64,000 nucleotides of DNA from Phytoactinopolyspora halotolerans (GTDB lineage Bacteria > Actinomycetota > Actinomycetes > Jiangellales > Jiangellaceae). The notes below the pieces were generated by a model. The model saw nothing but the letters and a program-made list of their open reading frames with translations, ran no database searches and was not told the origin of the DNA. Shown in pieces: positions 1 through 64,000 of the stretch. Numbering within the stretch: position 1 is the stretch's first letter; each line of letters begins with the position of its first letter. Position numbers and translations under genes: made by a program. The stretch spans positions 1-64,000 of the forward strand of contig NZ_JAAGOA010000003.1 of NCBI RefSeq assembly GCF_010550675.1, in the 5' to 3' direction.

Positions 1-4
1 ACCA

Positions 5-76
5 CGCACGCCGTTCTCCCACACCTAGTTTTGATCTTCGACAATCAAAAACCTAGGCCGGAAAGAACGGCGTGCG
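5..76. repeat. Imperfect intergenic palindrome
   Basis: Outer arms at 5-17 and 64-76 are perfectly complementary over 13 bases (CGCACGCCGTTCT). Inner arms CCTAGTTTTGAT (24-35) and the stretch at 44-57 pair with two extra bases on the right. It sits just past the 3' end of the leftward hydrolase gene. It could be a terminator or one member of an interspersed palindromic repeat family. The edges differ from the ATGATCAT palindromes elsewhere in the window. Confidence 0.7.
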
Positions 77-121
77 CTGCTATGACACGCTCAACCCACC
101 CACGGATAAGTCAGAAGAGCC

Positions 122-769
122 TCATTTAGGTACGTGGTGTTCGAACCAGTCGCCGGCGAGCCGGGAGACTTCTTCTAGGGCTCCGGGTTCCTCGAACAGA
201 TGGGTGGCGCCGGGGATCACGGACAGATCCCGCTCGGTCTGCAGCTGCTCGAGAGCGTCCCGGTTGAGCGCGAGCACCGTCGTATCCAGTCCGCCGACGA
301 TCAGCAGCGTGGGAGCACGGACCTGCGCCAGGGCGTCCTGCGCCAGGTCGGGCCTGCCGCCGCGGGAGACCACCGCGTACACCCGCTCGGGGTCACTCTG
401 CGCGGCCGCCGACAGCGCGGCAGCGGCGCCGGTGCTCGCGCCGAACAGCCCCAGCGGGAGGTGTTCTGTGCTCGGGTCGTGGGCCAGCCAGTCGCTTGCC
501 ACCAGCAGCCGCTCGGTGAGCAGCCCGATGTCGAATCGCAGATGCCGGGTGGTCGCCTCAAGCTGCTCTTCGGCCTCGGTCAGCAGATCGGTCAGCATGG
601 TCGCCAATCCGCGTTCGTTCAGCGCGGCCGCGACCGCCTGGTTGCGCGGGCTGTGCCGGCCGCTTCCGCTGCCGTGCGCGAAGAGCACCACGCCTCGGGC
701 GTCGTCAGGGATCGTCAGGTCACCGGGCGAGCTTCCCCGCCCCATGACATCTACCTCGAAGGACCTCAC
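122..769 (-). CDS. Alpha/beta hydrolase, dienelactone-hydrolase-like
   Basis: A 215-residue cytosolic alpha/beta hydrolase. After a short beta lead-in it has VVLFAHGSGSGRHSP, the oxyanion-hole strand seen in proteins often annotated as phosphoribosyltransferase-linked or dienelactone hydrolases. The nucleophile elbow is GLFGASTGAAAAL (Ser in G-A-S-T-G). A late Asp (LLIVGGLDTTV) and His (IPGATHLFEEPGAL) complete the triad. The GTG at 769 is chosen because VRSFEVDV matches the usual family N-terminus; the ATG at 745 is the alternative. An open frame continues upstream to 1009 but does not look like protein of this family. The substrate cannot be told from sequence. It is divergent from the epimerase at 879. 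Confidence 0.8.
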   Translation of the reverse strand: MRSFEVDVMGRGSSPGDLTIPDDARGVVLFAHGSGSGRHSPRNQAVAAALNERGLATMLTDLLTEAEEQLEATTRHLRFDIGLLTERLLVASDWLAHDPSTEHLPLGLFGASTGAAAALSAAAQSDPERVYAVVSRGGRPDLAQDALAQVRAPTLLIVGGLDTTVLALNRDALEQLQTERDLSVIPGATHLFEEPGALEEVSRLAGDWFEHHVPK

Positions 770-878
770 GACAAGGCGGCTACCCAGCCCGCTCGGGCGC
801 AAACACGGGGCCGTGCTCGTCCGCCGGGGGAAGCGGACGCGAGGTTTCGCCTCCGGCTGGCTGGGTAGCGGCCGGGAC

Positions 879-1904
879 ATGCGCGTACTACTCACCGGGG
901 CGACCGGCAACGTCGGAACGAGTCTCATCGAAGCGCTGGCTGCGGATGCCGGCGTGGAGGAGATCGTCGCCGTCGCGCGTCGTGCCCCCGAAGACTGGGC
1001 ACCGGACAAGGTGCGCTTCGTCCCGATGGATGTGCGCTCCGACGGGCTCGTCGAGCTCTGCCGTGGGATGGATGCGGTGGTCCACCTGGCGTGGGCCTTT
1101 CAGCCGACCCACGGGCCGGTGAAGACGTGGGACGTCAACGTCGTCGGGAGCATCAACGTGTTCGAGGCGGCGGCAGCGGCCGGTGTCGACGCCGTGGTGT
1201 ACGCGTCGTCGGTGGGGGCGTACTCGCCCGCACCTGGCCGGCAGGTGGACGAGTCATGGCCGACCCACAGCATTCCCACCGCCGCGTATGGGCGCGAGAA
1301 GGCCTACCTGGAGCGGTACCTCGACGCGTTCGAGCTCAAGAAACCCGGAATCCGGGTCGCGCGGATGCGGCCGTGTTTCATCTTCAAACGGGAGTCGGGC
1401 AGCGAACAGCGCCGGATCTTCGGCGGGCCGTTGCTGCCGAGAGCGCTGATGCGGCGAGGGCGGCTGCCGGTGATACCGCTGCCCGCAGGCCTGCGGTTCC
1501 AGGCATTGCATGCGGCGGACGCGGCGGACGCGTATCGCCGGGCGATCACGGGGGACGCCCGGGGTGCGTACAACGTGGCCGCGGACCCGGTCATCGATGC
1601 GGCGGAGCTCGCGGACCTGCTGGGTGCGCGGGCGGTCACGGTTCCGGCCGTCGCGGCGCGGATGGCCGTCGGGGGAGCGTGGCGGCTGCGGCTGGCCCGG
1701 GCGGACGACGCGCTCCTGAATCTGATGCTCCAGCTGCCCACGCTGGACGCCGGACGGATCCGGCGTGAGCTCGGATGGGAACCACGGCACTCGGGCCGCG
1801 AGGCGCTGCGCGAGATGCTCGACGGGCTCGCCGACGGCGCGGGCGGACCGACCGAACCGTTGCATCCCGACCATCCCCGGCGGATGGCAGCCACCTCAAC
1901 GTGA
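879..1904 (+). CDS. NAD-dependent epimerase/dehydratase (extended SDR)
   Basis: A 341-residue extended short-chain dehydrogenase. MRVLLTGATGNVGTSL is the N-terminal Rossmann strand with a GxxGxxG nucleotide-binding loop. The catalytic Tyr and Lys are in AAYGREKAYLER (YxxxK). The C-terminal half is the variable substrate domain. The open frame runs back to 72, but the Rossmann strand starts at ATG 879, so the earlier part is not taken as coding. It faces away from the hydrolase at 122-769 and is followed at 17 bases by the DUF2267 gene. The substrate is unknown; most relatives act on nucleotide sugars or small carbonyls. Confidence 0.82.
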   Translation: MRVLLTGATGNVGTSLIEALAADAGVEEIVAVARRAPEDWAPDKVRFVPMDVRSDGLVELCRGMDAVVHLAWAFQPTHGPVKTWDVNVVGSINVFEAAAAAGVDAVVYASSVGAYSPAPGRQVDESWPTHSIPTAAYGREKAYLERYLDAFELKKPGIRVARMRPCFIFKRESGSEQRRIFGGPLLPRALMRRGRLPVIPLPAGLRFQALHAADAADAYRRAITGDARGAYNVAADPVIDAAELADLLGARAVTVPAVAARMAVGGAWRLRLARADDALLNLMLQLPTLDAGRIRRELGWEPRHSGREALREMLDGLADGAGGPTEPLHPDHPRRMAATST

Positions 1905-1921
1905 GAACGGGAGTGACGACC

Positions 1922-2332
1922 ATGCAGCATGATGAGTTCATCGGCCATGTTCAGCACCGGGCGCAGCTGTCGTCGCGCGGCGACGCGGAACGGGCGACCC
2001 GCGCGACACTGGAGACGCTGGGTGAACGTGTGACCGGCGGGCTGGCGACCAATCTGGCGGCGCAGTTGCCGGAGGAGATCGGCGAACATCTCCGGAGGAC
2101 CGTCCCGTTCGGCGCCGACGACGCTCCGGGCGAGCGATTCGAGGCGGACGAGTTCATCCGCCGGGTGGCGGCGCGGTCCACGACGGACGAACCCCAGGCC
2201 GCCTATCTGGCCAGGGTCGTCTTCGAGGTCACCGATGAGGCGACGCAAGGATCGGTGACCTCGAAGGTCGCGGAGACCCTGCCGGACGACATCCGGAGTC
2301 TGATCACCGCCGGAAGCTCCGGCCACGCCTAA
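1922..2332 (+). CDS. DUF2267 domain protein
   Basis: A 136-residue soluble protein matching the DUF2267 pattern: an N-terminal MQHDEFIGHVQHRAQL followed by repeated helical segments, with the second half (FEADEFIRRVAARS) echoing the first. This suggests two copies of a small all-alpha unit. The biochemical function of the family is unknown. The ATG at 1922 is preceded by GGGAG at a usual distance. It lies 17 bases after the epimerase, so the two are probably cotranscribed. Confidence 0.75.
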   Translation: MQHDEFIGHVQHRAQLSSRGDAERATRATLETLGERVTGGLATNLAAQLPEEIGEHLRRTVPFGADDAPGERFEADEFIRRVAARSTTDEPQAAYLARVVFEVTDEATQGSVTSKVAETLPDDIRSLITAGSSGHA

Positions 2333-2359
2333 GCAGCCGCACTGAACGTGAGCGTCGGC

Positions 2360-2567
2360 GGATGGATCCCTCCAGGGCTTGGCCGGGCATCGGCGTGGGA
2401 GGAGCCCCGCGACGACCTCGCCGCCTAGGCGGGTCATGCCACTCCGGCGGCGAGAGGGGGCCGAAGGCCTCCACGAGCCGCCGGAAGACAACAGACGGCG
2501 CGCGGAAGCGATCAGCGCTCGTGGCATGACCCGACAACGACATGTGATGGCGGGGAGGGATCCATCC
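2360..2567. repeat. Nested inverted repeats between convergent genes
   Basis: Two nested perfect inverted-repeat pairs lie in the gap between the convergent DUF2267 and ABC permease genes. The outer pair is GGATGGATCCCTCC (2360-2373) with its complement at 2554-2567. The inner pair is CGGGTCATGCCAC (2430-2442) with its complement at 2521-2533. The distances between outer and inner arms are unequal (56 and 20 bases), so it is not one simple hairpin. No gene is seen inside. It may be a decayed MITE-like element or a bidirectional terminator region. Confidence 0.6.
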
Positions 2568-2586
2568 ATCGACGTGGTGGCGTGCG

Positions 2587-3363
2587 TCAGGCGCTGCGCT
2601 GGTAGGCGCGGAAGGCCCGGCTGGCCAGCCAGCCCATGACGACGGCGACGCCGACGAGTAGGGCCGTCTGCCCGGCGACGACGCTCCAGTCGGTGTCGCC
2701 GTGCAACGCCTCCCGGCTCGCCGTCGCCGCCCAGTCCACCGGGTTGAACGACGCGACCGTGTCCACCCAGTCCGGCACCAGCTGCGGCGCCATCAGCACC
2801 GACGACAGGAAGGTGAGCGGCAGGGCGAGGAACATGGACATGCCGATCAGCGACTCCTGGGATCGGACCAGCAGCGCCATCGCGCAGGACAACGCGGCGA
2901 AGAAGATCGCGAGCAGGGTCGCCGCGGCCAGCACCACCAGCACGCCGGCGAGCCCGCCGTCGTACCGGGCACCCATCAACAGGCCGACACCGAAGATGAT
3001 CAGCGACTGCGCGACGGTCACCACCGTCTGGTAGGCGAGTATGCCGTTGACCAGCGCACCACGGCTGAGCGGTGAGGTGAGGTTGCGGTCCATCACCCCG
3101 CGGTTCATGTCGTCGATGAAGCTCGTGCCGGCCCAGTTCGCGGTCATGATCGCATTCATGACGATGACGCCGGGCGTCAGGTAGGTGATGTAGGAGACGT
3201 CACCGAAGCCGGGGATATCCGTCACCCGCTGGAACAACTGGCTGAACAGCAGCAGCCAGACCATCGGCTGGATCAGGGTGAAGGCGAGGTAGACCGGCTC
3301 CCGGCGGAGGATCCGCAGCGAACGGCCGGTCAGATACAGCGAGTGCGTCATGATCGTGCTCAT
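2587..3363 (-). CDS. ABC-2 type exporter permease (DrrB-like)
   Basis: A 258-residue integral membrane permease of the ABC-2 family. The N-terminal cytoplasmic segment (RSLRILRREPVYLAFTLIQP) leads into about six hydrophobic segments. The ABC-2 signature region around FIDDMNRGVMDRNLTSPLSRGALV is conserved. It begins at 3363, with its ATG overlapping the stop codon of the ATPase gene upstream, so the two are translationally coupled and form one exporter. Relatives export drugs, lipids or polyketides; the cargo here is not known. A PadR regulator upstream suggests inducible expression. Confidence 0.88.
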   Translation of the reverse strand: MSTIMTHSLYLTGRSLRILRREPVYLAFTLIQPMVWLLLFSQLFQRVTDIPGFGDVSYITYLTPGVIVMNAIMTANWAGTSFIDDMNRGVMDRNLTSPLSRGALVNGILAYQTVVTVAQSLIIFGVGLLMGARYDGGLAGVLVVLAAATLLAIFFAALSCAMALLVRSQESLIGMSMFLALPLTFLSSVLMAPQLVPDWVDTVASFNPVDWAATASREALHGDTDWSVVAGQTALLVGVAVVMGWLASRAFRAYQRSA

Positions 3364-4418
3364 CGGGCGGCCTCCGCGAACTCCGGGCGGTCGGTGGCGG
3401 AGCCGGCCGCGCGCTCGGCGGCACGGAACGAACGTCCGGCGTGCCGGAGGTAGACGTCGTCCAGGGACGGCCGGGCGACGGTCACCGAGGTGAGTCCGAT
3501 GCCATCACTGTCTAGGGCAGCCAGGACCCGGGGCAGGGTGGCCGCCCCGTCGCCGACGCGGGCCAGCAGGGTCGCGTCGTCGACGCTGACCTGGCGGACG
3601 CCGTCGGCGGATCCGACCGCCGCCCGGGCCCGGTCGCGCGCGGTGGGATCGGCGAGCTGAACCTCGATGGTGTCGCCGTCGAGCGTCCCCTTGAGCTGCT
3701 CCGGGCTCCCGGAGGCGACCACCCGGCCCCGATCGACGATGACCAGCTGGTCGGCGAGGTTGTCGGCCTCTTCCATGTAGTGGGTGGTGAGGAGGACGGT
3801 CAGCCCTTCGGTTGCGGTGAGGCCGGAGATCTCCGCCCACATCTCCGCCCGTGCCTCCGGATCCAGGCCGGTGGTGGGCTCGTCCAGGAAGAGCACCTGC
3901 GGGCGGTGGATCAACGCGAGGGCGACGTCGAGCTTGCGCTGCATGCCACCGGACCAGGTCTTGCTCACCCGGTCCGCGGCCTCGGTGAGGCCGAACCTGG
4001 TCAGTAGCGCGTCGGAGCGCTGCCTGATCTCGTGGGCGGGGAGGCCGTGGATCCGGCCCTGCAAGGTGAGGTTCTCCCGGCCGGTGGCGGTGGGGTCGAA
4101 GCATGGCTTCTGCGGGACATAGCCGATGGCGCACCGGACCGCGGCTCCCTCCCGGGCGACGTCGTGACCGGCCACGGTGGCCGTGCCGGAATCCGCGGCG
4201 GCGAGCGTGGTCAGGATCTTCGTCGTGGTCGATTTGCCGGCGCCGTTCGGTCCGAGCAGGCCGAAGACGGTGCCGGCGGGCACGGAGAAGGTGACACCGT
4301 CGAGCGCCCGCACGGCGGCATCGCCCTTCCCGTAGGTCTTGGTCAGCTCGACGGCCTGGATGGCGGCACCGGATCCGGTGGGTGGCGGCGCCGTGTGACT
4401 CTTGTCGAATGTGGGCAT
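3360..4418 (-). CDS. ABC exporter ATPase (DrrA-like)
   Basis: A 352-residue ATP-binding subunit. Walker A GPNGAGKS lies at residues 56-63, the signature is WSGGMQRKLDVALAL, Walker B is VLFLDEPTTGLD, and the switch His is in LLTTHYMEEA. The C-terminal extension (about residues 250-352) is the DUF4162-like tail of DrrA-type ATPases. The ATG at 4418 is preceded by AGGAGAGG, a strong ribosome-binding site; the frame is open further upstream but without family similarity. It pairs with the permease at 2587-3363. Confidence 0.9.
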   Translation of the reverse strand: MPTFDKSHTAPPPTGSGAAIQAVELTKTYGKGDAAVRALDGVTFSVPAGTVFGLLGPNGAGKSTTTKILTTLAAADSGTATVAGHDVAREGAAVRCAIGYVPQKPCFDPTATGRENLTLQGRIHGLPAHEIRQRSDALLTRFGLTEAADRVSKTWSGGMQRKLDVALALIHRPQVLFLDEPTTGLDPEARAEMWAEISGLTATEGLTVLLTTHYMEEADNLADQLVIVDRGRVVASGSPEQLKGTLDGDTIEVQLADPTARDRARAAVGSADGVRQVSVDDATLLARVGDGAATLPRVLAALDSDGIGLTSVTVARPSLDDVYLRHAGRSFRAAERAAGSATDRPEFAEAAR

Positions 4419-4629
4419 GGATCCTCTCCTGGTGTGTGCGGCCGGTGACGGCCGGACGGGGAGGAGCCGAGGCCCGGATCTGCGTGACCTATCCTGAGGA
4501 GTGCAGGTCCATGAGGCAGGTCTGGCAGAGCGGGATCGGTCTCCTGGGATGACGGCGGCCCTTTGCGGTGGTGTTGGCGCACCCCGCGAGGGGCCGTTTT
4601 GTGTTCCCGGCGGCTGTTCGCCGCCGTGG

Positions 4630-5307
4630 TCACTGTTCATCGAGCCACGGATACTCCTCGGCGAACTCGTCGCGGATTCTGGCATCGACCTCGTCCATGG
4701 ACAGGCCGGTCGAACGGAGCTCGTGGATGCGGCGCCAGATCTGAACGCCCGGGAAGGCGCCGGACTTCAGCTCGTCCAGCAGCTCGTCCACGAACTCGAT
4801 CTCCGCGGTCTGCAGGGCAAGCTCGTATTCGTGCTCGATCGAGAACAGCCTCGGCAGGCCCAACTCCGATGCCTGACGAAGCATGCGGCGGCCGACTTCG
4901 TGTTGCCGGCGCAGCTGGTCCAGGCGGCGCTCGAGTAGAGCGATCGCCTGGTCGACCCCGAGCGCGGGCATGAGCGACAGGCCGGCTTCGAACTGGGGGA
5001 ATTCCTTGGCCGGTGTGCTGAGCAGCTCGCTGAGCCAGTCCACCATGACGTCCCGGCCTTCATCGGTGACCGCGTAGACGGTCCGCTCGGGCCGCTTGCC
5101 CTCCCGGGTGGTCTGCTGCACCTCGATCAGCCCGCGCTTGAGCAATGACTCGATGACCGAATACAGCGAGCCGTAGTTGAGCTTGATGCTCTCCTGCTTG
5201 CTGCGCTCCTTGAGGGTGCTGGACATCTCGTACGGGTGCATGGGCCGCTCGACCAGGAGCGTCAGGACGGCCAACGCCAGAGGGTTGTTCAGCCGTCGCG
5301 CTGCCAT
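4630..5307 (-). CDS. PadR-family transcriptional regulator
   Basis: A 225-residue regulator. The N-terminal winged helix (NPLALAVLTLLVERPMHPYEMSS, then GSLYSVIESLLKRGLIE) is the PadR domain. The C-terminal half is the helical PadR_C (Vir-like) dimerisation domain. The ATG at 5307 has GGGAG in front; a TTG at 5334 would add nine residues. It is 211 bases upstream of the DrrAB-like genes on the same strand, the usual arrangement for PadR control of an exporter. A perfect palindrome at 5336-5351 upstream of its start is the likely operator, so autoregulation is expected. Confidence 0.88.
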   Translation of the reverse strand: MAARRLNNPLALAVLTLLVERPMHPYEMSSTLKERSKQESIKLNYGSLYSVIESLLKRGLIEVQQTTREGKRPERTVYAVTDEGRDVMVDWLSELLSTPAKEFPQFEAGLSLMPALGVDQAIALLERRLDQLRRQHEVGRRMLRQASELGLPRLFSIEHEYELALQTAEIEFVDELLDELKSGAFPGVQIWRRIHELRSTGLSMDEVDARIRDEFAEEYPWLDEQ

Positions 5308-5335
5308 TGCTCGCTCCCGAGTGCTCTGAGTCAAT

Positions 5336-5351
5336 TACTCGACTTCGAGTA
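5336..5351. promoter_or_regulatory. Probable PadR operator
   Basis: TACTCGA-CT-TCGAGTA is a perfect 7+7 inverted repeat with a 2-base centre, 28 bases upstream of the padR start codon. PadR dimers bind dyads of this size near their own promoters, so this is the best operator candidate. The assignment is inference from position and symmetry. Confidence 0.6.
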
Positions 5352-5413
5352 TTCGATGCTGAGCAACGATTGTCAAGTGGGGCGAGCTGGTCCGGAGCGG
5401 TAGGTGTGACCGG

Positions 5414-6124
5414 TCAGCGGTTGGTGTGCAGCGACTGCAGCAGCTCCAGGTCCTTGCCGGTGACCCCGGTCACGCCCAGGCGTCGTGCGTCGGCGAGATC
5501 CTCGGCCGTGTCGACCGGCCAGGTGATGACGTGCTCGACGCGGCGTCGCAGCTCCGTCACGATCTCCGGGGTCAGCAACGTGCGATGGACCGAGCAGCCG
5601 AATACGCGCCGCTGGTTCGGCCACGCCGGCTGGCCCTTGTGGACGAGTTCGCGCAGCCGCTCGACCATCGGCCAGCTGCCCGCGGAGAGCACGGTCCGGA
5701 TGTGCGGAAGATCGGCGAACGCCTTGAACATCCACCAATGCGGTGTGCACACCGTGACCGGCACGCCAGGGGCGTGTTCGCGCAGCGCGGCGGCGACGGC
5801 AGGAGCCAGGCCCGGCCGGAAGCCTTTCAGGTCCAGCATCAGCCGGTGTGCGTCCTCGGGAAGCGACTCGAGCACCTCGGACAGCGTCGGTACCTCCAAC
5901 GCATCCCGGCGGATCAGCTCCCCTGGCTCCCAGAGGAGTCTGGGGCCGAGTGTCTTGGTGTGCCGGACCTCCGGAGTGCCTTTGAACAGCCGGACATCCG
6001 CTTCGACCAGGTCGACTCGCGCATCCAGCGCGGCCCGGAGTGTGTCCACGTCGTTCGCCGCCCGGTGGGCGATCGTCAGCAACGCTCCGCCGCTGTGACT
6101 CTTCGGTTCATTATGCCAGGTCAT
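5414..6124 (-). CDS. Glycerophosphodiester phosphodiesterase family protein
   Basis: A 236-residue TIM-barrel phosphodiesterase of the GDPD family. The conserved His-Arg pair is in LLTIAHRAAND, the metal ligands E-A-D are in LVEADVRLF, and the next catalytic His is in VRHTKTLG. KDLELLQ near the end fits the last strand. There is no signal peptide, so it is probably cytosolic. The family hydrolyses glycerophosphodiesters to glycerol-3-phosphate and an alcohol. The ATG at 6124 has GAGGAG some 13 bases upstream. It is convergent with no gene and is separated from padR by about 80 bases. Confidence 0.8.
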   Translation of the reverse strand: MTWHNEPKSHSGGALLTIAHRAANDVDTLRAALDARVDLVEADVRLFKGTPEVRHTKTLGPRLLWEPGELIRRDALEVPTLSEVLESLPEDAHRLMLDLKGFRPGLAPAVAAALREHAPGVPVTVCTPHWWMFKAFADLPHIRTVLSAGSWPMVERLRELVHKGQPAWPNQRRVFGCSVHRTLLTPEIVTELRRRVEHVITWPVDTAEDLADARRLGVTGVTGKDLELLQSLHTNR

Positions 6125-6675
6125 GACGTTGATCGGCTCCTCTTCCAGTGCCGTCTGCGTTCATTATCACCCCGCGGATGACCGCAGCAAAGACCACCGG
6201 CGCACGCAGGTGTCGCCGCTGTGTCGGGCGGCCACACGACGGCGAGCCCAACGAGGGTCAACGGTTGGGGATCGAGGGAGTGAATGATCAAGATCGGCAA
6301 AGTCGATGGGCAACTCCGCCCCTATGGCGGGTGCCGCGGAAGAGGCGACCCGGGCCCGGGTATTACGCGCCGGTAGTTTATAGAAGCGGTCTCACTAGGC
6401 TCTCGGCAACATCACGATAAGGCTCTTGTGGCACTGCCGGGATTTCATCTGAAGCGTTGCGGTGGAAAGCGAACGCATTCCTCCGGAATGTTGCACGAGC
6501 AACGCCGTCGGGAGGAAGATTTTCGGTACCGTCCCGGAATGTCTTCATTTGCGTAACAGAATAGTATCGGTTAGGAAACGGTGTCCGAATGCCGATACGA
6601 GGCCTGCTGACGGCCATTTCCGGCTGTCCCGGAGGGGTCTGCGGCCGGTCCGGTCTGTACACGTGTGCGAGCACA
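6125..6675. other. Long gap without a confident gene
   Basis: About 550 bases between the GDPD start and the cspA terminator. The stretch around 6370-6600 is visibly less GC-rich than its surroundings and has a short hairpin (GTTGC-acga-GCAAC near 6494). Open frames of up to 98 codons exist on both strands but none has a convincing start or family. It may be old inserted DNA or a regulatory stretch. Confidence 0.5.
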
Positions 6676-6707
6676 CCAGGGCCCCCTGCTGCCGAAGGGG
6701 GCCCTGG
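6676..6707 (-). terminator. cspA terminator hairpin
   Basis: CCAGGGCCCCCT (6676-6687) and its exact complement (6696-6707) form a perfect 12-bp GC-rich stem with an 8-base loop, about 100 bases past the cspA stop codon. There is no U tract, as is common for actinobacterial terminators. Confidence 0.75.
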
Positions 6708-6805
6708 GTCGAGTGCTGGCGCCGGAAGCCCTGAGCGGGCTGGCTGTGTCGGTTATCCGAGCAGGCCAGCGCGGTGAACAACCGGCATGGAACCAGGCCA
6801 GTACG

Positions 6806-7009
6806 TCAGATCGGGCGAACCTGATCGGCCTGCGGCCCCTTCGGGCCCTGGGTGATCTCGAACTCCACCCGCTGGTTCTCATCCAACGTGCGGTAGCCGT
6901 CGATCTGGATGGCCGAGTAGTGCACGAAGACGTCGGCGTCGCCGTTGTCCTGCGCAATGAAGCCGAAGCCCTTCTCGGCGTTGAACCACTTGACGGTTCC
7001 CTGTGCCAT
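6806..7009 (-). CDS. cspA: Cold-shock protein, CspA family
   Basis: A 67-residue single OB-fold cold-shock domain. The RNP1 motif KGFGFIAQ and RNP2 motif DVFVHYSAI bind single-stranded RNA or DNA, and [18 protein letters not shown] is the standard start. It acts as a nucleic-acid chaperone in the cytosol. A perfect AGGAGG lies upstream of ATG 7009. Upstream there are about 280 bases without a gene, consistent with a long regulated 5' leader as in other csp genes. A strong hairpin at 6676-6707 ends the transcript. Confidence 0.95.
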
Positions 7010-7293
7010 GTGCTTTGTCCTCCTAGGGGACGGTGTGTTGGAGCCGCACCTTGCGACTCCGGCTGCTGCTGCCGTCTCCCGCTACCGTGCTAGGCACAGA
7101 GAAGCGAAAAACGCCCGCTATAACAATCCACGGGCTCATCAAGGACGTACGAGGAACTGTTACTGCAACCGCGGAAACAGTACCACCTTGTGCCCGCGAC
7201 CCGCAGCATACGATGTTCGCTCTATTTGTCAAAGGGCCCTTCCGAACCGTGAGCATCTGCGCCGGTGAGTATGCCCGGCGTTAGCCGATCAGG
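7010..7293. other. cspA upstream region, no gene
   Basis: No coding sequence is seen. The stretch is less GC-rich than its neighbours and holds an imperfect dyad (GTTACTG ... CAGTACC near 7159-7191). It lies upstream of cspA and past the 3' end of ung, so it probably contains the cspA promoter and untranslated leader. Confidence 0.45.
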
Positions 7294-7974
7294 TTAGGGT
7301 AGTTTCCAGTCGACCGGTTCCACTCCGAGCTCACTCAAGAGGCGATTAGCGCGGCTAAAGGGGCGGGAGCCGAAGAAGCCGTTGTGCGCCGACATCGGGC
7401 TGGGATGCGCCGACTCAACGAGTGGTGTGTTACCGAGCAGCGGCGCCAGATTGCGGGCGTCGCGCCCCCAGAGAATGGCGACGAAAGGCCTTTCCCGAGC
7501 GGCCAGTGCCCGGATCGCCTGTTCGGTCACCGTCTCCCAGCCCTTGCCCCGGTGCGACGCCGGACGGCGTGGAGCGACCGTCAACGCCCGGTTGAGCAAC
7601 AGCACGCCGTTGTCGGCCCATCGGGACAGGTCGCCGGTGCTCGGAGTCGGGAGGCCGAGGTCGTTGCTGTACTCGGTGAAGATGTTGACCAGGCTCGGCG
7701 GCAGCGGACGAACATCCGGCGCCACCGAGAAGCTCAAACCGACAGCGTGGCCCGGAGTCGGATACGGATCCTGTCCCACGATGAGTACCCGCACGTCGTC
7801 GAACGGGGTGCCGAAGGCTCGCAGGATGTTCTCGCCCGCGGGGAGATAGGAACGACCGGCGGCGATCTCCTGTCGAAGGAACTCGCCCATGGCCGTGACC
7901 TGCCCCGCTACCGGCTCCAGGGCCTGTGCCCAGCCCGGATCCATCAACTCGTGCAGCGGTCGTGCGTCGCTCAT
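7294..7974 (-). CDS. ung: Uracil-DNA glycosylase, family 1
   Basis: A 226-residue base-excision enzyme that removes uracil from DNA. The catalytic water-activating Asp69 lies in [16 protein letters not shown] and the leucine-loop/His motif is [18 protein letters not shown]. The length is normal for the family. The ATG at 7974 is preferred over the GTG at 7980 because a TAGTGT box ends 6 bases before it (leaderless start). It is the only repair gene in this part of the window; mutY is at 45-46 kb. Confidence 0.96.
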
Positions 7975-7980
7975 GCCCAC

Positions 7981-7986
7981 ACACTA
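7981..7986 (-). promoter_or_regulatory. -10 box for leaderless ung
   Basis: Read on the minus strand this is TAGTGT, followed by GTGGGC and then ATG 7974. A TANNNT box 6-7 bases before the start codon places transcription start at the start codon, the usual pattern for leaderless actinobacterial genes. Confidence 0.55.
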
Positions 7987-8055
7987 GTGCGGCCGAGCGG
8001 TTGTGATACGGCGAGGGGCGAGACGCGCGAAGGCTACCCTGGGCGGCGCCTCGGC

Positions 8056-9396
8056 TCATCCGTGCATCCGGTGCACGGCTTCGAGTACCGGCGGCTTGAC
8101 GACCAGTGCCGCCAGCGCGATGGCCACCGGGATGGCCGCCGTCACCACCAGCACGTCGGAATACGATCCGGTCCAGTCATGCGCGGTGGCGTAGATCAGC
8201 GGGCCGAACGCGGTGGAGCCCACCGACACCGAGACCACGATCCCGCGGATGGAGCCCAGATGTGCGGTGCCGAAGTAGCGCGGGAAGGTGGCCGCCTCCA
8301 GCACCCGCATCGAGCCGCCCGCAGCACCGAGGAGTGCACCGAAGGCTACCGCCGTCAGGCCGGGGGTGACGTAGGCGCCGAGGACCAACCCGCCGGTCAG
8401 CAGCGCCATGGCGGCGAGGATCAGCCAGCGTGGGTGCGCTCGGTCGACCAGTGCGCCGGTGGCCAATGTGGCCAGCAGCATGGCGATCGTCTGCCAGAGG
8501 AAGTTCCCGGCGGCCTCGCCGGGCGTCAGGCCGCGCTCGCCGAGCAGGCTGATCTGGTGAAAGTTGACGGCCGTGGAGAGCAGGCCGCAGGCCGCGACGC
8601 CGGCGGTCACCACCCAGAAATACGGCGACCGCACCGTGTGAGCGAGCGTCGCGCCCCACTCGACGTGTGCCCGATCGCCGTCCTCGGGTTTGCGCGCACC
8701 ATCGGGGATCTGACCGAGTTGAGCGGGCCGGTCTCGCATGCCGAGCAGAGCGATCGGGATCACCACCAGCCAGATGGCGACACCCTCCACCAGCCACGCG
8801 GTGCGCCAGCTATGACTGGCGATGAACCCCTCCATCACCAGCGGTGTCATCGAGATGCCGATGGCACCGACTGCGGAGACGATGCCGGTGGCGAAGCCAC
8901 GCTTCTTGGCGAACCACAGGGCGGTCGCGGTGGTCGCGGTCAGCCCCAGTGCTCCTTGCCCGGCCATGCGGATCCCGGCGAATCCGGCGGTCAGCCCCAC
9001 GATCTCGGTGACGGCCGACAGCGCGATCAACACCGCGCCGAACACGGCGCCGATGACCGCCATGGTGCGCCGCACACCGAACCGGTCCAGTGCCCGGCCG
9101 ACCCACGGCATGGCTACCGCCCCGCAGAGCGTGCCGATCAGATAAGCCGTGGAGATCGCGGACCGGGAGACGCCGAGGTCCGCGATCATCGGATCGATGA
9201 AGACCGACACCGCCGCGGTCTGGCCGGGGCCGGTAGCCGCCAGCGCGATGGTCGAGTAGACCACGATGTGCCAGCCGTAGAAGCTGTCCGGCTTGCGGTA
9301 CGAGGAAGGGCGATATGACGACGGGCGGGACAGGGTCGAGTGCGCGGACAACCTGCTGCTTCCTGATCGCGTGCTGCGGACGAGACACCGGTTCAC
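8056..9396 (-). CDS. Major facilitator superfamily transporter
   Basis: A 446-residue carrier with about twelve hydrophobic segments in two halves. The loop 2-3 motif A is present in degenerate form (GRALDRFGVRRTM), and the central loop lies around GMRDRPAQLGQIPDG. The N-terminal domain (YGWHIVVYSTIALAATGP) resembles oxalate/formate or monocarboxylate-type carriers. The first 34 residues are Ser/Arg-rich and poorly supported; the only start codons there are GTG or TTG, so the true N-terminus is uncertain. The substrate is not known. It stands alone between ung and the mtnP operon. Confidence 0.82.
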   Translation of the reverse strand: MNRCLVRSTRSGSSRLSAHSTLSRPSSYRPSSYRKPDSFYGWHIVVYSTIALAATGPGQTAAVSVFIDPMIADLGVSRSAISTAYLIGTLCGAVAMPWVGRALDRFGVRRTMAVIGAVFGAVLIALSAVTEIVGLTAGFAGIRMAGQGALGLTATTATALWFAKKRGFATGIVSAVGAIGISMTPLVMEGFIASHSWRTAWLVEGVAIWLVVIPIALLGMRDRPAQLGQIPDGARKPEDGDRAHVEWGATLAHTVRSPYFWVVTAGVAACGLLSTAVNFHQISLLGERGLTPGEAAGNFLWQTIAMLLATLATGALVDRAHPRWLILAAMALLTGGLVLGAYVTPGLTAVAFGALLGAAGGSMRVLEAATFPRYFGTAHLGSIRGIVVSVSVGSTAFGPLIYATAHDWTGSYSDVLVVTAAIPVAIALAALVVKPPVLEAVHRMHG

Positions 9397-9552
9397 ACCG
9401 CGTTGTGCGAACGGGCTACCGGAACCCCCGATGCGGAGGTGGTGGGGAACCGATACCCATGTTACGCCATCGTTATGAACGCGAGCGCGGTCGCGTGCGC
9501 CAGGGGCGCGGCGCCCGCGCCATGTCCAGCCGACCGGTCGCCCCTGTTGAGA

Positions 9553-10458
9553 TCACCGGCGAGCCAGCGCAGGGATGGCGGATAACAGCAGCTCACGCAC
9601 CCGATCCAGGTTCGCTTCGAAAACCCTGAAGACCGTCTCCTGAGTGACCGGTTCCACCTCCGGGGCCTCGTCCAGACCGGCGTCGTAGTCGGTGACGAGT
9701 GCAATGCCCGCGAACGGGATACCGGCCTCGCGAGCCAGTGCGGCCTCCGGGTACTGGGTCATGTTCACCACATGCCAGCCGGCGGCGCGGTGCCACTGGG
9801 ATTCCGCGCGGGTGGAGAACCGGGGACCGTTGGTCACCACCACGGTGCCGCCGTCGTGCGCGGTGACACCGGCCGCGGCCGCCGCGTCGAGCAGGATGGC
9901 CCGCAGCTTCGCGTCGTACGGCTCGGCCAGCGGCGCGTGCCGGGGCCCCTCGTCGAACTGGTCGTAGAACGTGTCCGCCCGCCCGGAGGTGCGGTCGACG
10001 AACTGGTCGACGACGACGAAGTCGCCGGGCTTGATCTCCGGGCGCAACGATCCCGCCGCGAACGGTGACACCAGCGCGCGCACACCGAGCTGCCGCATCG
10101 CATCCACGTTGGCGCGATAGTTCACCCGGTGCGGCGGATGCCGATGATCGGGGCCGTGCCGGGGGAGGAACGCGACCCGCACGTCGTCATCGGCGCTGAC
10201 ATGGTCGTCTCCGGAGGTCGCGAGGCCGGCCCTGCCGATCGGCACGCGTCCGATGGTGATCGGGCCGGACGGAGCACCCCAGGCCGTCGAGACCTCGACG
10301 CTACGGGCGTCCTCCAGAAACGTGTAGAAGCCGGAGCCCCCGAACACGCCGACATCCGCGACCGGTCCGGCCACTCCGGCCACTCCGGCCGCTCCGGCTC
10401 GTCCGGCCGGCGCGGTCTCACCCTCGTGGTCGCCGCTCACCTGAGTCTCCTCGTTCAC
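9553..10458 (-). CDS. mtnP: S-methyl-5'-thioadenosine phosphorylase
   Basis: A 301-residue purine phosphorylase that splits methylthioadenosine (from polyamine synthesis or SAM use) to adenine and methylthioribose-1-phosphate. VGVFGGSGFYTFLED, the phosphate-binding RHGPDHRHPPHRVNYRAN and the substrate loop NMTQYPEAALAREAGI are diagnostic of the MTAP/PNP family. Residues 13-32 are an Ala/Gly/Val-rich stretch encoded by 9-bp DNA repeats and absent from most homologs. The GTG start overlaps the stop of the glycosyltransferase gene (GTGA), so it is the last gene of a coupled operon with GT2 and DUF2064. Confidence 0.9.
   Translation of the reverse strand: MNEETQVSGDHEGETAPAGRAGAAGVAGVAGPVADVGVFGGSGFYTFLEDARSVEVSTAWGAPSGPITIGRVPIGRAGLATSGDDHVSADDDVRVAFLPRHGPDHRHPPHRVNYRANVDAMRQLGVRALVSPFAAGSLRPEIKPGDFVVVDQFVDRTSGRADTFYDQFDEGPRHAPLAEPYDAKLRAILLDAAAAAGVTAHDGGTVVVTNGPRFSTRAESQWHRAAGWHVVNMTQYPEAALAREAGIPFAGIALVTDYDAGLDEAPEVEPVTQETVFRVFEANLDRVRELLLSAIPALARR
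10372..10398. repeat. 9-bp tandem repeat inside mtnP
   Basis: CACTCCGGC is repeated about three times in tandem, with a degenerate fourth unit (GCTCCGGCT) following. It encodes the Ala/Gly/Val-rich N-terminal extension of mtnP. The length keeps the frame, so it may vary between strains. Confidence 0.6.
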
Positions 10459-11159
10459 GCGGTACCTCCTCGCCAGATGCCGCCCGGGCGACCTCGCTGC
10501 GCCGCCGCCCGGGCCCGGCGCAGCTGCGTGCGCATGTCCACGATGGCGCGTAGCGTGCCGCGGACCGTACCGGTGACCTTACTCCGGCCGACCCTGCGCC
10601 GATAACGGACCGGAACCTCCTGGACGCGCCAGCCGGCCTGGCCGGCGCGGAGTACCATCTCCAGCGGCCACCCGGACCGGCGATCCCGCAGGCCGAGCGC
10701 GAGCAGAGCGTCCCGGCGCGCGGCGCGCATCGGGCCGATATCGCTGACCGTGACCCCGCACGTGCGCTCGACCTGCCGGGCGAGGTAGCGGTTGGCGAGC
10801 AGGCTGTGCGTGGCGAGAGCGCCGTCGTCGTCCGGGACGCGTGCGCCCAGGACGAGATCGGCGGCGCCGGAGAGCACCGGGTCCGCCACGCGGGGCAGTT
10901 CGGCCGGGTCGAGTGAGGCGTCGCAGTCCATGAAGCACACCACGGGTGCGGTCGCGGCGACCAGCCCGGCGTAACACGCAGCCCCGAAACCTCGTTGCGG
11001 TTCGTGCGCCACCGCTGCACCGTGTGCGGTCGCGACCTCGGCGGAGCCGTCGTCCGAGCCGTTGTCCACGACGATCGCCCGGTATCCGGCAGGCATCCGC
11101 GCCAGCACCCATGGGATGGCGGTCCGCTCGTTCAGGACAGGAAGTACGACGTCGATCAC
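10455..11159 (-). CDS. Glycosyltransferase family 2
   Basis: A 234-residue GT-A fold transferase. IDVVLPVLNERTAIPWVL is the nucleotide-sugar binding start, VVDNGSDDGS is the first Asp motif, and CFMDCDASLDP carries the metal-binding DxD-like residues. There are no membrane helices, so it works in the cytosol, probably passing a sugar to a polyprenyl carrier. GTG 11159 overlaps the stop codon of the DUF2064 gene (GTGA) and has AGGAG ahead. The open frame extends to 11483 but that part is out of register with the family. It is coupled downstream to mtnP. Confidence 0.87.
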   Translation of the reverse strand: MIDVVLPVLNERTAIPWVLARMPAGYRAIVVDNGSDDGSAEVATAHGAAVAHEPQRGFGAACYAGLVAATAPVVCFMDCDASLDPAELPRVADPVLSGAADLVLGARVPDDDGALATHSLLANRYLARQVERTCGVTVSDIGPMRAARRDALLALGLRDRRSGWPLEMVLRAGQAGWRVQEVPVRYRRRVGRSKVTGTVRGTLRAIVDMRTQLRRARAAAQRGRPGGIWRGGTA

Positions 11160-11953
11160 CGCGACTCCTCGCTCCGGCCGCCGACGGCCTCGACCGCCGG
11201 CGTAGCCCCGGTTGCCGCGGTTGCCGCCGTTGCCGCGGTGGTCCCGGTCGCTGCGGCGGCGTCGGCCGCTGCGACGGCCGACGCGGTCCGCGAACCGGGG
11301 ATGATCCGCGCGAGCGCACGTGCGTCGTCGATGTCGTCGAGATCGCGCAACGTGGGCAGGTCGACCACGCGGAGGCCGAGCGCGGACAACTGATCGCGTT
11401 GCCGGCGGCCGGTGTCCGGCCGGCTCATCGGAACCCCGCGGAACGCCTCGGGATGCGGACGCCGCAAGGCGAGCGCCCACCACCCGCCGTCCTCGGCCGG
11501 CCCGAGCGCGGCGTCGGTACCGCCGCCCGCCTGCCCGCCGGGACCGGCGTCGTCCAGGACCAGGGCAAGCGAATCCTCGAGCAGCTCGGGCGTCACCTGC
11601 GGGGTGTCCATGCCGATCTGCACGCCGGGAGCACCGGCATGCGTCCAGGCGGCCGTGAGCCGGTCATTGAGCGACCCGGAGACCTGAGCGATCACCTCGA
11701 AACCGGACGGCAGCCACGGCCCCGGCGGCCCATCCAACGCGATGATCTTGCGCGCCGCCCCGCAACCGGCGACCGCCTCCAGGGTGTCGGCGAGCGCCGC
11801 GGTTGCGATCGCCGCGGCCTGGTCGGGCCCGAACTCCGGGCTCAGCCGGGTCTTCGCCCGGCCCGGCTCGGGTGCCTTGGCCACCACGAGGATGTGCTCG
11901 GCGTGTCCGCCGTGCGGCGAGCCGGCTCGCATCCGCCTGGGGTTCAGCGACAT
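11156..11953 (-). CDS. DUF2064 / TIGR04282 glycosyltransferase-like protein
   Basis: A 265-residue protein of the DUF2064 family, a nucleotidyl/glycosyltransferase A-like fold. HILVVAKAPEPGRAKTRLSP is the diagnostic N-terminal motif, and DTPQVTPELLEDSL and PAEDGGWWALALR follow the family order. The last about 45 residues are Ala/Thr-rich low complexity. ATG 11953 is supported by a TACTCT box ending 6 bases upstream (leaderless). DUF2064 genes commonly sit next to GT2 genes, as here, and probably serve the same glycan pathway. The exact reaction is not established. Confidence 0.8.
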   Translation of the reverse strand: MSLNPRRMRAGSPHGGHAEHILVVAKAPEPGRAKTRLSPEFGPDQAAAIATAALADTLEAVAGCGAARKIIALDGPPGPWLPSGFEVIAQVSGSLNDRLTAAWTHAGAPGVQIGMDTPQVTPELLEDSLALVLDDAGPGGQAGGGTDAALGPAEDGGWWALALRRPHPEAFRGVPMSRPDTGRRQRDQLSALGLRVVDLPTLRDLDDIDDARALARIIPGSRTASAVAAADAAAATGTTAATAATAATGATPAVEAVGGRSEESR

Positions 11954-11959
11954 GCCGTG

Positions 11960-11965
11960 AGAGTA
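11960..11965 (-). promoter_or_regulatory. -10 box of DUF2064-GT2-mtnP operon
   Basis: TACTCT on the minus strand, 6 bases before ATG 11953, predicts a leaderless transcript for the three-gene operon. Confidence 0.5.
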
Positions 11966-12100
11966 GCCACGGGATGGTCGGGGCAATCATTACGAAGCGC
12001 GAAAGTCTGTGCTGCCGAGGCGACGCGGCGTGCGGCGATGCGTCATCGTTGTAGCCATGGACGTCGGTAAACCACCCTCCCCACCGGTGGAAGATCTACG

Positions 12101-12796
12101 ATGAGCGCCGAGTCCGGCTCGCGCGTACTGGTCATCGACGACGACCCCGCACTGGCCGATGTGGTCGGACGCTACCTGCGCCGGGACGGATTCGACGTCG
12201 CGTTCGCCACGGACGGCGTCGACGGTCTGAAGCAGGCGCTGGCGACGCTGCCCGACCTGGTGGTGCTCGATCTGATGCTGCCCGGCATGGACGGCCTCGA
12301 AGTCTGCCGGCGGCTGCGTCAGGTGGCGCCGATCCCGATCGTGATGCTGACCGCGCTGGGGGAGGAGAGCGACCGGATCGCCGGGCTGGAGATCGGGGCG
12401 GACGACTACGTCACCAAGCCGTTCTCGCCCCGGGAACTGGCCGCGCGGGTCCGCGCCGTGCTGCGTCGGTCCGCGGGTGGGGTACGGGCCACCTCCGCGG
12501 AGACACTCTCCGGGGGCGGCGTGGAGATCGACGTCGTCGGGCATCAGGCTCGTCGCCACGGTCACGAGGTGCAACTGACCGCGAAGGAGTTCGACCTGCT
12601 GGTGCATTTCCTGGCCAACCCGGGCCGGGCGTTCCGCCGGGAGGAATTGTTGGAGGAGGTCTGGGGGTGGCGGTTCGGCGACGTCTCCACCGTGACGGTC
12701 CACGTGCGCCGGCTGCGGGAGAAGGTGGAGGACGACCCGTCCGAGCCGAAGCACCTGCTGACCGTCCGCGGCGTCGGATACAGGTTCGAGCCATGA
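12101..12796 (+). CDS. OmpR-family response regulator
   Basis: A 231-residue two-component regulator. The receiver domain (residues 8-120) has the acidic triplet IDDD, phosphoacceptor Asp57 (VVLDLMLPGMDG) and Lys106 (VTKPFSP). The C-terminal winged helix (about 135-231) has LTAKEFDLLVHFLANPGR and the recognition helix region VTVHVRRLREKVE. Its TGA overlaps the ATG of the sensor kinase (ATGA), so kinase and regulator form a pair. It is divergent from the DUF2064 operon and leads a likely rightward operon with the membrane glycosyltransferase and epimerase. Confidence 0.94.
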   Translation: MSAESGSRVLVIDDDPALADVVGRYLRRDGFDVAFATDGVDGLKQALATLPDLVVLDLMLPGMDGLEVCRRLRQVAPIPIVMLTALGEESDRIAGLEIGADDYVTKPFSPRELAARVRAVLRRSAGGVRATSAETLSGGGVEIDVVGHQARRHGHEVQLTAKEFDLLVHFLANPGRAFRREELLEEVWGWRFGDVSTVTVHVRRLREKVEDDPSEPKHLLTVRGVGYRFEP

Positions 12797-14022
12797 CCCG
12801 TCGACGATGGCCGACCATCGGGCTGATCACGCTGCTCGGGCTCGCCGCGGCGGGGATCGCGGCGTGGGTCAACGGTGTACCCGCGGACGAGGCGGCGATC
12901 CTCCTCGGCACGGCGCTGCTCGGGTCGGGCGCTGCCGGTGTGGTCGGCGCGATGATGGCGCGGCTCTTCCGCGGCCGCCCCATCCACGCTCAGGTTCTGG
13001 TGGTGGCGCTGGCGGCGGTGCTGGTCACGGTCGCCGGGGTGGTGGCGGCGGCGCTGGCGATGTTCATCTCCGCCCACGACCTGACCGCGCTGTTCATCGT
13101 CTTCCTGGTGGCGGCCGCGGTGGCGATCGGCGCGGCGGTGCAGCTGGGCGACGATATCGACGCCGGTGCCCGTCAGGTGGGCGACTTCGCCCGAACCATG
13201 GTGGGTACCGACGGCGCGGTGGTGACCGGGCACGCCCCATATGTGACCGGTCCGGGCGAGCTGACGGCCCTGGCCGAGGAACTGGCGCGTGTCTCCCGGC
13301 GGCTCGAGGAGTCGCAGCGCAGGGAGCGTGCGTTGGACGCGTCGCGGCGGGAGCTGATCGCATGGGTCTCGCATGACCTGCGCGCCCCGCTGGCGACGAT
13401 CCGCGCCATGGCGGAGGCACTCGACGACGACGTGGTCGAGGACTACGCCGCCGTCGCCCGCTACCACCGCCAGATCCGGAACGACGCCGAGCGGCTGACC
13501 GGGTTGGTCGATGACCTCTTCGAGCTCTCCCGGATCAACAGCGGCGTGATGCGGCTCGGTGAGGAGCGGGTGGGTCTGGCCGACGCGGTCGCGGACGCTC
13601 TCGCGGGTGCCAGCACGCACGCCGAGGTGGAGGGCGTCGAACTGGTCGAGCGGCTGGGCCGGCTACCGGCGGTCGAGGTCTCCGCCCGCGAGTTCTGCCG
13701 CGCGCTGGACAACCTCCTGGACAACGCGATCCGGCACACGCCGGAGGGCGGCCGGGTGGTGGTGGAGGCCGCGAGCGTCGACGGTCACGCCGTGCTGAAG
13801 GTCTCGGACGAATGCGGCGGGATCCCGGAGCCGGACCTGCCGCGCGTCTTCGACGTCGCGTTCCGCGGGGACAACGCGCGCGGCCGGAACGACGGCGGCG
13901 GCGGTCTGGGCCTGGCGATCGCCCGTGGCCTGGTCGAGGCGCACGCCGGTTCGGTCTCGGTGGCGAACCACCCGACCGGCTGCGTATTCACCATCCGGCT
14001 GCCGGACGGTTCGGATCGGTGA
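12793..14022 (+). CDS. Membrane sensor histidine kinase
   Basis: A 409-residue kinase. About four N-terminal hydrophobic segments (residues 8-125) have little extracellular loop, so the signal may be sensed within the membrane. There is a short linker, then a HisKA domain with the phosphorylated His in IAWVSHDLRAPLAT, the N box LDNLLDNAIRHTPEGG, a D box around VSDECGGIPEPDL, and the G box GGGGLGLAIARGL. The start at 12793 overlaps the regulator stop, and its own stop overlaps the next gene (GTGA at 14019), giving three coupled genes. Confidence 0.93.
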   Translation: MTRRRWPTIGLITLLGLAAAGIAAWVNGVPADEAAILLGTALLGSGAAGVVGAMMARLFRGRPIHAQVLVVALAAVLVTVAGVVAAALAMFISAHDLTALFIVFLVAAAVAIGAAVQLGDDIDAGARQVGDFARTMVGTDGAVVTGHAPYVTGPGELTALAEELARVSRRLEESQRRERALDASRRELIAWVSHDLRAPLATIRAMAEALDDDVVEDYAAVARYHRQIRNDAERLTGLVDDLFELSRINSGVMRLGEERVGLADAVADALAGASTHAEVEGVELVERLGRLPAVEVSAREFCRALDNLLDNAIRHTPEGGRVVVEAASVDGHAVLKVSDECGGIPEPDLPRVFDVAFRGDNARGRNDGGGGLGLAIARGLVEAHAGSVSVANHPTGCVFTIRLPDGSDR

Positions 14023-15527
14023 CCTCGCCGCCCTCGCGCGACCGACGCCCGGACGTTGGGATGCGAGTTCAGGGCGCCATAGCGCCCGAAGGCCGCATCC
14101 CATCGCGAAGGCCCGAACTGGGCCGGCGCACCGTCGTCGCGCTCGTGGTGTGGGCCGTGCTCTTGATCGGTGTCCGGATCTGGGGTCTGCACATCGTCGC
14201 GACCCGCGAGGCGGACCTGAAACTGCGGGCGATTCCCCTGTTCGGGCGGTGGGCCTGGGATCTGACCTGGTGGTTGTTGGTTCCGGTGCTGGTCGGCGCG
14301 CTCCTCATCGCCGTGCTGCCACGGATCTCGTCCTTCCGGCCGTGGCCGGCCGTGCTGGCGTCGACGGCCGCCGCGGGAGTGGCGTTCAGCCTTGCCCTTG
14401 CCCTGGCGCAGACGCACCCGGAGGTCTGGACGAACATCGACCTCTCGTACGCGCGGCACATCGGCTTCATCGAGACGCAGGGCGTCGGCGGCTTCCTCGG
14501 CGACTACACCGAGCGTGCTCCGACCTATCCGGTCCACCTCCAGGGCCATCCACCCGGCCTGGTGCTGCTGTTCTGGGCGGCGGCACAGGCGGGCGTGGCC
14601 GGCGTCGGCTTCCAGAATGCGCTCGCGATGCTGGGGGTGGCGGCCGCGGCGGTGGCCGTGCTGGCGGTGGTGCGCGACCTCGCCGGCGAGCGCCCGGCGC
14701 GGTCCGCGGCGCCGTTTCTGGTGATCGCGCCGGCCGCCGTCTGGCACACCAACGCCGACGTGATCTTCGGCGGGTTCGGCCTCGCCGGTGTCGCATGCCT
14801 GATCCTGGCGACCGATCCGGCGACGAGCCGTGGCCGCCGAGCGGTTCTGACCGGAGCCGGCGGCCTGCTCTTCGGAGCTGCGCTGCTGCTGAGCTTCGGG
14901 CTGGCGCTGCTGGTGGTGCCGATCCTGCTGGTGGCCGGGTGGCGGAGTAGAGAGCGGGCGCGCGGCGCGGACGGGTATGAGGGCGAAGCGGGGCGTGGGG
15001 CGTGGCGGGACCCGTGGTGGCCGGTGCTGGCCGGCGGGGCCGTGGCGGCCGCTGTGGTGCTGGCCCCGCTGGCCGGCGGCTACTGGTGGCTGGAAGGTCT
15101 GCAGGTGACACGCGAGCGGTACTACGCCGGGGTGGCGAGTGCGCGCGGTTACTGGTATTTCCTGGTGGCGAACCTGGCCGTGTTCGCGCTGGCGCTGGGG
15201 CCCGCCATCGCCGTCGCTTTGTCTCGGCTCTGGCATCGCCGGCGCCGGGACTACCGGGTCTGGCTGGTGGTCGGTTCCGGCCTGGCCGCCGTCGCCCTGG
15301 CGGACCTCTCCGGGATGTCGTCGGGCGAGACGGAGCGGATCTGGCAGCCGTTCATGCCGCTGGTGCTCGCCGCCGGTTGCGCCCTTCGGGACCGTGCGCC
15401 CCGCAGGTCGAGCGCCGGGGGTGAGGAACCGCGGGACGTTGCGCGGTGGGGAGGAGCGCGGGCCTGGCTGACGGTGCAACTCGCGGTGGCCGTGCTGCTG
15501 GTGGCCGCGCTGAAGGTGCCATGGTGA
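14019..15527 (+). CDS. Polytopic membrane protein, GT-C glycosyltransferase-like
   Basis: A 502-residue protein with ten or more hydrophobic segments. The first large loop carries WTNIDLSYARHIGFIE and later LQGHPPGLVLLFW, resembling the acidic and His/Pro motifs in the first loop of GT-C enzymes that use lipid-linked sugars. The C-terminus returns to membrane segments without a clear domain. GTG 14019 overlaps the kinase stop. Translation coupled to the two-component system suggests the system controls, or senses through, an envelope glycan step. The GT-C assignment is inference; a generic membrane protein is the alternative. Confidence 0.65.
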   Translation: MTSPPSRDRRPDVGMRVQGAIAPEGRIPSRRPELGRRTVVALVVWAVLLIGVRIWGLHIVATREADLKLRAIPLFGRWAWDLTWWLLVPVLVGALLIAVLPRISSFRPWPAVLASTAAAGVAFSLALALAQTHPEVWTNIDLSYARHIGFIETQGVGGFLGDYTERAPTYPVHLQGHPPGLVLLFWAAAQAGVAGVGFQNALAMLGVAAAAVAVLAVVRDLAGERPARSAAPFLVIAPAAVWHTNADVIFGGFGLAGVACLILATDPATSRGRRAVLTGAGGLLFGAALLLSFGLALLVVPILLVAGWRSRERARGADGYEGEAGRGAWRDPWWPVLAGGAVAAAVVLAPLAGGYWWLEGLQVTRERYYAGVASARGYWYFLVANLAVFALALGPAIAVALSRLWHRRRRDYRVWLVVGSGLAAVALADLSGMSSGETERIWQPFMPLVLAAGCALRDRAPRRSSAGGEEPRDVARWGGARAWLTVQLAVAVLLVAALKVPW

Positions 15528-15560
15528 ACGTGTCGTGGCGAAGGTGCCTCGTGACCCGGA

Positions 15561-15621
15561 CCACGATCGTGATCATCGACGTGGTTCCGGTCACGATCGG
15601 CCCAACCGTTGACGATCGTGG
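15561..15621. promoter_or_regulatory. Inverted repeat upstream of the epimerase
   Basis: CCACGATCGT (15561-15570) and ACGATCGTGG (15612-15621) form a perfect 10-bp inverted repeat, with a further TCACGATCGG copy at 15591-15600 between them. It sits in the 112-base gap before the epimerase, so it is either a regulator binding array or a hairpin in its leader. Confidence 0.5.
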
Positions 15622-15639
15622 GAATGGAGGGAGGCGCCG

Positions 15640-16704
15640 ATGCGGGTGCTGGTGACCGGCGGGGCCGGGTTCATCGGGAGCCATGTCGTAGAGCAGCTGG
15701 TCGGGCAGGGAGCCGACGTCGTCGTTCTGGACTCGCTCGCCGCGCACGACGACGTCCCGGACTACCTGCCGCCGGGTGTGGATCTCCGGGTCGCGGACCT
15801 GACGGACGAGGCGGCGGTCCAGCGCGCGGTCGACGGGGTCGACGCGGTCTGCCACCAGGCGGCCCGGGTGGGACTCGGTGTGGACCTCGAGGACATCACG
15901 GCCTACGTCGACGACAACGACGGCGGCACGGCGACGCTGCTCCGGGCGCTGTGGCGACGCTCCTTCCGCGGCCGGCTGGTGGTCGCCTCCTCCATGGTCG
16001 TCTACGGAGAGGGCCGCTACCGGTGCCCGGAGCATGGCGACGTCCGTGCGGAACCCCGGCATGTGGAGGACCTGCGAGCCGGCCGGTTCGATCCCCGGTG
16101 TGGCCGCTGCGGCAGCCTGCTCGACTGGGCCACCGTCTGTGAGGATGCCCCGCTCGACCCGCGCAACGTCTATGCGGCCACCAAGGTGCATACCGAGCAC
16201 CTCGCCGCCGTGTACGGGCGCGAGGCCGGAGCCGCCGTCTGCGCCCTGCGCTACCACAACGTCTACGGCCCCCGGATGCCGCGGGACACCCCCTACGCCG
16301 GGGTGGCCAGCATATTCCGCAGCGCATACGAGACCGGGCAGGCGCCGCGCGTCTTCGAGGACGGCGGGCAGATGCGCGATTTCGTGCACGTGCGGGATGT
16401 CGCCCGGGCCAACCTTCTGGCACTCGACTCCGGTTGGGCCGGCTCGTGCAACATCGCCAGCGGGCAGCCGCACAGCATCCTCGACATGGCCCGCGCCCTA
16501 CGGAACGGGATGGCAGGGCTGGTGCGCGGGCAGCCGTCCGGACCGGTGCGCGTGCCGGCTCCGGTGGTGACCGGCGAGTTTCGGTTGGGTGATGTCCGTC
16601 ACGTGGTGGCATCGCCTGATCTTGCCGCCGACGTGCTCGGTTTCCGTGCGCAGGTAGGCTTCACCGAGGGAATGGCGGCCTTCGCTGGTGAACCGCTGCG
16701 CTAG
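15640..16704 (+). CDS. Nucleotide-sugar epimerase with CxxC-type insertion
   Basis: A 354-residue extended SDR. VLVTGGAGFIGSHVVEQL is the NAD-binding loop and the catalytic Tyr/Lys are in VYAATKVHTEHL. Between the SDR strands an insert (about residues 120-170) carries Cys residues in YRCPEHG and PRCGRCGSLL, a possible zinc-binding knuckle found in some dTDP-rhamnose 4-epimerase-like proteins. It probably epimerises a nucleotide sugar for the neighbouring membrane glycosyltransferase. The ATG at 15640 has GGAGG about 8 bases upstream. The exact sugar is not known. Confidence 0.82.
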   Translation: MRVLVTGGAGFIGSHVVEQLVGQGADVVVLDSLAAHDDVPDYLPPGVDLRVADLTDEAAVQRAVDGVDAVCHQAARVGLGVDLEDITAYVDDNDGGTATLLRALWRRSFRGRLVVASSMVVYGEGRYRCPEHGDVRAEPRHVEDLRAGRFDPRCGRCGSLLDWATVCEDAPLDPRNVYAATKVHTEHLAAVYGREAGAAVCALRYHNVYGPRMPRDTPYAGVASIFRSAYETGQAPRVFEDGGQMRDFVHVRDVARANLLALDSGWAGSCNIASGQPHSILDMARALRNGMAGLVRGQPSGPVRVPAPVVTGEFRLGDVRHVVASPDLAADVLGFRAQVGFTEGMAAFAGEPLR

Positions 16705-16742
16705 TGTTCACCTCGACGCTCTAGCATGCGACCATCGGGCGG

Positions 16743-16792
16743 CGGAGCTTCGCGCTCCGACACCCGGCCGCTGAGAGGACGACGAAGTCCTC
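16743..16792. terminator. Two tandem short hairpins
   Basis: CGGAGC-ttcgc-GCTCCG (16743-16759) and GAGGAC-gacgaa-GTCCTC (16775-16792) are perfect 6-bp stems between the epimerase and the DUF47 gene. They probably end the epimerase transcript or lie in the DUF47 leader. Confidence 0.5.
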
Positions 16793-16858
16793 CAGTCTGT
16801 GGGAGCCTTATATCGATCTGCTCCTAGTCCAGGTGACCGCACAGTGAGGGAGAAACTC

Positions 16859-17482
16859 GTGCGATTGCGCATGCGCCTCTCACAGGGTGACAGCGTCTAC
16901 TATGACCTCTTCACCGCCGCCGCCCAGAACGTGCGGAACGGGGTGGGCGTGTTGTCGGAGGCGCTGGTTCCGGACGCCGATCGCGCGGCGCTGGTTCCTG
17001 TGCTGAAGGACATCGAGCACACCGGCGACGAACACACGCACGACATCGTCCGCCGGGTGAACTCGGGGCTGAAGCCACCGTTCCACCGCGATGACATCTA
17101 CCGGCTCGCGGGCGCACTGGACGACGTGCTCGACGATGTCGAGGCGGCGTTGGATCTGATGGTGCTGTACCGGATCCGGGAGCTTCCGAACGGTATCGCG
17201 GCCATGATCGACGTGCTCGACCGCGCGGCCGATCTGACCGCGGAGGCGATGCCGCGGCTGCGGGCGGCGAATGAGCTGACCAAGTACTGGATCGAGATCA
17301 ACCGCCTGGAGAACGAGGCGGACCAGACTTACCGGCGGCTGCTCGCCAGGATCTTCTCCGGCGAGTACGACGCGCTCACGGTGCACAAGCTCAAGGACGT
17401 GATCGAGACCCTGGAATCCGCGGTCGACGGTTTCGAACGGGTCGCCAACGTGGTGGAGCAGATCGCGCTCAAACAGTCGTGA
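16859..17482 (+). CDS. DUF47 / PhoU-like phosphate transport regulator
   Basis: A 207-residue all-alpha protein of the DUF47 (TIGR00153) family, two PhoU-like three-helix bundles. SQGDSVYYDLFTAAAQNV, the metal-binding region EHTGDEHTHDIVRRVN and the C-terminal DVIETLESAVDGFERVANVVE are conserved. GTG 16859 follows AGGGAG at 7 bases and gives the usual family length; an earlier in-frame start at 16799 would add 20 unsupported residues. The family normally precedes a Pit-type phosphate permease; none is here. Its 3' end overlaps the convergent CYTH-CHAD gene by 14 bases. Confidence 0.9.
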   Translation: MRLRMRLSQGDSVYYDLFTAAAQNVRNGVGVLSEALVPDADRAALVPVLKDIEHTGDEHTHDIVRRVNSGLKPPFHRDDIYRLAGALDDVLDDVEAALDLMVLYRIRELPNGIAAMIDVLDRAADLTAEAMPRLRAANELTKYWIEINRLENEADQTYRRLLARIFSGEYDALTVHKLKDVIETLESAVDGFERVANVVEQIALKQS

Positions 17483-18539
17483 GGTGACGCTCCGCCCTGG
17501 CGGCGGAGACCAGCGCCTCGTGCAGGGCGAGGTACCGGGCCGAATCGAGCAGCTCCGGGATCGAACGCGCCGGATCGGTGCCGTGCCGGCGGGCCGCCAG
17601 CGCATCGGTGAGCCAGGTCAGCTCGCCGCGGAGCATCTCCGCCTGATCCGCGCCCACGAGTTCGTGGAGTCCGCCGGTCCGGTTGTGCACCTCGTCGCGC
17701 AGGCGGGTTGCGGCCGTGCGGAGCCCGTCGCCCCGCGGCCCGTCGTCGTCCCGCGGCCCGTCGTCGTCGACGCGCTCCGCCGACGCCGCGCCGGCTCGCC
17801 GATAGGACAGGTCGGCGGCGCGCAGCCCGCGCACGCCGGGCGCGAGCCAGCTCTCGGGATGCGGCGCGGATGCCTCCGCCGTCGGCGGCGGGACCTCCGG
17901 CGGACCGGATGCCGCCGGACCGAGCGCGCGTACCACCTTGGCGACGAACTCGCCGCTGACGGCGCCGGCGCCGACGAGCGCGTCGGCCACCGCCGGCACC
18001 ACCTCGCCACCCGCATGCGCACGGCGGAGCTCCAATTCGCGGAATCGTGCCGTGACGGTCTCGTCCGTGCCCACCACGTGCACCGTGTCGTCCACCACCT
18101 CGGCGACCGCGCGATCGGCGTGGTCCCGCAGCTCCCAGGTGCGGCGATGGGTGCGCAAGGTGGAGACACCGACGACCTCGGACGTGCGCACGATCACCCG
18201 GACGATGCCGATCAACTTCTCCGGTGGGCGGTCCTGCGCTGCGGACAGCGGCAGCCGGAGCTCGTCCCGCACGCCGGCGACCGACGTGTCCGCGGGGAGC
18301 TTCAGGTGCCACCCTTCGTCGTCGCCGCGTCGCCGCCGCAGCGTGATGCCTTCCCTGGCCAACCGCAGATCAGCCGTGTCGAAGTATGCGGACTCCAGAT
18401 CGACCGCACCGCGATCCAGCACCTCCGCGACGCCGTCCACCTGCCGGAGGTCGGGGAACCGGAACAGGCCATGGACACGGAACTTCTGCTCGATCTCGCG
18501 CTCGACGCGGGGCTGTAACGCGGGCTCGGCGGAGTTCAC
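17469..18539 (-). CDS. CYTH domain protein with a shortened CHAD domain
   Basis: A 356-residue protein. The N-terminal CYTH tunnel domain (about residues 12-205) has the ExExK signature (EIEQKF) and further charged strands ([17 protein letters not shown]), expected to bind or cleave inorganic triphosphate. The CHAD part is only about 90 residues (from about 268), where a full CHAD is about 250, and its conserved HxxR helix is degenerate ([11 protein letters not shown]). GTG 18539 overlaps the ppk stop codon (GTGA), placing it in a polyphosphate operon. CHAD domains bind polyphosphate, so the truncation is notable. Confidence 0.85.
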
Positions 18540-20623
18540 GTAGTGGTCTTCCGACGTCGTTTACGCTCGATCAGTTCGTGCTGCAGATCGGTCAAGGGTG
18601 CACCATCGGCGTCGAGGTGGTGCCGCTGCCACGAGCCGTCCGGGCAGAGCTGCCACCGGGACGTCTGCGGGTCGAGCGCGAGATCGAACATCGCCTCCAG
18701 CTCACGGTGGTGCTCGGGACGTCTGAGCTGGACCATCGCCTCCACCCGCCGGTCGAGGTTGCGGTGCATCAGGTCGGCCGAGCCGATCCAGTACTCCGGA
18801 TCCCCGCCGTTCTCGAAGGCGAGGACGCGAGAGTGTTCCAGGAAGCGACCGAGGACGCTGACCACCCGGATGTTCTCCGACAGCCCCGGCACGCCGGCGC
18901 GCAGGCTGCAGATACCGCGGATCCACACGTCCACCGGCACCCCCGCCTGGGACGCCTCATAAAGCGCGTCGATGGTCGCCTCGTCCACCAGAGAGTTCAG
19001 TTTGAACCGGATCTGGGCGGGCCGTCCTGCGGCGTGGTGCTCGATCTCGCGGTGGATGCGCTCGATGATCCCGGATCGCAGCGCGTGCGGGGCCACCAGC
19101 AGCCGCTGGTAGTCCGACTCGATCGAGTAGCCGGAGAGGGTGTTGAACAGCTGGTTGACGTCCTCGGCGACGTCGGTCTCGGCGGTGAGCAGGCCGAGAT
19201 CCTCGTAGAGCCGGGCGGTTTTCGGGTGGTAGTTGCCGGTTCCGATGTGGGTGTATCGGCGGATTCCGGTGCTCTCGTCCCGGACGACCAGGCACAGCTT
19301 GCAGTGTGTCTTCAGCCCCACCAGACCGTAGACGACGTGCACGCCGGCCTGCTCCAGTTTGCGCGCCCAGGTGATGTTCGCCTGCTCGTCGAACCGGGCC
19401 TTGATCTCGACGAGCGCCAGCACCTGTTTGCCGGCTTCGGCCGCGTCGACCAGGGCGTCCACGATCGGCGAGTCACCGCTGGTGCGATACAGGGTCTGCT
19501 TGATGGCCAGCACTCGCGGGTCGGCCGCCGCCTGCTCGATGAATCGCTGCACGCTGGTGGAGAACGAGTCGTACGGGTGGTGGACCAGCACGTCGCCTTT
19601 GGAGATGGCGGCGAACATGTCGGCCGGCGCCGCGGACTCGACGTCGGGGAGGTCCCGGTGGGTGGCCGGCAGGAACGGCCGGTACTTCAGTTCCGCGCGG
19701 TCCAGGTCGGCGATGCCGCTCAGACCGGTCAGATCCAGCGGCCCGGGCAGCGAGAACGTCTCGTGGTGGCTGACCCCGAGCTCGCGCTGGAGCAGATCGA
19801 GCACATGCGGATCGACCGTCTCCTCCACCTCCAACCGGACGGCGGGCCCGAACCGGCGGCGCATCAGTTCGCGCTCCATCGCGGTGAGCAGGTTCTCGGC
19901 GTCGTCCTCCTCGACCTCGACGTCCTCGTTGCGGGTGACCCGGAACGTGTGGTGCTGCTGGATCTCCATCCCGGGGAAGAGCAAGGACAGGTGCGCGGCG
20001 ATGACGTCCTCCAACGGGACGAAACGCTGCTCGGCGACGGGGAGGAAACGCGGGAAGTTCGGCGGGACCTTCACCCGGGCGAAGTGTTCGGTGCCGTTGC
20101 GCGGGTTGCGGACCATCACGGCGAGGTTGAGAGATAACCCCGATATGTACGGGAACGGGTGGGCCGGGTCCACGGCCAGCGGTGTCAGCACCGGGAAGAT
20201 CCGCTCGCGGAACAGTGTGCGCAACTCCAGATGCTCGGAGTCGGCGAGATCGTCCCACCGGACCAGCTCGATGTCCTCCTTGTGCAGCGCCGGGAGGACG
20301 TCGTCCCGGAAGCACCGGGTCTGCCGGGTCATGAGCTCGCGGGAGCGTTCCAGCGTCCGCTCGAGCACCTCCCGCGGGAGCAGCCCGCTGACGGCGGGTA
20401 CGGCGACGCCGGCGGCGATGCGCCGTTTCAGGCCCGCGACCCGCACCATGTAGAACTCGTCGAGGTTGCTGGAGAAGATCGACAAGAACCGAGTCCGCTC
20501 CAGCAGCGGCACGTCGGAGTCCTCCGCGAGCTCGAGGACGCGAGTGTTGAACGCCAGCCAGGACAGCTCGCGATCGAGATACCGATCCTCTCCGGAGTTC
20601 TGTTCACCGGCCATACGCCCCAT
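18536..20623 (-). CDS. ppk: Polyphosphate kinase 1
   Basis: A 695-residue enzyme that reversibly polymerises ATP gamma-phosphate into polyphosphate. Domain order is normal: the N domain ([20 protein letters not shown]), the head domain, then two phospholipase-D-like C domains. The autophosphorylated His region is [19 protein letters not shown], and [15 protein letters not shown] and [18 protein letters not shown] are conserved. ATG 20623 is used; ATG 20614 is possible. It is translationally coupled to the downstream CYTH-CHAD gene. It lies next to mshD, separated by a palindromic repeat. Confidence 0.97.
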
Positions 20624-20687
20624 GGTGTCACGGAGATGTGAACTCCGGGTAGCTCACAGGTGCAGGCTCAGCGGCGCCGGAAGACAC

Positions 20688-20742
20688 CCATGATCATGAA
20701 CGTTTGCCGTGCTATGTGAACGGTAAGTGTTCATGATCATGG
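20688..20742. repeat. ATGATCAT-edged palindrome between mshD and ppk
   Basis: CCATGATCATGAAC (20688-20701) is perfectly complementary to 20729-20742. Inside, TTGCCGT and ACGGTAA form a second pair with one mismatch. The right edge overlaps the last two codons of mshD: its TGA stop (20737-20739) is part of ATGATCAT. Related edges occur at 33.7, 43.8, 62.3 and 63.4 kb. Confidence 0.85.
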
Positions 20743-21696
20743 GGACCGGCGGTAGGCGACGTCGATGGCGTGGCGGGTGAAGCCCAGCCGCTCGTACACC
20801 TTGAGCGCCGCGGCGTTGGCACCCTCGACGTAGAGCATGATCTCCCGCACACCTGGCTGGGCCGCCAGATGGTTCAGGCCCACCGCGGTCAGGTGGGTGC
20901 CGAGCCCGTCGGCGGAGCGGGGTCTCGGTATGCCCAGGTGAGCCCAGAGCCGCTCGCCCTGCGCGTGCGGCGCCACACCAAGGACGTACACCTCGCCGAC
21001 GGCCGAACCGTCCTGCCGGTGGATCTTGGTCCAATGGAAGCCGAGCACCTCGTCGTCCGGGCCGACGGCGAGGAAGAATCCGTCGGGATCGAACCAGGGC
21101 TCCGCCTCCGCCGCGCGGATGTCGTCCAGCGTCTGCGCGCCCTGCTCCGGGTGCCAGGCGAAGGCCGCCGCATTGACCGCGACCCAGGCCTGCTCGTCCT
21201 GCCCGGGTACGAAGGGGCGGACCCGCACGCCGGGCGGCGGCTGTGTCTCGGGCACCGGCGCTGCGGCGCTGCGGCGCAATTGAAGGAGCTCCCGGGCGCG
21301 TTCCAGACCGGCGCGCGCGGCGAGTCGTCGTGCGGCCGGGTGGTCGCCGTGCGACCACAGCCAGAGCTCCCCCGGCACCGCCTCGAGCAACTCGTTCAAC
21401 AGCGCAGTGCCGTATCCCTGGCCGCGCCGGTCCGGGTCGACGAGCAGCTCGGCGGCGCGCCGGGTCCCTTGCCGTGCAGCGAAGGCGGCACCGACCAGCT
21501 CGTCGGCCTCGCCGGTCAGCGTCACGACGACGTCGGCCGCTCCCGACGTGGCGCTGCGCTCGAGATCCTCGGCGAACGGCGGCCTGCCGTCGGTGCGCCG
21601 GGCACGTTCGGCGAGGGCGCCCAGCTGCTCGATCTGCCGGGTGCTCAGAGCCGGGACGCGAGAGATCCGCACGCTGGGGTCGATAGAGGCGTTCAC
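20737..21696 (-). CDS. mshD: Mycothiol synthase
   Basis: A 319-residue protein with two tandem GNAT acetyltransferase domains, acetylating Cys-GlcN-Ins in the last step of mycothiol synthesis. The N-terminal copy has LLVDPDRRGQGYGTALL. The C-terminal copy has EVYVLGVAPHAQGERLW and ends ALKVYERLGFTRHAIDVAYR, as in known MshD. GTG 21696 is the start. The C-terminal Ser-Pro-stop is encoded by the edge of the palindrome at 20688-20742. Mycothiol is specific to Actinobacteria, which supports the taxonomic call. Confidence 0.95.
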   Translation of the reverse strand: MNASIDPSVRISRVPALSTRQIEQLGALAERARRTDGRPPFAEDLERSATSGAADVVVTLTGEADELVGAAFAARQGTRRAAELLVDPDRRGQGYGTALLNELLEAVPGELWLWSHGDHPAARRLAARAGLERARELLQLRRSAAAPVPETQPPPGVRVRPFVPGQDEQAWVAVNAAAFAWHPEQGAQTLDDIRAAEAEPWFDPDGFFLAVGPDDEVLGFHWTKIHRQDGSAVGEVYVLGVAPHAQGERLWAHLGIPRPRSADGLGTHLTAVGLNHLAAQPGVREIMLYVEGANAAALKVYERLGFTRHAIDVAYRRSP

Positions 21697-21759
21697 ACCG
21701 GCATCATCGCCGATGCGTCCCGTGCCCGCGATGTCCGGGCACCGGGCGGCGTGCGGACG

Positions 21760-22581
21760 TCAGGCGTCGATGCGAACGGCGTCGAGTGAGCTCGGCGCTT
21801 CGGCGCGAGCGTTGACGCCCTGTGAACGAGCGTCGACGCCCTGTGAATGGGTGTCGTCGGGCAGCTCCACGGGAGGCGTCGTCGTGGTGGTGGTCTGCCG
21901 GGAGCCACGCTGCTGCGGTGGTACGAAGCGGTAGCCGACGTTACGCACGGTGCCGATCAGCGCCTCGTGCTCCGCACCGAGCTTGGCGCGCAGTCGCCGG
22001 ACGTGCACATCGACGGTGCGCGTGCCGCCGAAGTAGTCGTATCCCCACACCTCCTGCAGCAGCTGCGCGCGGGTGAAGACCCGGCCCTGATGCTGCGCGA
22101 GGAACTTGAGCAGTTCGAATTCCTTGTACGTCAGCTCCAGCGTGCGCCGTCCCACCCGGGCGGTGTAGGTCGCCTCGTCGATGAGAAGGTCGCCGGATCG
22201 GATCTCGTGTGGCTCGTCACTGGTCGCCGCGGCCAGCTTGCCCTGTGCCAACCGGAGCCGAGCCTCCACCTCCGCCGGCCCGGCCGTGTCGAGCAGCACG
22301 TCGTCGATGCCCCATTCCGCGGTCACCGCCGCCAGGCCCCCTTCGGTGACGACCGCGAGCAGCGGAGCGTCGACGCCGGTGGTGCGGAGCAGCCGGGTCA
22401 GGCTCCGTGCCTGCGAGAGGTCACGGCGTGCATCGACGACGACCACGTCACCGGTGGGCGCGTCGACCAGCGCGGACCCCTCCGCGGGCATGACTCGAAC
22501 ATCGTGCAGCAGGAGCCCCAGCGCGGGGAGAACCTCTTCGGGTGGCTGATGTGCCGGGCTGAGCAGGACGATGGTTGCCAT
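21760..22581 (-). CDS. glnR: GlnR-type nitrogen regulator
   Basis: A 273-residue orphan OmpR-like regulator. The receiver-like N-domain ([20 protein letters not shown], then [20 protein letters not shown]) and the DNA-binding domain ([39 protein letters not shown]) closely match Streptomyces GlnR, which controls nitrogen assimilation genes. No partner kinase is adjacent, as expected for GlnR. The last about 45 residues contain a short repeat (SQGVDA / SQGVNA) not usual in the family. ATG 22581 has AAGGAG upstream; the longer open frame to 22770 is not needed. Confidence 0.92.
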
Positions 22582-22724
22582 GTCGAGTTCTCCTTCGCCG
22601 CCGTCCCTATGAACGCGAAAGGGCCCGGGAGCGTCATCGCCCAGGCCCAACTTGCGGTTAAGAATAGCGGACAATGGTGAATCTGAGGAAACTCGGGTGA
22701 GTGTCGTGTGCCTACCCGGGTGAG

Positions 22725-22730
22725 TACATT
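22725..22730 (+). promoter_or_regulatory. -10 box upstream of the MoaD-like gene
   Basis: TACATT at this position predicts a transcription start near 22737, giving a 26-base leader that contains AGGGG before ATG 22763. Confidence 0.4.
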
Positions 22731-22762
22731 GGAGTGATGGGGTTCGTGTGGCAGGGGTTGAC

Positions 22763-23023
22763 ATGGCCAAGGTGACGCTGCGCTACTGGGCCGCGCTGCG
22801 GGCGGCGGCGGGTGTGAGCGAAGAGTCGTTCGACGCGACGACCTTGGCCGAAGCGCTGCAGGCCGCTCGATCGGCACACGGCGAGAACTCGCGGTTCGGC
22901 TCGGTGCTGAGCATCTGTGCCGTGGTGGTGGACGAGACTCCGGCGGGGAGCGCCGATCCGGCGCACGTGGCGCTGCGTGACGGTGCGGTCATCGAGCTGT
23001 TACCACCCTATGCTGGCGGTTGA
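22763..23023 (+). CDS. MoaD/ThiS-type sulfur carrier protein
   Basis: An 86-residue beta-grasp protein ending in PPYAGG. The C-terminal Gly-Gly is the site of adenylation and thiocarboxylation in MoaD and ThiS. Length and strands ([29 protein letters not shown]) fit MoaD (molybdopterin synthase small subunit) best. ATG 22763 has AGGGG seven bases ahead; GTG 22748 is possible. No moaE or thiG is adjacent, so the pathway cannot be fixed. It is divergent from glnR. Confidence 0.82.
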
Positions 23024-23144
23024 CTCAACCGATCGGGCATGGACATGTGGCCGGCATCACGTCGGGCTCGCCAGTGATCGGACTGTTGCCGAGTTGTTGC
23101 CGAACCGGCCGATGGCGCGGGCGCGGGTCTGTAAGTATTGACGG

Positions 23145-24047
23145 GTGCCTTCCTCCCGATTCTCTATGGTGACCGCTGCCTTGGCGGGCGTGCTGGCCTT
23201 GGCCTCGGCCTCGGGTGCGTGGTTGCTGGCCGGGGGGATCGCGATCGTCCAGGTGGTGTTCGCGCTGGGTGCCATCCGCTCGTCCGGGGTCGCCTCCGCG
23301 CGTCCGGCGGCCTGGCTCGGACTGGTGGTCGGTGCCGGTGCACTCGGCTGGACCCTCGTTGACGAGACGTCCACCCTGACGCCGGTGGCCGCCATCCTGG
23401 GACCGGCCGTGCTGGCCGCCTTCATCACCCAGCTGCTGCGCCGGGACGGGCGTCCGCGGTTGAACGCCGCGTTGAGCCTGACCGTCGTGTCCTGCGTGTT
23501 GACCGTTCTGCCGGTGATGTGGCTGTCGCTGCGGGCGACGTCCGAAGGGGTGCATGTCGTCGGGCTGGCGCTGCTGGGGGTCGGTGCGGTCGGTGTCACC
23601 GAGGCCCTGCCGATATCCCGCGCCGTGCGGAGGGTGCTCGGTGTCCTGGTCGCCAGCATCGCGGCGGCCGTGCTCGTCGTCGCCGTGGAGGGGATCGACG
23701 ACGCCGTCCCGGCAGTGAGCGCGGTGGTTCTGGCCGCGTTCGCAGGGGTGATGGCGGCGGTCGCCTACGCGATCGAGGATCGGCTGGCCGGCGAGGCCGG
23801 TGCCGTTCCTGATCACGTGTTGGTGACCGTGCCGGAGCGGACCCCGGCCACAGGGGGCGGTGCCGATGAGACGGCCACGCTCGGGGACCCGGCGGCCGGA
23901 TCGCCGGCCGGATCGCCGGCCGGATCGGGTGAGCCGGTCACTGAGTCGCGGGTCCGCCAGGAGGCGCTGGTCCCGCTGCGCATCGCGGCGCCGTTCATCG
24001 CCGCCGCACCGGCTGCCTACGTGCTCGGCCAGCTGCTCGTCGGCTGA
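23145..24047 (+). CDS. Polytopic membrane protein of unknown function
   Basis: A 300-residue hydrophobic protein with about eight membrane segments (the first at residues 8-30, the last at the C-terminus). A cytosolic linker (about 225-275) contains a short AGSPAGSPAGSG repeat. No family motif is recognised. GTG 23145 is the only early start; there is no clear ribosome-binding site, so it may be leaderless. It follows the MoaD-like gene by about 120 bases. Confidence 0.65.
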   Translation: MPSSRFSMVTAALAGVLALASASGAWLLAGGIAIVQVVFALGAIRSSGVASARPAAWLGLVVGAGALGWTLVDETSTLTPVAAILGPAVLAAFITQLLRRDGRPRLNAALSLTVVSCVLTVLPVMWLSLRATSEGVHVVGLALLGVGAVGVTEALPISRAVRRVLGVLVASIAAAVLVVAVEGIDDAVPAVSAVVLAAFAGVMAAVAYAIEDRLAGEAGAVPDHVLVTVPERTPATGGGADETATLGDPAAGSPAGSPAGSGEPVTESRVRQEALVPLRIAAPFIAAAPAAYVLGQLLVG

Positions 24048-24170
24048 ATCCCGGGCGCTCGATGGCGGGGTCGGACAACTGCCCGGTGGGTTGAACAGTC
24101 AGCCGCGCAAGGTTACCGGCGGACGGTTGTCATGTGTTCCGGCCCGCCCGCCGCGCTGCCTTCCAGGTCC

Positions 24171-24293
24171 GCATGTCACCGTGTGTGCCGCGTGTCACCG
24201 GGTGTGCCGCGTGTCACCGGGTGTACCGCGAAAGCCCCGGGCTAAGCGCCAACGCGATACGCACGGTGACATGCGGCACGCACGGTGACATGC
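24171..24293. repeat. 19-bp tandem repeats facing an inverted copy
   Basis: Three head-to-tail 19-bp units lie at 24174-24192, 24193-24211 and 24212-24230 (core TGTCACCGGGTGTGCCGCG). After a 30-base spacer the same motif returns inverted, with about one and a half units at 24261-24293. The segments 24171-24203 and 24261-24293 are complementary at 29 of 33 positions, so a long hairpin can form. No coding sequence runs through it. It sits in the 326-base gap between the membrane protein and the thioredoxin. Confidence 0.8.
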
Positions 24294-24373
24294 AGGAGGC
24301 AGACGGGTGTGACGTGAACGCATCAAGGCGAGAGTGATCAGCAGGTGTGATCCGATCCAGCGGTAGCGGAACA

Positions 24374-24820
24374 ATGGAGCCGGGTTGTGCTGTTGTGGTT
24401 GCTGTGATCGGTGTCCTCGTCGTTGTCGTCGTGCTGGTACTGGCCACGGGTTTCGGCCTGTGGTGGAAACGGCGCGACGGAAGGGTGCGTGCCATGCCGG
24501 ACGCGGCTGCTGAGGGTTTGATGATCGGCTGGGACGAGCTCGGGCAGGAGCCCGGCCGGCGAGCCACGCTCGTCCAGTTCTCCTCTGCGTTCTGCCAGCC
24601 GTGCCGGGCCACTCGCGGAGTTCTGGCGCACGTCGCCGGCAACGCCGACGGTGTGGCGCACATCGAGGTGGACGCCGAGTCGCGGCTCGATCTGGTCCGC
24701 CGGTTGGGCGTGTCCCGCACTCCGACGACGCTCATCGTCGACGCGCAGGGTCGCGTCGTGGGCCGCGCCACGGGTGTGCCGCGGCCGGCGGATGTGTATG
24801 GCGTGCTGGAAGCGATCTGA
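24374..24820 (+). CDS. Membrane-anchored thioredoxin-like protein
   Basis: A 148-residue protein. One N-terminal membrane anchor (VVVAVIGVLVVVVVLVLATG) is followed by a thioredoxin fold with the redox motif FCQPC, the cis-Pro segment RTPTTLIVDAQGRVVGRA, and a short C-terminal helix. The domain probably faces the cytosol or periplasm side depending on anchor topology; the positive residues after the helix (WWKRRDGR) favour an inside location. It precedes the rhodanese operon, as in other actinobacteria, which links it to sulfur or thiol metabolism. GTG 24347 is an alternative start. Confidence 0.85.
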   Translation: MEPGCAVVVAVIGVLVVVVVLVLATGFGLWWKRRDGRVRAMPDAAAEGLMIGWDELGQEPGRRATLVQFSSAFCQPCRATRGVLAHVAGNADGVAHIEVDAESRLDLVRRLGVSRTPTTLIVDAQGRVVGRATGVPRPADVYGVLEAI

Positions 24821-24881
24821 GACGCCGACGCGCGCTGCCGCGGACGTATCCCGCCATTCGGGCACCGATCGGACCGCGACG

Positions 24882-24897
24882 TGAGACAATAATCTCA
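24882..24897. promoter_or_regulatory. Dyad upstream of the sulfur locus
   Basis: TGAGA-caataa-TCTCA is an inverted repeat in a short AT-rich patch about 50 bases before the leader peptide. It is probably a regulator site in the promoter of the DUF4395-sseA-DUF1416 operon. The regulator is unknown. Confidence 0.45.
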
Positions 24898-24949
24898 ACA
24901 TTTGATACAGACCGTGACGCGGGCGGAATTGGGATTTAACCTCGTAGAC

Positions 24950-25027
24950 GTGTTCCGCACAGAGCTGACTCGCAGGCGCGCCATCGACTATCGGCGCGTC
25001 TCCACCATGCTCTGTCGAATGTCCTGA
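24950..25027 (+). CDS. Putative Cys-containing leader peptide
   Basis: A 25-codon reading frame from GTG to TGA. The peptide reads MFRTELTRRR, then AIDYRRVST, then MLCRMS. The LTRRRxxDxxRV core followed by a late Cys matches the short leader peptides found upstream of sulfur-metabolism genes in actinobacteria, thought to sense cysteine through translation. It ends 99 bases before DUF4395. A CGCGCC/GGCGCG pair (24977-24982 and 24993-24998) lies within it and could form alternative leader structures. Too short for ordinary gene finders; recognised here by its residue pattern and position. Confidence 0.7.
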   Translation: MFRTELTRRRAIDYRRVSTMLCRMS

Positions 25028-25126
25028 CGGGAACGGCCGTCGCCGTGCCATCTGCCGCGGTGCCGTAGCGCCTGTTCCCCACGTGTGCGCCTTTGTACCA
25101 CTCGTCCGTGTCAGGAGCTTCCCATC

Positions 25127-25564
25127 ATGATCGACCCGCGAGGTCCCCGGTTCGCTGCGGCGGTCACCACCGTCGTGCTGGCGGCCGTTCTCATCACGGG
25201 CAGCGCCTGGCTACTGGCGTTGCAGGCCGCCGTCTTCGCACTCGCTGTACTCCGTGGCCCATCCAGGTCGCCGTACGGCTTGCTCTACATCCGGCTGATC
25301 CGGCCTCGTCTGAAGCCGCCGGCCGAGCTCGAGGACCCCAGACCACCCCGGTTCGCGCAAGCGGTCGGGTTGGGGTTCAGCATCGTCGGTCTCCTCGGTT
25401 ACCTGTCCGGCGGGACCGTCATCGCGTATGTCGCAGTCGGCGCGGCGCTGGCTGCGGCGTTCCTCAACGCTGCATTCGGCTTCTGCCTCGGCTGCGAGGT
25501 CTATCTGATGTACCGCCGCATCGTTTCCGCCCGCTCCAACAGATCACCGGAGGTCACTCCATGA
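25127..25564 (+). CDS. DUF4395 membrane protein
   Basis: A 145-residue membrane protein with about four hydrophobic segments: DPRGPRFAAAVTTVVLAAVL, a Pro/Arg-rich loop (YIRLIRPRLKPPAELEDPRP), and the second pair ending in FGFCLGCEVYLMYRR. The conserved CLGCE Cys pair suggests redox or sulfur handling. ATG 25127 has AGGAG nine bases upstream. Its stop overlaps the rhodanese start (ATGA), and DUF4395-rhodanese-DUF1416 is a common actinobacterial order. Confidence 0.88.
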   Translation: MIDPRGPRFAAAVTTVVLAAVLITGSAWLLALQAAVFALAVLRGPSRSPYGLLYIRLIRPRLKPPAELEDPRPPRFAQAVGLGFSIVGLLGYLSGGTVIAYVAVGAALAAAFLNAAFGFCLGCEVYLMYRRIVSARSNRSPEVTP

Positions 25565-26409
25565 GCCGCGAATCCGCGCTCGTCTCGGCCGATTGGGTCG
25601 AACAGCATCTCGACGATCCCAAGGTCGTCCTGGTCGAGGTCGACGAGGACACCACCGCGTACGACAAGAACCACATCCGTGGCGCGGTCAAGGTCAACTG
25701 GAACGAGGATCTGAAGGATCCCGTCCGTCGCGACCTGGTCAACAAGGAGCAGTTCGAGGCGCTGCTCTCCCGCCTCGGCATCTCCAACGATGACACCGTC
25801 ATCCTCTACGGCGGCAACAACAACTGGTTCGCCGCCTACGCCTACTGGCAGTTCAAGCTCTTCCAGCACCCCGACGTCCGGCTGCTCGACGGAGGCCGGA
25901 AGAAGTGGGAGCTGGACGCCCGCGAGCTGGTCGAGGAGGTGCCGGAGCGCACGCCCACCCAGTACCAGGCGCAGGAGGCGGACAACTCCATCCGTGCCTT
26001 CCGCGACGAGGTGGTCAACGCCATCGGCAGCAAGAACCTGGTCGACGTACGCTCGCCAGACGAGTATGCCGGCCGGCTGCTCGCCCCGGCGCACCTGCCG
26101 CAGGAGGTCTCGCAGGTTCCCGGCCACATCCCGACCGCGGCCAACATCCCGTGGAGCAAGGCGGCCAACGACGACGGCACCTTCCGCTCCGACGACGAGC
26201 TCCGCGAGCTCTACGGCGAGCAGGGTGTCGACCTGGACAAGGACACCATCGCGTACTGCCGGATCGGGGAGCGGTCCTCGCACACCTGGTTCGTGCTGCG
26301 GGAGATCCTGGGTGTGCAGAACGTGAAGAACTACGACGGTTCGTGGACCGAGTACGGCTCCCTGGTGGGCGTGCCGGTCGCCGTCGGCGACGAGCCCGGG
26401 GAGGCCTGA
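25561..26409 (+). CDS. sseA: Thiosulfate sulfurtransferase (rhodanese), SseA
   Basis: A 282-residue two-domain rhodanese. The N-terminal inactive domain has HIRGAVKVNWNEDL. The C-terminal domain carries the catalytic Cys233 in IAYCRIGERSSHTWFVL. It moves sulfane sulfur from thiosulfate or 3-mercaptopyruvate to thiol acceptors. The start overlaps the DUF4395 stop and the DUF1416 gene follows after 4 bases. The operon probably responds to cysteine or sulfur status through the upstream leader peptide. Confidence 0.95.
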   Translation: MSRESALVSADWVEQHLDDPKVVLVEVDEDTTAYDKNHIRGAVKVNWNEDLKDPVRRDLVNKEQFEALLSRLGISNDDTVILYGGNNNWFAAYAYWQFKLFQHPDVRLLDGGRKKWELDARELVEEVPERTPTQYQAQEADNSIRAFRDEVVNAIGSKNLVDVRSPDEYAGRLLAPAHLPQEVSQVPGHIPTAANIPWSKAANDDGTFRSDDELRELYGEQGVDLDKDTIAYCRIGERSSHTWFVLREILGVQNVKNYDGSWTEYGSLVGVPVAVGDEPGEA

Positions 26410-26413
26410 GCAC

Positions 26414-26713
26414 ATGTGCGGAGCGACTACCGGCGGCGTCTCGATCGAGGGCGTCGACCTGGCGAAGGAGACCGTGATCCAGGGCGTCGTCTCGCGCGAC
26501 GACGCACCGCTGGCCGGCGCGTACGTCCGGCTGCTCGACTCCTCCGGTGAGTTCACCGCCGAGGTTCCGACCAGCACCACCGGGCAGTTCCGGTTCTTCG
26601 CCGCGCCCGGCACGTGGACCGTGCGCACGCTGGCACCCGGTGCGGAGACCGTCGATCGGTCGATCGTGGCTTCTCAGGGAGCCATCAACACGGTGGACGT
26701 CACCGTCGTCTGA
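26414..26713 (+). CDS. DUF1416 protein
   Basis: A 99-residue protein with an Ig/carboxypeptidase-regulatory-like beta-sandwich. MCGATTGGVSIEGVDLAKE is the diagnostic start, and IQGVVSRDDAPLAGAYVRLLD and TGQFRFFAAPGTWTVRTL follow the fold. It is found almost always next to SseA in actinobacteria and may act with it. Function is unproven. A 14-bp terminator hairpin follows. Confidence 0.9.
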   Translation: MCGATTGGVSIEGVDLAKETVIQGVVSRDDAPLAGAYVRLLDSSGEFTAEVPTSTTGQFRFFAAPGTWTVRTLAPGAETVDRSIVASQGAINTVDVTVV

Positions 26714-26758
26714 CCGATGCCGTGGACTCCGGCTGTCTGGAGCACGAGCGGCTATCGG

Positions 26759-26806
26759 AGCCCTACGACGCCCTCGCGACCTGTGTCGTGGTGGCGTCGT
26801 AGGGCT
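26759..26806 (+). terminator. Terminator of the sseA operon
   Basis: AGCCCTACGACGCC (26759-26772) pairs perfectly with 26793-26806: a 14-bp stem with a 20-base loop, 45 bases past the DUF1416 stop. Confidence 0.8.
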
Positions 26807-26832
26807 TCTCGCTATCCGCCGTCCGCCGTCCG

Positions 26833-27474
26833 CTATCCGCTGTCCGCGCGGCCGTACTCGTCCACCTGTGTAGTGAACACGCCCGCTCGTGCGGCGGCAA
26901 CGGCGGCCTGAGCGGCGCGGTCCGCGTCCGCTTCGACCGGGGCCTGCCCGACGGTGAGGAGCCGGTAATAGAGCGGAGCGGAGACCGCGCGGATGACTTC
27001 CCTGCAGTCCGTGCCGGCCAGGAGTTCCCCGCGATCGACGGCTTGTTGTACGCAGGGTGCCCACTCGTCGATGCGCACCTCGTAGAAACGCCGCAGCGCC
27101 TCGGCGGTGCGCGTGTCGCACGTGGCCGCCGCGATGATCGCGGTGAACAGCCGACCCTGACGGGGGTCGCTGAGCGTGCGCTGCACAAGCCGCGCGTTGG
27201 CTTGCAGGTCGCCCTCGAGCGCTCCGGTCTCGGTGCGCGGCACGGATTGCTCCGCCATCTCCGCCAGGAGGTCGGCGACCAGATTCGGCACGCTTCCCCA
27301 GCGTCGATACACGGTGGTCTTGCCGACCCCGGCGCGCCGCGCGATGTCGGCGAGGTCGAGGCGATCGAAGCCCTGCTCCGCCAGGAGATCTCCGGCTGCT
27401 GTCAGGACGGCCGCCCGCACCCGGGCGGTGCGCCCGCCCGGTCGCACACGTCCCGGGTCGCCTTCCGCGCTCAA
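26833..27474 (-). CDS. TetR/AcrR-family regulator
   Basis: A 213-residue repressor. The N-terminal helix-turn-helix reads LAEQGFDRLDLADIARRAGV, then GKTTVYRRWGS, followed by a helical ligand-binding domain (about 75-200). The start is TTG 27474, supported by TGGAGG five bases upstream; GTG 27447 is an alternative. It is divergent from the aldo/keto reductase across an 82-base gap holding an 11-bp inverted repeat, the likely operator for both genes. Confidence 0.9.
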   Translation of the reverse strand: MSAEGDPGRVRPGGRTARVRAAVLTAAGDLLAEQGFDRLDLADIARRAGVGKTTVYRRWGSVPNLVADLLAEMAEQSVPRTETGALEGDLQANARLVQRTLSDPRQGRLFTAIIAAATCDTRTAEALRRFYEVRIDEWAPCVQQAVDRGELLAGTDCREVIRAVSAPLYYRLLTVGQAPVEADADRAAQAAVAAARAGVFTTQVDEYGRADSG

Positions 27475-27485
27475 ATGGGCCTCCA

Positions 27486-27532
27486 GTTCCGTTAAGGGCT
27501 CGGCAAACTGCTACAGTCCATCTTAACGGAAC
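27486..27532. promoter_or_regulatory. Inverted-repeat operator of the TetR/AKR pair
   Basis: GTTCCGTTAAG (27486-27496) and its exact complement (27522-27532) flank the centre of the divergent promoter region. A further CCATTAAGGG lies next to the reductase start. Probable TetR half-sites; the 25-base spacing suggests two dimer sites rather than one. Confidence 0.6.
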
Positions 27533-27556
27533 TACAGAGCCATTAAGGGAGTCCGC

Positions 27557-28603
27557 ATGGAATACCGCAGGCTGGGCGAGTCGGGTCTACAGGTCCCGGT
27601 GCTGAGCTTCGGGGCCGGAACGTTCGGCGGTCGAGGGCCACTGTTCTCCGCGTGGGGGAACACCGATGCCGCGGAGGCACGCCGGCTGGTCGACGTGTGC
27701 CTGGATGCCGGGGTCACGATGTTCGACACGGCCGACGTCTATTCCGACGGCGCGTCGGAGACCGTGCTCGGTGCGGCGATCAAGGGCCGTCGGGATCAGG
27801 TGCTCGTCTCGACCAAGACCACCCTGCCGATGGGTGACGGCCCGGACGACGCGGGCTCATCGAGATCGCGATTGATCAGAGCGTGCGAGGACGCGCTGCG
27901 ACGGCTCGACACCGACTACATCGACCTGTTCCAGCTGCATGCGTTCGACGCCGGTACGCCGGTCCAGGAGGTCCTGTCGACCCTCGACGATCTGGTCCGG
28001 GCCGGGAAGGTGCGTTATGTCGGCGTCTCCAACTTCGCGGGGTGGCAGCTGATGAAGTCACTCGCGGTCGCCGAGCGGCGCGGCTATCCGCGATACGCGG
28101 CGCACCAGGTCTACTATTCGCTGGTCGGCCGAGACTATGAGTGGGAGCTTATGCCGCTCGGTGCCGACCAGGGTGTCGGTGCCATCGTCTGGAGTCCGCT
28201 CGGCTGGGGCCGGCTGACCGGCAAGATCCGCCGTGGCCATCCGATTCCGGCCGGAAGCCGATTGCACGAGACGGCGGACTACGGGCCGCCGGTGGACGAC
28301 GAGCATCTCTTCGACGTCGTCGATGTGCTGGAGCAGGTGGCAGCGGAGACCGGCAAGGCCATCCCGCAGGTCGCCATCAACTGGCTGCTGCAGCGTCCCA
28401 CCGTCTCGTCGGTCATCATCGGCGCCCGGAACGAGGAGCAGCTCCGGCAGAACCTCGGGGCGACGGGCTGGTCACTCACGTCCGACCAAGTGGCCAGGCT
28501 CGACGCGGCGAGCACGCGGACGGCCCCCTACCCGTACTTCCCGTACTACCGGCAGGACGGCTTCGCGCGGGTCAACCCGCCGATGGGGCGGCGGGCCGCG
28601 TGA
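27557..28603 (+). CDS. Aldo/keto reductase
   Basis: A 348-residue NADPH-dependent TIM-barrel reductase. The catalytic Asp and Tyr are in FDTADVYSDGASE, the Lys in VLVSTKTTL, and the His in DLFQLHAFD. GVSNFAGWQL and SVIIGARNEEQL are the cofactor-binding motifs. It resembles the actinobacterial AKR branch annotated as voltage-channel-like or general aldehyde reductases. RBS AGGGAG precedes ATG 27557. It is probably repressed by the divergent TetR protein; the inducer and substrate are unknown. Confidence 0.92.
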   Translation: MEYRRLGESGLQVPVLSFGAGTFGGRGPLFSAWGNTDAAEARRLVDVCLDAGVTMFDTADVYSDGASETVLGAAIKGRRDQVLVSTKTTLPMGDGPDDAGSSRSRLIRACEDALRRLDTDYIDLFQLHAFDAGTPVQEVLSTLDDLVRAGKVRYVGVSNFAGWQLMKSLAVAERRGYPRYAAHQVYYSLVGRDYEWELMPLGADQGVGAIVWSPLGWGRLTGKIRRGHPIPAGSRLHETADYGPPVDDEHLFDVVDVLEQVAAETGKAIPQVAINWLLQRPTVSSVIIGARNEEQLRQNLGATGWSLTSDQVARLDAASTRTAPYPYFPYYRQDGFARVNPPMGRRAA

Positions 28604-28605
28604 TA

Positions 28606-28968
28606 TCAGTACACCAGCGCCTGAACGCCGTCGCCGAGGATCTCCTCGACGAACGTCGCCGCTCCGGCGATGCGGACGCCGGGAAGGAGGTCGTCGGGGC
28701 CGATCTCGCGGCGGGCGGCACACTGCGTACACAACGTGACGCTGCCACCGGCAAGCAAGGCGTCCAGCAGGTCGGCCAGCGGGGCGGCGTGCGGCAACTC
28801 GAACTCCTCGGCCCGGCCGGGCAACGCGAACCACGCCGACTCTCCGGTCAGCCACAACGAGACTGACACGCCGTTGGCCAGCGCGGTCGATGCCACGGTG
28901 AACGCCTGCGAGCACCGTTCGGGTGCGTCCGCCCCGGCAGTGACCTTGACCACCAGTGTGTGTGCCAT
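28606..28968 (-). CDS. DsrE-family protein
   Basis: A 120-residue DsrE/DsrF-like fold: THLVVKVTAGADAPERCSQAF-type first strand and helix (as AHTLVVKVTAGADAPERC), a central ALANGVSVSLWLTG, and a Cys pair in VTLCTQCAARREIG. The family includes sulfur-relay proteins; the CTQC motif could carry persulfide. It is convergent with the aldo/keto reductase, 2 bases apart. ATG 28968 is preceded by TACGCT seven bases upstream, consistent with leaderless expression. Confidence 0.85.
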   Translation of the reverse strand: MAHTLVVKVTAGADAPERCSQAFTVASTALANGVSVSLWLTGESAWFALPGRAEEFELPHAAPLADLLDALLAGGSVTLCTQCAARREIGPDDLLPGVRIAGAATFVEEILGDGVQALVY

Positions 28969-28975
28969 GCGACCA

Positions 28976-28981
28976 AGCGTA
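28976..28981 (-). promoter_or_regulatory. -10 box for leaderless DsrE gene
   Basis: TACGCT on the minus strand, 7 bases before ATG 28968. Confidence 0.5.
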
Positions 28982-29039
28982 CGGAGTCGACGGGGAGAAC
29001 CGGCGGCGACCGGTGTGCCGCCCGCGGCAGCCGGGCCGC

Positions 29040-29045
29040 TACACT
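29040..29045 (+). promoter_or_regulatory. -10 box for leaderless small membrane gene
   Basis: TACACT, 6 bases before GTG 29052, on the plus strand. Confidence 0.5.
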
Positions 29046-29051
29046 CGCGGT

Positions 29052-29153
29052 GTGCTGGAAATCGTCTTTACCTCGCTGATGGTGCTGGTTGCCGTCGGGT
29101 CGGGCCTGATGGCCCTGCTCGTCGTGCTGAAGCTCTTCAAGGGCCAGGCCTGA
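29052..29153 (+). CDS. 33-residue single-pass membrane protein
   Basis: A very small protein: one hydrophobic helix (IVFTSLMVLVAVGSGLMALL) and a short positive tail (VLKLFKGQA). GTG 29052 follows a TACACT box by 6 bases. It lies 45 bases before the nitrobindin-like gene, probably on the same transcript. Function is unknown; similar tiny ORFs occur next to nitrobindin-like genes in actinobacteria (memory-based, moderate confidence). Confidence 0.6.
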   Translation: MLEIVFTSLMVLVAVGSGLMALLVVLKLFKGQA

Positions 29154-29198
29154 CCATCCGTTGAAGAGCCGTATCGAAGGGGATAGAGGCCGTCTACC

Positions 29199-29720
29199 GT
29201 GATCGAGATCCCGAGCGACCTGCATCCCGACTGTGTCCAGCTGGCGTGGCTGCTGGGACGGTGGGAGGGCGCCGGACTCGGTGACTATCCCACCATCGAG
29301 GCCTTCCGGTTCGGGCAGGAAGTTCAGTTCGGCTACGTGCCGGGCAAGCCGTTCCTGTCGTACGAAAGCCGCAGCTGGATCCTGGACGACGACGGCAACC
29401 TCGTCCGCCCGGCCGCCCGCGAGACCGGGTACTGGCGCCCCCAGCCGGACGAGGAGGTCGAGGTGCTGCTGACGCACCCGACGGGGTTCGTCGAGGTGTA
29501 TCTCGGCCGGATCGAGTCCGCGCGAGTCGAACTGGCCACCCGTGGCGTGCTGAAGACCGAGACCGCCAAGGACTATCGCAGCGGCCACCGTCTCTACGGC
29601 CTGGTCAACGGCAACCTCATGTATGTCTACGAGATGGCGGCCATGGGGCATGATCTGCAGCCGCACCTGTCCGCTGAGCTGAAGCGGGTGGCCGGCGCAG
29701 GAGAGGCCGCCGACCAGTAG
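29199..29720 (+). CDS. Nitrobindin-like heme-binding beta-barrel protein
   Basis: A 173-residue FABP-like (DUF1794, nitrobindin/THAP4) beta-barrel. The N-terminal GRWEGAGLGDYPTIEAF is the family hallmark (GxWxGxGxG), and KPFLSYESRSW and HPTGFVEVYLGRIES continue the barrel. The late His in AMGHDLQPHLSAELKR matches the heme-ligand region of bacterial nitrobindins. Such proteins bind ferric heme and react with peroxynitrite or NO. GTG 29199 is the likely start. Confidence 0.9.
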   Translation: MIEIPSDLHPDCVQLAWLLGRWEGAGLGDYPTIEAFRFGQEVQFGYVPGKPFLSYESRSWILDDDGNLVRPAARETGYWRPQPDEEVEVLLTHPTGFVEVYLGRIESARVELATRGVLKTETAKDYRSGHRLYGLVNGNLMYVYEMAAMGHDLQPHLSAELKRVAGAGEAADQ

Positions 29721-29770
29721 GCACTAGTGCGTATCGTGCGTTCCGGTTGACCTGCTGGCTCGCTGCCGGG

Positions 29771-31174
29771 TCAGTCCGGCCGGATGTTCTGGTTGAGCCG
29801 GAAGAGATTGCCCGGATCGTAGGTCCGCTTGAGCGCCTTGAGCCGACGATACTTGGCGGAGCCGTAGGCCTGCTCGACCCTCGCCTCGCCCTCCTCCATC
29901 AGGAAGTTCACGTAGACACTGGTGTGATACGGCGCCAGCGCCGTCCAGAAGGCACGCGCCCATTCGCGCTCGGCCTCGAACCCCGCGGCGGTCTCGGCGT
30001 TGCCGTTGATGTTGAAGCTGTGGCCCGCGCCACGGCCGTTGAACGCGGTCTCGTCGTCGCCGACCCTGGCCACTGCGCCGCCGAGCTGCCACAGCGCCAG
30101 ACTGGACACGCTTGAGCCGATGCGGCGCCCGAACTCCGCGGTGATCTCGATGACATCGTCGTTGAGCCCGGCGACGTCGCAGGACCTGACGTAGTACCAG
30201 CAGCCGGGCCGGAACGACGGATCGAACGTCGCCTGGTGGTCGACGTAGGGCTTCGGGACGCAGAGATCGAGAATCGGTGCGCCGAAGGCCTTCAACGGCG
30301 CGAGAGCGGCGGCGCCGTCGTCGACCGGGCCGGCATAACATGCGGCGATGCCGATCAGATGGCGTCCGACCCACTCGGGCGGAACCGCGGGGAGGTCCGG
30401 CGCACGCCGCAGGACCGCGATGGTCATCACCTCATCCGGGCACTCGGCTATCCAGTCCCGATAGAACCGAAGCACCCGAGTGGCCTGCTCGATCGGCCAG
30501 AACACCGGCCCGGCCATGACGTACGGACCGAGCGGGTTCAGCCGGAACTCGAACTCCGTCACGATGCCGAAGTTCCCACCGCCGCCCCGCACGCCCCAGA
30601 ACAAGTCCGTGTTGACGTCGTCGCTCGCCGTCACCGACTCGCCGTCGGCCGTGACGACGTCGACCGAGAGCAACTGGTCGATGGTCAGCCCATACTTGCG
30701 CATGATCCAGCCGATCCCGCCACCCAACGTCAGCCCGGCCACACCGGTGTGCGTGACGATCCCCGCCGGTACGGCCAGCCCGAACGGCTGCGTCGCGCGA
30801 TCGAGCTCGCCCAGGAGCGCCCCGGCCTGCACGCGGACGGTCCGGCGTTCCGGATCGACCCGGATGTCCTTCATCATGCCGAGATCGATGACGAGCCCGT
30901 CGTCGCAGACCGACAGGCCCGGAAAGCTATGCCCGCCGCCTCGCACGGCGGTGAGCAGCTGATGCTCCCGCGCGAACCGGACCGATTCGATGACGTCCGC
31001 GGCGCCGGCGCAACGAGCGATGAGTGCCGGGCGGCGATCGATGGATCCGTTCCAGACCCGGCGATGACGGTCGTAGCTCGGATCGGACGGCCTGACGAGC
31101 TCTCCACTCAGCAACGTGGAGAAGTGGCTGACCGATGTGTCGTCGGCCGGAAACGCGGTGGCGAGATCCCCCAT
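29771..31174 (-). CDS. FAD-linked oxidase, berberine-bridge-enzyme type
   Basis: A 467-residue flavoprotein. The PCMH-type FAD domain has TAVRGGGHSFPGLSVCDDGLV, in which the His in RGGGHS is the site of covalent flavin in this family. VTHTGVAGLTLGGGIGWIMRK and FWGVRGGGGNFGIVTEFEF follow. The C-terminal BBE tail is YDPGNLFRLNQNIRP. It oxidises alcohols, sugars or alkaloid-like compounds with O2. ATG 31174 has GAGGGG upstream. It is divergent from the YgfZ gene. The substrate is unknown. Confidence 0.9.
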   Translation of the reverse strand: MGDLATAFPADDTSVSHFSTLLSGELVRPSDPSYDRHRRVWNGSIDRRPALIARCAGAADVIESVRFAREHQLLTAVRGGGHSFPGLSVCDDGLVIDLGMMKDIRVDPERRTVRVQAGALLGELDRATQPFGLAVPAGIVTHTGVAGLTLGGGIGWIMRKYGLTIDQLLSVDVVTADGESVTASDDVNTDLFWGVRGGGGNFGIVTEFEFRLNPLGPYVMAGPVFWPIEQATRVLRFYRDWIAECPDEVMTIAVLRRAPDLPAVPPEWVGRHLIGIAACYAGPVDDGAAALAPLKAFGAPILDLCVPKPYVDHQATFDPSFRPGCWYYVRSCDVAGLNDDVIEITAEFGRRIGSSVSSLALWQLGGAVARVGDDETAFNGRGAGHSFNINGNAETAAGFEAEREWARAFWTALAPYHTSVYVNFLMEEGEARVEQAYGSAKYRRLKALKRTYDPGNLFRLNQNIRPD

Positions 31175-31334
31175 GGTGCCCCCTCACAGATGGTGTTCAG
31201 CGTGATCCGCCCCGAGCATGAACGCAACGGCCGGGCGTCACGGGCAGGGCCGGCAGCCGTCCCTCAGCCCGAAAACCGCTGCACGTCGGCGGAATCGGAC
31301 GGCCGGGATGGTCCGCACCACTGTGAGCGTTGAC

Positions 31335-31340
31335 TACTGT
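31335..31340 (+). promoter_or_regulatory. -10 box for leaderless ygfZ
   Basis: TACTGT, 7 bases before ATG 31348; supports that start rather than the TTG at 31330. Confidence 0.5.
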
Positions 31341-31347
31341 CGTGTGT

Positions 31348-32352
31348 ATGGATCCGACGTATCGCAGCCCTCTGCTCGACCTTCCCGGCGCGGTGGCGGC
31401 CCAGGAGCCGGACGCCGGTGTGGCCGCACACTACGGCGATCCGCTGCGCGAGCAGCGGCAACTCGTCTCCGGCACCGGCGCGATCGACCTGTCCCACCGG
31501 GACGTGGTGCGGGTCAGCGGGCCGGACCGGTTGACCTGGTTGCACCAGCTGACCACTCAGCATCTCGAGCGACTGCAGCCCGGAGAGGCGACCTCCGCCC
31601 TGATCCTGGACGTGAACGGCCGGGTCGAGCATGCCCTGTACGGGGTGGACGACGGCGAGGCGATCTGGTTCCACCTGGAACCGGGTGGCGCCGCACCGCT
31701 GGTCCAGTACCTCGACTCGATGCGGTTCTGGTCTCAGGTGGAGGTCGCCGACGCGACCGGGGAGGTCGCAGTCGTGTGGCTGCCCGGCGCGTCGTCGTAC
31801 CCGGACGACGTGGGCGGTGCGTCAGTGGCGGTCCGGGTGACCGACCGGGGCAGGGACGTGTTCGTCCGGCGGGAGCGGCTGCGCGAGTTCGTCGCTGGTG
31901 CCGGTTCCCCGGCCGGCGTCTGGGCGCATGAGGCGCTGCGGATCGCAGCGCACGAGGCGCGGCAGGGACGCGACACGGACGAGCGCACCATTCCGCACGA
32001 GGTGGGGTGGATCGGTGCCGCGGTCCATCTGGACAAGGGCTGTTACCGCGGTCAAGAGACGGTGGCACGGGTACACACACTCGGCCGGCCGCCGCGCCGG
32101 CTCGTCATGCTGCATCTCGACGGCTCCGTCGACTACCTGCCCGAGCACGGGGAGGACGTGGTGGCGGACGGCCGTACCGTGGGGTTCGTCGGCTCGTCGG
32201 CCCGGCATTACGAACTGGGTCCGATCGCGCTGGCCGTGGTGAAGCGGAACGTTCCCACCGACGTCGCCCTGACCGCCGGCGGCGTGGCCGCGGCACAGGA
32301 GGTCGTCGTCGACCCTGAGATCGGGCTGCACGTCCGCCCGCAGCTGCGCTAG
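31348..32352 (+). CDS. ygfZ: YgfZ/GcvT-like folate-binding protein
   Basis: A 334-residue tetrahydrofolate-binding protein of the YgfZ/IBA57 family, used in Fe-S cluster assembly or repair. The signature KGCYRGQETVARV contains the conserved Cys of the K-G-C-Y-x-G-Q-E motif. The N-terminal half (DLSHRDVVRVSGPDRLTWLH) matches the GcvT-like fold. The 3' end overlaps the convergent epimerase gene by 4 bases. Confidence 0.93.
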   Translation: MDPTYRSPLLDLPGAVAAQEPDAGVAAHYGDPLREQRQLVSGTGAIDLSHRDVVRVSGPDRLTWLHQLTTQHLERLQPGEATSALILDVNGRVEHALYGVDDGEAIWFHLEPGGAAPLVQYLDSMRFWSQVEVADATGEVAVVWLPGASSYPDDVGGASVAVRVTDRGRDVFVRRERLREFVAGAGSPAGVWAHEALRIAAHEARQGRDTDERTIPHEVGWIGAAVHLDKGCYRGQETVARVHTLGRPPRRLVMLHLDGSVDYLPEHGEDVVADGRTVGFVGSSARHYELGPIALAVVKRNVPTDVALTAGGVAAAQEVVVDPEIGLHVRPQLR

Positions 32353-33197
32353 CGCTCCTCTCGCCAGCCGTACCGCGGTTCGTAACCGAGGACGCGGCGC
32401 GCCTTGTCGATGGCCAGCAAGGTGTCGTGCACGCCCACGTCGCGTCGGCGCGGCACATCCGGGAAGACGGCGTCGAGCAGCTTGTCGTTCGGGGCCTGCA
32501 TCACGGTGTCGGCGTTGGCGATCACGAACACCTCGGCGCCGGTGATCTCCGATTCCAGCGCGAGCCGGATGGCCTGGGCGGCGTCGCGCGCGTCGATGTA
32601 GCCCCACAGGTTCCACTTGCGCAGCGCCGGGTCGTCTTGGAAGCCGGGGAAGCGTGCATAGTCATCGGGGAGCATGACATTGGACAACCGCAAGCCGATG
32701 ATCTTCATCTCCGGTTCCCATCGGCAGAACTGCTCCGCCATCTGCTCACCGAGGAGCTTCGACAGCGAGTAGGCGCTCTCCGGACGGCCCGGATACTCCT
32801 CGTCCACCGGCACATACGGCGGCGGCACGTCGAACGGCAGGCCGAGCACGGTCTCGCTGGACGCCCAGACGACGTTCCGGATCCCGAGCCGGCGGGCCGC
32901 CTCGAACACGTTGTACGTGCTGACCGTGTTGGTGGCGAATGTGACGTGGTTGGGGGCCAGTCCCGGTGCCGGTATGGCGGCAAGGTGGACGACGCCGGTG
33001 ACGTCGCTGGTCCGCTCGTCGATTCCGGCTAAGGCGGCCATGGTCTGTCCGAAATCGGTCACGTCGGCCACGGTGTGCGGCACGTCGAGATCGGTGGGCT
33101 TGGCGACGTCGACCGAGACGACGTCGTATCCGTGCTCCATCAGGTCGGCCATGCAGGCGCGCCCCGCCTTGCCGCTACCGCCGGTTACGACGATCAT
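32349..33197 (-). CDS. NAD-dependent epimerase/dehydratase
   Basis: A 282-residue extended SDR. MIVVTGGSGKAGRACMADL is the nucleotide-binding loop and the catalytic Tyr/Lys are in SAYSLSKLLGEQMAE. The C-terminal part is about 100 residues, shorter than in UDP-glucose epimerases, and resembles uronate dehydrogenase-like or general SDRs. GGAGG precedes ATG 33197. It lies 18 bases after the dtd stop on the same strand, so probable cotranscription. The substrate is unknown. Confidence 0.83.
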   Translation of the reverse strand: MIVVTGGSGKAGRACMADLMEHGYDVVSVDVAKPTDLDVPHTVADVTDFGQTMAALAGIDERTSDVTGVVHLAAIPAPGLAPNHVTFATNTVSTYNVFEAARRLGIRNVVWASSETVLGLPFDVPPPYVPVDEEYPGRPESAYSLSKLLGEQMAEQFCRWEPEMKIIGLRLSNVMLPDDYARFPGFQDDPALRKWNLWGYIDARDAAQAIRLALESEITGAEVFVIANADTVMQAPNDKLLDAVFPDVPRRRDVGVHDTLLAIDKARRVLGYEPRYGWREER

Positions 33198-33215
33198 GCT
33201 CGCCTCCGTTGCCGA

Positions 33216-33674
33216 TCAGGCGTCCAGGATAAGGGTGACGGGGCCGTCGTTGACCAGGCTGACCTCCATCTGCGCGCCGAACACTCCGGTCTCGACGTGC
33301 GCTCCGAGCGTGCGCAGCGCGGTGGCGAACGATTCCACCAGCGGCTCGGAGATCGACCCGGGCGCGGCCGCGCTCCAGGAGGGACGTCTGCCCTTCCTGG
33401 TGTCCGCATACAGGGTGAACTGGCTGACCACGAGCAGCGGCGCGGACACGTCCGACGCCGACCGTTCGCCGTCCAGGATGCGCAGCTCCCACACCTTCCG
33501 GGCCAGTTTGGCCGCCGTCGAATCGTCGTCGTCATGGGTGACGCCGAGCAGCACCAGCAGCCCTTGACCGGTGCCGCCGGACCCATCGGCCGCTCCGCCT
33601 GGGTCGATCGCCCCGACGGTCTCCCCGTCGACGCGGACGGCGGCGGACGTCACTCGCTGAACCACTGCACGCAC
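33216..33674 (-). CDS. dtd: D-aminoacyl-tRNA deacylase
   Basis: A 152-residue proofreading enzyme that removes D-amino acids (and Gly from tRNA-Ala). It has [17 protein letters not shown] and the Gly-cis-Pro motif [10 protein letters not shown], the two catalytic signatures. A Gly/Asp-rich insert ([15 protein letters not shown], about residues 25-40) is not usual in the family. GTG 33674 gives the standard start [11 protein letters not shown]. Confidence 0.94.
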
Positions 33675-33722
33675 ACCCCAAATCCTGCCAGCCCCCACCG
33701 CCCCACCACCCCCACCCGCCCT

Positions 33723-33788
33723 AAATGATCATGTGAAGTGGGTTTTCTCGTGCCCTACCATGCCTGCAGACCTCTTACGGCACGAGAA
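33723..33788. repeat. ATGATCAT palindrome, one side truncated
   Basis: The left edge AAATGATCATGTGAAGTGGG and the inner arm TTCTCGTGCC (33745-33754) match the repeat at 43781-43868. The inner arm pairs with GGCACGAGAA (33779-33788), but the right outer arm is missing and is replaced by other sequence. This looks like a partial copy interrupted by, or fused to, the 20-bp tandem repeat array that follows. Confidence 0.8.
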
Positions 33789-33800
33789 GTCCTGGTGACG

Positions 33801-33880
33801 CACGACGCACGGACGCCTGCCCGACGCACGGACGCGGGGCCGGACGCACGGATGCGGGGCCGGACGCACGAATGCCGGTC
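33801..33880. repeat. Four tandem 20-bp repeats
   Basis: Units at 33801-33820, 33821-33840, 33841-33860 and 33861-33880 share the core GACGCACGGA and a GC-rich tail (CGGACGCACGGATGCGGGGC in the third). No plausible gene covers them. They lie 114 bases before the SDR start, directly after the truncated palindrome. Confidence 0.8.
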
Positions 33881-33993
33881 CGGGCATGCGGAGGCGGACC
33901 GGAGACGCGGACGCCGTCCGGAGAGGTCCGGACGCGAACGCGATGGCGGATAACCGCCAGCCCTAGGCGGCATCCGCGGGCAGCATCGAAGGC

Positions 33994-34749
33994 ATGGACA
34001 ACGTTCTCACGAGCAGGCTAGAAGGCAAGGTCGCATTCGTGACGGGTGGCAGCCGAGGGATCGGTGCCGCCACGGTGCGGCGGCTGGCGTCCGAAGGCGC
34101 CGACGTCGCGTTCACCTACCTCCGCAACGACGGCAAGGCGGCGGAGGTGGTGGAAGCGGTCAAGGCATACGGCCGCCGGGGCATGGCGTATCGCATCGAC
34201 AACGCCAACGCCGCCGCGGTGGTGGACACCGTGAACGGGGTGGCGGACACGTTCGGAAGGCTGGACATCCTGGTCAACAACGCCTCGCTGTTTCCGACCG
34301 GGTCCATGGTCGACACCGGCCTCGACGATTTCGACCACACCATCGCGGTCAACGTGCGGGCGCCGTTCGCCGCTAGTGCCGCTGCCGCCAGGAGGATGAC
34401 CGACGGCGGCCGGATCATCACCATCGGCAGCAATGTGGCCGAGCGAGCCCCGGTACCGGGCCTGGGTCTGTACACGCTCAGCAAGACGTCGCTGATCGGC
34501 ATGGTCAAGGGGCTCGCACGCGAGCTCGGGCCGCGTGGGATCACCGTCAACGTGGTGCACCCCGGGCCCACGGACACCGACCTGAACCCGGCCGACGGCC
34601 CGAACGCGGCGTCGTTCGCCGAGCACACCGCACTCGGACGCTACGCCGACCCGGCCGAGGTCGCGGCCACGGTGGCCCACCTGGCGAGCGCGGACGCGGC
34701 CTACATCACCGGTGCGTCGATCCTGGCGGATGGCGGCTTCAGTATCTGA
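33994..34749 (+). CDS. SDR-family oxidoreductase (FabG-like)
   Basis: A 251-residue classical short-chain dehydrogenase. The cofactor loop is FVTGGSRGIGAATVRRL, NNAS is the NNAG-type motif, and IGSNVAERAPVPGLGLYTLSK holds the catalytic Ser, Tyr and Lys. The C-terminus AAYITGASILADGGFSI is typical. It reduces or oxidises an unknown carbonyl/alcohol. The ATG at 33994 has no good ribosome-binding site. It is followed at about 105 bases by the asparaginase gene on the same strand. Confidence 0.9.
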   Translation: MDNVLTSRLEGKVAFVTGGSRGIGAATVRRLASEGADVAFTYLRNDGKAAEVVEAVKAYGRRGMAYRIDNANAAAVVDTVNGVADTFGRLDILVNNASLFPTGSMVDTGLDDFDHTIAVNVRAPFAASAAAARRMTDGGRIITIGSNVAERAPVPGLGLYTLSKTSLIGMVKGLARELGPRGITVNVVHPGPTDTDLNPADGPNAASFAEHTALGRYADPAEVAATVAHLASADAAYITGASILADGGFSI

Positions 34750-34855
34750 TCGCCCGGAACGCCGGCAGCGACGATGCGCATGCCCAGGCGGCATCGACGG
34801 CGCGTCTGCCTGGGCGACTGCGCCACGGACGGCGGCTCGTGCGACGATCGCCACC

Positions 34856-35803
34856 ATGTCGACACAGACGGTGGTGGTCGCCGAGGTCGTCCGGTCCGGT
34901 CTGATCGAATCGAGGCATCACGGTTCGGTCGTCGCGCTCGACGCGGACGGCTCGGTCGCCTTCGCGGCGGGCGTCACCGACAAGCCGATGTACCCGCGTT
35001 CGGCGAACAAGCCCGCCCAGGCGGCGGCGATGGTGCGGATGGGGCTGGAGGTCGACGACGAGTCGCTCGCCTTGGCCGCTGCGAGCCATTCCGGGGAGGA
35101 CTTCCACCTCAAGGGCGTGCGTCGCATCCTCGCCGACGCCGGACTGGACGCGTCGATGTTGCAGAACACGCCGGACTGGCCGCTCGACGAGCAGAGCCGG
35201 CACGCGTCCATCCGACGCGGCGACGAACCGTCGTCGCTCGCCGCGAACTGCTCGGGCAAGCACGCCGCCATGCTGGCCACCTGCATGGTGAACGGCTGGC
35301 CCACGGACGGCTACCTGGCCCCGGACCACCCGCTGCAGGTGCGGATCGCCGCGACCGTGGGCGAACTCGCGGGCGAACGCATCGCGCACACGGGCGTGGA
35401 CGGGTGCGGGGCACCCCTGTTCGCGCTGACCCTCACCGGGCTCGCCCGGATGTTCCGGTCGATGGCGGTGGCCGTGCCGGGTACGGCCGAGCGGCGCGTC
35501 GTCGGTGCGATTCAGCGGTACCCGGAGCATGTCAGCGGCACCCGGCGCGACGAGGCCACGCTGATCAGGGCTGTGCCGGGGTTGTTCGGCAAGGGCGGCG
35601 CAGAAGCCGTGTACGCGGTCGCCCTCGATGACGGACGTGCGGTCGCGGTGAAGATCGACGACGGCGGAGGTCGCGCGCGTCCCGTCGTGATGGCGGCGGT
35701 GCTGCGAGTGCTAGGAGTGAGCGCGCCCGGGCTGGACGAGCTGGCGACGGCACCCGTCCTCGGCGGCGGTGCGCCGGTGGGGCAGATCAGGTCCTGCCTG
35801 TGA
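34856..35803 (+). CDS. Asparaginase (type II-like, Asparaginase_II family)
   Basis: A 315-residue cytosolic asparaginase of the Asparaginase_II (pfam06089) family, distinct from AnsA/AnsB. Conserved blocks include EVVRSGLIESRHHGSVVALD, YPRSANKPAQAAAMV, LALAAASHSGEDFH and CSGKHAAML. It hydrolyses L-asparagine to aspartate and ammonia. Its 3' end overlaps by 17 bases the convergent amino-acid permease gene, which may import a related substrate. Confidence 0.88.
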   Translation: MSTQTVVVAEVVRSGLIESRHHGSVVALDADGSVAFAAGVTDKPMYPRSANKPAQAAAMVRMGLEVDDESLALAAASHSGEDFHLKGVRRILADAGLDASMLQNTPDWPLDEQSRHASIRRGDEPSSLAANCSGKHAAMLATCMVNGWPTDGYLAPDHPLQVRIAATVGELAGERIAHTGVDGCGAPLFALTLTGLARMFRSMAVAVPGTAERRVVGAIQRYPEHVSGTRRDEATLIRAVPGLFGKGGAEAVYAVALDDGRAVAVKIDDGGGRARPVVMAAVLRVLGVSAPGLDELATAPVLGGGAPVGQIRSCL

Positions 35804-37046
35804 CCGGGCGGAACCGGACGACGACGGCACGGAGCAGCAGCAACGCCGCGAGCGTCCCGGCGCCCAGTACCACCATGCGAGCCGGCAGCGAGAGCGCCAA
35901 GCCGACGCATAGCACCAGGCCGAGGCCTGCGAGCCAGCGTGGCCAGCGGCGTTGCTCCGGAGCCAGCCGGAGCGCGGAGAGATTCGCCACCGCGTAGTAC
36001 ACGAGCACGGCGAACGAGCTGATCGACAGGGTCTGGACCAGATCACCGGACAGGACGGCGACCGCGGTGATCACTCCGGCGCCGAGTTCGGCCAGGTGCG
36101 GCACTCTCCGGGTGGGATGGACGGCGGCGAATGCTCGGGGCAGGTCACGTTCGGCGGCCATCGCGAACGACGTGCGTCCGACGCCGGCGAGCAGGGACAG
36201 CAACGCGCCCAAGGCGGCGACGCCCGCGCCCACGGTGACAACCGGGATCAGCCAGTCCGCTCCCGCGTTCTCCACCAGGGTGTGCAACGGCTGGTCGGTG
36301 GCGGCGGCTCCCTCGGGGCCGAGTACGGCCAGCACGGTGGCCCCGACGACGAGGTAGACGCCGAACACGATGAGCAGCCCGATCGTGACGGCGCGGGGGA
36401 TCGTGGTGGGCTCCCGGACCTCCTCCCCGAGCGTGGCGATCCGGGCGTAGCCGGCGAAGGCGTAGAACAGGACGGCCGCTGAGCCGAGCACTCCGAGCGG
36501 ACCGACGTCGTCGATGGCAACGGTGGCCGCCGGGTCGTTGCCGGCGCCGGCCAGGCCGGTGACCACGGTGACCAGCAGGACGCCGGCTACTCCGGCCAGG
36601 ATGATCCGGGCGGCGCGTGCGGTTTTCTGCACCCCGGCGAGATTGACACCGGTGATCAGTGCGACGGCGGCGAGCGCGACCGGTGTGGCGTGCTCGGGCC
36701 AGAGGTAGGTGCCGACGGCGAGCGCCGCCGTGGCGCATGACGCGGTCTTGCCGACGACGAACGCGTAACCGGCGAGCGCACCCCAGTGCGGACCGAGCCG
36801 CTCCCGTCCGTAGTGGTAGGCGCCGCCCGCCTTCGGGTGGACGGCGGCCAGCTGGGCTGTCGACGTCGCGTTGCAGAACGCGACGAGGGCGGCGAGGGCC
36901 AGCCCCAGTAGCAGCCACGAGCCGGCCTGTTCCGCGGCCGGTTGCCACACCACGAACACGCCGGTGCCGATCATGGCTCCGACGCCGATGACGACGGCAT
37001 CGCCGGTGCCCAGCCGGCGCGACAGCCGAGATTGAGGTTGGCTCAC
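35787..37046 (-). CDS. APC-family amino-acid permease
   Basis: A 419-residue carrier with about twelve hydrophobic segments. The first helix GDAVVIGVGAMIGTGVFVVW carries the unwound G-x-G substrate-binding segment of APC permeases, and YAFAGYARIATLGEEVREPT matches the helix-6/loop region. The substrate is probably an amino acid; the neighbouring asparaginase hints at asparagine or aspartate (inference). GTG 37046 gives the family-like start; the frame is open to 37091. Confidence 0.85.
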   Translation of the reverse strand: MSQPQSRLSRRLGTGDAVVIGVGAMIGTGVFVVWQPAAEQAGSWLLLGLALAALVAFCNATSTAQLAAVHPKAGGAYHYGRERLGPHWGALAGYAFVVGKTASCATAALAVGTYLWPEHATPVALAAVALITGVNLAGVQKTARAARIILAGVAGVLLVTVVTGLAGAGNDPAATVAIDDVGPLGVLGSAAVLFYAFAGYARIATLGEEVREPTTIPRAVTIGLLIVFGVYLVVGATVLAVLGPEGAAATDQPLHTLVENAGADWLIPVVTVGAGVAALGALLSLLAGVGRTSFAMAAERDLPRAFAAVHPTRRVPHLAELGAGVITAVAVLSGDLVQTLSISSFAVLVYYAVANLSALRLAPEQRRWPRWLAGLGLVLCVGLALSLPARMVVLGAGTLAALLLLRAVVVRFRPVTGRT

Positions 37047-37361
37047 GGCGCCATCATGCCCCGCCCAGGTGAACATCGGCACGAGCGGCACGCGCGGTCA
37101 CGAGCGGCCACGAGCGGCACGTGTTCTCGTTGCCCCATCTCGCGCTCGGGGATACCGCCGCCGCGGGCATGGTGCGGTGAGTGCGCGTCGGCATGCGCTT
37201 GCCTCGGCGATCCGGCGGTCACTCAGCGCACCATGGACGACGACTCGGCGCACCATGCTGGCAATCCGTGCGCAGGCGGACCCGGGGCGAGAGGCGTGAT
37301 CGGGTTCGGAAATAGTGCGCTTGTTTGCAAAACGCTTGCAATTGTTAGCTATAGTGGAGGT
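37047..37361. other. Intergenic region upstream of the XRE regulator
   Basis: 315 bases between the permease start and the XRE gene. It contains a run of imperfect CACGAGCGGC repeats at about 37079-37120 (the window 37081-37120 holds three copies) and, at its right end, the promoter of the XRE gene. No coding sequence is supported. Confidence 0.5.
37325..37355 (+). promoter_or_regulatory. Promoter and TTGCAA repeats of the XRE gene
   Basis: Two TTGCAA motifs (37325-37330 and 37336-37341) are spaced 11 bases apart, about one helical turn, and are followed by a TATAGT box (37350-37355) that ends 6 bases before ATG 37362. The first TTGCAA is 19 bases from the -10. The GGAGGT between the box and the ATG is too close to act as a normal ribosome-binding site, so the transcript is probably leaderless. 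The direct repeats could be the operator for the XRE protein. Confidence 0.6.
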
Positions 37362-37817
37362 ATGGCGAAGACGAACATCGGAGAGTTTCTCCGGGAGCAG
37401 CGGCGCACAGCCCAGCTCTCGCTGCGGCAGCTCGCCGACATGGCCGGCGTGAGCAACCCTTACCTCAGCCAGATCGAGCGGGGACTGCGCAAACCCTCGG
37501 CTGATGTTCTCCAGCAGATCGCCAAGGCGCTGCGGATCTCCTCTGAGGCGCTGTACGTCCGCGCCGGCCTGCTGGACGAGCCGGCGGGGGGTCACAGTGT
37601 CAGCGATGCCATCCTGGCCGACCCCTCGCTGAGTGAGCAGCAGAAACGGGCGCTGCTCGAGGTGTACATGTCATTCCGGGCTGCCAACGGCGGCGGCGCG
37701 GCCGGTGCCGACGGCAACGGCATGGCTGCCGGAGCGGCTGATGACGAATCCCTCGAGGACGGCACCGTGACCGATGACGCGGGCGAAAGCCCGACAACCA
37801 ACGACGACGAGAGGTGA
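37362..37817 (+). CDS. XRE-family helix-turn-helix regulator
   Basis: A 151-residue protein. The N-terminal HTH_3 domain (residues 8-62) has LSLRQLADMAGVSNPYLSQIERGLRKPS, here counted as two adjoining segments of helix 2 and 3. The C-terminal tail is Gly/Ala/Asp-rich and acidic, probably disordered. Position just before an hbhA-like gene and a DUF2516 gene matches the mycobacterial order Rv0474-hbhA-Rv0476, so it probably controls this group. The stop lies 5 bases before the next start. Confidence 0.88.
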   Translation: MAKTNIGEFLREQRRTAQLSLRQLADMAGVSNPYLSQIERGLRKPSADVLQQIAKALRISSEALYVRAGLLDEPAGGHSVSDAILADPSLSEQQKRALLEVYMSFRAANGGGAAGADGNGMAAGAADDESLEDGTVTDDAGESPTTNDDER

Positions 37818-37822
37818 GGACC

Positions 37823-38416
37823 ATGTCCCCCGACTCCACCCTTGAATCCAAGCCGGTCCGTGCCCTGGCCGGCGCCGCGGACGCAGCGGTCTCCGGCATC
37901 CGCGACCTGTCAGTGCGCGTCGCCGACGCGGTATCGGATGAGCAGTTCAGAGCAGATGTGCGGCGGCGGTTCGAGGAGCTGACGGGACGGGTGTCGTCCG
38001 CCGTCAGCGATGAGAACGTCCGTGCGGACGTCCGGCAGCGCGTCGCCGGGCTTCCAGCGGAGGCCCGTACGTGGGGCGAAGATCTGCCTGCATTCTTCAA
38101 GCAGCTGCCGGAGAAGGCCGCAGGCCTGTCCGACCGTGCGCGCGAGGCGTTCACCTGGGAGCGCCGGCATGAGCTGATGACGCAGATTCCGGCCCGCGTG
38201 CGTGAGGTCGCTGACCAGGCTACTCAGCAGGCGTCGCGGACCTATGACGACTTCGCTGGGCGAGGCGCGGGTGTCGTGACGCGGCTGAAGGATGAGTACG
38301 AGCACACCCTCGGTGACCGGGTCGTGGCCATCCGCGGCCGCGTGGCCGACGCCGCCGACGACGTGGCGGACGCCGCGGATAAGGTCGCCGACGACCTGAA
38401 GGAGCATCAGCAGTAG
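37823..38416 (+). CDS. Heparin-binding hemagglutinin-like helical protein
   Basis: A 197-residue Ala/Asp/Arg-rich, highly helical protein. There are two similar motifs (VSDEQFRADVRRRFEEL and VSDENVRADVRQRVAGL), then QIPARVREVADQATQQ and a C-terminal acidic repeat region (VADAADDVADAADKVADDL). The fold and synteny are those of mycobacterial HbhA, but the Lys-rich C-terminal tail that binds heparin there is missing; the tail is acidic. It may therefore serve a membrane or lipid-organising role rather than adhesion (inference). RBS GTGAGG precedes ATG 37823. Confidence 0.75.
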   Translation: MSPDSTLESKPVRALAGAADAAVSGIRDLSVRVADAVSDEQFRADVRRRFEELTGRVSSAVSDENVRADVRQRVAGLPAEARTWGEDLPAFFKQLPEKAAGLSDRAREAFTWERRHELMTQIPARVREVADQATQQASRTYDDFAGRGAGVVTRLKDEYEHTLGDRVVAIRGRVADAADDVADAADKVADDLKEHQQ

Positions 38417-38437
38417 GGACGACCTGCCGAGTGCCCT

Positions 38438-38483
38438 GGCCCTGGCCCCGCGCAAGGATCGATCTTCGCGCGGGTCCAGGGCC
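38438..38483 (+). terminator. Terminator of the XRE-hbhA-like operon
   Basis: GGCCCTGGCCCCGCGC (38438-38453) and GCGCGGGTCCAGGGCC (38468-38483) pair at 15 of 16 positions with a 14-base loop, 22 bases past the hbhA-like stop. Confidence 0.75.
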
Positions 38484-38589
38484 TCGTGCGGTCTCCGTCT
38501 GCAGGGTGGTCCGTACGGATCTGACGGGGGCGGTGTCCGTCGCTGTACCAGGCGCCGGACGGCGTTCTCATTCGCGTTCCCCGACCGCG

Positions 38590-38595
38590 TAGAGT
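38590..38595 (+). promoter_or_regulatory. -10 box for leaderless DUF2516 gene
   Basis: TAGAGT, 7 bases before GTG 38603; this favours GTG 38603 over GTG 38594. Confidence 0.5.
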
Positions 38596-38602
38596 GGGTG
38601 CT

Positions 38603-38926
38603 GTGTTCGGCGACTTCCAGGCGCTGTTGATGCTCGGATTGGCGATCGCCGCGTTGGCCATGAAGGCGTACGCGGTGTTCGACGCCATCCGGGTACCGAC
38701 TGATGCCTTCCCTGCGGCGGGCAAGCTGACCAAGCCGATCTGGCTGGGCATTCTCGCGGTAGCGCTCATTATCGAGCTCGCGGTCTTCCCCAGTCCTCTG
38801 TTCTTCGGTAACTTGCTCGGCACGGTCGGGGCCGCGGTATACCTCGTGGACGTGCGGCCGGCTGTACGCGCCATGGGCGGCGGCCGGCGGGGGTCCTCGA
38901 ACGATGGTCCGTACGGCTCGTGGTAG
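38603..38926 (+). CDS. DUF2516 membrane protein
   Basis: A 107-residue membrane protein with about three hydrophobic segments: LLMLGLAIAALAMKAYAVFD, WLGILAVALIIELAVFPSP and FFGNLLGTVGAAVYLVDVRP. The loop AFPAAGKLTKPIW is the DUF2516 hallmark. It corresponds to the third gene of the mycobacterial hbhA locus (Rv0476-like). Function is unknown. It has its own promoter after the hbhA-like terminator. Confidence 0.85.
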   Translation: MFGDFQALLMLGLAIAALAMKAYAVFDAIRVPTDAFPAAGKLTKPIWLGILAVALIIELAVFPSPLFFGNLLGTVGAAVYLVDVRPAVRAMGGGRRGSSNDGPYGSW

Positions 38927-38956
38927 TGGCGGATCGTCACGCAGAATGACCTGATG

Positions 38957-38973
38957 CTTCGCCAGCAGCGAAC
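38957..38973. promoter_or_regulatory. ClgR-type box upstream of clpC
   Basis: CTTCGC-CAGCA-GCGAAC matches the actinobacterial ClgR/PopR consensus (GTTCGC-N5-GCG with dyad symmetry). It lies 215 bases before the clpC start, in the clpC promoter region. ClgR activates Clp protease genes under protein-quality stress. Confidence 0.7.
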
Positions 38974-39187
38974 GTGGGCATGTGAAGGGCTCTGGAGTGG
39001 AACATCGGGGACCATGCGTGGTGTTCTTGAAGCACCAGACCAGCAGACTGGTACAAGAGTTGGAAGACCACCGCCTGCTCACTCTTAGTGAACAACTGAA
39101 GGTATGGCGGGTAGACGGAGATAACATCGAGGGGTCAGCTGGGGGCAAGCCCTCCACAGCCGGCCACTCGGCAAGGGAGCGCCACTG

Positions 39188-41746
39188 ATGTTCGAGAGGT
39201 TCACAGACCGCGCAAGGCGCGTCGTCGTCCTGGCTCAAGAAGAGGCCAGGATGCTCAACCACAACTACATCGGCACCGAGCACATCCTCCTCGGGCTCAT
39301 CCACGAGGGCGAGGGTGTCGCGGCCAAGGCGCTCGAGAGTTTAGGCATCTCGCTTGAAGCCGTGCGCCAGCAGGTCGAGGAGATCATCGGCCAGGGCCAG
39401 CAGGCACCGAGCGGGCACATCCCGTTCACTCCGCGCGCCAAGAAGGTGCTGGAGCTCAGCCTGCGTGAGGCCCTGCAGCTTGGCCACAGCTACATCGGTA
39501 CCGAGCACATCCTGCTCGGACTGATCCGCGAGGGCGAGGGCGTGGCCGCGCAGGTGCTTGTGAAGCTCGGAGCCGACCTGAACCGGGTCCGGCAGCAGGT
39601 GATCCAGCTGCTCTCCGGTTACCAGGGAGGCAAGGAAGCCGCCACCGCAGGTGCCGGCCCGCAGGGTGAGGCGCCGTCGAGTTCGCTCGTGCTCGACCAG
39701 TTCGGACGTAACCTGACCCAGGCCGCCCGCGAGGGCAAGCTCGACCCGGTCATCGGGCGCGAGAAGGAGATCGAGCGGGTCATGCAGGTGCTGTCCCGCC
39801 GCACCAAGAACAACCCGGTGCTGATCGGCGAGCCCGGCGTCGGGAAGACGGCGGTCGTCGAAGGACTGGCGCAGGCCATCGTCAAGGGTGAGGTGCCCGA
39901 GACGCTGAAGGACCGGCACGTCTACACGCTGGACCTCGGCGCTCTGGTCGCCGGTTCCCGCTACCGCGGTGACTTCGAGGAACGGCTGAAGAAGGTCCTC
40001 AAGGAGATCCGCACGCGTGGTGACATCGTCCTGTTCATCGACGAGATTCATACGCTCGTCGGTGCGGGTGCTGCCGAGGGCGCGATCGACGCCGCGAGCA
40101 TCCTGAAGCCGATGCTGGCCCGGGGCGAGCTGCAGACGATCGGCGCGACCACGCTGGACGAGTACCGCAAGTACGTCGAGAAGGACGCCGCGCTGGAGCG
40201 GCGGTTCCAGCCGATCCAGGTGCAGGAGCCGACGCTTGCCCATACCATCGAGATCCTGAAGGGTCTCCGGGACCGCTACGAGGCTCACCACCGGGTCTCG
40301 GTCACCGACGGTGCGTTGGTGGCCGCTGCGCAGCTGGCCGACCGGTACATCTCGGACCGCTACCTGCCGGACAAGGCGATCGACCTGATCGACGAGGCCG
40401 GTGCCAGGCTGCGGATCCGCCGGATGACGGCGCCGCCGGACCTGCGCGAGTTCGATGACCGGATCGCCGACGTCCGCCGCGAGAAGGAGGCCGCGATCGA
40501 TTCGCAGGACTTCGAGAAGGCGGCGTCGCTGCGGGACAAGGAGAAGCAGCTCATCTCGCAGAAGATCGAGCGCGAGAAGCAGTGGAAGGCCGGCGACCTC
40601 GACGTGGTCGCCGAGGTCGACGACGAGCTGATCGCTGAGGTGCTGGCGTTCGCCACCGGCATCCCGGTCTTCAAGCTGACCGAGGAGGAGACCTCCCGGC
40701 TGCTGCACATGGAAGACGAGCTGCACAAGCGGATCATCGGCCAGGAGGACGCCATCGGGGCGTTGTCCAAGTCGATCCGTCGTACCCGCGCCGGTCTGAA
40801 GGACCCGAAGCGTCCCGGAGGTTCGTTCATCTTCGCCGGTCCGTCCGGTGTCGGTAAGACCGAGCTGTCCAAGACGCTGGCGGAGTTCCTCTTCGGTGAC
40901 GAGGAGGCGCTGATCCAGCTGGACATGTCCGAGTACTCGGAGAAGCACACGGTCTCCCGGCTGTTCGGTTCGCCTCCTGGCTACGTCGGCTACGAGGAAG
41001 GCGGTCAGCTGACCGAGAAGGTCCGCCGTCGCCCGTTCTCGGTGGTGCTCTTCGACGAGGTCGAGAAGGCGCACCCGGAGATCTTCAACTCGTTGCTGCA
41101 GGTGCTGGAGGATGGGCGCCTGACCGATGCCCAGGGTCGAGTGGTGGACTTCAAGAACACCATCATCATCATGACCACGAACCTCGGTACGCGGGACATC
41201 GCCAAGGGCGTCAACCTTGGCTTCTCGGCAGCGAATGACGAGGAGGCCGGCTACGACCGGATGAAGGCCAAGGTGACGGAGGAGCTCAAGCAGCACTTCC
41301 GGCCCGAGTTCCTGAACCGTGTGGACGACATCATCGTCTTCCACCAGCTCACGCCGGAGGAGATCATCCGGATCGTCGACCTGATGATGACCGGCGTGGA
41401 CGAGCGGCTGCGGGACAAGGACATGGGGCTGGAGCTCACTCAGGGCGCCAAGGAGCTGCTCGCGAAGCACGGGTTCGATCCGGTGCTGGGTGCTCGGCCG
41501 CTGCGCCGCACCATCCAGCGCGAGATCGAGGACACACTGTCGGAGAAGATCCTCTTCGGCGAGCTGCGCTCCGGACAGATCGTCGTCGTCGATGTCGAAG
41601 GTGAGGGCCGCGAGGCCAAGTTCACCTTCACCGGCACGGAGAAGTCCGAGCTTCCCGACCTCGCACCGGTGGAAGCCGGTGCGGCGGCGCCGGGCTCCGC
41701 CACCGCCGGGGAGTCCTCGCCGGCAAGCGGCGAGCAGACGAGCTGA
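39188..41746 (+). CDS. clpC: ATP-dependent Clp protease ATPase ClpC
   Basis: An 852-residue AAA+ unfoldase. Two Clp_N repeats (about residues 4-145, each with [12 protein letters not shown] or [12 protein letters not shown]) are followed by AAA module 1 with Walker A GEPGVGKT (214-221) and Walker B VLFIDEIH, a middle domain with a UVR-like segment ([17 protein letters not shown]), and AAA module 2 with GPSGVGKT at about 551-558. The C-terminal D2-small domain lacks nothing obvious. It feeds substrates to ClpP. RBS AGGGAG precedes ATG 39188. Expression is probably under ClgR. A 40-bp palindromic terminator follows. Confidence 0.97.
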
Positions 41747-41771
41747 CGGGTTCACTCTCAACGGTCACTGA

Positions 41772-41811
41772 CTCGGGCCCTCGCCATCCGATCGGATGAC
41801 GAGGGCCCGAG
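41772..41811. terminator. Palindromic terminator after clpC
   Basis: CTCGGGCCCTCG (41772-41783) and CGAGGGCCCGAG (41800-41811) pair perfectly, and the 16 bases between them contain a further palindrome (CATCCGATCGGATG). The whole 40 bases form one hairpin between clpC and the convergent lipoprotein gene, so it can serve both strands. Confidence 0.85.
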
Positions 41812-41856
41812 ACGTTCCGGGACTCCGCCGTGCGGCGGCATGGGCCCGATGGACGC

Positions 41857-42243
41857 TTAAGCGTCTTCCTGAAGGTCGATGTCGCACTCCTCGAGCACGT
41901 GTGTTTCGACGCTCTCAGTCGCTGGGTCCATCTGCTCCGACAGTTCCGTCAGTTCGTCCTGGTCCATTTCCGCCATCCCTTCGGGATCGGCGAACGCCTC
42001 CATACCGTCGACCAGCGTCTGCCAGTCCTCTTGGACATCGCTCGGCGCGGCGTCGGCGATCTCCTGGAACCTGTCGAGTGCCTCCTGCATGTCGTCGCCT
42101 TCCGGCGCATCCGTTCCGCTGTAATCGTCGCGGACACCGCTGATGAGGTCGCAGTAGTCGCCGTCGTCTCCGCCGCATGCGACGAGAGGCAGCGCCAGCG
42201 CAGCAGCTCCGGCAACGGCAGTGAATCGCTTCACAATGGTCAT
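41857..42243 (-). CDS. Small secreted lipoprotein, paralog 1 of 3
   Basis: A 128-residue predicted lipoprotein. The signal peptide ends in LALPLVAC (lipobox, Cys at about 23), then GGDDGDYCDLISGVRDDY, a helical acidic body with QEIADAAPSDVQEDWQTLVDGM, and a C-terminal LEECDIDL. DYC and EEC Cys residues may form a disulfide. No known domain recognised. AAGGA precedes ATG 42243. Similar proteins lie at 42375-42788 and 43885-44370: a local paralog family of unknown function, expected on the outer face of the membrane. Confidence 0.8.
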   Translation of the reverse strand: MTIVKRFTAVAGAAALALPLVACGGDDGDYCDLISGVRDDYSGTDAPEGDDMQEALDRFQEIADAAPSDVQEDWQTLVDGMEAFADPEGMAEMDQDELTELSEQMDPATESVETHVLEECDIDLQEDA

Positions 42244-42374
42244 GTTCGTCCTTTGCTTCAATCGTTGTGTTGGTCGACCGCAGAGCACCCTACCTGAGGC
42301 CTTCAACTGGATTCGGGGGGTCCGGGCGGCCGCCACGGCGCATGTTCCGGTATGCGCTCATGCGCCAGGTTGAT

Positions 42375-42788
42375 CTATTCGCCGAGAGTGATGTCACACT
42401 CGGCCTGGACGTGTTCCTCGACGCTCGTACTGGCCGGCTCGGCGTCCGCGCGGAGCTGCACGAGCTCCTCGTCGTTCTCGACCTCCGCCCACGCCTCCGG
42501 ATCACTGGAGTCGATCTCGGAGTACGCTTCGACCCAGTCGGCGAGCGTCTGCCATTCCGGGGCGATGTCCCCCGGTGCGGCGTCGGCGATGTTTCGGAAC
42601 GTTCCCACCGCGCCTTCGATCTGTTCTGGGCTCGCGTTGTCCGAGCTGGCGAAGCTGTCCTGCATCTCCTGCACGAGCTCGCAGTAGTCGCCGGTGCTGG
42701 CGTTGTCACTGTCATCGCCACAGGCGACCAACGGCAACGCGAGAGTCGCGGTGCCGACGAGCGCGGCGAACCGCGTCATTGTGGTCAT
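42375..42788 (-). CDS. Small secreted lipoprotein, paralog 2 of 3
   Basis: A 137-residue relative of paralog 1: the same LALPLVACGDD lipobox region, STGDYCELVQEMQDSF, FRNIADAAPGDIAPEWQTLADWVEAYSEID and a C-terminal QAECDITL. The conserved body motif (I-A/G-D-A-A-P ... W-x-x-x-A/V-D) is shared by all three copies. ATG 42788 is preferred because AAGGG lies six bases ahead; ATG 42794 would add two residues. Transcribed leftward, separated from paralog 1 by about 130 bases. Confidence 0.8.
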   Translation of the reverse strand: MTTMTRFAALVGTATLALPLVACGDDSDNASTGDYCELVQEMQDSFASSDNASPEQIEGAVGTFRNIADAAPGDIAPEWQTLADWVEAYSEIDSSDPEAWAEVENDEELVQLRADAEPASTSVEEHVQAECDITLGE

Positions 42789-42988
42789 TCTCATCCCTTG
42801 TCAACGTCGTGCGTGTTAGTGGCCACGGGTGGCCGCAGAGAACCATATATGAGATCGCGGGTGGCGCACCCGGTGTTTCTGACCATGAGACGGAATCTTG
42901 TGTGGATCGGGGTGGCCCTCCGTCGTCGTTCAGGAGCGACGTGACCCAGTGTTCACAGCGGCGTTCGGTCTGGCTGCACGACAGCCCG

Positions 42989-42994
42989 TAAGGT
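42989..42994 (+). promoter_or_regulatory. -10 box for leaderless HAD gene
   Basis: TAAGGT, 7 bases before GTG 43002. Confidence 0.5.
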
Positions 42995-43001
42995 TGACAC
43001 A

Positions 43002-43778
43002 GTGAGCGACCACGAGATTGAGTGCTGGCTGACCGACATGGACGGGGTTCTCGTCCACGAGGAGCAGGCGATCCCCGGTGCTTCGGAATTCCTGCAGCGG
43101 TTGATCGAGCGCGAGCGGCGATTCCTGGTGCTGACGAACAACTCCATCTTCACCCCGCGCGATCTGGCCGCGCGGCTGGCCGCGACCGGGCTGGAGATCC
43201 CGGAGGAGTCGATATGGACGTCGGCTCTGGCCACGGCTCAGTTCCTCGCCGACCAGCAGCCGCGGGGCAGCGCCTACGTCATCGGTGAGGCCGGCCTGAC
43301 GACGGCGTTGCACGAGATCGGATACGTCATGACCGACGCCAAGCCGGACTACGTCGTGCTCGGGGAGACCCGCACGTACTCGTTCGAGGCGATCACGAAG
43401 GCGATCCGGCTGATCAATGGGGGCGCCCGGTTCATCTGCACCAACCCGGACGCCACCGGGCCGTCGCAGGAGGGTCCGCTGCCCGCCACCGGTGCGGTGG
43501 CGGCGCTGATCAGCCGGGCGACCAAGCTGGACCCCTACTACGTCGGCAAGCCGAACCCGATGATGTTCCGCAGCGCGCTGAACCGTATCGAGGCGCATTC
43601 GGAGACGACCGCCATGGTCGGCGACCGGATGGACACCGACATCGTGGCCGGGATGGAAGCCGGCTTGACCACGTGGCTGGTGCTCACCGGCTCCACCCGG
43701 CGGGAGGAGATCGAGCGGTACCCGTACCGGCCCAACCACGTCGTCGATTCCGTCGCCGACCTGATCGACCACGTCTAG
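43002..43778 (+). CDS. HAD-superfamily hydrolase, IIA (NagD-like)
   Basis: A 258-residue phosphatase of HAD subclass IIA. Motif I is [14 protein letters not shown] (nucleophile Asp in DMDG), motif II is FLVLTNNS, motif III Lys is in [10 protein letters not shown], and motif IV is [17 protein letters not shown]. It removes phosphate from a small metabolite such as a nucleotide or sugar phosphate. It runs opposite to the lipoprotein genes that flank it. Its stop codon is 2 bases before the palindromic repeat at 43781-43868. Confidence 0.9.
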
Positions 43779-43780
43779 CC

Positions 43781-43868
43781 AAATGATCATGTGAAGTAGG
43801 TTTTCTCCAGCACTACCATGCCTGTAGACCTGTTACGGCACGAGAAAACCCACTTCACATGATCATTT
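43781..43868. repeat. ATGATCAT palindrome, full-length copy
   Basis: The arms at 43781-43807 and 43842-43868 pair at 26 of 27 positions (outer AAATGATCATGTGAAGT). The inner sequence matches the copy at 33723-33788. It exactly fills the space between two convergent genes (HAD and lipoprotein paralog 3) and probably acts as a bidirectional terminator. Confidence 0.9.
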
Positions 43869-43884
43869 AGGTCCCGCCCGGGGT

Positions 43885-44370
43885 TTAGTTGTCGGTGGGT
43901 GGGGTCTGAGTGTCGTCCTCGGGGGCGACGTCGTCGCCGGACTCGGTTCCGCCGGAGAAGTCGATGCCGCATTCGTCCTGCACGTTGGTGGAGATCTCGT
44001 TGAAGGCGCTTTCGCTGGTCTCCATCAGCTCGGCGAACTCCCCGTCGCCTTCGAGCTCCTGCAGCGTCTCCGGATCGCTCCAGTCGATCTCCGCGTACTG
44101 TTCCATCGCATCCGCGACGTTCGTCCACTGATCCTGGACCTCGCTCGGTGCGGCGTCCCCGATCTCGCGGTAACGGTCGGCGAGATCTTGCAGGACATCG
44201 GGATCGGCGGCCGACTCGGCGGAGGCGTCTTCGTACTCTTCCTGGGCATCCTCGATCAGGCCGCAGTAGTCGCCACCATCGGCACTGTCGCTGTCGTCTC
44301 CGCAGGCGACGAGCGGAAGTGCGAGAAGGACGGAGCTGGTCAGCGCGGCACGGCGGATCGGTGGAGTCAT
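43885..44370 (-). CDS. Small secreted lipoprotein, paralog 3 of 3
   Basis: A 161-residue relative of paralogs 1 and 2: lipobox LALPLVACGDDSD, GGDYCGLIEDAQEEY, YREIGDAAPSEVQDQWTNVADAMEQYAEIDW and a late QDECGIDF. It differs by a longer acidic Pro/Thr-rich C-terminal tail (after about residue 140). AAGGAAA precedes ATG 44370; GTG 44385 is possible. The HAD gene separates it from paralogs 1 and 2. Confidence 0.8.
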   Translation of the reverse strand: MTPPIRRAALTSSVLLALPLVACGDDSDSADGGDYCGLIEDAQEEYEDASAESAADPDVLQDLADRYREIGDAAPSEVQDQWTNVADAMEQYAEIDWSDPETLQELEGDGEFAELMETSESAFNEISTNVQDECGIDFSGGTESGDDVAPEDDTQTPPTDN

Positions 44371-44575
44371 GGCTTTCCTTGTCACATCGTCAGCAGTAAC
44401 AGTTTCACCCGCACGTTACCTGAAGTCAGATCTCTAGTTCGGGCCGGTTCGCGGTGATCGACGACGCGGGCCGACGACGGTGCTGACCGCACGGCGACGA
44501 CACCGACCACACGACGACGACGCGGCTGACGGTCGGCGGCGGGGTGGCGGCGGGGAGGGATCCCGGGGGACTTGA

Positions 44576-45112
44576 TCAGTCAGGATTGCAGGAGGCCAGC
44601 ACGGTGCCGAGGTATCCGACGTCGGGACGGTAGAGCTCGAGATTCCAACTCGGCTTGTCCGGTTCGGCGATCCGGGCGAACTCGACATGACAGCGGAACT
44701 GATCTCGCATGTGCGGGTAGTCGGCGCCCGGTTCCATCCGGACGACCTCGTCCCAGGCTTCCGGCCACTGCGCGGCCGGTGCTTCGTAGCGGCCGTGGTC
44801 GGTCGGGTAGACAGCCAGCCGCTCTCCGGCCGGGTCCGGGATCCAGCTCACCCGTTCGATGTAGGTGCCGGCCGCGGCATCGGCGGTCTGGCCGGACTCG
44901 ATGTCACTCGATTCGATGTCATCGGAATCGATCGAGCCGGCGAGGCGAGCCTCCGCGGAGACGACGCGAGCGCCGATGCGGTGCACAGGGCTGGTGTCCG
45001 GCCGCGCAGCCGGCCCCTGGTTCGCATCCGCGACGCCGGCGTGGAGACCGGAGAGCATCAGCGTCAGCAGGCATACACCACCCGCAATGGTGCGTCGCGG
45101 CGTGCGCTGCAT
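44576..45112 (-). CDS. Secreted DUF2599 protein
   Basis: A 178-residue exported protein. There is an N-terminal signal peptide (RRTIAGGVCLLTLMLSGLHAG), then a Ser/Asp-rich linker. The C-terminal DUF2599 domain (about residues 90-178) has SWIPDPAGERLAVYPT, EAWDEVVRMEPGADYPHMRDQ and a terminal Cys pair FRCHVEFA ... LASCNPD. The family is common in mycobacteria and relatives and of unknown function. GGGAGG precedes ATG 45112. It is divergent from no gene: mutY lies upstream on the same strand with 64 bases between. Confidence 0.82.
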   Translation of the reverse strand: MQRTPRRTIAGGVCLLTLMLSGLHAGVADANQGPAARPDTSPVHRIGARVVSAEARLAGSIDSDDIESSDIESGQTADAAAGTYIERVSWIPDPAGERLAVYPTDHGRYEAPAAQWPEAWDEVVRMEPGADYPHMRDQFRCHVEFARIAEPDKPSWNLELYRPDVGYLGTVLASCNPD

Positions 45113-45176
45113 GCGTGCCTCCCTCACCACGAGTGTGTCGCCGGTACGTCTAATCACAGCATGCCGTAGCGCCGGT

Positions 45177-46061
45177 TCACGCCGGACCACTGGGCAGCCG
45201 GTAGTAGCCCTGCGCCAGCGGCTCGACGAGCCCGTCGGCGACGAGTCCGTCCAAGGCGCGTTCGCGTTGCACGCCGTCGGCCCACACGGCGTCCAGCCGC
45301 TCCTTTCCGACCGGTCCGTCGGCGTCGCGCAGGACAGCCATCAACCGACCGCGCACCTGCCGGTCGGTGCCGGCCCAGGCCTGGCCGCGTCGCGGTGGCC
45401 CATCGTGCTCCGGAGAACCGGCCAGCCGCCATGCACATGTCTCGGTGAGCGGGCAGTCCCGGCAGCGCGGCGCGCGGGCTGTGCACACCAGGGCGCCCAG
45501 TTCCATGATGGCCACCGACCAGGTCGGCGCGTCGTCGTATGGCAACAGCTCCTCGGCGAGCCGACGCTCGGCGGCGGTGGTGGCGTTCGGTGGGTATCGC
45601 CGCCCGCTGACGGCGCGAGCCAGGACGCGACGGACGTTGGTGTCCAGCACCGGATGCCGGTGGCCGAACGCGAACGACGCCACCGCCGCCGCGGTGTAAT
45701 CGCCGATGCCCGGCAGCTCGATCAGCTCCTCGTACGACGACGGGACCCGCCCGTCGTGCTCGTCGACGATGGCCCGAGCAGCACCGTGCAGGCGCAAGGC
45801 ACGACGTGGATAGCCGAGCCGGCCCCAGGCACGGATCGCCTCGCCCGGCTCCTCCTTCGCCAGATCGGCCGGTTCCGGCCAGCGGCGCACCCACGCGTGC
45901 CAGACCGGCTCGACCCGGGCTACCGGGGTCTGCTGCAGCATGATCTCGCTGACGAGCACGCCCCACGGCGTCCGATCCTCGGCACGCCACGGCAGGTCGC
46001 GGGCGTGCGTCGTATACCAGGGAATCAGGGCATCAAGCATGGTTCGTCGATGATGGCACAT
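45177..46061 (-). CDS. mutY: A/G-specific adenine glycosylase
   Basis: A 294-residue base-excision enzyme removing A opposite 8-oxo-G. The helix-hairpin-helix region is LIELPGIGDYTAAAVASFAFG with the catalytic Asp in HPVLDTNVRRVLAR. The [4Fe-4S] ligands are in VCTARAPRCRDCPLTETCAW. The C-terminal part after about residue 225 is short, so the 8-oxo-G recognition domain is absent or reduced, as in many actinobacterial MutY. Start ATG 46061 or 46040; no clear ribosome-binding site decides between them. It is divergent from the Gfo/Idh-like gene. Confidence 0.92.
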   Translation of the reverse strand: MCHHRRTMLDALIPWYTTHARDLPWRAEDRTPWGVLVSEIMLQQTPVARVEPVWHAWVRRWPEPADLAKEEPGEAIRAWGRLGYPRRALRLHGAARAIVDEHDGRVPSSYEELIELPGIGDYTAAAVASFAFGHRHPVLDTNVRRVLARAVSGRRYPPNATTAAERRLAEELLPYDDAPTWSVAIMELGALVCTARAPRCRDCPLTETCAWRLAGSPEHDGPPRRGQAWAGTDRQVRGRLMAVLRDADGPVGKERLDAVWADGVQRERALDGLVADGLVEPLAQGYYRLPSGPA

Positions 46062-46090
46062 GGTCCGGCGGCGTCGGAGGAGCGCACAGC

Positions 46091-46096
46091 TAGGGT
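46091..46096 (+). promoter_or_regulatory. -10 box for leaderless Gfo/Idh-like gene
   Basis: TAGGGT, 6 bases before ATG 46103, in the 41-base gap between divergent genes. Confidence 0.5.
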
Positions 46097-46102
46097 TATC
46101 GG

Positions 46103-47125
46103 ATGGGCGAACGGGAGTTGCGGATCGGGATCGTCGGCGCCGGTGGCATTGTCCGGGAGCGTCACGTGCCGGGGTTCGGTGCGTTATCCGGTGTGCGGCT
46201 GGACGCGCTGGTCAACCGTACTCCGGAGTCGAGCCGACGGGCGGCCGCCGAGTTCGGTGTGCCGCGCGTCCACGCGAACTGGCGTGACCTGGTGACCGAT
46301 CCCGACCTTGACGCCGTCCTCGTCGGAACCTGGCCGTATCTGCACGCGCCGGTCACGCTTGCGGCGCTCGACGCGGGCAAGCACGTGCTCCTTCAGGCTC
46401 GCCTGGCGATGGACGCGGAGGAGGGCAGGGCCATCCGGGCGGCTGCTCTCGCTCATCCCGAGCTGGTCACCATGGTGGTGCCGGCGCCCTTCACGCTCTG
46501 GGCCGACGCGGCCATCCAGGAGCTCCTCGCTGACGGCGCGATCGGCGAGCTGCGCCTGGTACGTGCGTTCTGGGGCGGTGGCGACGGGGCGATGCGCACC
46601 TACCCGGGCTGGCGCCGGCAGCGCCGCTACAGCGGGAACAACGTGATGGAACTCGGGATCGTCTACGAAATGCTGGCGCGCTGGGTCGGCCATGCAGCCT
46701 GGGTGCAGGCGAGTGAGCAGACCTTCTCCGCGCGCAGCGAGCTCGGACCGGCGGACGTGCCCGATCTGGTGTCGGTGCACGCAGGCCTGCCGGGCGGAGC
46801 GCTGCTCAGCCTGGACATGAGTCCGCATGCGCGGTTCGCGGGGTCCAACGCCGTGCATCTGTTCGGCAGCGACGGCACGCTGGTGGTAGACATCGGCGGG
46901 CAGCGTCTCGTGCTGCGCCGGGAGGGTGACACGGGCCCGGTGGAGGAAGACGTCACCCCGGAACCGGATCGGCGTGGCGGCTGGCGCGTCGAAGAGGAAT
47001 TCCTCGGAGCGGTCCGCGGGACCGAGCAGGTACGGCTCACCGATGTCGACACGGCGGTGCGCTACATGGAGTTCACCGATGCGGCGCGCAGATCGGCCGC
47101 CGAGGGGAGACGAGTCACAGTATGA
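46103..47125 (+). CDS. Gfo/Idh/MocA-family protein with altered active site
   Basis: A 340-residue Rossmann dehydrogenase-like protein (LRIGIVGAGGIVRERHVPGF). In normal relatives the EKP motif supplies the catalytic Lys; here the same position reads VLLQARLAMDAEEG, and the usual D/E-x-G-x-H catalytic His segment reads NNVMELGIVYEMLARWVG. So both standard catalytic residues are missing. A sub-branch with a QAR motif exists in other genomes and may not be an oxidoreductase. The stop overlaps the start of the PLP enzyme gene (ATGA). Sugar or sugar-acid metabolism is suspected from the neighbouring sulfatase-transport operon. Confidence 0.82.
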   Translation: MGERELRIGIVGAGGIVRERHVPGFGALSGVRLDALVNRTPESSRRAAAEFGVPRVHANWRDLVTDPDLDAVLVGTWPYLHAPVTLAALDAGKHVLLQARLAMDAEEGRAIRAAALAHPELVTMVVPAPFTLWADAAIQELLADGAIGELRLVRAFWGGGDGAMRTYPGWRRQRRYSGNNVMELGIVYEMLARWVGHAAWVQASEQTFSARSELGPADVPDLVSVHAGLPGGALLSLDMSPHARFAGSNAVHLFGSDGTLVVDIGGQRLVLRREGDTGPVEEDVTPEPDRRGGWRVEEEFLGAVRGTEQVRLTDVDTAVRYMEFTDAARRSAAEGRRVTV

Positions 47126-48588
47126 CGATGAACGGTGACGACGAGTGGCTGATCGACTGGCGGTGCAAGAGCTTCCCGCCGTTGGCGGAGGGCACGCCCG
47201 CGTCGCAGATCGGCGAGGCGAAGTGGGATCTCTTGACCGACTTCACCACTCCGGTGGCGGCCCTCCAGGAGAGCGCGCTGGCGCACAATCTTGACCGCAT
47301 GCGGAGCTACTGCGCGGAGCATGGCGTCCGGATCGCTCCGCATGGCAAGACCACGATGTCGCCGGAATTGATCCGCCGCCAGCTGGAGCATGGTGCGTGG
47401 GCGATGACGGCGGCGACGGCATGGCAGGCGCGCGCGATGCTGACCTTCGGTGTGCCGCGGGTGATCATCGCCAATGAATGCATCGATCCCGTGGGTCTGC
47501 AATGGATCGTGCACTACATGTGGGTCAACCGCGACGCCGAGGTCTACGTCTTTGTGGACTCGATCGATGCCGTTGAGGCGATGCGGACGGCGATCCAGGA
47601 GAGCGTTGCGCGAGCGCGACGGCCGCGCAACCTGTCGTCCGCAACACCGTCGGAGCTGGCGACGAGCGCTACGGACGGTGCGCGTTCCATGCTGGACCGG
47701 ATCTCAGCACCGTCGGGCGATCCTGCGTCCGGAGGTTTTCCCGGCTTCCCGGGTTTTCCGCCGGTGGCGCGGCCGATTCCGGTGCTGGTGGAGGTCGGCG
47801 TCGTCGGCGGACGGGCTGGGGTGCGGGATGTCAGCACGGCTGTCGCCGTGGGGAGGGCCGTCGCACACGCGCCGGAGCTGGAGCTGGCGGGCGTCGGATG
47901 CTTCGAGGGCGTCCTCGGTGGCCGCCGGGTTCCCGAGGTGGTCGAGCCGGTCCGTGAGTTTCTCCGGACGACGCGACGCGTCGGCGAAGAGCTGATGGAC
48001 GCCGACGCGTTCCGGGCGGAGCGGCCGGTCATCCTGACCGCGGGCGGCAGCGCGTTCTTCGACCAGGTGGTGGACGTCTTCACCGCTGATCGCGAGCAGT
48101 ACCGGCGGCCGGTGGAGGTGGTGATCCGTTCCGGCTGTTATGTCACGCACGATCACTCGACGTATCGCGAGGCGTCACCCTTCCGGTCCGCCGGCGAGAG
48201 CGATTTCGTCCCGGCGATGCAGGTGTGGTCCCGGGTGTTGTCGACGCCCGAACCCGGACTGGCGATCATCGACGCCGGTAAGCGAGACATCTCCACGGAC
48301 GCGCGGATGCCGCTGGTGCTCGGGCGGTGGCGAGACGGGGTGTACCAGCCCTTCGGTGACGGCACCGGCGACGACGACGCGGGTGGCGCGGCGTCGGTGA
48401 TCGTCGACCGTTTCAACGATCAGCACGGCTACGTGCAGATGACCGGGGCGGGCACGCCTCCGCTGCGCGTGGGCGATCTGGTGGCTCTGGGCATCTCTCA
48501 CCCCTGCACCACCTTCGACAAGTGGCGCGTCATACCGGTTGTGGATGACGAACGACACGTGGTCGGTGCGGTGCGAACCTTCTTCTGA
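47122..48588 (+). CDS. Fold-type III PLP enzyme, D-serine dehydratase/D-threonine aldolase-like
   Basis: A 488-residue protein. The N-terminal alanine-racemase-like barrel has the PLP Lys76 in IAPHGKTTMSPELI. The C-terminal DSD1-like domain has ending YVTHDHSTY and VALGISHPCTTFDKW, where the His and Cys fit the metal site of D-serine dehydratase-like enzymes. An insert of about 65 residues (about 168-228), ending in a short FPGFPGFPP repeat, interrupts the barrel region. Probably deaminates or splits a D-amino acid or hydroxy-amino acid. Start overlaps the previous stop. Confidence 0.83.
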   Translation: MTMNGDDEWLIDWRCKSFPPLAEGTPASQIGEAKWDLLTDFTTPVAALQESALAHNLDRMRSYCAEHGVRIAPHGKTTMSPELIRRQLEHGAWAMTAATAWQARAMLTFGVPRVIIANECIDPVGLQWIVHYMWVNRDAEVYVFVDSIDAVEAMRTAIQESVARARRPRNLSSATPSELATSATDGARSMLDRISAPSGDPASGGFPGFPGFPPVARPIPVLVEVGVVGGRAGVRDVSTAVAVGRAVAHAPELELAGVGCFEGVLGGRRVPEVVEPVREFLRTTRRVGEELMDADAFRAERPVILTAGGSAFFDQVVDVFTADREQYRRPVEVVIRSGCYVTHDHSTYREASPFRSAGESDFVPAMQVWSRVLSTPEPGLAIIDAGKRDISTDARMPLVLGRWRDGVYQPFGDGTGDDDAGGAASVIVDRFNDQHGYVQMTGAGTPPLRVGDLVALGISHPCTTFDKWRVIPVVDDERHVVGAVRTFF

Positions 48589-48676
48589 CGGGCCGCTCCG
48601 TGCTGGTCGCGCCGTCTCGGACGTGCGCTGCCGGGCCGCATCGCGTAATCTGCTGGTGAGGCATCGCGGCAGAGGG

Positions 48677-48690
48677 ATTGGATCGGTCTA
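48677..48690. promoter_or_regulatory. LacI-type operator-like site at the lacI start
   Basis: ATTGGATCGGTCTA shares 9 of the 10 bases of GATCGATCTA with the perfect palindrome at 49929-49944. It abuts the GTG start of the lacI-family gene, suggesting autoregulation. Confidence 0.5.
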
Positions 48691-49737
48691 GTGGCGGGTT
48701 CCGGTGGGCGGTCGCGTCGAGTGACGCTCGCCGACGTCGCCGCGCATGCCGGGGTGTCGAGGGCGACGGCCTCACTTGTCCTGCGAGAGAGCCCGCTGGT
48801 GGCCGAGCAGACCAGGCAACGGGTTCTGGCCTCGGTCGAGGCGCTCGGTTACGTGTACAACCGGGGTGCGGCCAGCCTGCGTATGCGCAGGACCAACACG
48901 ATCGGCCTGGTCATCTCGGGGCTGGCGAACCCGTTCTTCGCCGACCTGACCGAAGGCGTGGAGGAGGAACTGCGCCCGGCCGGCTACGTCGTCCTGCTGG
49001 CGAACACGTTCGACGATCCGGCGCACCAGGACATGCTGATCCGCTCGATGATGGAGCACCAGATCGACGGGCTGCTGATCGTCGCGGCGGTGGACAGCGA
49101 CGCCGGATTCGTGACCCCGCTGCGGAACAATGGCGTTCCTCACGTGATGACGACCCGGCGCATCCGGGGTGTGCACGCCAGCTACGTCGGCCCCGATGAC
49201 GATGCGGGTGCTCGGCTGGCCACGCAGCATCTGCTCGACCACGGTGCCCGGGAACTGGCCTATTTCGGGGGCCCGGAACACGGCGTGGCGCGGATCGATC
49301 GCGTCGCGGCGATGGCGGCGCTGCTGGCGGAGAACGGGCTCGAGCCGGAGCCGAGCTGGACCGTACCATCCAGGGTCAGCAGCTCGGAGGGGTACGCGAT
49401 GGCGCGGAAGCTGCTTGAGCACGGCCCGCCCCCGGAGGCCGTCATCTGTCACAGCGATGCCATCGCGTTCGGGCTCATGCGGGCGCTGCGCGACGTCGGC
49501 GTGGAGATCGGTACCGGCTGCCGCGTGATCGGCTACGACGACGTCGAGCACGCTCAGGCCTGGTCACCGTCGCTGACTTCGGTGTCTGTGGCCGCGCGGA
49601 CTATGGGCCGGCGGGCTGCACGGATGCTGATGGAGCGGATCGAGGCGCCCGGCAGTTCACCCGAAGAGTCCCTGGTGTTGCGCCCATCGCTCGTCGTCCG
49701 CGAGTCGTGTGGGTGCCGGCCGTCGTCTGCTCATTGA
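48691..49737 (+). CDS. LacI-family transcriptional regulator
   Basis: A 348-residue repressor. The N-terminal LacI helix-turn-helix is VTLADVAAHAGVSRATASL with the hinge region GYVYNRGAASLRMRRTNTIGL. The periplasmic-binding-like sugar-sensing domain spans about 65-340. ICHSDAIAFGLMRALRD and IGYDDVEHAQAWSPSLTSV are typical late motifs. It lies directly upstream of the sugar-binding/permease/sulfatase operon, which carries a 16-bp palindrome at its ribosome-binding site; a related half-conserved site is at its own start. The inducer is expected to be a product of the imported carbohydrate. Confidence 0.93.
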   Translation: MAGSGGRSRRVTLADVAAHAGVSRATASLVLRESPLVAEQTRQRVLASVEALGYVYNRGAASLRMRRTNTIGLVISGLANPFFADLTEGVEEELRPAGYVVLLANTFDDPAHQDMLIRSMMEHQIDGLLIVAAVDSDAGFVTPLRNNGVPHVMTTRRIRGVHASYVGPDDDAGARLATQHLLDHGARELAYFGGPEHGVARIDRVAAMAALLAENGLEPEPSWTVPSRVSSSEGYAMARKLLEHGPPPEAVICHSDAIAFGLMRALRDVGVEIGTGCRVIGYDDVEHAQAWSPSLTSVSVAARTMGRRAARMLMERIEAPGSSPEESLVLRPSLVVRESCGCRPSSAH

Positions 49738-49928
49738 TGCGGCTCCCGCAGGGCCGCTGCCGGGGTTGAGAGCACCGGCCGATCGTGCCGGGGTGACGGC
49801 CTGCATCCCGTAAACATGCGATCCCGTCGCGCACCGGATTGCGGGGCTGGGGGTTTGCGCCCGGCCGTGTGTCGATCACGGTGCCGTCCTTGACAGTCCT
49901 GCTTCGGTGTGGTGCAGTATGCGGACGA

Positions 49929-49944
49929 TTTAGATCGATCTAAA
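49929..49944. promoter_or_regulatory. Perfect 16-bp operator palindrome of the sulfatase operon
   Basis: TTTAGATCGATCTAAA is fully self-complementary and ends where AGGAGG begins (AAAGGAGG at 49942-49949), 9 bases before ATG 49954. Repressor bound here would block transcription and cover the leader. Most likely target of the LacI protein. Confidence 0.75.
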
Positions 49945-49953
49945 GGAGGCACG

Positions 49954-51315
49954 ATGACTTCCGCACGATCGACGATGGGCCGCCGAGGGTTTCTCCGTGC
50001 GATGGCCGGCGCTGGCCTGTCCGTCCCCGCGCTCGGCGTCCTGTCCGCCTGCGGGGACGGTGGAGGCGGTGGCGGCAGCCTCGGGAGCGGCGGCTCCGGC
50101 GGTGGCGACGGCGAGGTGAGCGAGCTGATCGTGCCGACGGCTGAGACGCCATGGCTGCCGAGTTACCGCGACATCGTCGCCGACTACGAGCAGGAGACCG
50201 GCGTGAAGGTCACGCTGAAGACGTTCCCGATGGACGGACTCCTCACCCAGCAGGCGAACGCCATCCAGCAGCAGTCCGACGCGTTCGACGTCTTCCAGAT
50301 CAACGAGCGCTGGAGCGGGCAGTTCTACTCCAACGGCTGGGTGCAATCGCTGGCCGAGATCGATCCGGACTTCTCGTGGGAATCCAACCTCATGAGATTC
50401 GACGGCGTCGGGCAATGGGATGCGCAGCGGGCGATGACGTCGCCTGACGGCGAACCGATGGCACTGCCGATCAACGGCAACATCCTGCTCTTCGTCTACC
50501 GCAAAGACCTCTACGACGAGCTCGGACTGGAACTCCCGCAGACCTGGGACGAGTTGGTGGCCAACGGTGAGCAGGCGAAGGACGCCGGGGCAGTGGAGCA
50601 TGGCTACGTGCTGCGTGGGAAGACGCCGACCTTCGACTTCGAGTCGGTTCTCTATTCCTACGGTGGCTCCTGGTTCGCCGACGCGGAGGGCTGGACGCCG
50701 GCGATCACGTCGCCGGAGGCAGAGGAGGCTCTGGCCATGTTCGTCCGGATGGCCGAGCTCGGTCCCGCGGAACCGCAGACCGTGGCCCAGGCCGAGGCCG
50801 TGTCGGTCATGCAGTCCGGAGAGGCCTTGCAGGCGTGCCTGGTGGTGGCCGCGGCCGCGCCCCTGGAGGATGAGAACGCCTCCCTGACGGCCGGGAAGCT
50901 GGGCTATGCGGTCGTTCCAGGCGGGCCGGTCGACCAGACGCCGGTCTCCGGCACTTGGACCTTGGGCGTGCCGGCCGGGATCCCCGAGGAGCGGGCGCGG
51001 GCCGCGTACAACTTCATCACGTGGCTGACCGGCCAGGAAGCGATGCAGGCGTGGGCCGGATACGGCGGCGTGCCTACGCGCACCGACGTCTTGACCGAGG
51101 AGACGACCGAGCAGCGCCCCGAACTGGCCGCGATGATCGAGTCCGATCCGTTGATCCGTGCGCCGATCCGGTTCCCGTTCCAGGGGCAGATGCTGCAGTC
51201 GACGGAGCGGTACTTGGGCGAGGCTGTGGCGAAGTCGAAGACCGTACCGGAGACGCTCGCCGCCATCGAACAAGATCTGCGCAGAATCGTCGACGAGGAA
51301 GGACCCGACTCGTGA
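49954..51315 (+). CDS. ABC sugar-binding lipoprotein (CUT1)
   Basis: A 453-residue extracellular solute-binding protein of the SBP_bac_1 type. A twin-arginine start (MGRRGFLRAMAG) and a lipobox (LGVLSACGDG) show Tat export and lipid anchoring. A Gly-rich linker follows. The mature part (VSELIVPTAETPWLPSYRDIV, and later WLTGQEAMQAWAGYGGVPTR) is that of oligosaccharide-binding proteins. First gene of the operon with two permeases and two sulfatases, so the ligand is probably a sulfated oligosaccharide (inference). AGGAGG precedes ATG 49954. Confidence 0.92.
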   Translation: MTSARSTMGRRGFLRAMAGAGLSVPALGVLSACGDGGGGGGSLGSGGSGGGDGEVSELIVPTAETPWLPSYRDIVADYEQETGVKVTLKTFPMDGLLTQQANAIQQQSDAFDVFQINERWSGQFYSNGWVQSLAEIDPDFSWESNLMRFDGVGQWDAQRAMTSPDGEPMALPINGNILLFVYRKDLYDELGLELPQTWDELVANGEQAKDAGAVEHGYVLRGKTPTFDFESVLYSYGGSWFADAEGWTPAITSPEAEEALAMFVRMAELGPAEPQTVAQAEAVSVMQSGEALQACLVVAAAAPLEDENASLTAGKLGYAVVPGGPVDQTPVSGTWTLGVPAGIPEERARAAYNFITWLTGQEAMQAWAGYGGVPTRTDVLTEETTEQRPELAAMIESDPLIRAPIRFPFQGQMLQSTERYLGEAVAKSKTVPETLAAIEQDLRRIVDEEGPDS

Positions 51316-52262
51316 CGCTGGCCGCCGAGACGACGCGGGTGCGCAGTCCGCGTCCCAGCGGCGCCGGACGAGGACGGCGTCCGGTGCCGTGGTTCAAATA
51401 CCTGTCCGTCGCGCCGCTGGTGATCCTGCTGCTCGCGTTCGTCGGGTATCCCGTTTACGAGCTGGTGAAGACGTCGCTCGGAACGGTGCGGCTGGAGCAA
51501 GGCCAGTTCTTGTGGGAGTTCTCCGGCTTCGACAACTTCTCCCGGGTGTTCACCGACGATCTGTTCTTGACGTCGTTGAAGAACTCGCTGATCTTCATCC
51601 TGGCGACCGTTGCGCTGACACTGTTGTTCGGAATCGCCCTGGCCTTGATCGTGGACCGGGCGACCGGCCGGCTGCAGCGGGTGGCCCAGAACATCCTGAT
51701 CTGGCCGGCGATCGTCGCTCCGGTGGTGGTCAGCGTCGTGTGGCTGCTGATCCTCAGCCCGCAGATCGGTCTGCTGAACCGCGTCCTGGATTCGCTGGGC
51801 CTGCCCGAACAGGGCTGGCTGGGACAGCCGGTCGGCGCGATGGCCAGCGTGATCGCTGTGGACGTGTGGCACTGGACGCCGATCGTCTTCCTTCTGGTCT
51901 ACACGGCGCTGCGGGCGATCGACTCCAGTCTGCTGGAGGCGGCGCGGGTGGACGGCGCGACGTACTGGCAGACGCTGCGCTCGATCACGTTACCGATTCT
52001 GACGCCGGCGATCATCGGTGCGGCGGTGATCCGGATCATCATGGGGGTCAAGGTCTTCGACGAGATGTACCTGCTGACGTTCGGCGGCCCGGGCACCGCC
52101 ACCACGGTCATCAGCATCTACATCCGCAGCGTCTTCTTCGAGGACTTCAACTTCGGCTACGGTGCCGCGCTGAGCGTGACCGTGGTCGTCCTGGTGATGG
52201 CCGTCTTCCTGGTCGCCGTCGGGGTGCGCCGGATGACGCGGTCGGGAGGCCGCCGTGACTAG
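51312..52262 (+). CDS. ABC sugar permease 1 (CUT1, MalF-like)
   Basis: A 316-residue permease with about six membrane segments and the EAA loop LLEAARVDGATYWQTLRSIT (Gly of the consensus EAAxxDGA). It forms the channel with the second permease. GTG 51312 overlaps the binding-protein stop (GTGA). The N-terminal 25 residues are cytosolic and Arg-rich. No ATPase gene is in the operon, so a shared MsiK-type ATPase encoded elsewhere is assumed. Confidence 0.93.
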   Translation: MTLAAETTRVRSPRPSGAGRGRRPVPWFKYLSVAPLVILLLAFVGYPVYELVKTSLGTVRLEQGQFLWEFSGFDNFSRVFTDDLFLTSLKNSLIFILATVALTLLFGIALALIVDRATGRLQRVAQNILIWPAIVAPVVVSVVWLLILSPQIGLLNRVLDSLGLPEQGWLGQPVGAMASVIAVDVWHWTPIVFLLVYTALRAIDSSLLEAARVDGATYWQTLRSITLPILTPAIIGAAVIRIIMGVKVFDEMYLLTFGGPGTATTVISIYIRSVFFEDFNFGYGAALSVTVVVLVMAVFLVAVGVRRMTRSGGRRD

Positions 52263-53073
52263 TCGAGCCATCGTCCGGTTGCTGCTCATCGCCTCGCTGG
52301 TGATCACCGTCGTGCCGGTTGCCTGGATGATCCTGATCGCCTTCCAGACACCCCGCCGGATCATCGATCCGGACTGGGCGCTGGAACCGTCGTTGTACAG
52401 CTTCCAGGAGTTGTTCACCGCGGACGCCGTATACGGCCAGCAGGTGATCAACAGCGTGCTGATCGTGCTCGGAGCGACGCTGCTCTGCCTGGTGGTGGGA
52501 GCGTTCGCCGGCTATAGCCTCAGCCATCTGGGCTGGTCGAAGCGGACGACCATGGGCTTCCTCGCCGGGGCGGCGATGTTGCAGCTCATCCCGCCGATGA
52601 CGCTGATTCCGGGGCTGTATGTGGTGATGTCGAACTACGGCCTGCTCGGCAACGTGCAGGGGCTCATTCTGGCCAACACGGTGTTCAACTTGCCGTTCGC
52701 CACCATCATGATGAAGTTCTACTTCGATACCGTCCCGAGTGAGCTGCGGGAATCGGCGGCGATGGACGGCGCGAGCGAGTTGAAGACCTTCGCCCGCGTC
52801 ATGACGCCGCTGGCCGCCCCCGGTATCGCGGCGGTCGGCATCTTCACCGCGATCCAGGTGTGGAACGAGTTCCTCATGGGCTTGGTCTTCACCACCGGGG
52901 GGAGCGAGGCGCCGATCACGGTCGGCATCGCCACCCTCATCCAGCCGCAGGAGATCAAGTTCGGTCCGATGGCTGCGGTCGGAGTCATCACCGCGGTCCC
53001 GATCATCCTGCTGGTGATCGTCGCCAATCGACAGATCGTCGCCGGTCTGACCCGCGGCGCAGTGAAGGGTTGA
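52255..53073 (+). CDS. ABC sugar permease 2 (CUT1, MalG-like)
   Basis: A 272-residue permease with about six membrane segments and the EAA loop SELRESAAMDGASELKTFAR. The C-terminal FGPMAAVGVITAVPIILLVIV and ...AGLTRGAVKG ending are typical of MalG-type subunits. GTG 52255 overlaps the previous gene by 8 bases. Partner of permease 1. Confidence 0.93.
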   Translation: MTSRAIVRLLLIASLVITVVPVAWMILIAFQTPRRIIDPDWALEPSLYSFQELFTADAVYGQQVINSVLIVLGATLLCLVVGAFAGYSLSHLGWSKRTTMGFLAGAAMLQLIPPMTLIPGLYVVMSNYGLLGNVQGLILANTVFNLPFATIMMKFYFDTVPSELRESAAMDGASELKTFARVMTPLAAPGIAAVGIFTAIQVWNEFLMGLVFTTGGSEAPITVGIATLIQPQEIKFGPMAAVGVITAVPIILLVIVANRQIVAGLTRGAVKG

Positions 53074-53084
53074 TCGCTACAACC

Positions 53085-54401
53085 ATGCCGAGTCCGCATA
53101 TCGTCCTCATCCACTGTCACGACCTGGGAACCTGGCTGAGCTGTTACGACGCGCCGCATGCGCCGACGCCGAACCTGCAGCGCCTGGCCGACGAGGGCGT
53201 CGTGTTCGATGCCGCGTTCGCCACGTCTCCGCTGTGCACGCCGGCCCGTTCGGCGTTGTTCACCGGGATGTCCCCGCACCGCAATGGCTTGCAGGGGCTG
53301 ACTCATCACGGCTGGCGGTACGCCCCGGGGGTCCGGACGCTGCCGGAGCTCGCCCGAGACCGCGGCTATCGCACCACGCTGATCGGCTTGCAGCACGAGG
53401 ATCCGGACCCGTGCGTGCTGGGGTTCGACGAGGTGGTGGGTCTGGGCTTTCTGCCGCGAGCGCTGCAGGTGGGGCAAGAGAGCGTGGCCTGGTTCGCGCG
53501 GAACGGCCGGGGCGGCGACAGGCCCTATCTCGTGACCGTCGGCATGTGGGAGGCGCACCGGCCATGGCCGGTCGAGGACTATCCGCGGCCTCCGCGAGAC
53601 GAGGTCGACGTCTTGCCGTATCTCCCGGACAACGAACTGACACGGGAGGAGGTGGCCGGGATGTACGGATCGATTCAGCAGATCGACACGGCGGTCGGGA
53701 TGATCATCGATGCCATCGAACAGCACGGTGATCCGGAGAACACCCTGGTGGTGTTCACCACCGACCACGGTGCCGCCTTCCCGCGCGCGAAAGGCACGTT
53801 GTACGACCCGGGCGTCAAGGTAGCGATGATCACGCGCCCGCCCCGATCATGGCGGGTTCCGCCGGCGCGCGTATCGTCACTGGTCAGCCATCTGGATGTG
53901 GTGCCGACCGTGCTGGATCTGGCCGGTTCCGCGGTCGGGAGCCACTTTCCCGGCGCCGCGCAGCCTGGTGGTCTGGAGGGCCGTAGCCTGGCGCCCGAAC
54001 TGCGTGGCGCGTGGTCGGCGGACCCGGATCCGGGCCGGACGCTCTTCCTGCAGAAGACGTACCACGACGGCTACGATCCGATCCGGGCGGTGCGGACCCA
54101 GAGGTACAAGTACATCCGCAATTTCACACCGGGCCCGAAACTCCGGCTCAGCAAGGACCTGGAGGAGAGCCTGACCCGAAAGGGCATGGGCGATGCGCAT
54201 CTTCAGGCGCGTCCGGAGGAGGAACTTTACGTCCTCGAAGCCGACCCGTGGGAACAGTCCAACGTCGCGGACGATCCGGCGTGGGAACATGTCCGCATTC
54301 AGCTGGCGGATGAGCTCGATCGGTCGATGAAGGAGCTGAGAGATCCATTGCTCGACGGGCCGATCCCACCGCCGCCCGCACCGAACCGGCATCAGGAATG
54401 A
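53085..54401 (+). CDS. Sulfatase, Cys-type (arylsulfatase family) 1
   Basis: A 438-residue sulfatase of the alkaline-phosphatase fold. The formylglycine motif is SPLCTPARSALFTG, with Cys51 as the modified residue (C-x-P-x-R). The metal/active-site strand is IVLIHCHDLGTWLSCYDA, and the later Asp/His pair is FTTDHGAAFPRAK. No signal peptide, so cytosolic; it would act on imported sulfated sugars. It needs a formylglycine-generating enzyme, not present in this window. Second last gene of the operon; the stop overlaps the next start (ATGA). Confidence 0.9.
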   Translation: MPSPHIVLIHCHDLGTWLSCYDAPHAPTPNLQRLADEGVVFDAAFATSPLCTPARSALFTGMSPHRNGLQGLTHHGWRYAPGVRTLPELARDRGYRTTLIGLQHEDPDPCVLGFDEVVGLGFLPRALQVGQESVAWFARNGRGGDRPYLVTVGMWEAHRPWPVEDYPRPPRDEVDVLPYLPDNELTREEVAGMYGSIQQIDTAVGMIIDAIEQHGDPENTLVVFTTDHGAAFPRAKGTLYDPGVKVAMITRPPRSWRVPPARVSSLVSHLDVVPTVLDLAGSAVGSHFPGAAQPGGLEGRSLAPELRGAWSADPDPGRTLFLQKTYHDGYDPIRAVRTQRYKYIRNFTPGPKLRLSKDLEESLTRKGMGDAHLQARPEEELYVLEADPWEQSNVADDPAWEHVRIQLADELDRSMKELRDPLLDGPIPPPPAPNRHQE

Positions 54402-55864
54402 CGACGACGGCCGCCTCGGCGGCGGCGAGCGGAGAAGGAGGCGGCAGGCGGATGCAGCGGCCGAAGAACGTGATCTGGATCGTCACGGACCAGATGCGGG
54501 CGCAGACGACGGGATACGCCGGAGACCCGAACGTGTCGACGCCGAATCTGGACCGGTTGGCCGCCGAAGGCGTGAACTTCACCCGAGCGGTGGCGGGCAC
54601 CCCGCTGTGTTGTCCGTTCCGCGGCGCGATGGTGACCGGGCGGTATCCGCATAACAACGGCGTGACGGGTCATCGGGTACCCATGCCCGACGGCACCCGC
54701 ACCGTGGCGCACACGTTCGCCGACGCCGGGTACGCCACCTGCTATATCGGCAAGTGGCACTTGGATGGAGACCGCCCGGAGCTGGGCGACGCGGTGGAGG
54801 GCGAGCAGCACCATCGGGTCCGGATGATCCCGACTGAGCGCCGCGCCGGCTTCCAGGACTGGTGGGCGTACGAGAACAACAACCGTCCGTTCGACTGCCT
54901 GGTCCACACCGACGAGGGCCGGACACCATCGGGGATGCAGGTGCTCCGCGCGGCCGACGGGATGGAACAGTTCCGGCTGCCCGGTTACGAGGCGGATGCC
55001 TTGACCGACATCCTGCTCGGCTGGCTCGACGGCCGCGCCGGGACGGAGCAGCCGTTCTTCGCGGTGCTCTCGATGCAGCCTCCGCATAACCCGTATACCG
55101 CGCCGGCATCGGCGATGGCTCGGCACATGCCGGGCGACGTGCGGCTGCGCCCGAACGTCCCGGACATCGCGAAGATCACCGAGCGGGCGCGGCGCGACCT
55201 GGCCGGCTACTACGCGGCCATCGAACAGATCGATCACAACATCGGTCGGATCCGATCCCGGCTGCATGGGCTGGGGCTGGAGGAGGACACCTACCTGGTG
55301 TTCTTCTCCGACCATGGTGACCTGCACGGTTCGCACGGGCAGTGGCGCAAGACGGCCCCGTGGGAGGAAGCCGTCCGGATTCCGTTCCTGGTGGGCGGAC
55401 CGAGTCGCGAGCATCAAGACACGTGCCGGCTCGACGCGCCGCTGAACCACGTGGACATCGCACCGACCACGTTGGGCCTGTGTGGGTTGAGCGTGCCGGC
55501 AGAGATGGAAGGCATCGATTACAGCCGCGTGATCGACGGCGCGGGCGGACCCTCGTCGCCGACGGACTACCCGGAATCGGCGTACCTGAGCCTTCCGCTA
55601 CCGACGGGGCACCCGAGCAGTGTGGATCTGCCCTGGCGTGGTGTGGTGACCCGCGACGGGTGGAAGTATGTGCGCCTGGACGGCCGGCCGTGGCTGATGT
55701 TCAACCTGAACGATGACCCCTACGAGTGGGTGAATCTTGCCCATGATCCGGCGCACCACGCCGAGCGGACGGAGCTGGAGCTGCTGCTGCGGGAGTGGAG
55801 CCTGCATACGGGTGACCGGAGTGCGCTCGCGCGAGAAACCATCCACAGAGGTCAGGGTGGGTAG
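54398..55864 (+). CDS. Sulfatase, Cys-type (arylsulfatase family) 2
   Basis: A 488-residue sulfatase. The formylglycine motif is GTPLCCPFRGAMVTGRYPH (Cys in C-x-P-x-R), the N-terminal metal-binding strand is VIWIVTDQMRAQTTGYAG, and the later FFSDHGDLHGSHGQWRK supplies metal ligands. Its first about 18 residues are Ala/Gly-rich; no clear signal peptide, so probably cytosolic. Length and sequence differ from sulfatase 1, so the two may remove sulfate from different positions of one substrate (inference). Confidence 0.9.
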   Translation: MTTTAASAAASGEGGGRRMQRPKNVIWIVTDQMRAQTTGYAGDPNVSTPNLDRLAAEGVNFTRAVAGTPLCCPFRGAMVTGRYPHNNGVTGHRVPMPDGTRTVAHTFADAGYATCYIGKWHLDGDRPELGDAVEGEQHHRVRMIPTERRAGFQDWWAYENNNRPFDCLVHTDEGRTPSGMQVLRAADGMEQFRLPGYEADALTDILLGWLDGRAGTEQPFFAVLSMQPPHNPYTAPASAMARHMPGDVRLRPNVPDIAKITERARRDLAGYYAAIEQIDHNIGRIRSRLHGLGLEEDTYLVFFSDHGDLHGSHGQWRKTAPWEEAVRIPFLVGGPSREHQDTCRLDAPLNHVDIAPTTLGLCGLSVPAEMEGIDYSRVIDGAGGPSSPTDYPESAYLSLPLPTGHPSSVDLPWRGVVTRDGWKYVRLDGRPWLMFNLNDDPYEWVNLAHDPAHHAERTELELLLREWSLHTGDRSALARETIHRGQGG

Positions 55865-55873
55865 AAGTAGAGG

Positions 55874-55882
55874 TTATCCACA
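55874..55882 (+). promoter_or_regulatory. DnaA-box-like 9-mer
   Basis: TTATCCACA is the consensus DnaA box. A single copy, in the gap before the DUF4192 gene, inside GGTTATCCACATTC, which is repeated exactly at 62376-62389. Confidence 0.4.
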
Positions 55883-55934
55883 TTCTTCAACTCGGCCTGG
55901 ATGTCAGGGTTGAGCTTCGCCAAAATCAAGCAGC

Positions 55935-57011
55935 ATGAAAACAAAGCAAACAGCAGATACAGCAAGGATAAGCTCGCCGGCGGACGTTGTCGGGGTCATA
56001 CCTGCGATCCTGGGTTTCCATCCCAGCGAGAGTGTCGTTGTGCTCTGCCTGCACATGCCCACCAACCGTGCCGGGCTGGTCATGCGCGTAGATCTCCCGC
56101 AGCCGCGGGATTCTGAGCCGTTCGCTGCCGAGATGGCGGCACGGGTCGGGCGGGAGAACGCCGACGCCGTTGTCGTGGTCTGTTACACGGAGGAAGGAGA
56201 CTCATCCGGCGAGTTGCCTCGCCGGCACCTGATCGACCAATTCCTCGACGAGCTCTTCCTGCGTGATATCGGCTGCACCGAGGCACTTCTGGTCCGAGCG
56301 GATCGGTGGTGGTCGTACACATGTCACCGGCCGTGCTGTCCGGACAGTGGTACGCCGCTGCCGACGACGCCGACGGGTGCCGCCGTGGCCATCCAGGCGG
56401 AACGCGCCCTGGCCGGCGCAGCCGTATTGCCCGGGAGGGAGGCGCTCGAAGCCAGCGTGGAGGGGCCGGCAGGGGCGCGGAAGGTCAGTCTCGAGCAGCG
56501 ATTCGCGGCCGCGTGCGCCCAGCTCAGTGAGGAGGTGGGCCAGCGCGGAGCCGCCGCTGTGCGGCGGGATTCGTTGGCGGCGGTCACGGAGATGCGCGAT
56601 CGTTTCATGCGCGGGGACCGCGAGCTCGACGACGCTGATGCGGTCCGGGTGCTGGCCGGTCTCGAGGACAAGTGGGTCCGGGATGCCCTGGTGACGTGGG
56701 GACTCGATCAGCGTGGCGACGAGATTCAGGCGTTTCTGACTGTGCTGGCGCAGCACGCGGTCGATGACAGCTGCGCCGCCATCTGCACGGTCGTCGCAGC
56801 GGTCGCGTATCAGCAGGGGCATGGTGCGCTCGCGCTGGTTGCGCTCCAGCGTGCGCTGCGGGCGGAGCCGGAGTACCAGTTCGCGCTCTTGCTGGATTCG
56901 CTGCTCGATGCCCAGGTCAATCCGAGGGAGATCCGGGCGATGGCGCAGCGGGTCCGGCGTGAGTTGGTCGACCGTGGCATCGTGCAGGAGGCGAACGCGA
57001 CGCCGGTGTAG
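55935..57011 (+). CDS. DUF4192 protein
   Basis: A 358-residue actinobacterial protein. ISSPADVVGVIPAILGFHP and SESVVVLCLH begin the DUF4192 domain, then WWSYTCHRPCCPDSGTPLP with a Cys cluster, an Ala/Glu-rich helical middle, and a C-terminal TPR-like stretch (GALALVALQRALRAEPEYQF). Function unknown; the family is widespread in high-GC Gram-positives. It follows the sulfatases but has its own leader region, so it is not obviously part of that operon. Confidence 0.85.
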   Translation: MKTKQTADTARISSPADVVGVIPAILGFHPSESVVVLCLHMPTNRAGLVMRVDLPQPRDSEPFAAEMAARVGRENADAVVVVCYTEEGDSSGELPRRHLIDQFLDELFLRDIGCTEALLVRADRWWSYTCHRPCCPDSGTPLPTTPTGAAVAIQAERALAGAAVLPGREALEASVEGPAGARKVSLEQRFAAACAQLSEEVGQRGAAAVRRDSLAAVTEMRDRFMRGDRELDDADAVRVLAGLEDKWVRDALVTWGLDQRGDEIQAFLTVLAQHAVDDSCAAICTVVAAVAYQQGHGALALVALQRALRAEPEYQFALLLDSLLDAQVNPREIRAMAQRVRRELVDRGIVQEANATPV

Positions 57012-57097
57012 GGACGGCAGGCAGCCTGCCGCGAGGGCACGCGGACCCCGTCCGAGCGTCGCCGATATCGTGGTGAATCAGCTGCCGTGAGGAGACC

Positions 57098-58111
57098 ATG
57101 CAGATGACATCGGATGCCGTACGCGAACACGAGTCGGCGGGCCAGGCGCTGGAACCGATGCCGGTGGACCGGGTGGCGGAGCTGGGTGACGCCGTGTTGG
57201 CCGAGGTGGGCGGCGCTGTCGTGGGTATGGAGAAGACGCTCCGCATGGCGCTGGCGGCGATCCTCGCCGGTGGGCATGTGCTCTTCGAGGACGTACCCGG
57301 CTTGGGGAAGACGCTTGCCGCTCGCAGCCTGTCCGGTGCGCTCGGCCTCGAGTTCCGCCGGCTGCAATGTACGCCCGATCTGCTTCCCGGGGATGTGACC
57401 GGCTCATACGTCTGGGACCCGGGGCCGCGCGAGTTCTCCTTCCGGCCAGGGCCGCTGTTCACCGGTTTGCTGCTGGCCGACGAGATCAACCGGACGCCGC
57501 CGAAGACGCAGTCCGCGCTACTGGAGGCGATGGCGGAGAAGCAGATCACGGTGGAGGGTACGACGTTCGCGCTTGACCGGCCGTTCCATGTGCTGGCCAC
57601 CTCGAATCCGGTCGAGTACGAAGGCACGTACCCGCTGCCGGAGGCGCAACTCGACCGCTTCATGCTCCGGTTGTCCGCCGGCTACCTGGACCCGGCTAGG
57701 GAGGTGGACGTGCTGGTCCGGCGGGTGGCTCGGCGGCAGGAGGAGACCCACGTCTCGGCTGTCGTCGACGCGCAGACCGTGCTCGCGCTCCAGGCCGGAA
57801 TCGAGGCCGTGGACGTGGACCCGTCGATCATCGCCTATTGCGTGGATCTCGCCACCGCCACCCGGAGACACCGTGCGGTGGAGGTCGGTGCGTCGCCGCG
57901 CGGATCTCAGGCGCTGTTGCTGACGGCCAGATCGCTGGCGGTTCTGGACGGGCGAGACTATGTCGTGCCCGAAGACGTGAAGGAGGTCGCGGTGCCGGCC
58001 CTCGCACATCGGCTGACGTTGACGCCCGAGGCGTGGACGACCCAGGTCAGCACGGTGACGATCGTCAACGAGATCCTCGATCAAGTGGCGGGTCCCGCTG
58101 CCGATCGATAA
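57098..58111 (+). CDS. MoxR-type AAA+ ATPase
   Basis: A 337-residue AAA_3 ATPase. Walker A is FEDVPGLGKTLAAR, Walker B is LLADEINRTPPKTQSALLEAM, and sensor 1 and 2 regions (VLATSNPVEYEGTYPLPEA, and later ASPRGSQALLLTARSLAV) are complete. MoxR ATPases usually act with DUF58 and von Willebrand proteins that are encoded next to them; here none is, and a Gfo/Idh gene follows. RBS GAGGAG precedes ATG 57098. A chaperone-like role in complex assembly is assumed from the family. Confidence 0.92.
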   Translation: MQMTSDAVREHESAGQALEPMPVDRVAELGDAVLAEVGGAVVGMEKTLRMALAAILAGGHVLFEDVPGLGKTLAARSLSGALGLEFRRLQCTPDLLPGDVTGSYVWDPGPREFSFRPGPLFTGLLLADEINRTPPKTQSALLEAMAEKQITVEGTTFALDRPFHVLATSNPVEYEGTYPLPEAQLDRFMLRLSAGYLDPAREVDVLVRRVARRQEETHVSAVVDAQTVLALQAGIEAVDVDPSIIAYCVDLATATRRHRAVEVGASPRGSQALLLTARSLAVLDGRDYVVPEDVKEVAVPALAHRLTLTPEAWTTQVSTVTIVNEILDQVAGPAADR

Positions 58112-58149
58112 TGGGCGTATCAGGTGTGGCCCACGGACGAGGAGGGTTG

Positions 58150-59319
58150 GTGCAGGTGAGGGATGCCGGGACAGTCGTGGCGCTGATCGGGGTGCGCGGC
58201 TTCGGGCGCACGTATCTGGGGCCGTTGGAGAATCTGGTGGCGCGGGAAGAGGCCCGGTTCGCGGGCGGCTGTGACATCAATCCGGAGGCCGGCGCAGATC
58301 TGCCAGCCGGAACGGTGTTCTACGACGATCACAAGAAGATGCTGGAATCGTGTCACCCGGACATCACGATCGTCGCGACGCCGCCGCACACGCACTTCCA
58401 GTTGGCCGTGGACGCTCTCGAGGTGGGCAGCGACGTGCTGTTGGAGAAGCCTCCCGTCGTCTCGACCTCGCAGCACGCGAGACTCGCGGCGGCGGTACGG
58501 AGCAGCGGGCGGCTGTGCCAGGTCGGGTTCCAGGCCATGGCCGGGGAACCGATGCAGCGGCTGTTGGCACTGGTCGCGGATGGTGCCATCGGTGCGGTGA
58601 CGGACATCGCGGTGACCGGGCAGTGGATCCGGCTGGACGAGTACTATCGGCGGTCGCCGTGGGCCGGTCATCGGCACCTGGACGGCATCGTGGTGGCTGA
58701 CGGTGTGTCGACGAATCCGTTCGCGCATCCGGTCATGAACGCGCTGGCGGTCGCCCAAGCCGACGACCCGGAAGCGACCCCCGTGGCGCTGGAGGTGGAG
58801 AGTTACCGGTGCCGGGACATCGCCACGGACGACACCGTGAGCGCCCGCGTGCATCTGAGCAACGGAAAGCGCATTCACATCGCGCTCACGCTGTGCGCGG
58901 AGGAGATCGTCGAACCCGTCGTCACGGTGCACGCGACCGGTGGCGTGGCACGGCTGGGGAACACCGGCACCACGCTGACGATCGACGGCGTCGTCCAGGA
59001 CGTCTCCGCGGAGCGCGGACGCCCGCTGGACAATCTGCTGGCGCACCGCCGGGACCCAGAACGAGCACCGTTGATGGTGTCCCTGGAGCGCACGGCGGCG
59101 TTCACCGCTTATCTGGAAGGGATGCTGAACTCACCGGCTCCGCTCCGGGTGCCGTCGGAGTTTCTTCGGCAGCGCCCGGAGGAAGGCTCGCGGCGTGTGA
59201 TTCTCACCGGCATCAACCAGGCCATATCGACGGCCGGAGAGGAGCTGGCGCTCTTCTCGGAGCTGGGCTTGAAGTGGGCCCGGCCGCCGGCATCGGTTCC
59301 ACTCGGGCGAGCTGAATGA
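58150..59319 (+). CDS. Gfo/Idh/MocA-family oxidoreductase
   Basis: A 389-residue dehydrogenase. The Rossmann start is VVALIGVRGFGRTYLGPLEN; the catalytic-Lys motif is intact (VLLEKPPVVSTSQH). The C-terminal domain is longer than usual for this family. GTG 58150 is preferred because GAGGAGGG lies just upstream; ATG 58111 would overlap the moxR stop (TAATG) and add 13 residues. Probably oxidises a sugar or sugar-acid. A companion Gfo/Idh gene lies at 61186-62205. Confidence 0.85.
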   Translation: MQVRDAGTVVALIGVRGFGRTYLGPLENLVAREEARFAGGCDINPEAGADLPAGTVFYDDHKKMLESCHPDITIVATPPHTHFQLAVDALEVGSDVLLEKPPVVSTSQHARLAAAVRSSGRLCQVGFQAMAGEPMQRLLALVADGAIGAVTDIAVTGQWIRLDEYYRRSPWAGHRHLDGIVVADGVSTNPFAHPVMNALAVAQADDPEATPVALEVESYRCRDIATDDTVSARVHLSNGKRIHIALTLCAEEIVEPVVTVHATGGVARLGNTGTTLTIDGVVQDVSAERGRPLDNLLAHRRDPERAPLMVSLERTAAFTAYLEGMLNSPAPLRVPSEFLRQRPEEGSRRVILTGINQAISTAGEELALFSELGLKWARPPASVPLGRAE

Positions 59320-59389
59320 CTCAAGTGCACTCTTGACGTTTGTGTGCGCATATCTCGAATAGGCGAACCGATTTGCGCGATATTTTCCG

Positions 59390-59405
59390 TCTAGAGTGGA
59401 CTAGA
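59390..59405. promoter_or_regulatory. Inverted repeat upstream of the RNA ligase
   Basis: TCTAG-AGTGGA-CTAGA in an AT-rich promoter region. A third CTAG-type site (AAGTCTAGG near 59412) follows. Candidate operator for the RNA ligase gene. Confidence 0.4.
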
Positions 59406-59466
59406 ATATTTAAGTCTAGGCCCCTTTAGTCTGGAAATGCGACGTGCTCGTTGGCATTCTGGATTC

Positions 59467-60546
59467 ATGACTTCCGTGCGCGTCACCGCTGAACAACTCA
59501 TAGTCCATCCGCATTCTCGCGTTGATTTCCTTGAGGTTGCGGAAATAGGCCTGTACAGATCGGTCGTCCCGCGGGGCGTCTTTCAGACCGGGGAATGGAT
59601 CATCTACATTCCTGACGGCGTGGTCCTGCCTGACGGGCTGGTCGAGGAGCTCGGCCGGACGGGCCAGCTCGCCGGACCGACACGCACCCTCGTGCAGCCG
59701 GTCCGGCTGTACGGTGAGCTCTCGCAGGGCCTGGTATGCCGCCCGAAGGTGCTCTCGAGGGTGGATCTGGAAACCGCCCACGTTGAAGGGCACAACTTTG
59801 CCGATGCGCTGCGGGTGACCGCGTGGGTGCCGCCCATTCCCATCCACCTCTCCGGCCAGGTGAGTCCGGCACCCGAACTGGTGATGTGGTGCGATGTGCA
59901 CGACATCAAGCGATACCGGAAAATGTTCAGCCCCGGGGAGCGTGTGGTGGCGACCGAGAAGGTGCACGGAACGACGTGCATCCATACCTTTTCCCATGGC
60001 CGCCACTATGTCTCGTCCAAGGATTTCGGAAAGCGCCGGATGGCGTTCGTCCGCGACGAGAGCAACCTGTATTGGCGGGCCGTTATCGCGCACGGCTTGC
60101 CGCGTGTCGCCCAGGAGATCTCCACCATGATGAATGCGGAGCGCGTGGGAATATTCGGCGAGATATTCGGCAAGGGTGTCCAAGATCTGACATATGGTGC
60201 GGATGCGCTCGACGGCAAGCCGGGTTATGTCGTCTTCGACATTCGGGTGGAGGCTGCGGCTCAGCAGTGGTGGCTCGATCCCGACGAGCTCGTCCAGGTC
60301 ATGCGGCAGCTGGGCGACCCGGTGCCCACAGCGCCGCGGCTCTATGCGGGTGCGTACAACGAAGCCACGCTGCTCGAGCTCGCCGAAGGGCGCGAGTCGG
60401 TCAGTGGCGAGGCACGCCATGTGCGGGAGGGGCTCGTCGTCCGTCCGCAGCACGAACGGCGCTCCTCACTGACCGGTGGGCGGACGATCGCGAAATTCGT
60501 CTCCACCGCGTACCTGACACGGCACGCCGCCACCGACTTCGCGTGA
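59467..60546 (+). CDS. RNA ligase, DraRnl-like
   Basis: A 359-residue ligase that seals 3'-OH/5'-phosphate nicks in RNA. The nucleotidyltransferase motifs are complete: motif I VATEKVHGTTC (adenylated Lys165), motif III IFGEIFG, motif IIIa YVVFDIR, motif IV EGLVVRP and motif V IAKFVS. An N-terminal OB-like module (about residues 1-130) in front of the ligase domain is the arrangement of Deinococcus DraRnl-type enzymes. The upstream region is less GC-rich than its neighbours, suggesting transfer. ATG 59437 upstream is an alternative start. Ends at a perfect 14-bp terminator. Confidence 0.88.
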   Translation: MTSVRVTAEQLIVHPHSRVDFLEVAEIGLYRSVVPRGVFQTGEWIIYIPDGVVLPDGLVEELGRTGQLAGPTRTLVQPVRLYGELSQGLVCRPKVLSRVDLETAHVEGHNFADALRVTAWVPPIPIHLSGQVSPAPELVMWCDVHDIKRYRKMFSPGERVVATEKVHGTTCIHTFSHGRHYVSSKDFGKRRMAFVRDESNLYWRAVIAHGLPRVAQEISTMMNAERVGIFGEIFGKGVQDLTYGADALDGKPGYVVFDIRVEAAAQQWWLDPDELVQVMRQLGDPVPTAPRLYAGAYNEATLLELAEGRESVSGEARHVREGLVVRPQHERRSSLTGGRTIAKFVSTAYLTRHAATDFA

Positions 60547-60566
60547 TCCGCCCACATCTGAAGGCT

Positions 60567-60606
60567 CCCGGCAAGAGAGGTGAAGTGGTGCCCCTCTCTT
60601 GCCGGG
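60567..60606 (+). terminator. Terminator of the RNA ligase gene
   Basis: CCCGGCAAGAGAGG (60567-60580) pairs perfectly with 60593-60606: 14-bp stem and 12-base loop, 20 bases past the stop. Confidence 0.8.
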
Positions 60607-60934
60607 TGTCAAGCCGGCGGGAGGATGTCCCCCTCCGTCCTCTCGCCGGCCTCGGCCCAGGCCCGGCGCCCCGGCCCCGTCTCGGTCCTGGCCGTGTGCC
60701 ACCGAGGGCTGGCCCGGTCGTGTGTCCCCGGACCGCCTCGCCTATCCCAGCTCCGGCGGTGCGGCGCGGTCCTCGACGACGGGGGAGAGGACGGCGCCGC
60801 CCGGTGGACTCGAGCCAGTGCTCGGCGGCCCCCACGCCATAGCCCGCCGGATCCGGTGCCGGGCGTGGATTCGATGGCCCGGCGCGCCCGATGGCATCAC
60901 AGCGTCGGGCCGTCCAACGCGTCAGGAGGAACGG
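60607..60934. other. Gap without a supported gene
   Basis: About 330 GC-rich bases between the RNA ligase terminator and the small zinc-ribbon gene. Open frames exist on both strands but none has family support. The right end carries AGGAGG for the next gene. Confidence 0.4.
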
Positions 60935-61177
60935 ATGATCGCCTGTCCCGGGTGTGACCTTGCCGCCGATGACCTCTGGCATGCCTATCTGGCCGGTTCG
61001 CCGTGTCCGGGTTGCGGCCTGGCAGCTCATGTCATCGAGCTGGTCCAGCTGTATCGCCGGATGCACGTGTCGCTGGACAGTCCATGGCGCTGTGCACACT
61101 GCCGCCGGATCAACCCGGGCGATCCGTATCCCCTCGGGCCCAGCCGCGCGGTGTGTGACACGTGCTGTACCCGCTGA
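60935..61177 (+). CDS. Small protein with four CxxC pairs (double zinc ribbon)
   Basis: An 80-residue protein with Cys pairs CPGC, CPGC, CAHC and CDTC in that order, enough for two zinc sites. The segment between pairs 2 and 3 is helical (HVIELVQLYRRMHVSLDS). AGGAGG six bases before ATG 60935 supports a real gene. No close family recognised. It follows the RNA ligase, but the terminator between them argues for separate transcripts. It may bind nucleic acid or a protein partner (inference). Confidence 0.7.
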   Translation: MIACPGCDLAADDLWHAYLAGSPCPGCGLAAHVIELVQLYRRMHVSLDSPWRCAHCRRINPGDPYPLGPSRAVCDTCCTR

Positions 61178-61185
61178 CCCGTCGG

Positions 61186-62205
61186 CTATACGGATGCCTC
61201 GGCCTTGAGCTGGGCGGCGATGGCCAACTCCATCGCGGTGAAGTACATCTCCTGCGGGTTCGCCGTCTCCGTACGGTTGCGGACGTCGTCGACGAATCGC
61301 GGAAAGAACGTCGTCGGCAGGTGGGCGCACTCGATGTAGTGCTCGCCGTCCTTGTCGACCAGGAACAGGTGCTCGCCGCCGGGTCGTCCGGCTGGGTCGA
61401 CGTTCTTGCGCAGCTCGATGTATCCGTCCGCACCGAGGATCGTGATCCGGCCGTCGCCCCAGCTGGACAGGCCGTCCGGGGTGTACCAGTCGACGCGTAT
61501 GTAGCCGTGTGCCCGCGGACTCCGCAGCAGGGCCTCGCCGAAGTCCTGAAGCCCGGGGTCCTGCGGATTCGCGTAGTTGCCGACGCTCGCGGCGACGATC
61601 TCGGCCGACGAGGATCCGGTCAGGAACAAGAACTGATCCACCTGGTGCGATGCGATGTCGGTGATGATCCCACCGTAGCGGTCGCGCTCGAAGAACCACG
61701 GTGCGCGAGTGGCACGGTTCAACCGGTGCGGCCCGAGGCCGATCGTCTGGACGACGGTGCCGATCGCGCCGTCGGCGATCAGTTCGGCCGCCTTGATCGT
61801 GGCTGGACTGTTGAAGCGTTCACCGAAGTAGGCGGCCCAGATCCGGCCGGTCTCATGCGCGGTCGCGCGCAGCTCGGCCATCTGCTCCAGGGTCGTCGCG
61901 GCGGGCTTGTCCACGAGGACGTCCTTGCCGGCCCGCATCGCCTCTCGTGCGATCCCGGCGCGATCCGCCGGTACCGCCGCCGTGGCGATGACATCGATGC
62001 TGACGTCGTCGTACAGGCGTCGCGGATCGTCGACGTTCGGAATCTCCGGGAACGCCTGGGCGAACGCGGCGCATCGCCGCTCGTCGTCGCCACCGAAGAC
62101 GCCGACGCACATCGCGCCCGCGGCTCGCAGACCGCGCACCATGCCGTCGATGTGACCGTGGTCGACGCCGATCACTGCGAACCTGATCTCGTTAGGGCTA
62201 GTCAT
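61186..62205 (-). CDS. Gfo/Idh/MocA-family oxidoreductase
   Basis: A 339-residue dehydrogenase. It has FAVIGVDHGHIDGMVRGL, the catalytic-Lys motif VLVDKPAATTLEQ and the catalytic His in IITDIASHQVDQFLFL. A typical fold and length for sugar-type oxidoreductases. ATG 62205 is chosen because GGAGGAAG precedes it and the sequence in front is not conserved. A LacI-type palindrome (GGAAAGCGCTTCC) lies between the ribosome-binding site and the start. Its substrate may belong to the carbohydrate pathway served elsewhere in the window, but this is not shown. Confidence 0.88.
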   Translation of the reverse strand: MTSPNEIRFAVIGVDHGHIDGMVRGLRAAGAMCVGVFGGDDERRCAAFAQAFPEIPNVDDPRRLYDDVSIDVIATAAVPADRAGIAREAMRAGKDVLVDKPAATTLEQMAELRATAHETGRIWAAYFGERFNSPATIKAAELIADGAIGTVVQTIGLGPHRLNRATRAPWFFERDRYGGIITDIASHQVDQFLFLTGSSSAEIVAASVGNYANPQDPGLQDFGEALLRSPRAHGYIRVDWYTPDGLSSWGDGRITILGADGYIELRKNVDPAGRPGGEHLFLVDKDGEHYIECAHLPTTFFPRFVDDVRNRTETANPQEMYFTAMELAIAAQLKAEASV

Positions 62206-62218
62206 GGAAAGCGCTTCC
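62206..62218. promoter_or_regulatory. LacI/CcpA-type operator at the Gfo/Idh start
   Basis: GGAAAGCGCTTCC contains the perfect core AAGCGCTT, the classic LacI-family operator, directly before ATG 62205. The cognate LacI protein is not next to it. Confidence 0.6.
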
Positions 62219-62288
62219 TCCGTCTCGACGGTCGTCACGATACCGCCCGCGGTCACGTCCGGACACGGTCGGCCCACTCACTCGCCCA

Positions 62289-62338
62289 TGATCATCGAGG
62301 ATCCGCGGGGCGATAACCCCGCGGATCCTCGATGATCA
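62289..62338. repeat. ATGATCAT palindrome, perfect copy
   Basis: Arms 62289-62310 and 62317-62338 are perfectly complementary over 22 bases (TGATCATCGAGGATCCGCGG and onward) with a 6-base loop. It lies in the divergent region between the Gfo/Idh and AbiEi-like genes. The right edge reads ATCACGG rather than ATCATGG. Confidence 0.9.
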
Positions 62339-62348
62339 CGGGGAGGGC

Positions 62349-62386
62349 TGTGCATAACCGAGCGCGTTGACGGCTGGTTATCCACA
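62349..62386. promoter_or_regulatory. Two DnaA-box-like 9-mers
   Basis: TGTGCATAA (62349-62357; a one-mismatch box on the minus strand) and TTATCCACA (62378-62386; consensus) face each other upstream of the AbiEi-like gene. GGTTATCCACATTC here is identical to the one at 55872-55885. Confidence 0.4.
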
Positions 62387-62435
62387 TTCGTCGTCGCGGG
62401 GTGGGCAACGTCGCACGGCACAGCAGGGTCGGCAG

Positions 62436-63437
62436 ATGAGATCTCCCGGACCCGGCCCGCTTGCCGAATCATTCGTGCCGAGGGCTGTGCCCTATCGAGT
62501 GAAGCTGGAAGAGCTGCTGGGCGTCCAGCACGGCGTGCTCACCCGCGCACAGGCACTGGCCTGCGGAATCACGCCTGATCAGCTCAGGTGGTTGGCGGCA
62601 TCGGGCCGGTGGCGCCGGGTCCATGCAGGCGTCTACTCGGCGTTCACCGGACCGATGCCCTTCGAGGCGCAGGTCTGGGCGGCGATCCTGCGTGCGGGAC
62701 GCGGCGCAGTGGCCAGCCATCGTACGGCCGCGTATCTGGACGGCCTGTGTGACGACCCCGGATCCGCGATCCACGTGACCGTCCCGGCAGACCGGCATAT
62801 ATGCGCTCCGATCGAGGGCGTGCGCGTGCACTATGCCCATCGCCTCGGCCGCACCCGTCATCCCACTCGCCTTCCACCGCGGACGCGGATCGAGGAGACG
62901 GTGCTCGATCTGGTGGACGATACCCACGATGCGTCCGAGGTTGAGACGTGGGTGGTCGGAGCCTGTCAACGACGGCGCACCACGCCGGAGAGGATCGCCG
63001 CTGCGCTGGCCCTTCGCAAGAAGATCCGGTGGCGGCCCATGCTGGAGAGCATGCTGGTGGACGTAGCCATCGGCGCCGAGTCACCACTTGAGCTGCGTCA
63101 TCTTCGGCGCGTCGAACGGGCACACGGGCTGCCGAGCGGGGCGCGTCAGCGGCGGGTGAGCGGTAGCCGGGTCATATGGATCGACGTCGACTACGACGAG
63201 TACCGGCTCCGCGTCGAACTGGACGGGAGAGTGGGGCACGTCGGAGAGGGCCAGTTCCGTGACCGACGGCGAGACAACCGCACCACGGTCGACGGCCGCG
63301 CGACGCTGCGGTACGGGCACGCGGACGTGTTCGGCGATCCGTGCGGCGTCGCGGCGGAGCAGGCACGCGTCTTGCGCGACCGAGGATGGCCGGGCGGCCT
63401 GCGCCCCTGCGGCTCGAGCTGTACCGCTGTCCCATGA
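62436..63437 (+). CDS. AbiEi-type antitoxin domain and DUF559-like protein
   Basis: A 333-residue protein. The N-terminal winged-helix segment HGVLTRAQALACGITPDQL is the AbiEi antitoxin-like domain, followed by GRWRRVHAGVYSAFTGP. The C-terminal part has IWIDVDYDEYRLRVELDGR and VDGRATLRYGHADVF, resembling the DUF559 (VSR-like, PD-D/ExK) nuclease fold. Similar fusions are frequent in actinobacteria; some may be defence or mobile-element genes, but no AbiEii-type toxin is next to it. Its stop codon TGA lies inside the palindrome at 63431-63488. GTG 62500 is an alternative start. Confidence 0.8.
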   Translation: MRSPGPGPLAESFVPRAVPYRVKLEELLGVQHGVLTRAQALACGITPDQLRWLAASGRWRRVHAGVYSAFTGPMPFEAQVWAAILRAGRGAVASHRTAAYLDGLCDDPGSAIHVTVPADRHICAPIEGVRVHYAHRLGRTRHPTRLPPRTRIEETVLDLVDDTHDASEVETWVVGACQRRRTTPERIAAALALRKKIRWRPMLESMLVDVAIGAESPLELRHLRRVERAHGLPSGARQRRVSGSRVIWIDVDYDEYRLRVELDGRVGHVGEGQFRDRRRDNRTTVDGRATLRYGHADVFGDPCGVAAEQARVLRDRGWPGGLRPCGSSCTAVP

Positions 63438-63488
63438 TCATCGAGGATCCGCGGGGGTATAGCGCCCCACATCCTCGATGATCATGGG
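63431..63488. repeat. ATGATCAT palindrome between convergent genes
   Basis: CCCATGATCATCGAGGAT (63431-63448) and its complement (63471-63488) form an 18-bp perfect pair; the inner part is imperfect. The left edge holds the stop codon of the AbiEi-like gene (TGA at 63435-63437) and the right edge the stop codon of cydB (63482-63484), so both convergent genes end within one repeat. Confidence 0.9.
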
Positions 63489-64000
63489 GAGGTGATGTGC
63501 TGGACGCCGATCCGCCGCCGGAAGGTCCAGTACACCCAGCTCTGGTAGGCGAGCACGACCGGCACGAAGGGCACCGCCACCCAGGTCATCACGGTCAGCG
63601 TGTAGTCGGTCGACGAGGCGTTGTCCACGGTGAGCGTGCCGGCGGCGTCCGCCGTGGACGGCAGCACATCCGGGTACAGCGCACCGAACAGCGCCGCGCC
63701 GACTGCGGCGACGGCGACGAACGACGTGACGAAGGCCCAGCCCTCGCGGCCATCGGCGATGATGCGGTGGCCACCGACGACGAACGCGACCGCGACCGCC
63801 CCGGCCAGCCATGCCGCCCAGGTGACCGACCCGGTGTCCCGCTGCGTCACCGTCCAGACCACGAAGCCGGCGATGGCCAGCGCCGTCGGTGCGGCGAGCC
63901 GCCCGGACAGCGCCCTGGCGCGGGTACGCAGCTCGCCCACGGTCTTCAGTGCGACGTAATGGGTGCCGTGCAGCAGCGAGAGCGCCAGCGTCACTACCCC
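63482..64000 (-). CDS. cydB: Cytochrome bd oxidase subunit II (C-terminal part)
   Basis: The 3' end of cydB, 172 residues visible; the gene begins beyond the window edge. Membrane segments include LTLALSLLHGTHYVALKT (family hallmark), ALAIAGFVVWTVTQ, AWLAGAVAVAFVVG, GWAFVTSFVAVAAVGAALFG and the last LTVMTWVAVPFVPVVLAYQSW, ending WTFRRRIG as in CydB. The subunit forms the quinol oxidase with CydA for oxygen respiration at low tension. The final Ser-Pro-stop is supplied by the palindrome at 63431-63488. Confidence 0.92.
   Translation of the reverse strand, partial: GVVTLALSLLHGTHYVALKTVGELRTRARALSGRLAAPTALAIAGFVVWTVTQRDTGSVTWAAWLAGAVAVAFVVGGHRIIADGREGWAFVTSFVAVAAVGAALFGALYPDVLPSTADAAGTLTVDNASSTDYTLTVMTWVAVPFVPVVLAYQSWVYWTFRRRIGVQHITSP

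Follow-up and report, generated by a model that had tools for sequence, protein, structure and literature searches.

The block at positions 48691–55864 of the DNA analysed here (the window: positions 1 to 64,000 of contig NZ_JAAGOA010000003.1, Phytoactinopolyspora halotolerans, GCF_010550675.1; 64,000 nt) may well be a regulon of one operon that handles a small sulfated sugar, a reading to which we assign a probability of about 60%. By Pfam, the block encodes a LacI regulator, an SBP_bac_1 binding protein (SBP), two BPD_transp_1 permeases (PermA and PermB) and two PF00884 sulfatases (Sulf1 and Sulf2), and a Pfam scan found no glycoside hydrolase or lyase within it; on both counts the original prediction was right, its coordinates needing small corrections. 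We suggest that LacI would occupy the palindrome TTTAGATCGATCTAAA upstream of the SBP gene and keep the operon silent until LacI binds the sugar or a derivative of it, that the Tat lipoprotein SBP would catch the extracellular sulfated sugar, and that PermA and PermB would bring it in intact, drawing on a shared MalK/MsiK-type ATPase whose gene lies elsewhere. In the cytosol, Sulf1, once matured by the formylglycine-generating enzyme (FGE), would take off one sulfate, most likely that at position 2, and Sulf2 another; the desulfated sugar would then enter general metabolism, and the sulfate would be assimilated or exported.

The genes all lie on the forward strand, beginning with that of the LacI-family repressor (48691–49737, alternative start 48721; PF00356 with PF13377/PF00532, Peripla_BP_3). 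The SBP gene (49954–51315, PF01547) encodes a putative Tat-type lipoprotein, a CUT1 sugar-binding protein with RRGFLR and an LSAC lipobox read from the sequence. It overlaps the PermA gene (51312–52262, PF00528; best NCBIfam model UgpA, under its cut-off) by 4 bp, and PermA overlaps PermB (52255–53073, PF00528; best NCBIfam models GlcU and MalG, under their cut-offs) by 8 bp. Sulf1 (53085–54401) follows after 11 bp and carries CTPAR as the C-x-P-x-R maturation motif of its PF00884 domain. Sulf2, in which the motif is CCPFR, either overlaps Sulf1 by 4 bp (start at 54398) or lies 50 bp beyond it (54452–55864), the ATG at 54452 having the better ribosome site. The tight packing that had been claimed for the whole block therefore holds from SBP through Sulf2, where genes overlap or lie close, but not for LacI, which is set apart from the SBP start by 216 bp. 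The Gfo/Idh and D-serine-dehydratase-like pair upstream (46103–48588) was considered for operon membership and rejected because in Phytoactinopolyspora endophytica a mutY-like gene lies directly beside LacI.

The 216 bp interval holds a putative forward-strand promoter (49890–49920), read from the sequence as TTGACA (49890–49895), 19 nt and CAGTAT (49915–49920), followed by the perfect 16-bp palindrome (49929–49944), a putative LacI operator that ends 9 bp 5' of the SBP start. A consensus scan of promoters and terminators restricted to 16–18 nt spacers, against the 19 nt here, returned no promoter; by eye, a TTGACA or TTGACG box also stands upstream of the operator in loci L134, L135 and L153. 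With up to two mismatches allowed, the palindrome has no second occurrence in the 7.3 Mb genome, and the operator core TAGATCGATCTA (at most one mismatch) was found at 10 of 13 loci with a LacI relative and at none of the 11 without. LacI relatives (at least 195 bits) accompany half of the named Sulf1 loci (11/22). The regulator has the LacI HTH and periplasmic-binding-like domain of such repressors, and the palindromic operator has a central CG. The footprint supports the LacI control proposed originally, with binding predicted from sequence, and we suggest that LacI represses the operon through this palindrome.

The gene arrangement is beyond chance, since the entire order is conserved in P. 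endophytica and the order LacI–SBP–PermA–PermB–Sulf1 in a genome of another family (G050) and in Cellulomonas fimi SB; the homologue synteny search proposed with the original prediction thus finds the cassette outside the genus. Homologous SBP and permease(s) are present at 14 of the 22 named Sulf1 loci, the importer being missing from eight within the locus sequence examined. Of 393 genomes of the class, eight hold a member of the SBP clade, and in all eight a sulfatase lies within 5 kb of it, compared with an own-genome baseline of 7/100 SBPs; Sulf2 relatives at 70% or more were found in two other genomes of the 393 (G018 and G020). The view that the arrangement is uncommon in actinobacteria consequently fits the SBP clade, but the cassette is spread over several families, and sulfatases in this genome commonly lack a signal peptide (none in the 22 examined of 24 other sulfatase places).

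An SBP_bac_1 lipoprotein encoded in an operon with two BPD_transp_1 permeases matches the binding-protein and permease parts expected of a CUT1 importer. The operon holds no ATPase gene, and four OB_MalK candidates elsewhere in the genome suggest that a shared MalK/MsiK-type ATPase may energize the importer. By profile, SBP is closest among solved structures to a trehalose/maltose-binding protein and to binders of sugars or of sorbitol; PDB homology is not decisive for its substrate, the matches being scattered over trehalose/maltose, sorbitol and other sugars.

The export test took the furthest in-frame start and scored only the residues before the first catalytic strand. Even from the furthest such start within 120 residues, no hydrophobic segment precedes this strand in Sulf1 or Sulf2, and the same test detected no export signal in 21 Sulf1 and 3 Sulf2 proteins (those of P. 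halotolerans included), bearing out the predicted lack of signal peptides. Since the first catalytic strand is hydrophobic in its own right, a plain hydropathy score does not separate sulfatases (some in this genome reach 1.73) from SBPs (one at 1.53). FGE is encoded elsewhere in the P. halotolerans genome. That import precedes desulfation, as originally proposed, is supported by the missing signal peptides, by TauE/SafE genes within the Sulf1 gene strings of two relatives (L042 and L114) and by FGE relatives at 11 of the 22 named Sulf1 loci, and we infer that the sugar enters intact and is desulfated in the cytosol.

Among solved structures, the top matches of Sulf1 by sequence are S1_8A, which is the best, and human SGSH. 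The predicted structure (pLDDT 90.8) has SGSH and S1_8C as its top fold matches, the best being sulfamidase SGSH (4mhx; Z 44.6, rmsd 2.2, 406 residues, 28% identity). Since the Gal-2-sulfatase S1_8A thus leads by sequence and the sulfamidase by structure, the sugar is not fixed by these comparisons. Characterized S1_8 sulfatases are reported to remove sulfate from sugar position 2 (PMC12549532), and human SGSH and the Pedobacter heparinus N-sulfamidase are both listed under S1_8 (PMC5066984). It is most likely, on this analysis, that Sulf1 cleaves a position-2 sulfate (2-O or 2-N). The sulfate site is atypical: the lysine of GKxH, usual in S1 formylglycine sulfatases although not strictly defining, is found in none of 21 Sulf1-clade proteins, all of which carry GxQHE instead, and GKxH is kept in Sulf2 (GKWH) and in five other sulfatases of the same alignment. 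Human SGSH, the closest fold, is a lysosomal enzyme and retains GKKH, in contrast to the Sulf1 clade. For Sulf2 the top solved matches by sequence are 6j66 and 8di0; its structure gave no subfamily assignment, the leaders S1_25, yidJ, 6j66 and 6s21 all lying within 2.5 Z.

The size of the substrate is suggested by the partners of Sulf1 relatives. In L042, a Sulf1 with 72–74% identity is encoded in the same gene string and on the same strand as PTS IIB, PTS IID and NagA (IIA and IIC were recognized by eye); MFS Sugar_tr porters (L139 and L150) and Aldose_epim (L147) adjoin further relatives. Because of these partners, and because the top match S1_8A is reported to be a monosaccharide-specific 2-O-sulfatase (PMC12549532), the oligosaccharide of the original prediction is not supported, and a better fit is a small sugar, probably sulfated at position 2. 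Sulfated glucosamine (GlcNS or GlcNS6S) or another 2-sulfated monosaccharide would be the leading candidates.

CUT1 importers frequently transport oligosaccharides, and it is conceivable, though we give it a clearly minor share, that a sulfated oligosaccharide is set free by secreted enzymes elsewhere, imported, desulfated in the cytosol and cut by hydrolases outside the operon. A second sulfatase–ABC cluster, with GH2 enzymes and galK/galE/galT (C23:124–152 kb), would suit such a route, as would four partial Hepar_II_III matches above the cut-off (best 56.5 bits; contigs C4, C6, C26 and C10). However, the regulon is limited to one operator site, the block is without a hydrolase, the PTS, MFS and mutarotase partners of the relatives suit monosaccharides, and GH88 is represented genome-wide by one weak match; with neither this match nor those to Hepar_II_III in the window, a glycosaminoglycan lyase route is not favoured.

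As a specific form of the small-sugar reading, we tentatively suggest that Sulf1 could act as a bacterial sulfamidase in the cytosol, the operon then serving specifically for the use of free N-sulfoglucosamine (and, via Sulf2, of GlcNS6S) released from heparan-like glycans. In G011, a genome of the same family in which one gene string holds the close orthologue together with a mannose-type PTS, NagA and TauE, NagA would then remove N-acetyl and Sulf1 N-sulfo groups from the same position-2 nitrogen, both leading to GlcN-6-phosphate. More distant Sulf1 relatives adjoin the trehalose 2-sulfotransferase Stf0 (in L119 also CysD and CysNC), and a sister reading is therefore trehalose-2-sulfate scavenging, for which the Stf0 link proposes a desulfating enzyme.

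These Stf0, CysD and CysNC neighbours are also consistent with sulfur scavenging, in which sulfate esters would be imported for their sulfur and the carbon skeleton would be incidental. In Rhodococcus IGTS8, a probable sulfatase whose gene neighbours CysNC, CysD and Stf0 is reported to reach higher levels in cultures with dibenzothiophene than in those with sulfate (PMC8557817); it is likened to Sulf1 by gene setting and not by sequence. We consider this explanation unlikely, given that the regulator is LacI and not a known sulfur regulator, that TauE/SafE in the gene strings of two relatives suggests excess sulfate, and that sugar-catabolic partners lie beside the relatives. A non-sugar ester (aryl, choline-like or phosphonate) is a very improbable substrate: the PF00884 family is promiscuous, Sulf1 is without the GKxH lysine and models of choline-sulfatase, arylsulfatase and PehA match in part, but these listed models score far under their cut-offs, the importer is of the sugar-type CUT1 class and sugar genes adjoin the relatives.

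Import followed by intracellular desulfation has been reported in Bifidobacterium breve (PMC7326374) and proposed for Streptobacillus (PMC5430744); what had been thought possibly undescribed is thus known as a strategy, whereas for a LacI/CUT1/cytosolic-sulfatase cassette no description was found in the literature searched. The GlcNAc-6-sulfate locus of B. breve UCC2003 (Bbr_0846–0853), reported to include nagA, nagB and a sugar transporter, is similar in belonging to an actinobacterium that uses a sulfated monosaccharide with an intracellular sulfatase (PMC7326374, PMC6045583). It carries atsB (an Fe–S oxidoreductase) and a glucose/fructose-type transport protein, whereas P. halotolerans has FGE encoded elsewhere, a CUT1 ABC importer, LacI and an SGSH/S1_8-like sulfatase, and a scan of the ten proteins encoded from 46103 to 59316 found neither an atsB-type maturation enzyme nor nag genes. 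In the glycosaminoglycan import cluster of Streptobacillus moniliformis (Smon0120–0128), too, a sulfatase of predicted cytoplasmic location accompanies an ABC importer whose acceptance of a sulfated saccharide has been demonstrated, but this cluster serves the uptake of unsaturated disaccharides made by lyases and encodes PL8, PL12 and GH88 (PMC5430744), none of which is in the P. halotolerans block. S1_8A/B/C of the lambda-carrageenan PUL of Pseudoalteromonas distincta U2A share the position-2 sulfate and include Sulf1's best solved sequence match; at 25–30% identity to Sulf1 by structure alignment, they differ from it in having predicted signal peptides and in belonging to a cascade that includes GH150, GH110 and GH2 (PMC12549532). 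The P. heparinus N-sulfamidase is reported as periplasmic (PMC10154612), unlike Sulf1, which is predicted to be cytosolic.

The cassette may be a little-described way of using sulfated sugars in several actinobacterial families, which, in contrast to the periplasmic Bacteroidota model, could do so without exporting sulfatases. Its repressor, operator, importer, sulfatase and FGE make it testable, and the predicted position-2 specificity together with a defined operator would ease substrate discovery. Rhamnose, considered as a substrate from the rhamnose genes of L122, was rejected, the SBP there being only 35–37% identical and no Sulf1 orthologue being seen in that locus. These genes, together with the presence of four sulfatases in L137 and L143 and five in L138, point to differing substrates within the clade.

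Taken together, the transporters, the neighbouring genes and the Stf0-linked relatives of its first sulfatase favour a small 2-sulfated sugar as the substrate of the operon at 48691–55864 (forward strand), with GlcNS, Gal-2-sulfate and trehalose-2-sulfate as candidates. The window covers the opening 64 kb of contig C23 (NZ_JAAGOA010000003.1), and the whole assembly has 65 contigs totalling 7.30 Mb. Pfam bears out the gene set originally predicted, namely a LacI regulator, a binding lipoprotein (SBP), two permeases (PermA and PermB) and two PF00884 sulfatases (Sulf1 and Sulf2). SBP is a Tat lipoprotein by inspection of its motifs (RRGFLR and LSAC). The Sulf1 start codon is most likely at 53085; for Sulf2 we prefer, from the AAGGAGG ahead of it, the putative start at 54452 over that at 54398, which overlaps Sulf1. 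No NCBIfam equivalog scored over its cut-off on Sulf1 or Sulf2, and the arylsulfatase, choline-sulfatase and PehA models scored far under theirs. Upstream, at 46103–48588, a Gfo/Idh oxidoreductase gene overlaps that of a D-serine-dehydratase/BhcC-like protein bearing an inserted low-complexity stretch, a pair missing at the equivalent place in P. endophytica.

Among solved relatives, Sulf1 is closest by sequence to S1_8A (E 1.2e-38) of a lambda-carrageenan utilization locus, with human sulfamidase second, and a profile gives the same ranking. The AlphaFold model of Sulf1 (pLDDT 90.8) is nearest to sulfamidase 4mhx (Z 44.6, rmsd 2.2 over 406 residues), followed by S1_8C (Z 41.1), an S1_25 module (40.1) and S1_8A (39.0). 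In the lambda-carrageenan study (PMC12549532), S1_8B and S1_8C are assigned as Gal-2-sulfate 2-O-sulfatases and S1_8A as a monosaccharide-specific 2-O-sulfatase, and other members of S1_8 are noted to hydrolyse xylose-2-sulfate or N-sulfoglucosamine. All the S1_8 activities named concern position 2. A caution is that GxQHE (residues 101–105 of Sulf1) replaces the sulfate-site motif GKxH in all 21 Sulf1-clade proteins checked, whereas Sulf2 and the five other sulfatases of the same alignment keep GKxH. Sequence similarity relates Sulf2 to chondroitin sulfatases and to yidJ of Bacteroides, and its model (pLDDT 80.7) has S1_25, yidJ and chondroitin sulfatases bunched as top structures; we assign it only as a second sugar sulfatase, with no finer class.

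Four transporter types accompany Sulf1 relatives: the homologous CUT1 importer, another ABC importer unlike the operon's (L136, H. alba), MFS Sugar_tr porters (L139 and L150) and a mannose-type PTS (L042, in a genome of the same family). At L042 the genes for IIA, IIC, IID, NagA, IIB, GntR, TauE and Sulf1 form a same-strand string with short gaps (names from NCBIfam for IIB, IID and NagA and from Pfam for GntR and TauE; IIA and IIC were assigned by eye). An aldose 1-epimerase gene lies directly 3' of Sulf1 at L147, and at L114 two sulfatase genes are followed by TauE. Against a single answer, partners differ between loci: eight lack the homologous importer in the sequence covered, and others carry several sulfatases. 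L139:10001–13558, on a contig labelled Burkholderia multivorans WS-FJ9, has Sulf1 and an MFS sugar porter with an apparently broken frame, and a formylglycine-generating enzyme (FGE) domain shares one open frame with the start of the porter. At L122:3392–17387 (46% GC, within a 1.5 Mb genome), an L-rhamnose pathway stands side by side with an FGE-like gene, two sulfatases and a related SBP with permeases, suggesting sulfated rhamnose uptake; isomerase and aldolase score over their NCBIfam cut-offs, mutarotase and kinase under.

More distant Sulf1 relatives (one family, 40–45% identity) adjoin Stf0: flanks of about 1.5 kb contain it at 8 of 14 such loci, and it scores over the NCBIfam trehalose 2-sulfotransferase cut-off in four of the five proteins scanned, the fifth falling narrowly under. 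This neighbourhood, among L119, L120, L130, L131, L118 and L091–L104, suggests that these Sulf1-like sulfatases may act on trehalose-2-sulfate. CysD and CysNC are also adjacent at L119; at L118 an FGE gene adjoins the sulfatase and Stf0 is about 6 kb off. A Rhodococcus IGTS8 report (PMC8557817) mentions a cluster in which a sulfatase gene accompanies CysNC, CysD and Stf0.

Across 393 class genomes (E ≤1e-60, own genome counted for every protein), SBP is present in 8, Sulf1 in 39 and Sulf2 in 7. At each of the eight SBP loci, a sulfatase gene is no more than 5 kb away; as a background, 7 of 100 own-genome PF01547 places (the operon's SBP included) come that close to one of the 26 sulfatase places. 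A scan of named genomes with the Sulf1 alignment gave 22 loci, in Jiangellaceae (which, Phytoactinopolyspora included, hold the closest named relatives by Sulf1), Micrococcaceae, Cellulomonadaceae, Microbacteriaceae, Propionibacteriaceae, Dermabacteraceae, Pseudonocardiaceae and Micromonosporaceae, together with an actinobacterial MAG and a contig bearing a Burkholderia label. At least 14 of these have the homologous SBP and at least one of the two permeases, at least 11 have a LacI relative (≥195 bits) and at least 11 an FGE relative, all lower bounds since some loci are truncated by contig ends. Only P. endophytica among the 22 has the exact order LacI–SBP–PermA–PermB–Sulf1–Sulf2. The second sulfatase is not Sulf2 but a different one, SulfC, in six loci (L114, L144, L151, L137, L143 and L138), L137 and L143 carry four sulfatases and L138 five, and in some other loci Sulf1 is the sole sulfatase. 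On a Sulf1 tree the clade of 25 is supported (100/99), with our protein and that of P. endophytica paired inside a five-row group containing the PTS and other-ABC orthologues. A DUF3604 homologue is near Sulf1 in 5 of the 22 loci (L138, L141, L148, L153 and L155).

A putative operator, TTTAGATCGATCTAAA, lies 9 bp ahead of the SBP start codon and is the single site genome-wide at ≤2 mismatches, a threshold at which the predicted LacI regulon is this one operon; when the window was dinucleotide-shuffled 100 times, 2 shuffles held a match at ≤3 mismatches. We searched the 250 bp ahead of a single structural gene per locus, either SBP, the first permease or Sulf1, at 24 loci (the window, L114 and the 22 named loci). 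The core TAGATCGATCTA occurred at ≤1 mismatch in 10 of the 13 with a LacI relative, which are not ten independent cases since several are close kin, and at 3 mismatches in the remaining three; at ≤1 mismatch it occurred in none of the 11 without a LacI relative (3 mismatches in two, 5–6 in nine). The putative operator tracks the LacI relative, not the sulfatase.

The original observation that both sulfatases lack clear signal peptides was upheld by hydropathy and inspection rather than SignalP. Taking the residues ahead of the first catalytic strand from the furthest in-frame start (≤120 residues), we detected no hydrophobic segment in 21 Sulf1 proteins (the window's and 20 relatives) or three Sulf2 proteins (15-residue mean ≤0.83). 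Most of these have fewer than 15 residues there, and the first strand of the Sulf1 model begins at residue 5. Given that 22 examined of the 24 other own-genome sulfatase places likewise lack such a segment (best 1.07), cytosolic desulfation looks like the rule for this organism. For maturation, a strong FGE match lies on the same contig (C23:431089–431928) and a weaker one elsewhere in the genome. A possible sulfated-galactan cluster lies about 75 kb from the operon at C23:124001–152000 (L064 and L065), where five sulfatases and two GH2 enzymes are encoded together with CUT1 transporter components and galK/galE/galT-like genes.

The suggestion of an undescribed system stands for the cassette, as we found no prior description of it in the literature searched, and fails for the strategy. 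B. breve is reported to use a sulfated monosaccharide via an intracellular sulfatase (PMC7326374, PMC6045583), and Streptobacillus to import a sulfated GAG disaccharide by an ABC system alongside a predicted cytoplasmic sulfatase (PMC5430744). The operon differs from these systems in its regulator and importer, in the maturation enzyme and in the clade of its sulfatase, and lacks a lyase and GH88.
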